Assembly (NCBI GenBank): GCA_025057345.1
Contig: JANWXX010000001.1
Location: 1 to 39,819 of the forward strand
DNA length: 39,819 nucleotides
DNA from: Polyangiaceae bacterium
GTDB taxonomy: Bacteria; Myxococcota_A; Polyangia; Polyangiales; Polyangiaceae
Reading direction: 5' to 3'
The notes beneath the pieces are model-generated. The model was not told the origin of the DNA and made no database searches. It saw only the letters and a list, made by a program, of their open reading frames with translations. Position numbers and translations under genes: made by a program. This document shows positions 1 through 39,819 of the stretch, piece after piece; positions within the stretch are counted from its first letter, which is position 1; each line of letters opens with the position of its first letter.

Positions 1-1
1 G

Positions 2-2693
2 CAGGCCCAAGAGGCTGAGCGCCGGCGGCTCTTTCGGCTCATCGAGGATCTCGTCCAATGGGAAAACTCCTCCAACGAAGACGTCCTTTCTAGGGCACGC
101 GATGAGATTTGGAAGAGCTGGCGCCGCACGTGCCGCGATTTCCGCGACCATCCGCGGGCCAACGAGCTCTTCGATCCCGACAAACCGATCCCGACAAACT
201 TCCGGCCTTTCACGACCCGTTCGCGGGGGGCGGCTCGCTTCCGCTGGAGGCGCAGCGGTTGGGGTTGGAGGCGTATGCGAGCGATCTGAATCCGGTCGCG
301 GTACTCATCAACAAGGCGATGATCGAGATCCCGCCGCGGTTTGCGGGGCGCCCGCCAGTGAATCCCGACGCGCGTCGCAACATCGGCCACGGCGGCAGCT
401 GGCGGGGCGCGCAGGGGCTGGCCGAGGACGTGCGGTATTACGGGAAGTGGATGCGCGACGAAGCAGAAAGGCGCATCGGGCACCTCTACCCGCCAGTGGA
501 GGTCACGGCCGAGATGGCCAAGGAACGGCCGGATTTGAAACCCTATGTCGGAAACAAGCTCACCGTCATCGCGTGGCTCTGGGCACGGACGGTAAAGAGC
601 CCCAATCCCGCATTTCGGAACGTAGAGGTGCCGCTTGCCTCCACGTTCATGCTCTCGACGAAGGCTGGCAAAGAGGCGTACGTCGAGCCCGTCATCGAGA
701 ACGCCGGGTACCGATTCACCGTGAAGGTGGGCAAGCCAAAGGATGCCGAGGCGAAGAACGGCACCTCAGCCGGAAAGCGCGCAGCATTTCGATGCCTTAT
801 GTCGGCTGCACCGATCACCTATGACTACGTACGCTCAGAGGGCCGAGCAGGGAGAATGAGCGCGCGTCTGATGGCAATCGTGGCCGAGGGCGAGCGCGGC
901 CGCGTGTACTTGCCGCCCACGCCGGAGCACGAGGCCGCGGCGCGCGAGGCAAAGCCCGATTGGAAGTCGGAAACCGCTTTGCCGGATCGCGCGCTAGGGT
1001 TCCGAGTCCAGGAGTACGGCATGACCCGTTGGGCCGACCTGTTCACCCCCCGCCAGATCGTCGCGCTGACCACGTTCTCCGATCTCGTCGGCGAGGCGAT
1101 GGAGCGCGTGCGGAGCGATGCCCTCGCCGCGGGCCTCCCCAATGACGGCATGCCGCTGCGGGACGGCGGCACCGGCGCGCAGGCCTATGCCGAGGCGACC
1201 GGCGTGTACCTTGCGTGCGGCATTAGTCGCTCGTCCGATTTCTGGTCAAATCTCTGCATCTGGGCGAACCAACCGAAGAACGAGCTGGTCGCGCACTTGT
1301 TTAGCCGACAAGCGATCCCGATGGCGTGGGACTACGCGGAGGCAAACCCATTCAGCGAATCAGGCGGCAACTTTGAGAAAAATGTGAGCTACGTGACCAA
1401 GGGCCTTCACTTCCTTCCTGCGAAGAGCCCTGGGCATTCATCACAAGAGGACGCCACATCGAACACATTTTGTAGGGGTCGCCTGGTCGCCACGGATCCC
1501 CCCTACTACGACAACATCGGGTACGCCGACCTCTCCGACTTCTTCTACGTTTGGCTTCGCCGGTCGCTAAAAGACGTTTATCCGGAGCTCTTTGCGACGG
1601 TCGCGGTGCCCAAGGCCGAGGAGCTGGTTGCCACGCCTCACCGCCACGGCAGCAAAGAAAAAGCCGAGGCGTTTTTCCTCGAAGGAATGACGAGGGCGCT
1701 GTCTCGAATCGCCGAGCAGGCGCACCCCGGCTTTCCGACCACCATCTATTACGCCTTCAAGCAATCCGAAAACGAGCAGGACGAGGGCGTTGCGAGCACG
1801 GGGTGGGAAACGTTTTTGGAGGCGGTGATTTCATCGGGCTTTGCGGTCAGCGGCACTTGGCCGATGCGCACCGAACGCACACAGGGTCTCAAGGGCGACA
1901 CCAACGCCCTTGCCTCGAGCATCGTGCTGGTCTGCCGCAAGCGGCCCGACGATGCGCCCACCACCACGCGGCGCGAGTTTTTGTCTTCACTCAAGCGCGA
2001 GCTGCCGGTGGCGCTGGCGGAGCTACAAAAGGCAAACATCGCGCCCGTCGACCTCGCGCAGGCGGCGATTGGACCCGGCATGGCCGTCTACACGCGCTAT
2101 GCGCGCGTGCTCGACGCCGAGGGCAAGCCGGTCACCGTGCGCGAGGCGCTCGCGCTTATCAATCAGATCCTCGACGAAGCCCTCGCCGAGCAGGAGGGCG
2201 ACTTCGACGCCGACAGCCGCTGGGCACTGGCCTGGTTCGAACAGCACGGCTTTTCCGAGGGCGAGTTCGGCGTCGCCGAAACGCTCTCGAAGGCGAAAAA
2301 CACGAGCATAAGCGGCCTGGTCGAGGCTGGAATCCTCCAGTCCAAGCGCGGCAAAGTTCGCCTTTTGACGCCCGACGAGCTGCCCGCCGACTGGGACCCG
2401 GCGACCGACGAGCGCCTGACGGTCTGGGAGATGGCGCATCAGCTCATCCGCGTCCTCGAGTCCGGTGGTGAGGCGGCGGCCGCCGCGCTGGCCGCAAGGC
2501 TGGGCGCCCGCGCCGAGACCGCCCGCGAGCTCGCCTATCGGCTCCATACCGTCTCGGAACGAAACAAACGCCCGCGGGACGCGCTCCGGTACAATGCGCT
2601 CGTACAGAGTGGCCCGAGATCGCAAGGCTTGCTGGCGAAAGCCACCGTCGAGCAGAGCAGACATCGCTTTTTGGAGAGGATGAACAGGATTAG
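2..2693 (+). pseudogene. DUF1156-type adenine-specific DNA methylase, frameshifted and 5'-partial
   Basis: The family (COG1743) transfers a methyl group from SAM to adenine in DNA and is found with DUF499 ATPases in defence loci. The reading frame enters from the left edge at base 2 (QAQEAERRRLF...) and runs through a conserved-looking stretch ending LFDPDK. It is then displaced by an exact 14-bp tandem duplication (172-199). The remainder, with DPFAGGGS (SAM-binding motif I, about 218-241) and [13 protein letters not shown] (catalytic motif IV, about 1495-1535), lies in another frame that stays open from 109 to 2736. Near 2610 the frame seems to shift again: skipping back one base gives [11 protein letters not shown]...[10 protein letters not shown] and a stop at 2691-2693, whereas the unshifted frame gives an unlike tail to 2736. 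The ATG at 109 is therefore not an authentic start. I infer a disrupted gene, or one that could revert. Sequencing error is possible for the 1-bp event but less likely for the 14-bp one. Confidence 0.85.
172..199. repeat. Exact 14-bp tandem duplication inside the methylase gene
   Basis: CGATCCCGACAAAC occurs twice head to tail at 172-185 and 186-199 with no mismatch. Removing one copy joins LFDPDK directly to [13 protein letters not shown] in a single frame, so the duplication is what breaks the methylase reading frame (14 is not a multiple of 3). Such a two-copy repeat could in principle contract and restore the frame. Confidence 0.95.
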
Positions 2694-2695
2694 CC

Positions 2696-2791
2696 GTGCA
2701 AATCGAGACGCTTCGCAATCTCGTGAAGGAGGGTGATTTGCCGGGGGCGCTCTGGAGGCAAGGGCTTTTCGAGGGAGCGCGTCCGCGATGA
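2696..2791 (+). other. Possible small ORF or gene remnant (31 aa)
   Basis: A GTG codon three bases after the repaired methylase stop opens a 31-codon frame beginning [20 protein letters not shown] and closed by TGA. It fills the gap to the ATPase gene. No family is recognised. It could be the truncated front of a third gene of the module, or chance. An AGG lies about seven bases before the GTG, giving only weak support for translation. Confidence 0.25.
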
Positions 2792-2836
2792 GCCGGATCG
2801 TATTAAAGCAAGCCGAGATGCAAACGGCGAAGGCAA

Positions 2837-2842
2837 AAGGAG
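2837..2842 (+). promoter_or_regulatory. Ribosome binding site for the DUF499 gene
   Basis: AAGGAG lies at a normal distance before the ATG at 2850. It decides the start against the longer in-frame extension from 2733. Confidence 0.6.
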
Positions 2843-2849
2843 ATTTCCG

Positions 2850-5800
2850 ATGGCCCTCAGCAACCGCGAGCGCGTCGGCAAGGCCATAGACCTTCTCAAA
2901 CAGGGCCTGGGTCCATTTGTCGAGCGCGAGTTTAAGAATGTGTACAACGATCAAGTTCATGCCCAGGTGGTTCGACTGATGGGCCAGGATCGGCTTCTGG
3001 CCGACCGACCGATCTCCCAGTGGGACGCTGCAGCGCTTCTCCGAATCTTGTGGGAGGCGTGGAACGATGTCTTCCGGCAGACGCTCGGCCCAGCGGAGCG
3101 GACGCTCGTACGAGAGCTCCAGGACGTGCGCAACAAGTGGGCCCACCAGCAGCCCTTCTCCAGCGATGATGCCTACCGTGCACTCGACTCAACTGGGCGG
3201 CTCCTAGCTGCAGTCTCTGCGCCTGAGGCGCAAGAGGCCGAAAGGTTCAAGATGGAGCTTTTGCGCATACGCTTCGACGAGCAGATGCGGAACGAGAGGC
3301 GGAGGATGGCAGGCACGCCCATCGAAGGCCAGGTTCCAAACAACTTGAAACCGTGGCGTGAGGTGGTGACACCCCACGAGGATGTGGCAAGCGGTCGCTA
3401 CCAGCAGGCTGAGTTTGCTGCCGACCTGTGGCAGGTGCATGTGGGCGAAGGGACCGACGAGTACAAGAACCCGGTCGAGTTCTTTCGACGCACATATCTC
3501 ACAGAGAGCCTGAAGCGCCTTCTGGTCGGCGCCGTCCAGCGGCTGTCCGGTCAGGGAGGGGATCCGGTTGTGCAGCTTCAGACCAACTTTGGCGGTGGCA
3601 AGACCCACTCCATGCTGGCGCTCTACCACCTTGTCTCGGGAACCGCGCCGGGCGAACTCGTTGGCATCGATGGGGTGCTTGCGGAAGCGGGCGTATCGAG
3701 GCTCCCGACGGCACGTCGGGTTGTGCTTGTGGGGAACAAGATCTCCCCGGGCAACCCGGTGAGGAAGTCCGACGGTACCGTCGTTCGCACCCTCTGGGGG
3801 GAGCTGGCCTGGCAGCTCGGCGGCAAGAAGGCATTTGAGCGTGTGCGTGCAGACGATGAAAGGGCGACAAGCCCCGGGGATGCACTGCGTGAGCTTTTCA
3901 ACGAATACGGCCCGTGCCTCGTGCTCATCGACGAGTGGGTGGCCTATGCCCGCCAGCTCCACGATCAGAGCGATCTGCCGGCCGGCAGCTTTGAGACGCA
4001 GTTTACCTTCGCGCAGGCGCTTACCGAGTCGGCCAAGCTCGCCAAGAACTGTTTGTTGGTTGTCAGCCTCCCAGCATCCGATACCGCTGGCCTACCATAC
4101 ATGCAGGCGGAAGATGTCGAAGTCGGTGGTCAGCGGGGCCGCGAGGCACTTGATCGGCTGCGGAATGTGATCGGCCGGGTTGAATCGTCGTGGCGCCCAG
4201 CGAGCGCCGAGGAAGGCTTCGAGATCGTACGGCGGCGCCTTTTCAAGCCCTTGACCGATAATTCGCAATTCGTGGCTCGCGACATCGCGGCCCGCGCATT
4301 TTATGACTTCTACCGCACACAGCCGCAGGAGTTTCCCCCTGAGTGTCGGGATGCCGAGTATGAGAAGCGCTTGCGCGCGGCCTACCCGATCCACCCAGAG
4401 GTGTTCGACCGCCTGTACACCGATTGGTCGACGCTCGTAAAATTCCAGCGAACGCGGGGTGTGCTGCGCCTGATGGCGGCAGTTATCCACAGCTTTTGGG
4501 AGCAAGGGGACCGGAACCCGTTGATCCTGCCTTGCAACATCCCCATCGACGATTCCCGCGTCCAGTTTGAGCTTACGCGATACCTTTCGGACAACTGGGT
4601 TCCTATCATCGAGAGGGACGTTGATGGCCCAAGTTCCCTGCCATTGCGGCTGGACAGCGAGGTCACCAATCTCGGCAAGTTTGCTGCCTGTCGGCGCGTG
4701 GCAAGGGCGTTGTACCTTGGATCGGCGCCCACGTCCACGGCTGCGAACCGTGGGCTTGAAGATCGGCGGATACGGCTTGGATGTGTGATCCCGGGGGAAG
4801 CTCCGGCTGTGTTTGGCGATGCACTCCGGCGCTTGGCCGCTGCGGCCACCTATCTCTACCAGGATGGTCCTCGCTACTGGTACTCAACGCAACCCACTGT
4901 TACGAAGCTTGCAGAAGATCGTGCAGAGCTGCTCAAGCGCGATCCCGAGAAGGTAGTCCAGGAGCTGGAGAAGCGGCTGCGTGCCGACTTGCGCAAGGCT
5001 GGCGACTTTGCTCGGGTCCATCCCCTGCCGAGGTCTGGACAGGATGTTCCCGACGACCTTGACGCGCGTTTGGTGGTGCTCGGTATCGATCATCCCTACA
5101 GCAGAGAACCGAACAACCTAGCCGAGACGGAAGCGAAGGCGATCCTTGCTTCGCGAGGCAGTGCGCCTCGGATCTATGCCAATACCCTTGTTTTCCTCGC
5201 GGCGGATAAGACACGGTTGCAGGATCTGGACGAAGCGATCCGCCGATACCTCGCCTGGGAGTCGATCATCGCGGAGCAAACGATCCTGGACCTTTCTCCG
5301 CACCAGGTAAAACAGGCGGAGATGCAGCAGAGAGCCGTCGACAGCGTTGTAAATGCGCGCCTCCCCGAAACTTACCAGTGGCTTCTGGTGCCCACGCAGC
5401 AGAACCCTCAGGCCGCTGTGGAATGGCAGGCAATCCGTCTGACGGGCCAGGATACGCTTGCGGGACGGTCAAGCAAGAGGCTCAAGAACGACGAGTTGTT
5501 GGTGATGAGCTTTGCTGCTTCGCGCCTCCGTATGGAGCTGGACCGTGTGCCGCTCTGGCGTGGCGATCACGTTGCCATCAAGCAGCTGATCGACGACTTC
5601 GCTCGCTACCTCTATCTTCCGCGACTGAAAGAGCCATCTGTCTTGCTGCAAGCGATCCGAAACGGCCTCGGTCTCCTTACGTGGGAGCAGGATTCATTCG
5701 CTTTCGCAGATGAGTACGACGAGCTCAGCGGGCGGTACCGCGGTCTTCAGTTTGGGCGTCAAGTCAACGGGATTGAAACCAACGCCAAGGCTCTGCTTGT

Positions 5801-6187
5801 CAAACCGGAGGCTGCACGCCGACAACTGGAGCTGAGTGTGTGGCTGCACCGTTGACACAGGCTTTCCACAGCCCCGTCCCAGCAAACGCGCGGACCGACC
5901 ATCCGCGAGGAGCATTGCCGGGCCTACCGGGCATGGCATCACCACCTGCGCGCCCCAGGAGATTCCACGGTACCGTCACCCTAGATGCTACCAGGGTGGG
6001 ACGAGACGCAAGCAGAGTGGCTGACGAGGTCATCACGCATCTCAGCGGCCTGATGGGCGCACAGGTGAAGGTGATCCTTGAGATCGAGGTAGAGGTTCCT
6101 TCCGGGGTTCCAGAGAACGTGGTTCGAATCGTGACAGAGAACAGCCGGACATTGAATTTTAGTACCCATGGCTTCGAAACCGAATGA
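2850..6187 (+). pseudogene. DUF499 ATPase with N-terminal HEPN-like domain, frameshifted near its 3' end
   Basis: Predicted AAA-type ATPase partner of the DUF1156 methylase (COG1483/DUF499). The ATG at 2850 is chosen because AAGGAG sits about 8 bases upstream and the protein then begins MALSNRERVGKAIDLL; the open frame reaches back to 2733 without support. Residues 1-140 resemble the Swt1/HEPN-type domain, with the R-x4-H motif RNKWAH at 94-99. FGGGKTH (about 247-253) is the P-loop and CLVLIDEW (356-363) is Walker B. The main frame stops at 5855 after SVWLHR. The typical C-terminal domain, beginning RRFHGTVTLDATRVGRDASR, continues at once in the next frame to a TGA at 6185-6187. One missing base between about 5820 and 5850 (for example GAG-GCT read as GAGCT) would reunite them into a protein of about 1,110 residues, the size usual for the family. 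The first 1,001 residues may still be made as a truncated ATPase. Confidence 0.85.
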
Positions 6188-6205
6188 AGCGTGAGGGCCT
6201 TTGCA

Positions 6206-7081
6206 TCAGGGGCGCCAGGTGACGGTGTAGGTACCGCTGGCCGCGCGGAGGCCCTGGTAGATGACCCGCATCACCTGGTCGGTGGTGTACTTGCCGGTCT
6301 TGGATTGAACCAAGGCGCGGGTCTGGGGGTCTTCCGGGTCCGGGGGGTTCCGTGCCAGGTTGGAGAAGTCGGCAGAGGCGAAGAGGGGGGCGAGGGCCAC
6401 GCGGACCTCCAGGCGGCCCCCGGGGGACGGCACGAAGCGGGCCGGGATACCCCGTACCTGGCGGATCGCCGTGATCGGGGTGTTGTCCCGGTCCCCCGGC
6501 TTGGAGGCGGGGAGCCAGTCGTCGTCGAGGACGAGCCTGCCCCGGAAGCGCACCCGCTCCTGACCGCGCTCCGCCTCGCCGGCGACCTCCAGGGCGGCGC
6601 CGCTGATCTTCACGGTTTCTGGAGGAACATCCGCCGGGGGATAGAACCAGACCTCCGCGGAGCGCACCTCGTCCGTGGAGATCACCCCCCGAGCAGGGAA
6701 GGAGATCAGCGAGGGGGAGAGGGCGTCGAAGCGGACCCGCCCGAGAACCTCGCCGACGATACGGCCCTCACCCAGGTGGGCGCTGTGGGCCCGCGCCTCC
6801 CGGACAGGGAGCCAGCGTTGGAGGAAGGAGATGCCGCCGAGGGGAGCGATCGTGTTGAGGTAGAGAGGCCCCACGGTGAGGTCAGCCTGGGAGAGTGAAA
6901 CCGTCCATCCGTACTCGTTGAGGAAGGTATAGGGAACCTCTGGATTACGCTCGATGCCGCCGATGACCGCTTCGAATTCGAACTTCTCGCCGCCGGTGGT
7001 GCCGACGCAGGCCAGAGGAGCGCCAAGGAGGGAGAGGGCAAAGGAGACGAGAGCGGGGGTGGTGAGGCGAGGACGGGTCAC
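6206..7081 (-). CDS. Exported lipoprotein-like protein coupled to a TonB-dependent receptor
   Basis: A 291-residue protein of no recognised family. It starts with a hydrophobic signal segment (MTRPRLTTPALVSFALSLLGAPLAC); the cysteine after APLA could be a lipidation site, although proline at -3 makes the lipobox imperfect. The rest looks like a secreted mixed-strand protein rich in Trp/Tyr and Pro, without membrane segments. Its ATG overlaps the stop of the upstream receptor gene by 4 bases (ATGA), so the two are very probably translated together. By position it may be a periplasmic or outer-membrane accessory for the substrate the receptor takes up. It ends 18 bases from the oppositely oriented ATPase remnant. 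Confidence 0.75.
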   Translation of the reverse strand: MTRPRLTTPALVSFALSLLGAPLACVGTTGGEKFEFEAVIGGIERNPEVPYTFLNEYGWTVSLSQADLTVGPLYLNTIAPLGGISFLQRWLPVREARAHSAHLGEGRIVGEVLGRVRFDALSPSLISFPARGVISTDEVRSAEVWFYPPADVPPETVKISGAALEVAGEAERGQERVRFRGRLVLDDDWLPASKPGDRDNTPITAIRQVRGIPARFVPSPGGRLEVRVALAPLFASADFSNLARNPPDPEDPQTRALVQSKTGKYTTDQVMRVIYQGLRAASGTYTVTWRP

Positions 7082-9624
7082 GGGGAGTCGTCTAGGAAGA
7101 GGGTGAGGGTGCCGTAGACAGCTCGGGGCTCACCGGCGCTAAAATGGCGGGCGGCGACCTGGGTAGGGAGAAAGCCAGCGGTACGGAAGGAGGATGTATA
7201 GTTGAACTCGCTTAGGCGGTAGCGGCGGTCGAGGAGGTTGGTGGAGGTGACGCCGAGCTGAACCCAGCTCCAGCGGAGCGTAGCCGCCGCGTCGAGGAGG
7301 AAGATATCCTGAGAGCGTTCGTCGAAGGGAAGAGGGCGAGGTCCGACATAGGAAGCGCCGGCGCCAAGGGTGCCCCGGAGAGGCTTGCTCCCAAGGCGGG
7401 CGAGGCTCCCGGCGAGGACCGCGTCCAGACGGCCGACGACGTTCGGCGCGTAGGGGATGAGGAGCTTGGTATCCTCGAAGATGGCGCGGACCAGGGTGAG
7501 GTTGGCCGCGATGTCAAGGTACTCGGTGATCCAGCGGGTGGTGCCGGCCCAGCCGGTGCGGGAGGTGCCTTCCGCTAGGGTATTGCGGCCCTCGGTCTGG
7601 TTGAAGAACAGGTCGCGATCCACGAAGGTGCGGAAGAAGATGGAGCGCACCGAGAGGTTTCCACCAGCAAGCTCACCCTCGTAGGAGGCGCCGCCCTCGG
7701 TGGCGGTGGCGACAGCGAAGGGGGTATCGAGCCCTTGGTGGATGTACTGGGGATCAAGGCTGCGGACGCCAGTGCCCCGGGCCAAACTGAAAGAGAAGCC
7801 GGAGAAGGGGCCGACCAGGAGGGCGACCCGTGGCTGGAGCGTATCGGCAGCAGTGGAGGCGGTCTGATCGACGCTCCGGTAGCCGGTCCGGTCCCTCTGG
7901 AAGCATTCGGTGTCCGGGGGGTCGCCCCCGAAGCCAGACTGTACGGTGAGCGCGCAGCGGTTGTGGACCCGGTAGTGGAAGAGGTCACTGCGGACGCCGC
8001 CGCGGAGGAGCACCTTCGGCAGGGGGCGCATCTCGGCGTCGACGTAGAGGCCCAGGTTGGTGAGGAAGGAGGCCAGGTCCAGGTCCCGGCGGTAGGGGAT
8101 GTTGGTGCCTGCGCGGTTGCGCTGCTGGAGGGAGTCGACATCGTCGACGCGGGCGGAGTAGCCGAGCTCCAGGGAGTGCTTGCGGCTTAGGGTGGTCCAG
8201 GTTTTGCGGCCGCTACCGAGGGCTTGGAGGGTGAGGATCCTGGAGCGCTGGTCGATGAGGTCGCCGCGCTGGGGGTGGTCGGATTGCCAGGAGCGCTGGG
8301 GGTCCGCGAGGAAGCCGGTGAAGTTCTGCCGGAGGCGGAAATCGCGGAGGGTGAGGGCGCCGAACTGGGTCCAAGAGAAGCCCTGCTTGCTCTGCTCGAT
8401 GCGGAAGAGCAGCCCGTGACGAGTGGAATCCCCCCCTTGCTGCGGATCGTAGGTACCGTAGAAGTCGATGCGCCCTGCCTTCATATCGTCGACCCGGAGT
8501 ACCCCCGCTTGGTCGTAGTGGGTCGCGTAGGAAGTCGCCAGGATCCGCCAGCTCCCGCTGCTGCCCAGAGGACCTTCGTGGCTGGCCATGGCGGTCATGC
8601 GCCGAGCAGAACGATTCTGGCCAAACCCCTCCATAGAGAAAGCCTCGACGGCACCGAAGGTCTTGGGGCCGCCCCAGGAAGGCCCCCAGAGAAGCAGGGC
8701 GCGGCGGGAGCCGAAGGAGCCAGCGGTGACAGAGGCGGCGAGCCCCCGCTGCTCCAGGCCGAGGTCGTAGAGGGCACTACCTGCGACAGCGAAGTTGCCC
8801 TGCTGGGGGGCGAAAGGTCCCTCGATGACCCGAAGGGAGCGCACGACCTCCGGAAGGAGGTAGTGGGTGTCGACCAGGCCATTGCCGTGGACGTTGCCGA
8901 CCTCGTTGATGGGGACACCCTCGACCTTGAATTCGAGATCTTGCCCCTCCCGGGCATCGAAGCCTCGTAGGTAGATCTGGTAAGGGTGTCCTGCGCCACC
9001 CGTGTTGGTGAGGAAGATCCCGGGGGCTAGTCGGAGCAGGGAGGCTGCATCCTGCCGTGGCACCGACCGGAGCTTGCCTAGGTAGACCTCCACATCTCCT
9101 GCGCCACGGCTAGGCATCCGCCCCTGGGCTTGCACCACGACTTCGCCGAGGGACGCCTCCCCCGTGCTAGGGGGGGTCTGGCGGGGAGATAGAGAGGGAT
9201 CCTCCAGCGGAAGGGAGCCCTGCTCTTGGGATCTGGCCGCCTCCGAAGGTCGTAGGGCGGGGGGAGGCAAGGAGGGTGGCTCAAAGACGAGCGCCACCTT
9301 GACACGGCTTCGGATGGGTCGTCCATCCCGCGTAGCTGCGCGGAAGGTCCAGCGCTGCACAGTCTGGAGAGCAGCACGGTCGAACACCTCCCCGGCAGAG
9401 CCCACCACCTCGACTCCCTGGAGCTTCCCCGTTTCGTCAATTTCCAGGCGTAGCTCGACACGTTGGGGCTTTCCCGAAAGGGGGGCTTGCTCCGGGTAGA
9501 TGGGCGGAGGGCCCTCGAGCACCGAAGGGGGTGTATCCTGCTGGGCCCAGGTCAAGCTGCTCCCGAGGGCAAGGGCAGCCAGCAATGCCCCTGCGGCGCG
9601 GCGGGAGGGGCACACTACGGTCAT
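7078..9624 (-). CDS. TonB-dependent outer membrane receptor with N-terminal TonB C-terminal-like domain
   Basis: An 848-residue outer-membrane transporter. The ATG at 9624 is preferred: it overlaps the regulator's stop (ATGA) and opens directly onto a signal peptide (MTVVCPSRRAAGALLAALAL...AWA). The upstream extension in the same frame is coding sequence of the regulator gene. Residues 36-116 (PPPIYPEQAPLSGKPQRVEL ... FDRAALQTVQRWTFRAA) match the TonB C-terminal domain of energy-transducing proteins. After a proline-rich linker come a plug domain at 155-285 (EVVVQA, RQDAASLLRLAPGIF, IYLRGFDAREG, GVPINEVGNVHGNGLVDTHY) and a long beta-barrel ending with an aromatic-rich strand. The substrate is probably a metal or metal chelate, inferred from the Fur-family gene in front and unproven. 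The fused TonB-like domain is seen in some delta-type bacteria but is not the usual receptor layout. Confidence 0.9.
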   Translation of the reverse strand: MTVVCPSRRAAGALLAALALGSSLTWAQQDTPPSVLEGPPPIYPEQAPLSGKPQRVELRLEIDETGKLQGVEVVGSAGEVFDRAALQTVQRWTFRAATRDGRPIRSRVKVALVFEPPSLPPPALRPSEAARSQEQGSLPLEDPSLSPRQTPPSTGEASLGEVVVQAQGRMPSRGAGDVEVYLGKLRSVPRQDAASLLRLAPGIFLTNTGGAGHPYQIYLRGFDAREGQDLEFKVEGVPINEVGNVHGNGLVDTHYLLPEVVRSLRVIEGPFAPQQGNFAVAGSALYDLGLEQRGLAASVTAGSFGSRRALLLWGPSWGGPKTFGAVEAFSMEGFGQNRSARRMTAMASHEGPLGSSGSWRILATSYATHYDQAGVLRVDDMKAGRIDFYGTYDPQQGGDSTRHGLLFRIEQSKQGFSWTQFGALTLRDFRLRQNFTGFLADPQRSWQSDHPQRGDLIDQRSRILTLQALGSGRKTWTTLSRKHSLELGYSARVDDVDSLQQRNRAGTNIPYRRDLDLASFLTNLGLYVDAEMRPLPKVLLRGGVRSDLFHYRVHNRCALTVQSGFGGDPPDTECFQRDRTGYRSVDQTASTAADTLQPRVALLVGPFSGFSFSLARGTGVRSLDPQYIHQGLDTPFAVATATEGGASYEGELAGGNLSVRSIFFRTFVDRDLFFNQTEGRNTLAEGTSRTGWAGTTRWITEYLDIAANLTLVRAIFEDTKLLIPYAPNVVGRLDAVLAGSLARLGSKPLRGTLGAGASYVGPRPLPFDERSQDIFLLDAAATLRWSWVQLGVTSTNLLDRRYRLSEFNYTSSFRTAGFLPTQVAARHFSAGEPRAVYGTLTLFLDDSP

Positions 9625-10049
9625 CCCTGGAGGCAAGCGAGGCACCGGCCCCGGAGCTGTACCTCGAGCACATCGCCCAACCCCGGCTTGACCGACACAG
9701 CCTGCCGGGGCAAACAGCGGACTTGGCCACACTCCGTGCAGACCAGGTACGGGTGCAGCTTATGGGCGCGCCCCCCTTGACGAAGCAGCTCAAAACGGAA
9801 GATTCCATCGGGCATCCGAGTCCGGAGCAGGAGCTTCGCCTCTGCCAGCACCATCAGGTTGCGATAGACCGTAGCCCGATCCATCCCCGTGGTGACCAGC
9901 TCATCTGCCAGCTCCCCGTGACTGAGGGGACGGCGCGATGCCCCAAGGGCCTGAAGCACCGCCAGCCTCCGCACGGTCACTCGTAGCCCACGTTGCTCCA
10001 GCAAGGATCGGAGCCTTGGATGGTTGGCCTTGCTGCGTTCCGGGGTCAT
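9621..10049 (-). CDS. Fur-family metal-responsive transcriptional repressor
   Basis: A 142-residue DNA-binding regulator of the Fur/Zur/PerR family. The winged-helix recognition segment is MDRATVYRNLMVLAE (56-70). Metal-binding features follow: H96 and H99 (RAHKLHPYLV), then CTEC (C104, C107) and CLAC (C136, C139), the paired CxxC structural zinc site. I take the ATG at 10049; an in-frame TTG at 10055 is the alternative. It is the first gene of a coupled operon with the receptor and lipoprotein downstream, suggesting it represses its own operon when metal is plentiful. The sequence does not show whether the metal is iron or zinc; the TonB receptor fits either. The perfect dyad at 10051-10065 directly before the start is a candidate autoregulatory operator. 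Confidence 0.88.
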   Translation of the reverse strand: MTPERSKANHPRLRSLLEQRGLRVTVRRLAVLQALGASRRPLSHGELADELVTTGMDRATVYRNLMVLAEAKLLLRTRMPDGIFRFELLRQGGRAHKLHPYLVCTECGQVRCLPRQAVSVKPGLGDVLEVQLRGRCLACLQG

Positions 10050-10050
10050 C

Positions 10051-10065
10051 TGCAACGCAATTGCA
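10051..10065 (-). promoter_or_regulatory. Candidate Fur/Zur-type operator (perfect dyad)
   Basis: On the minus strand the sequence reads TGCAA-TTGCG-TTGCA, a perfect 5-5-5 inverted repeat ending one base before the regulator's ATG. Its position would let the regulator block transcription or initiation of its own operon. No clear ribosome binding site separates it from the start, so the transcript could be leaderless or nearly so. The link to this regulator is inferred from position only. Confidence 0.45.
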
Positions 10066-10110
10066 ATAGACCCGGAGAAGATACAAGGGGGATGAGGGGG
10101 AGGGAGAGTG

Positions 10111-11952
10111 CTAGACGGTGGCGAAGGAGGCGTCGTCGATGGTGAGGGGGGTGTCGTCCTCCAGGTTGATCAGCTCCCATTTGGCGTGGACGCCGGGGAG
10201 GACGTTGCGGGCGTAATAGCGAGCCGAGGCCATCTTGCCTTGGTAGAAGGTGTGGTCGGGGTGATCCTGGGGGGTGGATGCGAGGGCTTGGTGGGCGATG
10301 ACGCCTTGTTCAAGGAGAAGCCAGCCGACGACAAGCTCGCTCATCATTTCCAGGAAGCGGTTGGCGTTGAGGGGGACCATGACCATACGGCCGCCTTGGA
10401 ACCAGCCCATGAACTTCATAGCGGCGCCGCTGACGGCCTCTTGGGCGCGGCTAAGGGTCTGGATGTCCTTGCTGAAGGCGGGGTGTTCGGTATGAGTGGC
10501 GACGAATTTTCCGACGTCGCTGATGAGGTTCATCAGGTGCATGCCTCCCTGCATCCCCATTTTGCGTCCGACGAGATCCATCGCCTGGATATGGTTGGTG
10601 CCCTCGTAGATAGAGAAGATCTTGGAGTCGCGGCAGTATTGCTCGATACCGTAGTCTTTGATGTAGCCGGCGCCACCGAGGGTTTGGATAGCTGTTTCAC
10701 AAACGCGGAAAGCTTGATCAGAGCCGTAGGCCTTGACCAGTGGGGTGAGGAGTTCGACCTGGCCTTGATGATAAGCGGCCTTCTCATCCTCCTTGCCCCG
10801 GAGGATGAGGAAGCGGTCTCGGTGAGAGGCGAGCTTGACGGCAAGAGCCCGGATGCCTTCGACGCGAGCCTTCATGTCAAGGAGCATGCGGCGGACGTCT
10901 GGGTGTTCGATGATAGCGACTTTGGGGGCTGAGGCGTCCTTCCAGTTCTGGATGGAGGGCCCCTGCTTGCGTTCTTTGGCATATTGAAGGGCGTTGAGGT
11001 AGGCGGCGGAGGCGACACCGACGCCCTGGATGCCGACAGCGATGCGGGCACCGTTCATCATCTGGAACATCTGGGCCATGCCCACATGCTCCGTGGTGCC
11101 CATCAGCTCGCCGATGCAGTCGCCGTTCTCTCCGAAGTTGAGGACGCAGGTAGCAGAGCCGTTGATGCCCATTTTGTGTTCAATGCCGCCGAGGACGACG
11201 TCATTGAAAGGGCCGAGGGAGCCGTCGTCGTTGACACGGATCTTCGGGACGATGAACAGGGAGAGACCCTTGGTACCCGGAGCGGCGCCTTCGATACGGG
11301 CGAGGACGAGGTGGACAATGTTGTCCGCCATGTCGTGGTCGCCGCCGGAGATATAGATTTTGGTACCGCTGATGTTGTAGCGACCGTCGGGGCGACGTGT
11401 GGCGCGAGTGCGGGCGGCGCCGACGTCGGTCCCGGCATGAGGCTCGGTGAGGCACATGGTGCCGCCCCACTCACCGGAGAAGATGCGGGGGAGGTAGCGC
11501 TGCTTCTGTTCAGGAGTACCGAAGTGTTCAATGATTTCACCAGCTCCATAGGCCAGCCCGGGGTACATGTTGAAAGCGGTGTTGGAGCCGGAGAGCAGCT
11601 CCTCCACGAGCACTTGCACCGCTGCGGGAGCCCCCTGGCCACCGTATTCAGGAGACACACCTACGTTGCGCCAGCCGGCCTCTCGGAGCTTGTTCCATGC
11701 CTCCTTGAATCCTGGGGGGGTCTTGACCTTGCCGTCGATCACTTGACAGCCTTGGTCCCCTACGGCGTTGAGCGGCCCCGTTACCTTGCAGGCGAACTCG
11801 TAACAGCCAGAGAGCACCATCTTCACGTCCTGCTCACTCCAAGAGGAGTAACGCTCGCTTTGCAGCAGCTCGCCGAGCTTGAACTGCTCGAACAACAGGA
11901 AAGAAAAGTCTCGAAGGTCTGCCTTGTAGCGGTTCTGCGGCTGGGTCGACAT
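10111..11952 (-). CDS. Acyl-CoA dehydrogenase, large C-terminally extended type
   Basis: A 613-residue flavoenzyme that oxidises acyl-CoA to the 2-enoyl-CoA, passing electrons to ETF. Visible features are the N-terminal helical domain, the FAD-binding middle domain (GTMCLTEPHAGTDVGAARTRA), the helical domain, and the catalytic-base motif IYEGTNHIQAMDL. A C-terminal extension of about 130 residues follows (GWFQGGRMVMVPLNANRFLE...YYARNVLPGV). Length and extension match the group containing 3-methylmercaptopropionyl-CoA dehydrogenase (DmdC) and related fatty acyl-CoA dehydrogenases; the substrate cannot be decided here. It appears to be transcribed alone, 184 bases downstream of lolA, and ends about 60 bases before the Fur-family gene on the same strand. 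Confidence 0.93.
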   Translation of the reverse strand: MSTQPQNRYKADLRDFSFLLFEQFKLGELLQSERYSSWSEQDVKMVLSGCYEFACKVTGPLNAVGDQGCQVIDGKVKTPPGFKEAWNKLREAGWRNVGVSPEYGGQGAPAAVQVLVEELLSGSNTAFNMYPGLAYGAGEIIEHFGTPEQKQRYLPRIFSGEWGGTMCLTEPHAGTDVGAARTRATRRPDGRYNISGTKIYISGGDHDMADNIVHLVLARIEGAAPGTKGLSLFIVPKIRVNDDGSLGPFNDVVLGGIEHKMGINGSATCVLNFGENGDCIGELMGTTEHVGMAQMFQMMNGARIAVGIQGVGVASAAYLNALQYAKERKQGPSIQNWKDASAPKVAIIEHPDVRRMLLDMKARVEGIRALAVKLASHRDRFLILRGKEDEKAAYHQGQVELLTPLVKAYGSDQAFRVCETAIQTLGGAGYIKDYGIEQYCRDSKIFSIYEGTNHIQAMDLVGRKMGMQGGMHLMNLISDVGKFVATHTEHPAFSKDIQTLSRAQEAVSGAAMKFMGWFQGGRMVMVPLNANRFLEMMSELVVGWLLLEQGVIAHQALASTPQDHPDHTFYQGKMASARYYARNVLPGVHAKWELINLEDDTPLTIDDASFATV

Positions 11953-11972
11953 GCAGTTTCTCCGGCGTTGGA

Positions 11973-11989
11973 GCTCGCCATGGGCGAGC
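11973..11989. promoter_or_regulatory. Perfect 7-bp stem hairpin in the acyl-CoA dehydrogenase leader
   Basis: GCTCGCC-ATG-GGCGAGC forms a perfect inverted repeat about 20 bases before the dehydrogenase ATG on the minus strand. It could be a leader hairpin or an operator half-site pair. A second, weaker dyad (CTGCA, AT-rich spacer, TGCAG) lies at 12053-12068. Function is unknown. Confidence 0.3.
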
Positions 11990-12136
11990 GTGGATGGGGA
12001 AAACCGTGGTATCCTCTGGGAAGATCGTCAAGGAACACAGTGCATAGGCAGGCTGCAAAAAAATGCAGGTTATCCCCCCAAAAAAGCAGCGATGCTCTCG
12101 TGTGTCGTTTCGTACTTCCTGGAGCGGAGGTTTCCT

Positions 12137-12847
12137 TCAGGGGTGGATGATTTGCGTGCCGGGGGGAGGCGTGAACTTGAAGGTGTCCTCCGAGACTTCC
12201 TCGTTGACCTTGGGGCTGGAGAAGTCGAAGGTGTTTCGATTTCCCTGTGCGTCGAGGATGATGGTGCGGCGAATTTGAGAGGTGGGGCCGTCGACGAAGA
12301 AGATGACTTTCTGGTAGGCGGGGGTAGCCTCCTTAGGGATGCCTTCGAGGACGTAGCCCCCCTCGAACTTTAGGGTGGCGGCGTCGAGGAGCTTGAGGTG
12401 GAAGCTCTTGGCAAGGTCGCCCTGACCCATGAGGAAGGCGAGGGCAGCTGGGTACTGGGATTTCTCCACCGGCTGCTCGAACATTTGGTTGTTTTCTTTC
12501 TCGTAGACCTTCAGCACTTTGCCATCGGAAACTACGCGGTTTCCGTTGGGCGACTCATAGGACCAGCTCATCTTTCCGGGTTTTGCGAAGACAACCTTCC
12601 CGGCGGATTTTTTGGTCTGGTTGTAGGCTTTGACCTTGTAGACTTGCTTGAAGGAGGCTTGGAAGGTGTTGGTCTGGTTGTAGAACGCCTGAACCTTGGC
12701 GGCGATGCTGTCGGCGGTCGGGCCCGTGGGCTTGGCGGCAGAGCCGGTGGGTGGTGCCTTGGGCTGCTGCGCGGAAGCGTCGAGAGGGGCAACGAGTACG
12801 AGGGCGAAGACGGCAAGGAGGCTCGTGGTCAGGCGGGGTAGGGTCAT
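12137..12847 (-). CDS. lolA: Outer membrane lipoprotein carrier protein LolA
   Basis: A 236-residue periplasmic chaperone that carries lipoproteins from the LolCDE complex to the outer membrane. It has a signal peptide (MTLPRLTTSLLAVFALVLVA...ASA), then a Pro/Ala-rich spacer and the LolA fold: FYNQTNTFQASFKQVY, KSAGKVVFAKPGKMSWSYES and VVSDGKVLKVYEKENNQ are the family-typical strands around the hydrophobic cavity. TIILDAQGNRNTFDF and the C-terminal FKFTPPPGTQI complete it. It follows ruvC on the same strand after about 150 bases. Context with an OmpA protein and lipoproteins fits an envelope role. Confidence 0.93.
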   Translation of the reverse strand: MTLPRLTTSLLAVFALVLVAPLDASAQQPKAPPTGSAAKPTGPTADSIAAKVQAFYNQTNTFQASFKQVYKVKAYNQTKKSAGKVVFAKPGKMSWSYESPNGNRVVSDGKVLKVYEKENNQMFEQPVEKSQYPAALAFLMGQGDLAKSFHLKLLDAATLKFEGGYVLEGIPKEATPAYQKVIFFVDGPTSQIRRTIILDAQGNRNTFDFSSPKVNEEVSEDTFKFTPPPGTQIIHP

Positions 12848-12997
12848 GGCAACTCAGGGAACGGGGGAAGCCCGAGGGTCTTACGCGCTCGTGGCGCTCT
12901 TTCTTGCATGGACGGACGTCGCTGCCAAGCGATGCAGAGGGGGGAGGATGGCGGCCTGTGGGATTGGGGGAGAAGACAACAATCTTCCTGGCAAGGC

Positions 12998-13513
12998 TCA
13001 CCGAGGGCTAGGGAGGCGAGGAGGCGAAGAAACCACGAGGCGAGGAAAATGGGAGACGCGGGCGTGGGTAATGGCGATGGCGAGTGCGTCGGCGGCATCC
13101 AGCGGGGGAGGACGGGGGAGCCGGAGGAGGGCCGTGATGACCATGGCTACCTGGCGTTTGTCCGCCAAGCCTGTGCCGACCACGGTGCGCTTGATCAGGG
13201 TGGGAGCATACTCGGCAAAAGGGATCTGGGCCCGCTGAAGCCCCAACAACACGACGCCCCGAGCATGGCCCAGCTTGGCAGCGGCCTGGGCGTCCTTGCC
13301 GAAGAAGAGGCTCTCGACGCCAGCTCCTTCGGGATGGTGCGCGGTCAAGATTTGGTGAAGGGTGTCATCGATCACCACCAAGCGCTCGGCGAGGGGTAGG
13401 TCCGTCGGAGGGTGGATGATGCCATGAGCCACATGCTTTACTTGGGTGCCCTCCGCTTGAACCAGGCCCCAGCCCAGATGCCGCGTTCCCGGGTCAATGC
13501 CGAGTACGAGCAT
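12998..13513 (-). CDS. ruvC: Holliday junction resolvase RuvC
   Basis: A 171-residue endonuclease that cuts Holliday junctions during recombination repair, normally with the RuvAB motor. Acidic catalytic residues are visible in LGIDPGTRHLGWG (first Asp), VESLFFGKDAQAAAKLGHAR (Glu) and the C-terminal DAADALAIAITH (Asp pair). YAPTLIKRTVVGTGLADKRQ is the typical DNA-contact region. I choose the ATG at 13513, which shares one base with the stop of the preceding lipoprotein gene (TGATG); an in-frame TTG at 13522 is the alternative. ruvA and ruvB are not beside it; it lies between envelope genes. Confidence 0.93.
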   Translation of the reverse strand: MLVLGIDPGTRHLGWGLVQAEGTQVKHVAHGIIHPPTDLPLAERLVVIDDTLHQILTAHHPEGAGVESLFFGKDAQAAAKLGHARGVVLLGLQRAQIPFAEYAPTLIKRTVVGTGLADKRQVAMVITALLRLPRPPPLDAADALAIAITHARVSHFPRLVVSSPPRLPSPR

Positions 13514-14004
13514 CAGGGGCAACTCACTGGGATGGGCGTGCTGGTCACTAGCGTCGTTTTGCCCCGGGCTCCATCGAGGATCGTCCCGGTGTAGCGCACC
13601 TGCCCTGCAGCACAGAGGGCACCTATAGGCACCGGTTTGTCGTAGGCGAAGGTGTATGCATGGCGATGGCTAGAGCCAGGCTCGACCCGGAAGGAGGTTT
13701 TCATGTCGGCCTGGATCGGCAAGGTTGCCAGCAGCGTCTGCCCGCCGGAGGAGTCGACCACGGCAAACTGCTGCACGGCGACCTCGGAGCTGCCGGAAGC
13801 ATACTCGCCCAGGCGCAGCACAAGGGTGAAGGAGCCCTCCGGAATACCTTGAGGAGCTTCCGCAGTACCAAAGGGAGATTGTTTGATCGAGAGGGAGGCT
13901 TCCTCAATGGAGGCGGTGACCTCCAGCTCCTTGACATCGGGTACACAGGCAGCCCCCAGGAGGAAGATGAGGGTGAGAGGAAGGGTAGGGCGAGGGAGAT
14001 TCAT
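13513..14004 (-). CDS. Putative lipoprotein of unknown function
   Basis: A 163-residue exported protein. The signal peptide MNLPRPTLPLTLIFLLGAAC ends in a GAAC lipobox-like site, so the mature protein would begin at Cys20. The remainder (PDVKELEVTASIEEASLSI...) is a beta-rich domain with a further cysteine pair near the end (LCAAGQ and SCP). No family is recognised. The ATG overlaps the stop of the OmpA/TSP3 gene by 4 bases, and its own stop touches ruvC, so it belongs to one transcription unit with them. Confidence 0.75.
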   Translation of the reverse strand: MNLPRPTLPLTLIFLLGAACVPDVKELEVTASIEEASLSIKQSPFGTAEAPQGIPEGSFTLVLRLGEYASGSSEVAVQQFAVVDSSGGQTLLATLPIQADMKTSFRVEPGSSHRHAYTFAYDKPVPIGALCAAGQVRYTGTILDGARGKTTLVTSTPIPVSCP

Positions 14005-15908
14005 TGGAGGGGGGGAGGGGTGATGCCGTTGCGACGAGCCTCGTCGCAGACTAGCTGAACATCGGTCGGCTTACCGTCGTTGATGACAATCTTGAACTCG
14101 ACGCGGCGATTTTTCTCGAAGGCTTCCGCGGTGGCACCTGGGTCGACTGGGCAGAAAGAGCCGTAACCTATGGCTCGGAGGCGCTTGGGATCGATCCCGC
14201 GGTTGACCAGGGCCTTCATGACGGAGTTGGCCCTGTCCTTCGTCAGCTTGAGGTTGAGGGTCTTGCTACCCCGGGCGTCGGCATGGCCTTGGATTTCAAT
14301 GAGCTGGAATTCCGGGTGATCCTTGAGGGTGGTGGCCACTGCGTCGAGAAGTTGGTTGGACTCCGGGCGGATTTTGGCGGAGCCCGTTTCGAACTGGATC
14401 TTCTCCAGAATCAGGATGCTGTTGTCTTGAATGACCACGGGCCCGGTACTGTCAGGGCACCCGTCCTCGTCTTGGTGGTCGTTGAAAGTTTCCGCTTCGT
14501 TGGGGCATTTGTCCCGGACATCGGGGATGCCGTCGCCATCGTTGTCCGGGTCGGGGCACCCATCTTCATCCTGGAATTTGTCGAAATCTTCTGGTTCATT
14601 GGGGCAATTGTCGTTGACGTCGAGGATACCATCCTTGTCGTTGTCCGGGTCGGGGCAGCCATCCTCGTCCTCGAAACGATCCACATCCTCGGGTTCGTTG
14701 GGGCACTTGTCCCGGGAGTCAGGGATGCCGTCTTTGTCGCGGTCGCGGTCGTCGACGTCGGGGCAACCATCCTCGTCCTTATAGCCGTTCTGGATCTCAG
14801 GTTCGTTGGGGCACTCATCCTGGACGTCAGGGATACCGTCCTTATCGTTGTCTGGGTCGGGGCATCCGTCCGAGTCCTCGAATCCGTCTTTGTCCTCGGG
14901 TTGGTTGGGGCACTGATCCTCGTCGTCCAGGATGCCATCGCCGTCCTGGTCTGTGATGGAAGGCTCGAAGAGGAAACCGATGAAGCCTCGCTGGTCTGCC
15001 GCCATATATCCATCGCCAATGCGTACACCGCCGCCCAGCATCAAGTACGAGTTCTTCTCGACGAAGATTTTGAGACCTCCGATCACCTCTTGGGACAAGG
15101 CCACGGGGGCTGTCGACGTTCCGTCCAGCTGCCGGGCAAGGTAGGTTTCACCGATGAATTCCAGCTTGTCCAGGGCTCGTACTGCCATCGCAGCCCCAGC
15201 GGTTGCCAGGGCCTTGCTTGACTCGAAGCGCCCCCCCCGGAGCTGATCGAAGCGGGTCACCCCCCCCGGATTGCTCCCCCGGTAGCCGACGTTGACTCCG
15301 AGCCGTACCGCACGCTTCCCGAAATGCTTCTCGATAGCGAGTTGGGGCCAGTACCAGGGGCTGGGGTCAGCTCCCAGGTTCCGGGGGTCGCCTAGGGGGT
15401 AGCCGCCCTGGACGAGGAGCGCCAGGCCCACCGCCTGGGTGGGCCGGAGCAGGTTGAGTTTAAGGTGCAAGGCAGCGAAGCCGAACTTTTGTGAATCGAG
15501 CCGCTGAGAGTCGTAGACGTTGCCGGTGGCTCCCACCTGCTCGACCCCCTCCCCACCGAGGAGATTCACCGGCAAGTGGACTCCGAGGACCAGTCGCTGC
15601 GTGATTCCCACGTTGAAGCTGAAGGTGCCCTGGAACGAGTGGGAAATCAGCGCATCGGCGCCATACCCCTTCCGGAGCCGCATCAGTTTGTGTCCGTAGT
15701 CGGTCACCAGGCCGAAGCTGATGTTGCCGGAGCCTAGGGTGTCGGTGCCATTGACGGCAAAGAACCCCTTGGAATCGATGGCCGGGCGAAACAGGTGAGT
15801 GTCGAGGCCGGGGCCATTGAAGGAAGGTACGCGCTCCTGCGCCCAGGTAGGCCCGGACAAGGCCGCGAAGGCGGCAAGGATCGCCAGGCCAATCATGCGT
15901 GTGCGCAT
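14001..15908 (-). CDS. OmpA-family outer membrane protein with five thrombospondin type 3 repeats
   Basis: A 635-residue cell-envelope protein. The signal peptide MRTRMIGLAILAAFAALSGPTWA is followed by a predicted outer-membrane barrel (to about residue 315). Five Asp-rich thrombospondin type 3 units follow at about 319-486 (DQDGDGILDDEDQCPNQPE and variants), which bind calcium in this family. The C-terminal OmpA domain (about 498-612) includes IQFETGSAKIRPES, EIQGHADARGSKTLNLKLT and the NRRVEF end motif that contacts peptidoglycan. The arrangement is common in Myxococcota and Bacteroidota and links the outer membrane to the cell wall. First gene of the run OmpA > lipoprotein > ruvC > lolA. 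Whether the barrel has a transport or adhesive role cannot be told. Confidence 0.92.
   Translation of the reverse strand: MRTRMIGLAILAAFAALSGPTWAQERVPSFNGPGLDTHLFRPAIDSKGFFAVNGTDTLGSGNISFGLVTDYGHKLMRLRKGYGADALISHSFQGTFSFNVGITQRLVLGVHLPVNLLGGEGVEQVGATGNVYDSQRLDSQKFGFAALHLKLNLLRPTQAVGLALLVQGGYPLGDPRNLGADPSPWYWPQLAIEKHFGKRAVRLGVNVGYRGSNPGGVTRFDQLRGGRFESSKALATAGAAMAVRALDKLEFIGETYLARQLDGTSTAPVALSQEVIGGLKIFVEKNSYLMLGGGVRIGDGYMAADQRGFIGFLFEPSITDQDGDGILDDEDQCPNQPEDKDGFEDSDGCPDPDNDKDGIPDVQDECPNEPEIQNGYKDEDGCPDVDDRDRDKDGIPDSRDKCPNEPEDVDRFEDEDGCPDPDNDKDGILDVNDNCPNEPEDFDKFQDEDGCPDPDNDGDGIPDVRDKCPNEAETFNDHQDEDGCPDSTGPVVIQDNSILILEKIQFETGSAKIRPESNQLLDAVATTLKDHPEFQLIEIQGHADARGSKTLNLKLTKDRANSVMKALVNRGIDPKRLRAIGYGSFCPVDPGATAEAFEKNRRVEFKIVINDGKPTDVQLVCDEARRNGITPPPLQ
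14451..14954 (-). repeat. Tandem repeats encoding thrombospondin type 3 modules
   Basis: About five degenerate units of roughly 100 bases each encode DGCPDPDNDKDGIPDV..CPNEPE-type modules. The repeat is coding, not a CRISPR array: the units differ, the period follows codons, and there are no unique spacers. Confidence 0.85.
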
Positions 15909-15977
15909 GGTTGCGACCCTAGCACCTGGTCAGAAAGGAGGGCAACGAACCCAAGTCCAGCTAGAATCTCTCCGACC

Positions 15978-17306
15978 TTGCGCTATTCTGCCTTCCCTCG
16001 TCGATCCTCAGCATCCCGTCAAAGTGCCATCCTCCTGCTGTCCGTGGTCTGTGCTTCTGCCGCAGTGGCTCAGGAACGCCCTACCCTTGCAGGTACTTGG
16101 AACGCCAGCCCCCTAACCGAGGCGTGGAACTTGGGGGATTGGGGGGAGGCCTGCGGTCCTCGTCCTACCCCCCGGGGCGTGGGCGGTGGCGTGGTGGCCA
16201 TTGCCGAGTCTGGGGGTGAGCTGACCTTTAGCGGTGGAAGTTACCCGCGCACCAACGGGTGCTACGAGATGGGTGGAGGCATCTATGTTCTCTCTCACTC
16301 AGCCTCGCCTCGGGGCTGGCGCACCACCTGCGGCACCGCTCCTGGCGACCCTCGGCGCGCCACCATCATCACTACCATCACTGCCACGGACAGGCTGATC
16401 TCCTTTGATGAAACGGGACAGTACCAGTTTCTGATCCAGGGGCAGAACTGTACCGCCAGTGTCCGCAGGAGCCGGACATACACGTTGATTCGCCGCCAGG
16501 GAGAAGAAGTGCCACCGACAGCCACGTCCGTTGTGCCTCCAGCTACCTCCATAGGGAAGACGGCCCCTGAAGCCCCGAAAGCAGAGGCTAGGCCGGCACC
16601 TTCGTGTGACCATCCTGGAGAGCCCGCGCGGATCGAGCTTCGCCCGGGGCGCAAGGTGCTCAAACCCGGCGAAACATTTTCTGCAAAGGCATTGCTGCTG
16701 GACGAGGCGGGGTGCCAGCTGGGAGGAACCCTAGCCTGGTCGGTACAACCTGTGGGGGCCGGTGTGACTGTGGGACCGACAGGGCTGATCTCCGTGGCGC
16801 AAGGTGCTCGTGAAGGAGAAGTGACGGTGCTGGCCGGGGTTAGTGGCAAGGCGGCCCGCATGATCGTGGAGGTGGTATCCCCAGAGCGCTATGCACAACT
16901 GTTGGCAGCAGGGACCGAGCGGAGGGGAGAAGATGAGGTGGCTGTGGCTGTGCTGGCAGCTGGGAGCGTGGGTTCCTCGGAGGCGGTGGGGCAGGATGAC
17001 TCAGGGAAACGCCGGATGATGTTCGCCGGCGTGGTTGGGGGGGTGGTCATGGTGCTAGTGGGGGTAGGGGTGGGAATGATGAAGCGGACCCGCCCTGAAG
17101 AGGAGTTGGTAGAGGAGCTGGTCCGGACAGAGCCGACCCAACAAGTGGTGAGGAAGAAGCGGGTCGTGGTCAAGGTGGCTGCATCCGCAGCGCTCTATTG
17201 TCCCTTCTGCAAGCGGGGGTACTCTCCAGGGCCTGCTTTCTGCCCAGAGGACGGTACGAAGTTGGAGGCGAACCCGAACTGGAAGCACCCTGGAGCCGGA
17301 CCTTGA
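15978..17306 (+). CDS. Membrane protein with Ig-like (Big-2-like) region and C-terminal zinc ribbon
   Basis: About 442 residues; no named family. The start is uncertain. The frame opens earlier, inside the oppositely oriented OmpA gene; I choose TTG 15978 because it gives a normal signal peptide (RYSAFPRRSSASRQSAILLLSVVCASAAVAQ). Residues 35-175 are a Cys-containing exported region. About 215-300 is a bacterial Ig-like domain (IELRPGRKVLKPGETFSAKA ... GLISVAQGAREGEVTVLA). A single membrane helix is at 347-368 (MMFAGVVGGVVMVLVGVGVGMM). The basic C-terminal tail carries YCPFCKRGYSPGPAFCPEDG (C408, C411, C422), a zinc-ribbon-like motif expected to face the cytoplasm. The layout suggests a protein linking the periplasm to a cytoplasmic partner. 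The next gene on the same strand also carries a cytoplasmic zinc ribbon. Confidence 0.7.
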   Translation: MRYSAFPRRSSASRQSAILLLSVVCASAAVAQERPTLAGTWNASPLTEAWNLGDWGEACGPRPTPRGVGGGVVAIAESGGELTFSGGSYPRTNGCYEMGGGIYVLSHSASPRGWRTTCGTAPGDPRRATIITTITATDRLISFDETGQYQFLIQGQNCTASVRRSRTYTLIRRQGEEVPPTATSVVPPATSIGKTAPEAPKAEARPAPSCDHPGEPARIELRPGRKVLKPGETFSAKALLLDEAGCQLGGTLAWSVQPVGAGVTVGPTGLISVAQGAREGEVTVLAGVSGKAARMIVEVVSPERYAQLLAAGTERRGEDEVAVAVLAAGSVGSSEAVGQDDSGKRRMMFAGVVGGVVMVLVGVGVGMMKRTRPEEELVEELVRTEPTQQVVRKKRVVVKVAASAALYCPFCKRGYSPGPAFCPEDGTKLEANPNWKHPGAGP

Positions 17307-17419
17307 CCGCAAGGGCGCCACAAGCGATGGATCCCCCGGTTGGGTTGCACGTCTAACTGAGACAACAGCTCCGCCGTTCTTCCCTCCCCAACGTGGACTA
17401 GACTACCCTGAAGGTCGCG

Positions 17420-19039
17420 ATGAAGATCACGTGCTCCTCTTGCTCCGCCAAGTACACCATCGCCGACGAGAAAGTCCGCGGTCGAACCGTTAAGATCAAG
17501 TGCAAGAAGTGCGGGGCAACGATCACAGCCGGTCCAGGGACAGAGGAGCTGGCAGGGGCCAGTGCCGAAACTAGCCCCTTCGTTCAGGCGGGCGTTCAGG
17601 CGGGCGGAGAGTGGATGGTCAACGTAGGGGAGGGCGACCAGCGCTCCTTGTCGGTGAAGCAGGTTCTTGAGCTCTACCAGCAAGGTGTGATCTCTGACGA
17701 AACCTACGTGTGGCGGGATGGAATGTCCGGGTGGCTGCCTCTAGCCTCTATCCCTGAGATTGCTTCGATGCTCCCTGCTCGGGCCCCCGCTGCCCCCTCC
17801 GAGATGGACGACGGGATGCCTACCATGATGGCGCCTGCCTTCGGTGTTCAGCCTGCCGTTTCTGCTGCTCCTTTGCCAGCAGTCGAAGCGCCGTCTCCAG
17901 CTCCAGCAGCCGCACGACGTGCTTCCTCCAAGGGGCGTGATCTCTTTGCTCCCGCAGATGATGCGGTAGCTGCCGGCTTTGCCACCCCCACCTCTCCCTC
18001 CAGACCACCTCCACCTCGTCGCCCCGAGCCCCCTGCCCCCGGGATGATGAACAGCGATGAGGCTTCTGGCATCCTCGACATCCGAAAGCTCCAGGGGGCC
18101 CTCGAGGCCAAAGCAGATGCATCAAAGAAGAAGGACGAGAAGGTCGACGACATCATGAACCTGAGTGGTGGCGCCCTTTTCTCGTCCCCGATGGTTTCTC
18201 CTGACCTCAACGCACTGGCTCCTCCCGACCTCTCGGCACCACCACCCCAGGAGCCAGAGCCTCCTAAGCCTGTCGCTCTTGCCGCTACCCCAACCCCAGC
18301 AGCGCCGACGCCTGCCGAGCAGCCCAAGAAGCCCAAAATTGCGTTGCTCGCTCTGGGGGGCGTTGCCCTCCTGGGGCTAGGTATCGGCGGTACTGTGCTG
18401 GTGATGAATCGTCAACAGGGCGGTGAGACGGAGAGCAAGACCGCTGCGATGGCCTCCGCCGACCCCGAGAAGAAGGGCGATAGCAGGGCCAAGGCGGATG
18501 AAAAGAGGGACGAGCCTAAGATCGAATCTTCTCACCACCATGAGAAAAAGGACGACAAGAAGACCGCGGAGGCGGAACCCGAACCTCCCCCTGGCAAGGA
18601 GCTGACCCCAGAGGAGAAGAAGCGCCGGGACGAGGCCTTCAAGAAGAAGAAGGAAGAGGAAAAAAAGAAGAAGGAAGAGGAAGAAGCAAAGAAGAAGGCC
18701 AAAGAAGAAGAAGAGGCGAAGAAGAAGGCTGAGGCGGAGAACACCGCAGCCGCAGCCGCTCCTGGTGGCGACAAGCCCTTCGATCGCGCCGCCGCTAACT
18801 CCGCGCTCAGCTCCATCGCTGCTTCTGCTGCAAGCTGCAAGAAGCCGGATGGTCCCACCGGCTCCGGTAAGGTTGCGGTCACCTTCGCTCCTTCAGGCAA
18901 TGTGACCACCGCCAACATTGAGGGCTCCTTTGCTGGAACTAGCGTCGGAAGCTGCGTGGCCGCGCGCTTCCGTGCTGCCAAGGTTCCCCCCTTCTCCGGG
19001 AGCCCCGTCACCGTCCGTAAGACCTTCACCATCAACTGA
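17420..19039 (+). CDS. GltJ/AgmX-like protein: zinc ribbon, GYF domain, membrane helix, TonB-like C-terminus
   Basis: 539 residues. The N-terminus is a CxxC/CxxC zinc ribbon (C5, C8, C28, C31; MJ0042 type). It is followed by a GYF_2-like domain at about 64-119 (EWMVNVG...SVKQVLELYQQGVISDETYVWRDG...WLPL). Then come a long Pro/Ala-rich linker, one membrane helix at 307-329 (IALLALGGVALLGLGIGGTVLVM), a highly charged Lys/Glu coiled coil (about 395-440), and a C-terminal domain at 451-539 (FDRAAANSALSSIAASAASC...GKVAVTFAPSGNVTTANI) of the AgmX/PglI or TonB-like kind. In Myxococcus xanthus GltJ (AgmX) has this layout, and its zinc-ribbon and GYF domains contact MglA in the gliding machinery. A role in motility here is inference; many Myxococcota carry several such paralogs. 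A GAAGG ribosome site precedes the ATG. The other glt genes are not in the window. Confidence 0.8.
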   Translation: MKITCSSCSAKYTIADEKVRGRTVKIKCKKCGATITAGPGTEELAGASAETSPFVQAGVQAGGEWMVNVGEGDQRSLSVKQVLELYQQGVISDETYVWRDGMSGWLPLASIPEIASMLPARAPAAPSEMDDGMPTMMAPAFGVQPAVSAAPLPAVEAPSPAPAAARRASSKGRDLFAPADDAVAAGFATPTSPSRPPPPRRPEPPAPGMMNSDEASGILDIRKLQGALEAKADASKKKDEKVDDIMNLSGGALFSSPMVSPDLNALAPPDLSAPPPQEPEPPKPVALAATPTPAAPTPAEQPKKPKIALLALGGVALLGLGIGGTVLVMNRQQGGETESKTAAMASADPEKKGDSRAKADEKRDEPKIESSHHHEKKDDKKTAEAEPEPPPGKELTPEEKKRRDEAFKKKKEEEKKKKEEEEAKKKAKEEEEAKKKAEAENTAAAAAPGGDKPFDRAAANSALSSIAASAASCKKPDGPTGSGKVAVTFAPSGNVTTANIEGSFAGTSVGSCVAARFRAAKVPPFSGSPVTVRKTFTIN

Positions 19040-19227
19040 TTCGGTAGGCTCTCTCGATCGCTGCCCCTCCATATAGAAGGCATGGACTTATTCCTACGCA
19101 CGTCCCCCTTTCCCTCCTTGTCGTTCTCTTGCCTACTCTCCCTACCCGCGATGGCTGTGCTCTTGGAGTGCACTGTTCCCCCGGAGCCCTGGTGGGAGAG
19201 ATCCGCGGTAGACCGCCCCCCTTGCCC

Positions 19228-20016
19228 TTATTGCACCCACTCGTCCCCATCGGGGGGAGCGTCGTCGAGCTGGGGAGGACGTCGCCGGAGCAGCTCGGCG
19301 GCAGCGACGCGGACCGGGGCATTGGCATCGGTGATCTCATAGACCAGACGTAGCTCATGGTGGACGAGGAGCAGCACCATGGGAACGGCAACCTCCGGAG
19401 GGGTAGCGGGGTTGAGCACAAGGGCCATGCGGACCCGAGGGCGAGTGGACCAGCGGACGTTGCGGGCGATCTCCCCGAGGATGTCGGGAAAATTGGGCCG
19501 TCGTGCGGCGATCCGCAACACGTCGTCCTCGGTGAGCCTCGGATTGCCTAGCAGCATGCGGATTACGTCCGGGTGAGGATCGCGGAGCAGACGGTCAAAA
19601 GCACGGCGATCCGGGCGACGAGCAAGAGATTTGCGCTCCCCTAGGGAGAGGGAACGGTCCGCGCCCTGGGGCAGCGCCCGAGCTTGGGGATCATCCACGT
19701 GGGGCTGGTAGGTGGGCCACCGTAGGAAGCGATCCAGGGAGAGCAGCGAGCCTGCAGCAGCCTCCTCCCGAAGACGCTGGGCCAGTTCCGCTGCGCCGTC
19801 GTGGAGCAGGGCACGGATCACCGACATCAGCACAACGCGGGCTTGAGGCGACGCCTGCTCTGCCTCCTGGCAGAGCTGGTTGAGGGCACGAGCCGCCTCA
19901 GGGAGCGGGGCACGGTAGAGCTGCTCCCGCACCCAAGCGTCCCGCATTGGGAGATCGACTAGGGCAAGGGCCCCCGTGCAGAGTGTGTCGTAGTGCAGTA
20001 TGGTGCCATCGGCCAT
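19228..20016 (-). CDS. HEAT-like / leucine-rich-variant repeat protein of unknown function
   Basis: 262 residues, almost entirely helical, with no signal peptide. Recurring short helix pairs such as FDRLLRDPHPDVIRMLLGNP, LTEDDVLRIAARRPNFPDIL and RWSTRPRVRMALVLNPATPP resemble HEAT or LRV-type repeats that bind other proteins. I know of no function for the family. The ATG at 20016 shares one base with the stop of the upstream methionine/folate gene (TGATG), with an in-frame TTG at 20019 as alternative. The two genes are probably co-translated, although a functional link is not obvious. Confidence 0.7.
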   Translation of the reverse strand: MADGTILHYDTLCTGALALVDLPMRDAWVREQLYRAPLPEAARALNQLCQEAEQASPQARVVLMSVIRALLHDGAAELAQRLREEAAAGSLLSLDRFLRWPTYQPHVDDPQARALPQGADRSLSLGERKSLARRPDRRAFDRLLRDPHPDVIRMLLGNPRLTEDDVLRIAARRPNFPDILGEIARNVRWSTRPRVRMALVLNPATPPEVAVPMVLLLVHHELRLVYEITDANAPVRVAAAELLRRRPPQLDDAPPDGDEWVQ

Positions 20017-21893
20017 CAAGGATCGAGGAAGCCATCGATGACCTCCAGGGCAAGTTCATAGCGCTCCAGCGGAGGCATGATGTAAGCGCCAGCGACCCGG
20101 TGCTTGACGGCGGCGAGCATCTCCCGAGCGATGGCGACGCCCTCGCGACGGGCATCCGGGCCAGAGCCTGCCTTGCGCATGCGCTCTCGGATAGGCTCGG
20201 GGATCTGCATCCCGGGCACCTCGTTGTGAAGGAACTCGGCGTTGCGGTGGCTGGCCAGGGGAAGCAGCCCGACGAGCACCGGCAGGTCAAGGGGCGCAAT
20301 ATCGTCAAGGAAGCGGTTAAGAACCGCCGGATCGTAGACTGGCTGAGTCATCACCAACTCGGCCCCTGCGGATTTCTTTATCCGGAGCCTACGGAGCTCC
20401 CGGTCGTAGTTCATGGCCGCAGGCTCGGCTCCGGTAGCCAGCAGGAACGAGGTGGGGTGCCCTATCGCACGCCCTCCTGGATCAAGCCCCCGGTTGAGCC
20501 CGGAGGCCAGCCGCAAGATACCTACCGAATCTAGGTCGTAGACTGCGGTAGCGTCAGGGAACTCGCCCATGCGAGGCGGATCGCCGGTGATGATGACTAG
20601 GTTGCGGATCCCAAGGGAGTGAGCGCCTAGGAGGTGAGCGAGCTGTGCGAGGAGGTTTCGGTCGCGACCACAGACGTGAAGGATGGTTTCGATTCCGAGC
20701 TGCTGCTGCATTTGCACCGCGAGAGCCAGGTTGCTCATACGCGCCTGGGCCCGGGCTCCGTCGGCGATGTTGATCACGTCCACCCCAGCCGAGGTAAGCA
20801 TGCGAGCTGCCTCCACGGGGCGGGTTAGGTCGAGGCCGATGGGTGGGTTGACTTCGACGGACACCACGAAGCGCTTACCCAGCTTGGCCGCGAACTTGCT
20901 TTTCTCCCCTTTAGGAGTCGGATTGACCCCCTTCGGTGGAGGCGGAAGCCAATCGACCTCAACGGCGGGGTGTTCCTCTGTAGGGTCCGGTTGAGAGGAT
21001 GTGCTGGCCTCCATGCGGGCGGCAGCCGCGATCTTCTTGATGTGCTCAGGGGTGGTGCCGCAGCAGCCGCCAACAAGCCTAACGCCAAGCTTGTAGAAGC
21101 GACGCGCGAAGCGGAGAAAGTAGTCAGGGGTAGAAACGTAGATCAGCCGGTCATCGACCTTGTGAGGAAGGCCGGCATTGGGCATCACAGAGATCGGCAG
21201 GCCGAGGCCCATGAGCTTCTCAGCAGCGTCGAGGACAATCTGGGGGCCGACGGAGCAATTGAGGCCGAGACCGTCGGCACCGAGGTCACGGAGGCGCTGC
21301 CCGACGGTGGCAACGCTAACGCCGTCGACCAGCTCGCAGCGTTCGTTGGGGGAAACCTGGACGAACACTGGGATTGTCCCAGCGACGGACCGAGCTGCCC
21401 GAAGCGCCAGCTCCGCCTCCAGGGACTGGTGCATGGTTTCGATGAGGAGTACATCCACACCGGCTTCGACCAAGGCTTCAGCTTGCTCCCGGAAGGCATC
21501 CCGCACCTGCTCTCGCTCCTCGGCAGAAACACCCAGGAGGGGCTGGCCGGTGGGACCTATGGCACCAGCGATGTAGGCAGCACCGTGGGCAGATTTCCTG
21601 GCGATCTGTACCGCAGCGAGGTTGATCTCCCGCACCTTGCCTTCGAGCCCATGACGGTGGAGGCGGAACCGGTTAGCACCGAAGGTGTTGGTTTCGATGA
21701 CCTGGGCGCCTGCACGAAAGTAAGCCTCGTGGATGCGGTAGATCAGCTCAGGTCGAGAGAGATTTAGCTCCTCGTAGTTGATGTTGAAGACGACCCCACG
21801 CTCGTAGAGCTGGGTACCCATAGCACCGTCAGCCACGAGAGGACCGGCTTGAAGCGCCTGGAGGAAAGGCAAAGAGGTATCCACCGAGGGCAT
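20016..21893 (-). CDS. Bifunctional homocysteine S-methyltransferase / 5,10-methylenetetrahydrofolate reductase
   Basis: A 625-residue fusion. Residues 1-295 form the homocysteine methyltransferase barrel (LVADGAMGTQLYERG, ETNTFGANRFRL, GAIGPTG), with the zinc-binding cysteines in LNCSVGP (C213) and GGCCGT (C277, C278). Residues about 330-625 form the methylenetetrahydrofolate reductase barrel (VSVEVNPPIGLDL, INIADGARAQARMSNLALA, LVIITGDPPRMGE, ELVMTQPVYDP), which uses FAD. The two halves would make 5-methyl-THF and methylate homocysteine to methionine. The layout is like Bacillus YitJ. The cobalamin domains of MetH are absent. Divergent from the glycosyltransferase gene, with 93 bases between; no riboswitch is evident there. 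Confidence 0.93.
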   Translation of the reverse strand: MPSVDTSLPFLQALQAGPLVADGAMGTQLYERGVVFNINYEELNLSRPELIYRIHEAYFRAGAQVIETNTFGANRFRLHRHGLEGKVREINLAAVQIARKSAHGAAYIAGAIGPTGQPLLGVSAEEREQVRDAFREQAEALVEAGVDVLLIETMHQSLEAELALRAARSVAGTIPVFVQVSPNERCELVDGVSVATVGQRLRDLGADGLGLNCSVGPQIVLDAAEKLMGLGLPISVMPNAGLPHKVDDRLIYVSTPDYFLRFARRFYKLGVRLVGGCCGTTPEHIKKIAAAARMEASTSSQPDPTEEHPAVEVDWLPPPPKGVNPTPKGEKSKFAAKLGKRFVVSVEVNPPIGLDLTRPVEAARMLTSAGVDVINIADGARAQARMSNLALAVQMQQQLGIETILHVCGRDRNLLAQLAHLLGAHSLGIRNLVIITGDPPRMGEFPDATAVYDLDSVGILRLASGLNRGLDPGGRAIGHPTSFLLATGAEPAAMNYDRELRRLRIKKSAGAELVMTQPVYDPAVLNRFLDDIAPLDLPVLVGLLPLASHRNAEFLHNEVPGMQIPEPIRERMRKAGSGPDARREGVAIAREMLAAVKHRVAGAYIMPPLERYELALEVIDGFLDP

Positions 21894-21986
21894 ACACAGG
21901 ACGGTAGAACTTGACTGTCAGATCAGCAATTGCCACCTCACGTTTGTCGCTTGCAAGGGCCAGTGGGTACTCGATGATAGCGAGCC

Positions 21987-23063
21987 ATGAAGATTCTCTA
22001 CGGAGTCGTCGGTGAGGGGATGGGCCACGCGATGCGGTCACGGGTGGTGCTTGAGCATCTGATCAAGCAGGGCCATGAGGTTGAGATCATGGCGTCCGGG
22101 AGGGCCGAGCAGTTCTTGAGGAAACGATTCGACGGAGTGAACAAAATCCATGGGTTCCACATCATCTATGAGGAAAACCGTGTCCGCCGTGGTTCCACAC
22201 TGCTGTCGAACGTGCTCCAGGGTACGGCAGGGCTCCCGGAGAATATTCGGGCCTACTTCGATCTGATCCGTGATTTCAAGCCGGAGCTGGTAGTCTCCGA
22301 CTTTGAATCCTGGACGTACGTGTATGGCAAGACCCACCGATTGCCGATCCTATCCATCGACAATATGCAAATCATCAACCGGTGCACCCATGCACCCGAG
22401 ATCCTGGAGGGGTATCGTACGGATTTCGAGGTGACCAAGGCCTTCATCAAAAGCAAGCTGCCCTTCTGTGAGCACTACCTGATCACCACCTTCTTCTATC
22501 CCCAGGTTCGCAAGGATCGGACCACCCTAGTACCACCCATCCTGCGCCCGGAGATCCTGGAAGCACACCCTTCTGAGGGAGAGCACCTGCTGGTGTACCA
22601 GACCGGAGAGGGTTACACGACACTTCTTGATACGCTGCACAAAAGCGGGCTAGAGTGCCGCATCTATGGGATGCGCAGAAACATCACCGAAGAGCAAGTA
22701 GAGGGGAACCTCCGCTTCCGCCCCTTCAGCGAGCGGGTCTTTATCGACGATCTAGCCTCTGCCAGAGGGGTGATCGCCGGAGGAGGGTTTACGACCATGG
22801 GTGAGGCGGTCTACCTGCGGAAGCCGATGTTGGCAGTCCCTGTGGATCATCAGTTCGAGCAGGTGATGAACGCTCGCTATCTGGAGCAACTCGGCTACGG
22901 AAAGTATGCGAAGGATCTGAACAATAGCGCTCTGATCCGCACATTCTTGGACACCATCCCTACCTACCAGGAGAAGCTGGCTGGCTACCAGCAGGACGGC
23001 AATCGGCGCCTCTTCGAGGCCCTGGACGGGCTACTTGACAAGGCTGCCGCTGGGTTGCTTTAG
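21987..23063 (+). CDS. MurG-like (GT-B) glycosyltransferase
   Basis: 358 residues. The N-terminal MKILYGVVGEGMGHAMRSRVVLEHL resembles the glycine-rich start of GT28/MurG-like enzymes. The C-terminal GVIAGGGFTTMGEAVYLRKPMLAVPVDHQFEQVMNARYLE is the nucleotide-sugar-binding segment with a family-typical GGG..T..EA motif. There are no membrane helices, so it is likely a cytoplasmic or peripheral enzyme. It belongs to the conserved hypothetical glycosyltransferase group annotated in several phyla; donor and acceptor are unknown. Its stop overlaps the tail of the convergent hydrolase gene by four bases. Confidence 0.8.
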   Translation: MKILYGVVGEGMGHAMRSRVVLEHLIKQGHEVEIMASGRAEQFLRKRFDGVNKIHGFHIIYEENRVRRGSTLLSNVLQGTAGLPENIRAYFDLIRDFKPELVVSDFESWTYVYGKTHRLPILSIDNMQIINRCTHAPEILEGYRTDFEVTKAFIKSKLPFCEHYLITTFFYPQVRKDRTTLVPPILRPEILEAHPSEGEHLLVYQTGEGYTTLLDTLHKSGLECRIYGMRRNITEEQVEGNLRFRPFSERVFIDDLASARGVIAGGGFTTMGEAVYLRKPMLAVPVDHQFEQVMNARYLEQLGYGKYAKDLNNSALIRTFLDTIPTYQEKLAGYQQDGNRRLFEALDGLLDKAAAGLL

Positions 23064-23821
23064 GGTTCTGCCAACCACCTGAGCACAGCCCGGTTGAAGG
23101 CGTCTGGGTTCTCGATGCAAGACAGGTGGCCCGCGTGGGGGATCTCCTCCAAAACTCCGAGAGGGGTCAGGGCCATCATGGCGCGGATTTCCTCCGGCGG
23201 AGTGAGCGTATCCTGGGTGCCGACCAGACCCAATACGGGAATCCGGCAGGCTTGCAACGTTTCTGCATGATCGTCACGGTCTCGCAGGGCCACGATGGCT
23301 CCAGAGACAGAAGTGACGGGCTGATCCAGAGCAATCTGGCGGATCTCTTCCCGGATGGCGTTGCCCGTGAGGGGCCCCACAAGTCGCGGCAGAAGCTGGT
23401 CAAAGAGCCCAGCTACACCGCTCCCATGGAGCAATGCGAGCTGTCGCGCTCTTCCCTGCTTCGCCTCAGGAGTATCCGAGCTAGCCCGAGTATCACAAAG
23501 GATCAGCCGCTCAACCTTTGTAGGGTGCTTGGCCAGCAAGGCGAGGGCCACATACCCTCCCATCGACAGCCCTGCTACACGAGCCTGAGGGATCCCTAGG
23601 GTGTCGAGGAGAGTCGCTACATCATCAGCCATCTGACCTATGGAGATCGGTGGCCCCAGCCCCCGGGACCGTCCGAATCCACGGAGGTCCGGGGCGATTA
23701 CTCGGTGGGTCGCCCCTAGCGCTCCGAGCTGCGCTCGCCAGAGGCGACTGTCCAAAGGAAACGCGTGGAGCAGCAGGAGGCAAGGGCCCGCCCCGTGGGA
23801 GATGTACGCCAAATCGGCCAT
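23060..23821 (-). CDS. Alpha/beta-fold hydrolase
   Basis: 253 residues, a complete alpha/beta hydrolase. The oxyanion-hole motif is LLHAFPLDSRLW, the nucleophile elbow is GLSMGG (Ser), the acid is probably the Asp in LVGTQDTLTPPEE, and the catalytic His is in EEIPHAGHLSCIENP. APDLRGFGRS is typical of esterases, 3-oxoadipate enol-lactonases and similar enzymes. The substrate cannot be named. It stands alone on this strand between the glycosyltransferase and the quinone operon; its start is about 110 bases from the divergent regulator gene. Confidence 0.88.
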   Translation of the reverse strand: MADLAYISHGAGPCLLLLHAFPLDSRLWRAQLGALGATHRVIAPDLRGFGRSRGLGPPISIGQMADDVATLLDTLGIPQARVAGLSMGGYVALALLAKHPTKVERLILCDTRASSDTPEAKQGRARQLALLHGSGVAGLFDQLLPRLVGPLTGNAIREEIRQIALDQPVTSVSGAIVALRDRDDHAETLQACRIPVLGLVGTQDTLTPPEEIRAMMALTPLGVLEEIPHAGHLSCIENPDAFNRAVLRWLAEP

Positions 23822-23887
23822 GGTCCGGGAGCATGATTCGAGAAAGGGAGGTGCAGCAAGGCTTGACGGAGGATCCCAGGATCTCTA

Positions 23888-23918
23888 TTGAATCTTCAAA
23901 ATTTCTTGAAAGATCAAG
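23888..23918 (+). promoter_or_regulatory. AT-rich promoter region with two dyads before the GbsR/MarR-type gene
   Basis: In GC-rich surroundings this AT-rich stretch carries two perfect inverted repeats with shared half-sites: TTGAA-TC-TTCAA (23888-23899) and CTTGA-AAGA-TCAAG (23905-23918). They sit just before the ribosome site (AGGGAG) and ATG of the regulator gene, and could be its operators. The assignment rests on position. Confidence 0.45.
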
Positions 23919-23930
23919 AGGGAGTATGAA

Positions 23931-24482
23931 ATGACAACGCCCCATCCCTCCCACCCTGCGGTACTTCTTGCAGCGGACGCTGTGGGGGACGTGATCGAGT
24001 ATTGGGGGTTCCGGAAGGCACTGGGGCGAGTGTGGACGGTGCTCTACCTGTGGGATGGGCCGCTGTCAGCGGGAGACATTGGGGAGCGGCTGCAGATGTC
24101 GGCGGGGGCGGTGAGCATGGCGCTGACGGAGTTGCAGCGGTGGGCAGTGGTCAAGCGCGTGTGGTTGCCGGGGGAGCGCCGGGAGTTCTTCGAGGCAGAG
24201 GTGGATCTCTGGAAGATGATTGCGAAGGTGATCAGCGAGCGTGAGAGGTATCTGGCCAGGGGAGTGAGGGAGCGACTAGAGCAGGCGGGGAAGATGCTGG
24301 CGGAGAGCGGAAGTAGGGTGAAAGGCCAGCAGGAGAAATTGGAGAAGTTGGTTTCGGTAGCGCAGCTTGCCGAGCGAGTGATCGAGGCGTTCATCCAGTC
24401 GAGGATGGCAGATTTTTCGACGTTCACTGGGGCACTTGTCGAGCCTGAGGGGCGTCCTTCGAAAGCGCGCAGGGGGAGGTGA
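23931..24482 (+). CDS. GbsR/MarR-type transcriptional regulator
   Basis: 183 residues. The N-terminal winged helix (AVGDVIEYWGFRKALGRVWTVLYLWDGPLSAGDIGERLQMSAGAVS) matches the GbsR/MarR type. The helical C-terminus (RYLARGVRERLEQAGKMLAE...) is likely a dimerisation coiled coil. It is the first gene of the isoprenoid-quinone run and ends 5 bases before the ATG of the polyprenyl synthase gene, so it probably controls the operon and itself. The signal it senses is not known; the betaine response of GbsR should not be assumed. Confidence 0.82.
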   Translation: MTTPHPSHPAVLLAADAVGDVIEYWGFRKALGRVWTVLYLWDGPLSAGDIGERLQMSAGAVSMALTELQRWAVVKRVWLPGERREFFEAEVDLWKMIAKVISERERYLARGVRERLEQAGKMLAESGSRVKGQQEKLEKLVSVAQLAERVIEAFIQSRMADFSTFTGALVEPEGRPSKARRGR

Positions 24483-24487
24483 ACACG

Positions 24488-25540
24488 ATGACGGAGGAAG
24501 TGATCATCGGGCAAGGCGACAGGATGCTGGCGCGTCTGGAGTCGAGTGCTCGTGGCGGTGGGGCGGCCGTCGTGGCGGACAGGCTAGTGGCGATGCGAGC
24601 CTTTCTTGGGGACGATCTGAGGCAGGTGGAGGAGGAACTGGGAGTGCTGGAGGGGAAAGCGACGCCATTGCACCGAAGTGCTCGGCACCTGTTGGATCTT
24701 GGGGGCAAGCGGTTGAGACCGATCTGCGTAGCGCTTGCTTCACGTGTGGGGAGAGGGTTCGTGCCGGCGGCTCGAGAGATCGCAGTCGCGGTGGAATTGA
24801 TCCATAGCGCGACCCTGCTCCATGACGACGTGGTCGACGTGGGGGATCTACGGCGAGGAGCACCGACCGCACGGGTACTCTACGGCAACGCTGCGTCCAT
24901 CTTCGCAGGAGACTGGTTGCTAGTGGATGCACTTCAGCGGATCCAACGTGTCGGCATCCCTGGGCTGCTGGATCGGGTGCTTGGGGTTCTCAAAGAGATG
25001 CTGGATGCAGAGGCACTCCAGCTAGAGAACCGGGGCAAGCTCCGGGTACCACAGGCAGATTATTTCCGAGTGATCGAGGGGAAGACAGCATCTCTGTTTC
25101 GGTGGGGGATGTTTGCTGGAGGGCGGGCAGGGGAGGCAAGTCCAGGTCAGTGCGAAGCGCTGGCTTGCTTTGGCCAATCGTTGGGGGTGGCGTTTCAGGT
25201 GATCGATGATGTTTTGGACGTGGCCGGCGACGAGGCCACGGTAGGAAAGACCATGTTCGCGGATTTGCGGGAGGGGAAGGTGACATTCCCGCTGCTGGTG
25301 GCCTTGGATCGGGACGCTGGGCTGGAGGAGATGCTCCGAGAGGTTCTCGGTGGCGAGGAGACTGGAGGTGAGGTGGACATTGCTCTTCGGATCCGGGCTA
25401 GCGGCGCCGTGGAGGAGAGTCTTGCCCTGGCCGCACGGCTGTCTTCGGAGGCTCTTGGGCACCTGGTCGCGCTTCCACCTGGTCCTGTACGAGACGCTCT
25501 GGAGGGAGTTGCGCTGGCCATGTTGCACCGCGTTCATTGA
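24488..25540 (+). CDS. Polyprenyl diphosphate synthase (trans-isoprenyl, quinone side chain)
   Basis: A 350-residue prenyltransferase adding isopentenyl units to an allylic diphosphate to build a long side chain. Both aspartate-rich motifs are present: LLHDDVVDVGDLRRG (first, 113-117) and VIDDVLD (second, 240-244), along with LGGKRLRP and EGKTASLF. The ATG at 24488 is chosen because GGGGGAGG ends 8 bases upstream; the overlapping GTG at 24479 has no spacing for a ribosome site. Small residues precede the first motif rather than bulky aromatics, as in long-chain (C35-C45) synthases, but chain length is not certain. In this operon it would supply the tail that MenA attaches. Confidence 0.92.
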   Translation: MTEEVIIGQGDRMLARLESSARGGGAAVVADRLVAMRAFLGDDLRQVEEELGVLEGKATPLHRSARHLLDLGGKRLRPICVALASRVGRGFVPAAREIAVAVELIHSATLLHDDVVDVGDLRRGAPTARVLYGNAASIFAGDWLLVDALQRIQRVGIPGLLDRVLGVLKEMLDAEALQLENRGKLRVPQADYFRVIEGKTASLFRWGMFAGGRAGEASPGQCEALACFGQSLGVAFQVIDDVLDVAGDEATVGKTMFADLREGKVTFPLLVALDRDAGLEEMLREVLGGEETGGEVDIALRIRASGAVEESLALAARLSSEALGHLVALPPGPVRDALEGVALAMLHRVH

Positions 25541-25549
25541 GGAGAATCG

Positions 25550-26530
25550 ATGGTGATCTATCTCAAGCCAGGGGCTGATGCGGACCTCGTGAAGAAAGCA
25601 CTGATCGCCCGAGGTCAGTGGGTCCAGCAGGTGGAGAAAGGGCGCAACGGTGAGGTGCTTGGCTTCCAGCTCGCCTCCTTCTCCTCGGCGATCCCTGCCG
25701 CAGAGTTGGAGAGGATTGAGGGGGTAGCCCGGGTTGGTGTTCCTGCCAGCGAACACCCCCGGGTTGATGCTCAGGGGCCTCGGGTTTCCGTGAGTGGCAC
25801 GGAGGTAGGTGGTGGTGCTCCGCCCGTGCTGCTCTCCGGCCCCTGCGCCGTTGAGTCCGAGGAGCGCATCCACGAAATCGCCCGCCAGCTTGCCCCCCTT
25901 GGTGTCTCCTTTCTCCGCGGTGGGGCCTACAAGCCTCGTACCTCGCCCTACAACTTTCAGGGGCACGGAGCTGAAGCACTCCGGTGGCTGCGCAGGGCTG
26001 CTGATGCGCACGGACTCAAAGTGGTCACGGAGGCGATGAGCGAGGTGGATGTCCCTCTGGTAGCCGAGTTCGCTGACTTGCTCCAAATCGGCTCGCGCAA
26101 CATGCAGAATTTTTCCTTGCTCAAGGCAGCCGGTCGGAGTGGACGCCCGGTGCTGCTCAAGCGGGCCATGTCGGCCACCGTGGAGGAGTGGCTGCTCGCC
26201 GGAGAGTATCTTCTCGTTCACGGAGCGCCAGGAGTGATCTTCTGTGAGCGGGGAATCCGTGGATTTGACGGGTCTACAAGGAATCTCCTGGATCTCGGGG
26301 CAGTGGCGTTGTTGTCCACTGTGCATCGGCTGCCGGTCGTGGTGGATCCTTCCCACGCGACCGGTCGAAGGGATCTGGTGCTTCCGCTAGCAAAAGCGGC
26401 GCTGGCTGCAGGAGCAGCGGGAGTGATGATCGAAACTCATGATGACCCGTCGCAGGCGCTAAGCGACGGCCCGCAGGCACTGCTTCCCTGGCAGCTCCGC
26501 GAGCTTGCGCCGTTCGGAGAGAAGCGATGA
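25550..26530 (+). CDS. aroF: 3-deoxy-7-phosphoheptulonate (DAHP) synthase, class I beta type
   Basis: 326 residues; joins phosphoenolpyruvate and erythrose 4-phosphate, the first step towards chorismate. An N-terminal ferredoxin-like (FL) regulatory domain (MVIYLKPGADADLVKKALIA) precedes the KDO8P/DAHP barrel: LLSGPCAVES, LRGGAYKPRTSPYNFQG, LQIGSRNMQNFSLL, VLLKRAMSATVEEW, FCERGIRGFD, VVVDPSHATGRRD and MIETHDDP. Length is close to that of the Thermotoga-type enzyme. GAGGAGA precedes the ATG. Its stop overlaps the ATG of the next (collapsed) gene. Placing chorismate supply beside the men genes fits a quinone operon. Confidence 0.92.
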   Translation: MVIYLKPGADADLVKKALIARGQWVQQVEKGRNGEVLGFQLASFSSAIPAAELERIEGVARVGVPASEHPRVDAQGPRVSVSGTEVGGGAPPVLLSGPCAVESEERIHEIARQLAPLGVSFLRGGAYKPRTSPYNFQGHGAEALRWLRRAADAHGLKVVTEAMSEVDVPLVAEFADLLQIGSRNMQNFSLLKAAGRSGRPVLLKRAMSATVEEWLLAGEYLLVHGAPGVIFCERGIRGFDGSTRNLLDLGAVALLSTVHRLPVVVDPSHATGRRDLVLPLAKAALAAGAAGVMIETHDDPSQALSDGPQALLPWQLRELAPFGEKR

Positions 26531-26774
26531 CTACCTCTCGAATCAGCGGTTTTTCTCGATATTCGCTCCGAGAGCGGCTGGAGGAGTTGACCCGTGCAGG
26601 GGAGCTGGACGAGGAGACAACAGCCTTCTTCCACCGAGGTGGTGGTCTAGATGTGACGGTGGCAGACCGGATGAGCGAGAACGTGGTAGCGACCCACGGG
26701 CTACCGTTGGCGGTAGCTAGAAGGGCCATATGCGACTCCAGCAGCGCAGATTCCTGTCTTCGGAGGGTACATGA
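26527..26774 (+). pseudogene. Collapsed class II HMG-CoA reductase gene (N-terminal piece plus probable C-terminal scrap)
   Basis: Residues 1-64 (SRISGFSRYSLRERLEEL ... GGGLDVTVADRMSENV, ATHGLPLAVA) match the N-terminus of class II (degradative-type, bacterial) HMG-CoA reductase, which normally runs to about 430 residues. The similarity stops at LPLAVA (about 26716). Directly after it, in another frame, 26724-26774 reads GHMRLQQRRFLSSEGT and stops. GHM.L is a conserved stretch with the catalytic His close to the C-terminus of that enzyme. The stop overlaps the menG ATG by 4 bases, and the start overlaps the aroF stop by 4 bases, so both original junctions seem preserved while about 1 kb of the middle is missing. 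No activity is possible from what remains. The N-terminal match is good; the C-terminal match is short and less sure. Confidence 0.7.
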
Positions 26775-27484
26775 CCGTGCAGCCGATTCGCCCCGGCAGT
26801 GGGGCTATGTTCGATGCCATTGCGGAACGGTATGACCTGCTCAACCGGCTCATCTCCCTCGGCTTGGATCAGCGATGGCGTGCCCAGCTTGTCGAGGCCA
26901 TCGGCCCGCGCCCTGGGCATCGGGTTCTTGACCTCGCAACGGGAACTGGCGACGTCGCTCTGCTGCTTGCCGAACGGTATCCCGAGGTAACCGTGGTGGG
27001 ATTGGACCCGTCCTCCAACATGCTCCATCTTGCCCGGAACAAGGCGAAACAGCGCATCCCGAATGGCAAGATCGAGCTGGTCCAGGGCGAGGCTGAACAC
27101 CTCCCCTTCGAGGACAGCACCTTCGACGGGTGCACGATGGCCTTCGGTATCCGAAACGTTGCGGATCGGTCCGAGGCGCTCCGGGAGATGGCTCGGGTGG
27201 TGCGTCCCGGCGGTCGCATCGCCATCTTGGAGCTCAACGAACCTCGCGCTGGGCTCCTTGCACCTCTCGCTAGGTTTCATGTCCACCGGGTTGTCCCTGC
27301 AATCGGTGCTGCACTCTCCGGCGCTCAAGAGTATGGCTACCTCCAGGCGTCCATTGCTGCTTTCCCCCCTCCTGAGGAATTTTCCGCCTTGATGGCCTCC
27401 TCGGGCCTGGATGTGCTCTCGGTCCGGCTGATGACCTTTGGCGTGGTCTGTCTCTTCGTCGCCTCTCCCTCCTCAACTAGGTAA
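26771..27484 (+). CDS. menG: Demethylmenaquinone methyltransferase
   Basis: 237 residues; the last step of menaquinone synthesis, methylating the naphthoquinone ring with SAM. UbiE/MenG signatures are present: FDAIAERYDLLNRLISLGLDQRWR, SAM motif VLDLATGTGDVALLL, PFEDSTFDGCTMAFGIRNVADR and LREMARVVRPGGRIAILE. GGAGGG lies just before the ATG. It is followed after 4 bases by menF. It could also act on demethyl-ubiquinone in other organisms, but the neighbouring men genes favour MenG. Confidence 0.92.
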   Translation: MTVQPIRPGSGAMFDAIAERYDLLNRLISLGLDQRWRAQLVEAIGPRPGHRVLDLATGTGDVALLLAERYPEVTVVGLDPSSNMLHLARNKAKQRIPNGKIELVQGEAEHLPFEDSTFDGCTMAFGIRNVADRSEALREMARVVRPGGRIAILELNEPRAGLLAPLARFHVHRVVPAIGAALSGAQEYGYLQASIAAFPPPEEFSALMASSGLDVLSVRLMTFGVVCLFVASPSSTR

Positions 27485-27488
27485 CCCA

Positions 27489-28802
27489 TTGGACGCGGAT
27501 ATCGCCTCCCTGCTGGTCGCTCCCCTGCCGGACGTCCCCCTCTCCCTCCGGATCGAGGCTCCCTGTGTCGACCCCGTCGCGTTTCTACGCTTGCCTCTCC
27601 CAGGAGAGCCACTCCTGTGGGATGCCTCTAGCTGGGGAGAAAGTGCTGTGGCCGCCCGCGGCGTCGTTGTCCGCTGGAACTTGATGTCGAAGACGCTGAA
27701 TTCCGTAGGGAGAGAAGTGAGCGCCTTTCTACGCTCTATGGAGAAACGTTCCGCACCCTGCAGCACATCCGATGAGCCTCGTTGCTACGGTGGAGTCTCC
27801 TTCGATCGTGCTGGACCTAGTGAGGTCTGGGTAGGGTTTGGATCAGGTAGCTTCGTGCTTCCTAGATTTCTCTATGAGCAGCATGGCGGACACGCCTGGC
27901 TTCGCCTCCATGTGCTCCCTGGGGAACCCCTGCTACCGATGCTTGATGCCCTCCAGCAGGCACGGCGTAGCCTATTCGATCTTCCTCCCAGGGCTTCCGT
28001 GCAGCCTGCAGGCCCGTTCCATCTCACCGAGGATACGGAGGGCTACCGTCGGGTGGTCCTTGCAGCGCTGTCTGCCATCGCGGAGGGGGTCTTGGAAAAA
28101 GTGGTCGTAGCTCGCTACCTGCTTCTAGAAGGCGGCCCTATCGACCCTTGGTCCGTCCTGGACAGGCTAGAAGGCGAGCCTATGGTACGTTTCGCCTTTG
28201 GGCGGGGAAACCAGGTCTTCCTGGGTGCCACCCCAGAGCGGCTGGTTTCTCTCGACGGGAGGTATGTGGCGACAGAGGCGTTGGCGGGCTCTATCCAGGC
28301 AGCCCCTGGGGCCTCCTCCTCACTCTTGGCCTCCAATAAGGATCGAAGAGAACATCAGGTTGTGGTTGAAGCCATCTTGCAGGCTCTTGCTCCCTTCTGC
28401 ATCCACCTCGATGCGCCGCATGCCCCGGAAGTCCGCCCTTTGCGGCATCTACTGCACTTGCGAACCCCCATAAAGGGAGAGGCCAAAGAGGCTCTCCATG
28501 TGTTGGATCTCGTCGGAGCTCTCCATCCGACACCAGCGGTTTGTGGGCTCCCACGGGAGGTGGCGGCAGCATGGCTCCGAGAGAACGAAGGGCTTGAACG
28601 GGGCTGGTACGCAGCTCCCGTGGGTTGGTTCGACGCTCAGGGCCGGGGCACTTTCGCGGTGGCGCTTCGCTCAGCTCTGCTTCAGGGCTCATCGGCTCGC
28701 ATCTTTGTTGGGGCAGGGGTGGTGCAGGGCTCCACACCGGACGGAGAACTTTACGAAACCTCTCTTAAGGCCCGTTCCCTTCTAGATGCTTTGGGAATAT
28801 GA
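27489..28802 (+). CDS. menF: Isochorismate synthase
   Basis: 437 residues; converts chorismate to isochorismate, the entry to the menaquinone branch. The start is taken as TTG 27489, four bases after menG, with AGG and TAA just before it; an earlier TTG at 27438 would overlap menG more deeply. The chorismate-binding C-terminal half is intact: LEKVVVARYLLLEGG, FLGATPERLVSLDGRYVATEALAGS, RREHQVVVEAIL, HLLHLRTPIKG, LDLVGALHPTPAVCGLPREVA, ENEGLERGWYAAPVGWFDAQG and IFVGAGVVQGS. The N-terminal half is variable, as usual. The stop overlaps the menD ATG by 4 bases. Confidence 0.9.
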   Translation: MDADIASLLVAPLPDVPLSLRIEAPCVDPVAFLRLPLPGEPLLWDASSWGESAVAARGVVVRWNLMSKTLNSVGREVSAFLRSMEKRSAPCSTSDEPRCYGGVSFDRAGPSEVWVGFGSGSFVLPRFLYEQHGGHAWLRLHVLPGEPLLPMLDALQQARRSLFDLPPRASVQPAGPFHLTEDTEGYRRVVLAALSAIAEGVLEKVVVARYLLLEGGPIDPWSVLDRLEGEPMVRFAFGRGNQVFLGATPERLVSLDGRYVATEALAGSIQAAPGASSSLLASNKDRREHQVVVEAILQALAPFCIHLDAPHAPEVRPLRHLLHLRTPIKGEAKEALHVLDLVGALHPTPAVCGLPREVAAAWLRENEGLERGWYAAPVGWFDAQGRGTFAVALRSALLQGSSARIFVGAGVVQGSTPDGELYETSLKARSLLDALGI

Positions 28803-30571
28803 CCGTAAGTGGGAATCTTCACTTGGCCTGGTGTCGACTGCTGGCCCGGAGTTTCGCTCTGGCTGGGGTTTCCGATGTGGTCATCAGCCCGGGATCAAGG
28901 TCAACACCCCTTGTTCTCGGCTTCGAGGCAGAGGAGGAGATCGAAAAGCATACGATCCTGGATGAGCGATCGGCAGCCTTCTTTGCCCTAGGGATGGCGC
29001 GAGCTAGCGGGGTGCTGGTGGCTCTGGTTTGCACTTCTGGGACTGCTGGAGCTCACTACTTCCCGGCGATTCTCGAGGCATCTCAGGCGAGGGTTCCGCT
29101 GCTCGTGCTGACGACGGACCGACCCTGGGAAGACCACCATTGCGGCGCGTCCCAGACGATGGACCAGGGGAAGCTCTTCGGGAGCCATGTGCGCCATTTC
29201 GCGGAGTTGGGCCTGCCGGATGTAGAAGCCTTGCAAGCTGTTCCGCGGATCGCCGCTCAGGCGGCTGCGGCAACGATGTACCCAGATCCTGGGCCAGTTC
29301 ACCTCAATATCTGCTTCCGTAAGCCTCTGGAGCCTGTGGATGCGCCGCGTCCGGAACCCCACGAAGCGGAAGTGGAGCGGCTTCTGTCTGCAGGAATTCC
29401 TCTAGCATATGCTCCGGAAATCCAGCCGTCGCCCACGGGGATCCGCCGGCTTGCGGCCCTTTGCGCTCGGGTCCGGCGGGGATTGGTGGTGGCAGGGCCT
29501 GCGCCTTGGTCCCAAATCCATTTGGTTCCGGAGGTGCTGCGGCTATCTGCAGCACTGGGGTATCCCATCTGCGCGGAAACCTCCAGCCAGCTCCGCCAAG
29601 GTTCCTGCTCGCCCTTCTGCATTCCATCCTTTGATCTGCTGTTTCGCAGCCAAGGCTTTTTGGAACGCCACCGTCCAGAACTCATTCTAGAACTCGGGAT
29701 GGCACCGGTTTCCGGGGCCTATGGGGCCTGGCTTTCCTTGCGCTCTTGCGTTCCACGGGTCGTCATTGCACCCCATGGCTGGAACGATCCCCACGGAAAT
29801 GCTGCCATGATGCTGTTCTCGCCAGTGGGGGAGGCGATCCGGGCCTTGCTTACCTCATTGACTTCGCAGCGCCTACCAGTCCATCCAGAGCCGGGATGGG
29901 TGGAGGCCTGGGCCGAGGGGCAACGGGTGGTGGAAGATCAATTCGCTTCTGAACTCTCCGAGCGACAACTCACGGAGGCTGTCGTGGCACGGATGGTCGC
30001 GTCCGCAATACCGCCCGGGGCGACACTCCTGGTGGGCAACAGCGGACCGATCCGCGACCTGGACCAACATGGCGGTATGCTGGCTCGGGACGTCCGTGTA
30101 GTGCATCAACGGGGGGTTGCGGGCATCGACGGGTGGGTGGCTGCAGCAGCGGGAGCGCGGGCAGCAACGGAGGGACCAGTCGTGCTGCTCTTGGGAGACA
30201 TTGCCCTGCTCCACGACATCGGGAGCCTCCAGCTCATTCGTGACGACGGCCCCCTGGTGATTGTGGTGATCAACAACAATGGAGGGAGAATCTTTGAGCA
30301 GCTCCCTCTGGCGCGGTGTGCAGAAGTCGCCGAGGCGTTTCAGCAGCATTTCCTCACCCCTCACGGGCTCACCTTTGGGGCCTTCGCCACTGCGTGGGGG
30401 CTCCGTTACGCTTGTGCCTCCTCGCCAGCCTTCCTCCGAGAGGCGATGTCCGAGGCCCTCGCCTACCCGAGTCCGATGCTCGTCGAGGCTGTGATTGACC
30501 CGGTGGAGAGTGCTCGTCGCCGCACTGCCTTTTGGTCTGCACTCGCCCCTCGCCTGGAGGCTATCCCATGA
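28799..30571 (+). CDS. menD: SEPHCHC synthase (MenD), thiamine-diphosphate enzyme
   Basis: 590 residues; joins 2-oxoglutarate and isochorismate to give 2-succinyl-5-enolpyruvyl-6-hydroxy-3-cyclohexene-1-carboxylate. MenD marks include VVISPGSRSTPLVLGFE, the catalytic Glu in LDERSAAFFALGMARASG, TSGTAGAHYFPAILEAS, LTTDRPWE and GASQTMDQ. The C-terminal thiamine site is ValLeuLeuGlyAspIleAlaLeuLeuHisAspIle with NNNGGRIFEQLP. Full length compared with the family. The ATG overlaps menF, and its TGA overlaps the menH ATG. Confidence 0.95.
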   Translation: MTVSGNLHLAWCRLLARSFALAGVSDVVISPGSRSTPLVLGFEAEEEIEKHTILDERSAAFFALGMARASGVLVALVCTSGTAGAHYFPAILEASQARVPLLVLTTDRPWEDHHCGASQTMDQGKLFGSHVRHFAELGLPDVEALQAVPRIAAQAAAATMYPDPGPVHLNICFRKPLEPVDAPRPEPHEAEVERLLSAGIPLAYAPEIQPSPTGIRRLAALCARVRRGLVVAGPAPWSQIHLVPEVLRLSAALGYPICAETSSQLRQGSCSPFCIPSFDLLFRSQGFLERHRPELILELGMAPVSGAYGAWLSLRSCVPRVVIAPHGWNDPHGNAAMMLFSPVGEAIRALLTSLTSQRLPVHPEPGWVEAWAEGQRVVEDQFASELSERQLTEAVVARMVASAIPPGATLLVGNSGPIRDLDQHGGMLARDVRVVHQRGVAGIDGWVAAAAGARAATEGPVVLLLGDIALLHDIGSLQLIRDDGPLVIVVINNNGGRIFEQLPLARCAEVAEAFQQHFLTPHGLTFGAFATAWGLRYACASSPAFLREAMSEALAYPSPMLVEAVIDPVESARRRTAFWSALAPRLEAIP

Positions 30572-31332
30572 GCCGACCGGTCCTTGTCACCCTCCATGGT
30601 TTTCTGGGTGCTCCTTCCCTCTGGGAGCGGTGTTTTGCCATGGTTCCCTCCTGGCCTTGTGGGGTCGAGCACCGGTGGTTGCCAGGGCATGGGCCGGACC
30701 CTTGGCAGCCTCCCTCAGGAATCCGCGGGTTTGACCTCATTCTGGAGGCCTTTGCTGCGACCCTCCCCGCTTATGCGATCCTAGTAGGTTACTCCTTCGG
30801 GGCTCGCCTAGCCTTGTCGCTCCTGGCCCGGTATCCTAAGCGTTTCCCCGGGGTTGTTGCCTTCGGAGCCCACCTGGGACTGGAGGAGGTGCAGCTCCGC
30901 ACCTTGCGTCTAGCGGAAGACGAAGCCCATGCCTTGCAAATCGAGCAAGAGGGGCTCCCTGCCTTTGTCGAGCGCTGGGAGCGCCTGCCACTGTTCTCCA
31001 CCCAGCGAGCGCTCCCCGTCCCTCTGTTGGAGGAACAGCGTGCGACACGTGTTCTCCATAATCCAGCCGCTGTTGCCTGGGCGCTGCGTTCCCTCGGATT
31101 GGGGACCATGCCCTCCTTGTGGGAGTTGCTTCCTCACCAGCTTACGCGAGTTGTCCTGGTCACGGGGGCCCTGGACATCACCTACACGGAGCTGGCACAA
31201 CGTGCGGCTTCCTCCGGTGTTCCGCACCTCCAGGTTGCCGGATGCGGCCATAATGTCCCCTTGGAGGAGCCGCTGGTATCCGCACAGATTGTCCAGCGTC
31301 ATGTGGATCGATGGCTCAGGGAGGTGGCGTGA
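30568..31332 (+). CDS. menH: SHCHC synthase-like alpha/beta hydrolase
   Basis: 254 residues. An alpha/beta hydrolase: LHGFLGAPSLWERC (oxyanion region), VGYSFGARLAL (nucleophile Ser), GALDITYTELA (acid) and GCGHNVPLEEP (His). Its place directly after menD, with ATG 30568 overlapping the menD TGA, identifies it as MenH, which eliminates pyruvate from the MenD product. The in-frame codon at 30532 lies inside menD and is not needed. Its tail overlaps the start of menA. Confidence 0.87.
   Translation: MSRPVLVTLHGFLGAPSLWERCFAMVPSWPCGVEHRWLPGHGPDPWQPPSGIRGFDLILEAFAATLPAYAILVGYSFGARLALSLLARYPKRFPGVVAFGAHLGLEEVQLRTLRLAEDEAHALQIEQEGLPAFVERWERLPLFSTQRALPVPLLEEQRATRVLHNPAAVAWALRSLGLGTMPSLWELLPHQLTRVVLVTGALDITYTELAQRAASSGVPHLQVAGCGHNVPLEEPLVSAQIVQRHVDRWLREVA
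31318..31324 (+). promoter_or_regulatory. Strong ribosome binding site deciding the menA start
   Basis: AGGGAGG lies within the last codons of menH, 4 bases before GTG 31329. It supports that codon over the ATG at 31311. Confidence 0.55.
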
Positions 31333-32234
31333 GCGAAGTGTCGCCCGGATCGGTGAAGGTGTGGGTGCTTGCGGCAAGGCCAGCGACGCTCTTGGTGGGG
31401 CTAGTGCCGGTACTGGTGGGTACGGCGCTAGCGGTAGGGGAGGGGAGGCACCGGTGGGGGCCAGCAGCAGCGGCGCTATGGGGTTCGATCTTCCTCCAGA
31501 TCGGGTCGAACTTCGCCAACGACGTGTTCGACTACGAGAAGGGGGCGGACACGGCGGAGCGACTGGGGCCCACGCGCGCGACGCAAGCGGGGCTGCTGAC
31601 GTCGCAGCAGGTGAAGACTGGGATGGCGGTCAGCTTTCTGCTGGCCTTCGCAGCAGGGATCTACCTTACGGTGGTAGCGGGTTGGCCGATCATCGTGATC
31701 GGGCTGTGCTCTATTGCTGCAGCGATTGCGTACACGGGGGGTTCTTATCCCCTGGGGTACAACGGGCTGGGAGAGGTCTTTGTGTTCCTATTCTTCGGCC
31801 TGGTAGCCGTACCGGGGACGGTCTTTGTACAAGCTGGGCAGGTGCTTCCAGCTGCGTGGCTCGCAGCAATCCCGGTAGGGTCGTTGGCCGCAGCAGTGCT
31901 GGTAGTAAACAACGTTCGAGATCACGAAACCGATCGAGTAGCGGGGAAGAAAACCCTAGTCGTGCGCCTAGGCCGCTCCTTCGGCGTCAGGATGTACCTG
32001 GCATTCCTACTACTCTCCTGGGTCGTTCCAGCGGGGATGGTGGCTCTGCGCCTCACCAGTCCATGGGCGCTGTTGTCGCTGCTCACCGTACCGCTAGGAC
32101 TACGCCTTTGGAGAGTGCTTCGTTCCGAGTATTCCGGCCCTGTGCTCAACCGATGCCTTGCGGGGACAGCACGCCTGCTCTTCCTTTTTGGCCTGCTGTT
32201 GGCGGTGGGGTTGGCTCGTGGGGGGGGGAGATGA
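31329..32234 (+). CDS. menA: 1,4-dihydroxy-2-naphthoate polyprenyltransferase
   Basis: About 301 residues with eight or nine membrane helices; attaches the polyprenyl chain to dihydroxynaphthoate in the cytoplasmic membrane. The UbiA-family aspartate motifs are GSNFANDVFDYEKGAD and NNVRDHETDRVAGKKTL. The GTG at 31329 is favoured: AGGGAGG lies 4 bases upstream, and the codon overlaps the menH stop (GTGA). ATG 31311 would add six residues but place the ribosome site inside the gene. Its substrate chain is presumably made by the synthase at 24488. The stop overlaps the menC start. Confidence 0.93.
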   Translation: MSEVSPGSVKVWVLAARPATLLVGLVPVLVGTALAVGEGRHRWGPAAAALWGSIFLQIGSNFANDVFDYEKGADTAERLGPTRATQAGLLTSQQVKTGMAVSFLLAFAAGIYLTVVAGWPIIVIGLCSIAAAIAYTGGSYPLGYNGLGEVFVFLFFGLVAVPGTVFVQAGQVLPAAWLAAIPVGSLAAAVLVVNNVRDHETDRVAGKKTLVVRLGRSFGVRMYLAFLLLSWVVPAGMVALRLTSPWALLSLLTVPLGLRLWRVLRSEYSGPVLNRCLAGTARLLFLFGLLLAVGLARGGGR

Positions 32235-33235
32235 TGGCTTACCTGCGCCTAGTAGGTGGAGAGATACCTCGGGCGCTGTACAATGTCAGATCCCGTTGGA
32301 CCTCACGGCGAGGGCTCTGGTTGACCATCTCCCAGGGTGAGCAGTCGGGCATTGGTGAGGCATCACCACTCCCGGGGTACTCCCCAGATGATCTCGCCAG
32401 CGTCCAGGTGGAACTCGAGCAGTTTTTGCCGTTTCTCGAACGGATCCCGGAATGTCCGGAAGATCCCTACGAAATAGAGGCTCTTTGCGCTAAGTATCTT
32501 GCTTGCCCTTCGGCACGCTTTGCTGTAGAGAGCGCCTTGCTTGCTCTCTTGAGCAAGCAGCGCAACCTCCCGGTGCATCGGCTCTTTTGCTCGGATACGG
32601 TGCCGCTGCCAGTCAGTGGGTTGCTCCAAGGAGGGAGCCCGGAGGAACAGATCAAGGAAGCGGGAGGCAAAGCGGCACGGGGGCTCCGGTGTTTGAAGCT
32701 CAAGGTGGGGGAACGCTCGGTTGAGGAGGAGTTGACCAGGCTCCAGGTGCTCCAAGCAGCGCTAGGACCGGAGATACGCCTACGCCTAGATGCCAACGGA
32801 GCCTATACGCCAGGGCAGGTCACCTGGCTAGCAGAGCGGCTCCAGGGAGGAAGTGTGGTTGAGATTGAAGAGCCGGTGGCACCAGAGTGCTGGTCAGAGC
32901 TTCCACCTCCGCCGAAGGGGATTCTTTGGGGTGCCGACGAATCGCTCCGGCAGTGTAGCGAAGAGCTGCTAAGGAGCCCAGTATGTGGATTCTTCGTGGT
33001 GAAGCCTGCAGTGCTGGGGTGGTTTGGAGCATTGCGGCTGGCAGAGCAAGCAAGGACAAAGGGGAAAGGAGTTATCGTAACGCACCTATTCGACGGACCC
33101 GTGGCCCTGGAGGCATGCCGCGAGCTAGCGCGAGCGCTGGGGCCAGGGCTGCTTCCGTGCGGTGTGGACGAGCATGAGGCACTCGGGGCTTACCCTGCGT
33201 GGGGGGTGGGGGCAGGGGGCTCGCCGCGGGGGTGA
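32231..33235 (+). CDS. menC: o-Succinylbenzoate synthase
   Basis: 334 residues, an enolase-superfamily enzyme that dehydrates SHCHC to o-succinylbenzoate. Catalytic and metal ligands are visible: CLKLKVG (Lys pair), RLDANGAYTP (Asp), VEIEEPVAPE (Glu), GADESLRQ (Asp) and FVVKPAVLG (base Lys). The ATG at 32231 overlaps the menA stop (ATGATGG); the long open frame upstream in the same phase runs through menH and menA and is spurious. It ends 22 bases before the carboxyltransferase gene. It is the last men gene seen here. Confidence 0.93.
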   Translation: MMAYLRLVGGEIPRALYNVRSRWTSRRGLWLTISQGEQSGIGEASPLPGYSPDDLASVQVELEQFLPFLERIPECPEDPYEIEALCAKYLACPSARFAVESALLALLSKQRNLPVHRLFCSDTVPLPVSGLLQGGSPEEQIKEAGGKAARGLRCLKLKVGERSVEEELTRLQVLQAALGPEIRLRLDANGAYTPGQVTWLAERLQGGSVVEIEEPVAPECWSELPPPPKGILWGADESLRQCSEELLRSPVCGFFVVKPAVLGWFGALRLAEQARTKGKGVIVTHLFDGPVALEACRELARALGPGLLPCGVDEHEALGAYPAWGVGAGGSPRG

Positions 33236-33257
33236 GGTTCTGGTACGGCGCCAGGCC

Positions 33258-34796
33258 ATGTCCGTGAGCAAGCGATTCGCTGAGATCCGCGCCCGCATCG
33301 AGCAGGGCGGTGCGCCCAGGTACCACCAGAAGAACGCGGAGCAGGGGAAGCTCTTTGCACGCAAGCGTATCGAGCTGTTGCTGGATCCAGGGAGTTTCAT
33401 TGAGGACGCGGCATTGGCGAACAACCTCAACCCAGAGCTGCCTGCAGACGGCGTGGTCACTGGTACCGGCACGATCGATGGTCGGATCATGGCGGTGATG
33501 GCCAACGACTCGACCGTCAAGGCAGGATCCTGGGGGGCTCGGACCGTGGAGAAGATCCTGCGGATTCAGGAGACTGCGGAGCGGCTTCAGTGTCCTCTTT
33601 TCTACCTGGTGGATTCAGCGGGGGCGCGGATCACGGATCAAGTAGAAATGTTCCCCGGGCGACGCGGAGCCGGTCGGATCTTCTACAACCAGGTGAGGCT
33701 GAGCGGGCGCATCCCTCAAGTTTGTCTTCTGTTCGGGCCATCCGCAGCAGGAGGGGCCTACATTCCAGCCTTCTGCGACATTGTGGTCATGGTGGACGGA
33801 AACGCCAGCATGTACCTCGGCTCGCCTCGGATGGCGGAGATGGTCATCGGGGAGAAGGTTTCCCTGGAGGAGATGGGCGGCGCCAAAATGCATTGCTCGG
33901 TGAGCGGTTGCGGCGACGTACTGGTCAAGACGGAGGAGGAGGCACTGAGCTTTGCCCGGCGCTACATCGGCTATTTCCCGTCGAACTGGGAGCAAGCGCC
34001 CCCTGTTGGGAAGGGCAAGGGGCCGAAGGAGGGCCTCAAGCCCATGGAGGAGATCATCCCTCAGGACGAAAACAAGCCCTTCGACATGATGCAGGTCATC
34101 GAACACATTGTGGACGAAGGATCCTTCTGCGAGATCAAGAAGCTCTTCGCTCGGGAACTCCTCACCGGCTTCGCCCGTATCGACGGCCGCCCCGTCGGCA
34201 TCGTCGCCAACCAGCCGAAGTGGCTCGGTGGCGTTCTCTTTGTCGATAGCGCAGACAAGGCGGCTCGCTTTATCTGGCTCTGTGACGCCTTCAACATTCC
34301 CCTGCTTTACCTTGCGGATGTCCCTGGCTTCATGATCGGCACCAAGGTAGAGCGCCAAGGTATCATCCGGGCCGGCGCTAAGATGATCGCTGCCGTGAGC
34401 GAGGCTACCGTGCCCAAGGTTTCCGTGGTGATCCGCAAGGCCTACGGCGCCGGCCTCTACGCCATGTGTGGACCTGCCTTTGAGCCGGATTGCTGCCTCG
34501 CTCTCCCCTTCGCCAGCATCGCTGTAATGGGCCCTCAGGCAGCGGTGAATGCGGTCTATTACAACAAGATCCAGCAGATCCCTGATGGGCCCGAGCGAGA
34601 TGCGGAGGTAAACCGCCTCCGGGAAGAGTATCGCCAGGATGTAGATCTCGCCAAGCTGGCCAGCGAGCTAGTAGTGGATGACGTGATCGCCCCCTCTGAG
34701 CTGCGCAAGCAGATTGCCATGCGTTTTGCCCGGTATGCCTGCAAGCATGAGCCCCGCCCACCTCGTAAGCACCTTGTCCCTCCGGTGTTACCATGA
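33258..34796 (+). CDS. Acyl-CoA carboxylase, carboxyltransferase (beta) subunit
   Basis: 512 residues. Moves CO2 from carboxybiotin to an acyl-CoA. Two crotonase-like halves are complete: N-terminal LFARKRIELLLDPGSF, MANDSTVKAGSWG, DSAGARITDQVEMFPGRRGA, GPSAAGGAYIPAFCD; C-terminal GIVANQPKWLGGVLFVDSADKAARFI, ADVPGFMIGTKVE, IRKAYGAGLYAMCG and GPQAAVNAVYYNKIQ. Acetyl-, propionyl- and methylcrotonyl-CoA enzymes share these; the substrate is not decided. The biotin carboxylase subunit is not in the window. It starts at ATG 33258, 22 bases after menC, so it may be read from the same transcript. Confidence 0.92.
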   Translation: MSVSKRFAEIRARIEQGGAPRYHQKNAEQGKLFARKRIELLLDPGSFIEDAALANNLNPELPADGVVTGTGTIDGRIMAVMANDSTVKAGSWGARTVEKILRIQETAERLQCPLFYLVDSAGARITDQVEMFPGRRGAGRIFYNQVRLSGRIPQVCLLFGPSAAGGAYIPAFCDIVVMVDGNASMYLGSPRMAEMVIGEKVSLEEMGGAKMHCSVSGCGDVLVKTEEEALSFARRYIGYFPSNWEQAPPVGKGKGPKEGLKPMEEIIPQDENKPFDMMQVIEHIVDEGSFCEIKKLFARELLTGFARIDGRPVGIVANQPKWLGGVLFVDSADKAARFIWLCDAFNIPLLYLADVPGFMIGTKVERQGIIRAGAKMIAAVSEATVPKVSVVIRKAYGAGLYAMCGPAFEPDCCLALPFASIAVMGPQAAVNAVYYNKIQQIPDGPERDAEVNRLREEYRQDVDLAKLASELVVDDVIAPSELRKQIAMRFARYACKHEPRPPRKHLVPPVLP

Positions 34797-35623
34797 CGAA
34801 CTTGCGTATCGCCGCTGCCCAGCTCAACAGCCAAGAGGACGTCACCGAAAATCTCACTGTGGTGGAGCGGCTAGCTGGGGAGGCTCGGCAGCAGGGAGCT
34901 TCGGTGCTGCTCCTCCCTGAAAACTTTGCCTTCCTGGGCGGGACGGACGAGCAGCGACGTACTGTGGCCGAGGCAGTGGACGGCAACGGACCGATCCTCG
35001 CAACCCTCAGGCGTCTGGCACGAGAGCACGATCTCACGGTAATTGGCGGGGGCTTCCCTGAGCGAACGACCAACCCGGATCGCCCTCACAACACGGCGGT
35101 CGTCGTTGGCCCGGACGGGGAGGTAAAGGCTGTCTATCGGAAGATTCACCTGTTCGACGTGGAGGTAGGCGACGGGCAGACCTACCGGGAGAGCGCAGCG
35201 GTCACTCCGGGAGAAACCCCAGTGGTGGTGGAGATCCAGGGGGTGCCGGTAGGGCTCTCGATCTGCTACGATATACGATTCCCTGAGCTATATCGGCGGC
35301 TCGTCGATCTAGGCGCCGAGGTGCTATTGGTGCCAGCTGCCTTTACCCTGGTTACCGGCAAGGATCACTGGCATGTACTGCTTCGGGCGCGAGCCATCGA
35401 GAGCCAGTGCTACGTGGTGGCTGCAGCCCAATGGGGCACCCACCCGCGAGGACGCACCACCTTCGGCAAGAGCCTGATCGTCGACCCCTGGGGCGATGTC
35501 ATCGCCCAGGCCAGTGAGGGGGTGGGGCTGGTGACCGCAACCATTGACCGGGAGCGCCTGCGCCGGGTTCGGGTCAGTCTGCCCAGCCTTCGGCACCGAC
35601 GACTCCAGTTAGAGCTGGCTTGA
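34793..35623 (+). CDS. Carbon-nitrogen hydrolase (nitrilase superfamily, Nit-like amidase)
   Basis: 276 residues. The nitrilase catalytic triad is present: Glu in LLLPENFAFLG, Lys in VYRKIHLFDVEV, and Cys in LSICYDIRFPELYRRL. Length and motifs (THPRGRTTFGKSLIVDPWG) match Nit1-type enzymes, which remove deaminated glutathione (metabolite repair); other small-amidase roles are possible. The ATG overlaps the carboxyltransferase stop by 4 bases. It ends 9 bases before the convergent methyltransferase gene. Confidence 0.9.
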   Translation: MTNLRIAAAQLNSQEDVTENLTVVERLAGEARQQGASVLLLPENFAFLGGTDEQRRTVAEAVDGNGPILATLRRLAREHDLTVIGGGFPERTTNPDRPHNTAVVVGPDGEVKAVYRKIHLFDVEVGDGQTYRESAAVTPGETPVVVEIQGVPVGLSICYDIRFPELYRRLVDLGAEVLLVPAAFTLVTGKDHWHVLLRARAIESQCYVVAAAQWGTHPRGRTTFGKSLIVDPWGDVIAQASEGVGLVTATIDRERLRRVRVSLPSLRHRRLQLELA

Positions 35624-35632
35624 AATAGCCTC

Positions 35633-37201
35633 TTATACGGGTTCCAGAACACCAAGGCGGAGGAAGTGGAGGAGCTTGTAGCGCTGAAAGCGGTCCAATT
35701 CTCGGCTCAGCTCCTCTTCGTGGGCCTTGCGGCCTTGGAGGGGACGCCCATCGATGATAAGGCGACGGTTGGCGCCCTCCAGGGTAGCGACGGCGTGGGC
35801 TACTGCATCCCGGAGGCCTGCGGTAACGATGCTGTGGAGCAGGTAAGCCTCACGGACACTGATCCCGATGCCGGTACCGGCGTAGGGGGCAGCGACAAGC
35901 TGCTTCTTAGCCCGGTTCGCTATGATATCGACGACCGTCTGCTCGTTGAAGGGGAGAGGGAATCGATAGCGTCCCCGATCACTGAGGCGAGGTTCGGTGG
36001 GGCGGTGGGCCCAAGGGCGCAGCAGATCGCAGGCCACCATACGGGCGAGCGAGGTGAGCGCCATGGAGTTGTTACGACCCATAGCCCAGAGGGAGTCGAA
36101 CACCTCTGCCACGGTCCGTGGACCATCCTTGAACAGTTCGAAGAGGGCGCGCTCGTGCTCCTCCTTGAAGGAGAGGGTACCGGCGGAAACCTTAACCTCT
36201 GGCTGGAAGATGTGGTTGCTGCGACGAGGGCCTACTAGGCGGGAGAGGAGGGCGGGATTGCTTGATGGCTCGCGGGCAAAGGCTGCATCGGGAGTACCCT
36301 TGAGGAAGACATCGCGGCGAAAGGATGCATTGCCTAGGAAATCTCGCATCTGTTCCCGGTCGATGGGGTCGACAACCTCGCGGGCGAGCGCAAGCTTGGG
36401 GCGGGAGAGATAGAAGCTGGGCTCAGTCTGCTCTAGGGTGGCGGTGGTAAGCCAGGTGAGTTTGGCAACGCGGAGTTCCTGGACGACATCCTGGAAGAAG
36501 AACAGCGTCCAATCCTTGTTGAAGTACTCGTGGGCAAGGTACGAAACGTCACTCTTGAGGATGCGTTCGATACGGTTCCTGTAACTACGAGAAGCTGCCT
36601 CTTTGTTCTGGGTATCCCAGTATTTGCGAAGCCATTCGATCGCGGTCTTGATCTTGGTTTCGATGTCTCCCGGAGTGCGGGCTGCCACGTCAAGCATCAG
36701 CCTGCGGACGGTCACCATCTCGGACCACCCTGGCAACGCATTGTAGCTGACATAGGCGAGCCCACCGGGCTTGAGGCGGTCGCGGAGGAACGTCACGATG
36801 TGCTGGCGGTTCTCCGCGCTCACCCAGGACCAGATCCCGTGGAGTACGATGTAGTCGAACTCCGGGAGGTTCTTCTCATGGACAAGGTCTGCGAAGGAGC
36901 GCTCCAAGAAGGTTACGTTGCGGATACCGCCCTGCTCGGCTGTGCGCCGGCCATTGGCGATGTGGCTGGGGTTGAAATCCATCCCGTAGAAGGAGGCTTT
37001 AGGATGGGATGCGGCAAAGACATTAAGAGAGAGTCCGTTGCCGCAGCCTAGCTCGCCGTAGGTAAAGGGATCGTCAGCCCCCGGCGGGGTATGACCCCGG
37101 AGGAGCGCCACCCAGGCGAGGTTGGTTGGGCTCAGCTCTTTGTGGAAACCCCATGTGTAGTCAATCTCGGTAACGTAGCCTTCACCCCAATCGTCGCTCA
37201 T
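35633..37201 (-). CDS. SAM methyltransferase with methyltransferase regulatory domain
   Basis: 522 residues. The N-terminal class I methyltransferase has the SAM loop YGELGCGNGLSLNVFA, FYGMDFNPSHI, and FDYIVLHGIWSWVS. The following region (about 215-300: SRSYRNRIERILKSDVSYLA, HEYFNKDWTLFFFQDVVQEL) is the methyltransferase regulatory domain. The C-terminal part is winged-helix-like (ALFELFKDGPRTVAEVFDSL). ATG 37201 (MSDDWGEGYVTEIDYTWGF) with AGAAGG before it is preferred to the upstream extension. The family occurs beside glycan and O-antigen genes elsewhere; the substrate here is unknown. Confidence 0.87.
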   Translation of the reverse strand: MSDDWGEGYVTEIDYTWGFHKELSPTNLAWVALLRGHTPPGADDPFTYGELGCGNGLSLNVFAASHPKASFYGMDFNPSHIANGRRTAEQGGIRNVTFLERSFADLVHEKNLPEFDYIVLHGIWSWVSAENRQHIVTFLRDRLKPGGLAYVSYNALPGWSEMVTVRRLMLDVAARTPGDIETKIKTAIEWLRKYWDTQNKEAASRSYRNRIERILKSDVSYLAHEYFNKDWTLFFFQDVVQELRVAKLTWLTTATLEQTEPSFYLSRPKLALAREVVDPIDREQMRDFLGNASFRRDVFLKGTPDAAFAREPSSNPALLSRLVGPRRSNHIFQPEVKVSAGTLSFKEEHERALFELFKDGPRTVAEVFDSLWAMGRNNSMALTSLARMVACDLLRPWAHRPTEPRLSDRGRYRFPLPFNEQTVVDIIANRAKKQLVAAPYAGTGIGISVREAYLLHSIVTAGLRDAVAHAVATLEGANRRLIIDGRPLQGRKAHEEELSRELDRFQRYKLLHFLRLGVLEPV

Positions 37202-37254
37202 AAGGCCTTCTAGAGCACGTTGCACGCAGGAGCCAACAGGGTCTAATCCCTGTC

Positions 37255-38031
37255 GTGAGCTCACACTTTCGTTTCTTGCTATTCGTCCTACCTGCCGGCT
37301 GCGTCACCGGGGGGGCGGCCTGGATGGCCCAGCCCCTCGGAGGCGATGATCCAAGCTGGACTTCTAGTCCCCTCACAGCTGCCACGAAGTCGGCCTCCGC
37401 AATGCCATCCGTCACCTCTGCCCCCCCTCCCGGCCCCCCTGCATCCCGGACGCTGGGGGGCAAGGTGTTGGGGACGTTCCGCAACACGTACTACAACTTC
37501 CCCAGCGCTGCGGACTACCGGGATGGGCCGCCCGTCCGGTTGATGTCGGCGACCTGTACGGTGCTGGCGGAGGTGCCTCAGTCCTTCCATGACGTCGTGT
37601 GCGTCCAGGGGAGCGGGCGACTCAAGGATGGCACCACCGTGAGCTTCGCCCGGCGCGATTGCGAGTGTGCTGCGCTCTGTCCCCGAAGCAACCAAAAGAT
37701 TTGCTTCGATGCGCTGGATCGGGGTCAGTTCCCCTGGGGGCGTGGGGCTACGGGTCGCCCGATCACGCCCCTGCTCACCGTGGCCGTCGACCCCTCGGTG
37801 ATCGAGCTAGGGACGGCCCTCTACCTGCCCGAGTTCGATGGGCTTCCCCGGGAGGAGGGCGGAGAACCCCACGACGGCTGCTTTGTGGCCCAGGATCGAG
37901 GGGTGCGCGTCCAGGGGAACCACATCGACATCTTCACGGGGCTGGAGAGCACCACGAGGCTCTGGAATCAGCTTGTCCCCAGCAACAAGGGGGTCACGGT
38001 GATCGTCGGATCGCCGCGGTGTCAGCGCTGA
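37255..38031 (+). CDS. Exported 3D-domain protein
   Basis: 258 residues with an N-terminal export segment (SSHFRFLLFVLPAGCVTG) and a Ser/Pro-rich spacer. The C-terminal 3D (three-aspartate) domain is seen at AVDPSVIELGTALYLPEF (Asp179), FVAQDRGVRVQGNHIDIFTG (Asp214, Asp225), as in MltA and Rpf-type proteins acting on peptidoglycan. Six cysteines in the middle (VVCVQ, CECAALC, KICF) could form disulfides. The start is a GTG at 37255, 53 bases from the divergent methyltransferase. Probably a cell-wall enzyme; the catalytic activity is inferred. Confidence 0.8.
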   Translation: MSSHFRFLLFVLPAGCVTGGAAWMAQPLGGDDPSWTSSPLTAATKSASAMPSVTSAPPPGPPASRTLGGKVLGTFRNTYYNFPSAADYRDGPPVRLMSATCTVLAEVPQSFHDVVCVQGSGRLKDGTTVSFARRDCECAALCPRSNQKICFDALDRGQFPWGRGATGRPITPLLTVAVDPSVIELGTALYLPEFDGLPREEGGEPHDGCFVAQDRGVRVQGNHIDIFTGLESTTRLWNQLVPSNKGVTVIVGSPRCQR

Positions 38032-38090
38032 AGGGCTCGAAGCCGGGATTGAATCTTTCCAGCAGGAGGGCGTCTAGCGCAGGAGCAGGC

Positions 38091-38873
38091 ATGAATCCCC
38101 GTCTGACAACGAGAGGCAAGACCCCAATGAACCTGTTTCCTTGGAAACCCGCGTCCCTGCTTGGCTTGTTCCCCCTCTTGCTCACAGGCTGTCCAAACCC
38201 CAACGTCTACGGCACCCCACGCACCACAGCCAAGGGAGAGATTTCCCACACTGTTGCGGCAGAAGCCCTCTCGATCCGGGGCGAATCGACCATGACCTCC
38301 ACGACTACGGACGCCTCTGGTCAACCTGTAACCCGAACGACCAAAGAAGATGTCTCGGTGACTGTGCCCACCTTCCCTACCTACCAGATCAGATACGGTG
38401 TGGGGGATGAGGTGGATTTGGGCTTTTCCGTCCGGAACCTGAGCTCCCTGGGGGCTGACGTCAAGTACAACCCAGTCCGGGGGAAATCGCTGGATCTCGC
38501 CATCGATCCTGGGTTTCAGTTTTTCCGGCTGTCCTCTACGGCATCGGATGGCAGTTCGGCCTCGGTTAACGTGGCCTACCTCCATCTGCCGCTGCTCCTC
38601 GGGCTTAACTTGGGGAGCTCTGCGACCCTGGTGCTCACGCCAGGCGGTGTGGTGGCGCTGGCGAGCGGGAGCGCGTCGAATACTTCTGGGAGAGATTCGG
38701 TGGCTAGCAGCAGCGGGTTCCTGGCGCGCTTCGGCCTAGGCCTGAACTTGCGGATCTCCCCTTCCTTCGCCTTGCAGCCGGAGGTGACTGCGATGCGTCA
38801 GCTTTCCGACACGAAGGGCACGATCTTCCTCGCAGGCCTCGGGTTCAACTTCGGCAAGCTGCCCACATTCTGA
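38091..38873 (+). CDS. Outer-membrane lipoprotein-like barrel protein
   Basis: About 260 residues. A signal sequence ends in LLTGC, a good lipobox. The body has alternating strands with many Ser/Thr/Gly and ends GTIFLAGLGFNFGKLPTF, typical of a beta-barrel C-terminus. AGGAG five bases before ATG 38091 supports that start; ATG 38127 gives a shorter, equally typical signal peptide. No named family. It ends exactly where the convergent tRNA-modification-type gene ends (TGATCA shared). Confidence 0.75.
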   Translation: MNPRLTTRGKTPMNLFPWKPASLLGLFPLLLTGCPNPNVYGTPRTTAKGEISHTVAAEALSIRGESTMTSTTTDASGQPVTRTTKEDVSVTVPTFPTYQIRYGVGDEVDLGFSVRNLSSLGADVKYNPVRGKSLDLAIDPGFQFFRLSSTASDGSSASVNVAYLHLPLLLGLNLGSSATLVLTPGGVVALASGSASNTSGRDSVASSSGFLARFGLGLNLRISPSFALQPEVTAMRQLSDTKGTIFLAGLGFNFGKLPTF

Positions 38874-39479
38874 TCAGATGGAATCGACGGGGCCTGCTCC
38901 CTGGCGGACGATGGTCGGCGGGGTGCTGGTGAGATCGACTACAGTGGTTGGGATCCTGCCGCCGACACCCGCGTCCAACACAAGCCCCAATCCTGGGAAC
39001 CGGTTGTCGATCTCATCTGGATCAATCAGTGCGTCTTCCTCCTCGGGGAGGTTGGCTGTGGTGCTGATCACCGGCCTCCCCAAACCGCGGGCTACGGCCA
39101 GAATCACCTCGTGGTTGGGGATTCGGATGCCAACGGTCTTACGCTTGCTCTGGATCAGCCGGGGTACCTCCCGAGTCGCCTCCAAGATGAAGCAGTAGGG
39201 CCCTGGCAGCAGGCGCTTGAGGATGCGGTAGGTCGGGTTCTCGACGATCGCGTAGCGAGCGATGTCGCTCAGGTCTGGGCAGATGAAGGCGAGGGGCCTT
39301 GCCCGATCCATGCCTTTGATTTGGTAGAGCCGGTCGACCGCCTTCTTGTTGAGCAGATCGCACCCCAATCCATACACGGTATCGGTAGGGTAAGCGATGA
39401 TCTCTCCCCGCTCTAGAGCGTCCACGGCACGCTGGATCTTCCGAGGTTCAGGGTGGTCAGGGTTGATCTGGACAAGCAT
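38874..39479 (-). CDS. L-threonylcarbamoyladenylate synthase-like protein (YciO/TsaC/Sua5 family)
   Basis: 201 residues. The YrdC-type fold shows IIAYPTDTVYGLGCDLLNKK, IKGMDRARPLAFICPD, LPGPYCFILEA, RKTVGIRIPNHEVI and STTANLP. TsaC makes the threonylcarbamoyl-AMP used for the t6A modification of ANN-decoding tRNAs; the KGMDRARP and KRKTVGIRIPNH motifs are closer to the YciO branch, whose role is less certain. No C-terminal Sua5 domain. Likely a single gene; 53 bases separate it from the next gene upstream. Confidence 0.88.
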   Translation of the reverse strand: MLVQINPDHPEPRKIQRAVDALERGEIIAYPTDTVYGLGCDLLNKKAVDRLYQIKGMDRARPLAFICPDLSDIARYAIVENPTYRILKRLLPGPYCFILEATREVPRLIQSKRKTVGIRIPNHEVILAVARGLGRPVISTTANLPEEEDALIDPDEIDNRFPGLGLVLDAGVGGRIPTTVVDLTSTPPTIVRQGAGPVDSI

Positions 39480-39532
39480 AGACGAGCTAGCGTTCTAGTG
39501 CAGCTGAAGCCTGCCGAATAGCCTTGGCCACC

Positions 39533-39819
39533 TCAGTTGTTGTGGGCGAGGGCGAAGGCGAGCACGCCAAGGGGGATCCTCAACTTGCCCAGGAGTACCG
39601 TTGCTTCCCCCAACCCGTCCACATGGCGTCGTTGGAGCTCGACCCCGAAGAGGCTGAACCCCACCGCCACCGAGCCGCCGAAGCGGCCCTTGGTATTCAT
39701 GGATGGCCCTGCCTGAAGCCATAGTCCCGAGTTCAGATCAATGTAGGAGTTACGCACCCAGGGCCAAGTGCCGAGGAACACTGGGGTTTGCAAGAAAGGT
39801 CCGAACCGCCTCGCGCACA
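39533..39819 (-). CDS. C-terminal end of a beta-barrel-like protein (5' end outside the window)
   Basis: The frame stays open to the window edge, so only about the last 94 residues are seen: RFGPFLQTPVFLGTWPWVRN, LQAGPSMNTKGRFGGSVAVG, RIPLGVLAFALAHNN. The strand-like pattern of alternating hydrophobic residues suggests an outer-membrane barrel; no family can be named. A TTG at 39793 could be mistaken for a start. Confidence 0.6.
   Translation of the reverse strand, partial: CARRFGPFLQTPVFLGTWPWVRNSYIDLNSGLWLQAGPSMNTKGRFGGSVAVGFSLFGVELQRRHVDGLGEATVLLGKLRIPLGVLAFALAHNN

Follow-up and report, generated by a model that had tools for sequence, protein, structure and literature searches.

GltJ (AgmX), of the Agl-Glt gliding complex of Myxococcus xanthus, combines a zinc ribbon of the MJ0042 type, a GYF domain, one helix and a TonB-like end, and it has so far been regarded as one part of the gliding machinery. 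A passage of one review counts GltJ among the effectors of MglA (PMC12288465), and a passage of one survey confines gltJ to the Myxococcales and Bdellovibrionales (PMC3169522). Arms of the TolA/TonB type are built from an N-in helix, a charged periplasmic linker and a small C-terminal domain. Here we describe a gene of the Polyangiales, P2, whose product resembles both of these systems, and its neighbour P1, which encodes a membrane protein. The original prediction, made from the DNA letters, had read the two as a transenvelope pair, with both zinc ribbons in the cytoplasm, that works with a shared cytoplasmic partner. The observation was confirmed as real and had been slightly understated, and the interpretation as a whole is partly supported by the analysis below.

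The window, that is, the whole stretch of 39,819 nucleotides that was analysed, belongs to the genome of a Polyangiaceae bacterium (5.0 Mb, 720 contigs, 84% complete). P1 and P2 lie on its forward strand, 113 bases apart. The features that bear on the pair are as follows.

14001 to 15908, reverse strand: TSP3-OmpA outer-membrane protein, divergent neighbour of P1 (Pfam)
15978 to 17306, forward strand: P1 gene, 442 aa from TTG (open reading frame; TTG aligned with that of L164)
15978 to 16073, forward strand: P1 signal peptide, residues 1-32 (hydrophobic at 12-30; model helix 12-27; cleavage site judged by eye)
16077 to 16505, forward strand: P1 N-terminal periplasmic domain, residues 34-176, modelled as a nine-stranded beta barrel (alignments, structure model)
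16605 to 16886, forward strand: P1 BIG2-type Ig-like domain, residues ~210-303, with C210 and C246 (profile and fold matches)
17016 to 17072, forward strand: P1 transmembrane helix, residues 347-365 (hydropathy 2.41; model helix 342-370)
17193 to 17267, forward strand: P1 C-terminal zinc ribbon, residues 406-430 (C408, C411, C422, D425)
17420 to 19039, forward strand: P2 gene, 539 aa (open reading frame; domain matches)
17420 to 17524, forward strand: P2 N-terminal zinc ribbon, Zn_ribbon_4, residues 1-35 (52.2 bits, cut-off 30.3)
17648 to 17758, forward strand: P2 GYF domain, GYF_2, residues 77-113 (38.4 bits, cut-off 25.8)
18347 to 18403, forward strand: P2 transmembrane helix, residues 310-328 (hydropathy 2.13)
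18443 to 18775, forward strand: P2 charged periplasmic linker, K/E-rich, of TolA-like composition (partial TolA_full match)
18848 to 19033, forward strand: P2 C-terminal AgmX/PglI (TonB-like) domain, residues 477-538 (NF033768, sub-threshold)

From the N to the C terminus, P1 consists of a signal peptide, a beta barrel, a BIG2-type Ig domain, a helix and a zinc ribbon, and the helix at residues 347-365 is the single hydrophobic helix after the signal peptide. The TTG start at 15978 is uncertain when taken alone; in L164, which at 66% identity is the closest relative, the corresponding codon is also TTG. Hydropathy, matches to LigA and the alignment bore out the signal peptide, Ig-like domain, helix and C-terminal ribbon that had been named in the original prediction, which had overlooked the barrel at residues 34-176. 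A Pfam scan of the window P1 returned zero matches, Big_2 included, and a search of the open-licence literature found no paper on a protein of this layout. As had been suspected at the outset, we class P1 as a new, undescribed protein architecture.

The BIG2 assignment of residues ~210-303 is firm, resting on a LigA profile match (E 3.5e-5) and on a fold match to LigA (Z 10.5, rmsd 1.8 over 86 residues). Unlike LigA and the S-layer proteins, which also carry BIG2 domains, P1 has one copy, placed between the barrel and the helix of a bitopic inner-membrane protein. The barrel of ~140 residues has no Pfam match in the window protein. Modelled alone, residues 34-176 gave a nine-stranded barrel (pLDDT 93.4, pTM 0.86) for which Foldseek returned no match below 0.001. 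Its best likeness among solved structures was FABP1 (Z 7.8, rmsd 3.3 over 103 residues), followed by retinoid-binding proteins, nitrobindin and the sensor domain of PknI (Z 6.6, rmsd 5.1 over 111). The comparison with calycin-type barrels such as the FABPs and nitrobindin gave a score within the range of a mere common arrangement, and P1 differs from them by four invariant cysteines; we would call the barrel calycin-like at most. The lack of a clear fold match does not prove a new fold.

Two alignments of P1 were used, one of 85 sequences and another of 79. W55, C59, C95, C118 and C158 were invariant in all 85 aligned P1s, and C210 and C246 were conserved in at least 90% of them. The periplasmic part contained an even number of cysteines, six or eight, in 73 of the 85 relatives, as expected if disulfides form, and we infer that they do. 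The ribbon of the window P1 has the form C408-x2-C411...C422-x2-D425, with three cysteines and an Asp. Among the 178 ribbons of the 85 full-length relatives, which carry one to three ribbons each, the fourth position was mostly occupied by D (160 ribbons), otherwise by H (14), C (3) or A (1). Zinc-ribbon models of Pfam match many of these relatives, unlike the window P1; DZR, for example, was matched in 72 of the 85 family members scanned (E<=0.1), with the window protein outside these. A ligand for the GYF domain of P2 was also sought in the cytoplasmic linker of P1 and was unsupported: PPP occurred in 14 of 85 linkers, where shuffling gave an expectation of 9.7, and PPG followed by a hydrophobic residue in 1 of 85.

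For P2, the ribbon and the GYF domain expected from the original prediction exceeded their Pfam cut-offs, the ribbon also passing MJ0042_CXXC (35.1 bits, cut-off 20.9), and the helix was found. The TonB-like end fared less well, reaching 20.5 bits with NF033768, below its cut-off of 40, and Pfam TonB_C was unmatched there at E up to 1. TolA_full matched residues 342-452 in part, with a sub-threshold score of 23.5 bits. P2 resembles TolA/TonB-type arms in its N-in helix, charged linker and small C-terminal domain, but differs from them in the unmatched TonB_C and in its helix. The helix of a TonB-type protein needs a His-type residue for coupling to ExbB/D, and a His was present in the helix segment of just 2 of 79 adjacent P2s.

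P2 shares the domain order of GltJ, with its last domain sub-threshold, and matched the GltJ model NF033761 in part, at 55 bits against an equivalog cut-off of 450 that was passed by no gene in the window genome or in 282 genomes of the phylum. P2 further differs from GltJ in its shorter linker between ribbon and GYF domain and in its pairing with P1. Another gene of the window genome is more GltJ-like (79.3 bits): its ribbon and GYF domain match GltJ positions 1-45 and 143-208, and the spacing between them is longer than in P2. By the NCBIfam model, P2 is not GltJ, and we call it a GltJ-like paralogue. A glt cluster around the 79.3-bit gene was considered and rejected; among nine proteins scanned there, a Glt match was found in that gene alone, and the other eight either matched families such as histidine kinases, Ser/Thr kinase and GatA or had no match.

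The charge distribution around the P1 helix bears on the orientation of the protein. Within 15 residues of the helix, 64 of the 85 relatives carry more K/R on its C-terminal side than on its N-terminal side, 13 carry equal numbers and 8 carry fewer; this excess, together with the six or eight periplasmic cysteines, argues that P1 is C-in. P2 has a single helix, with no hydrophobic stretch ahead of the zinc ribbon, suggesting that it is N-in. The ribbons of both proteins are best placed in the cytoplasm, in agreement with the original prediction.

We then asked how far the pair is conserved. In a sample of 144 genomes from the order, a search with the single P1 protein matched 100, a number that includes five reduced P1s and two Ser/Thr kinases (L132 and L133) with a ribbon match only; the same search missed reduced P1s at four P2-adjacent loci (L146, L147, L151 and L153). 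In the phylum sample, the single protein matched 35 of 282 genomes and a profile of the barrel alone matched 37 of 282, mostly in the same order in both cases. One P1 locus was taken from each other matching genome of the order, giving 99 loci, or 97 after removal of the two kinases; this count leaves out the window, 15 loci fetched via P2 matches and 6 loci outside the order. P2 was adjacent on the same strand at 74 of the 97 loci and was not adjacent at 12, while 11 lay at a contig end. The neighbourhood of P1 and P2 is thus conserved at 74 of the 86 loci where the next gene is visible. P1 also occurs without a neighbouring P2, at 12 of these 86 loci and in two distant families (f36 and f54), where P2 lay beside the P1-like gene at 0 of 7 loci, one of them at a contig end. 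Of the 6 P1 loci outside the order, one had an adjacent P2, four ran off the contig and one was without P2. The gap between the genes ranged from 60 to 466 bases in 79 adjacent cases, showing no tight translational coupling.

Candidates for P2 were fetched in 5 of the 12 genomes of the order whose P1 has no P2 next door. In four of them (G137, G128, G135 and G141), a full P2 with ribbon, GYF and C-terminal domain was present on a different contig from P1; the P2-like gene of the fifth (G022, locus L227) lay on the contig of P1, at a distance of ~5 kb, and lacked the C-terminal domain. In a P2 tree built on few columns, all five of these candidates fell among the P1-linked P2s, and the window P2 grouped with two of them (97/88). 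Short-tailed paralogues and the GltJ-like gene of the window genome fell outside the P1-linked P2s, whose common fork had support of 93/93 and was not starred. Matches to the P2 head in 143 of the 144 genomes of the order, and to its last 89 residues in 141, reflect several paralogues per genome. We regard P1-P2 as a conserved, undescribed two-gene module.

Variant forms of P1 suggest which of its parts matters in the pair. Reduced P1s, which retain the helix and three ribbons and have no periplasmic domains, stood beside P2 at L127-L131, L146, L147 and L153. The P1 at L151 resembles a reduced P1 by eye. Conversely, two distant P1s of one genus (L220 and L221) have kept the barrel, Ig domain and helix and lost the ribbon, and have no P2 neighbour; five other distant P1s retain ribbons without a P2 neighbour. 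Loss of the periplasmic part with P2 kept, and loss of the ribbon without P2, both accord with a function for the ribbon beside P2. Small as these numbers are, they point to the ribbons as the part of P1 that matters there.

The genomic setting of the pair was variable. A TSP3-OmpA gene commonly faces the pair in the window's family, an arrangement found at no fewer than 36 of the 97 P1 loci of the order (27 of the 36 with P2); this is a lower bound because stop-to-stop frames overlapping P1 were left uncounted. In other families, the pair lies directly behind etfBA (38 of the 97 loci, 32 with P2 and 6 at contig ends), with gaps between etfA and P1 of mostly 20-160 bases. Neither setting is common to the whole P1 family, and beyond the OmpA and etf genes, the next clusters of conserved neighbours reached at most 20 loci (a TetR-like gene), shadow frames aside.

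We propose, with about an even chance of being right, that P1 and P2 work as the two subunits of a single device in the inner membrane. P1 would be exported, and its disulfide-bearing barrel, carried on an Ig stalk, would fold in the periplasm as the likely sensing or binding end, with one to three zinc ribbons held just beneath the inner membrane. P2 would keep its zinc ribbon and GYF domain in the cytoplasm and extend a TonB-like arm into the periplasm. The P1 ribbons may dock onto the cytoplasmic head of P2, or onto a protein that P2 also binds, and the state of the envelope would thereby be coupled to a cytoplasmic assembly. P1 would not have to extend as far as the outer membrane, and for P1 the transenvelope label of the original prediction is at most putative. 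Physical contact between P1 and P2, a direction of signalling and a ligand are what we infer here. This proposal draws on the adjacency at 74 of 97 loci, kept in two unrelated settings; on the full, unlinked P2s of four genomes that group with P1-linked P2s; on the reduced P1s still beside P2; and on the invariant periplasmic cysteines, their even counts and the positive charge after the helix. Counting against it are the loci of the order without an adjacent P2 and the distant families, the ribbon loss at L220 and L221, the variable number of ribbons and the wide range of gaps.

A more specific form of the proposal is tentative, and we think it rather improbable as a whole: the pair would be a new trans-envelope sensor and transducer in which a barrel-Ig receptor, P1, controls the head of P2 through the ribbons, with no part played by the Agl-Glt motor or MglA.

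The two genes may instead be merely co-inherited or co-regulated. P1 would then serve another process, for example the handling of outer-membrane proteins or the metabolism of electron-transfer flavoprotein, and P2 a separate one. The frequent placement of P1 directly behind etfA or opposite the OmpA gene agrees with this, as does the occurrence of P2 behind etfA without P1 at L154 and L155. The pair, however, persists while its settings change, none of them family-wide, which favours a functional tie over plain synteny, and P2 is still present, unlinked, in four genomes; we regard simple co-inheritance as unlikely.

Still less likely is a place for the pair in a machine for gliding or polarity, in which a GltJ-like P2 would bind MglA or its partners through the ribbon and linker and P1 would serve as an extra anchor. 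The shared domain order, the partial match to the GltJ model, the listing of GltJ as an MglA effector and the restricted occurrence of gltJ in the survey cited above all speak for a gliding link of the kind raised in the original prediction, which had named MglA-like GTPases as candidate partners. That link was weakened by the low score of P2 with the GltJ model, by the better candidate elsewhere in the genome and by the shorter linker of P2. In addition, no Roc-family small GTPase (MglA type) exceeded its cut-off in the window genome, a result to be read with the 84% completeness and a search run with no MglA-holding control genome; PF08477 gave one sub-threshold match, in a 1049-residue frame. 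The recurrent neighbours of the pair were OmpA and etfBA, in a neighbour survey run without Glt models. The MglA or gliding reading of P2 is weak. The least probable alternative makes P1 a stand-alone periplasmic sensor whose ribbons contact Ser/Thr kinases or other proteins with the same ribbon, P2 being a bystander: the kinases matched in the P1 search do carry a same-type N-terminal ribbon, and the barrel resembles ligand-binding folds and, at a low score, the PknI sensor domain, but reduced P1s without the sensor still stand beside P2, and with so common a small module, likeness to kinase ribbons is weak evidence.

The two-subunit proposal gives the locus its wider interest. A GltJ-type paralogue is kept beside an undescribed membrane protein in several families of the order and in two gene settings, and the first domain of that protein is a widespread periplasmic domain with no Pfam match in the window protein. 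If P1 and P2 cooperate, arms built of a zinc ribbon and a GYF domain would serve beyond gliding, and the pair would offer a small, testable two-gene system. Should the form with a sensor and transducer hold, the GltJ-type arm would be a general myxobacterial part that is used with different controllers.

The first of the two neighboring membrane proteins, P1, consisted only of a helix and three zinc ribbons at the relatives' loci L127–L131, L146, L147, and L153, where the GYF-domain protein P2 still adjoined it. P1-like proteins possessing the barrel, Ig domain, and helix and lacking the zinc ribbon were present at L220 (5144–6241) and L221 (5753–6772), and no P2 adjoined these ribbon-less proteins. 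At seven loci of the distant families (L216–L221 and L140), a gene that appeared CinA/MoaB-like by eye occupied P2's place after P1. Ribbons of the same type as that of P1 were also found at the N-termini of proteins recognized by eye as Ser/Thr kinases (L132, 3215–4861; L133, 2794–4473).

In the closest relative (L164, 5396–6923), the P2 frame was interrupted inside the part coding for the zinc ribbon, representing either an assembly error or a real interruption. A paralogue on contig C88 of genome G000 (L184, 8587–9909) carried the ribbon, GYF domain, and helix and ended in a short Cys-rich tail, not in a TonB-like domain; its relatives at L148–L150 and L152 were alike.

Domain matches revealed two other multidomain proteins in the window:
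7078–9732, minus strand, protein of 884 residues with TonB_C and a TonB-dependent receptor plug
20016–21893, minus strand, fusion of homocysteine S-methyltransferase and methylenetetrahydrofolate reductase

In the former, TonB_C (residues 76–151) was followed by the plug (222–318); a single chain united a TonB end and a receptor.
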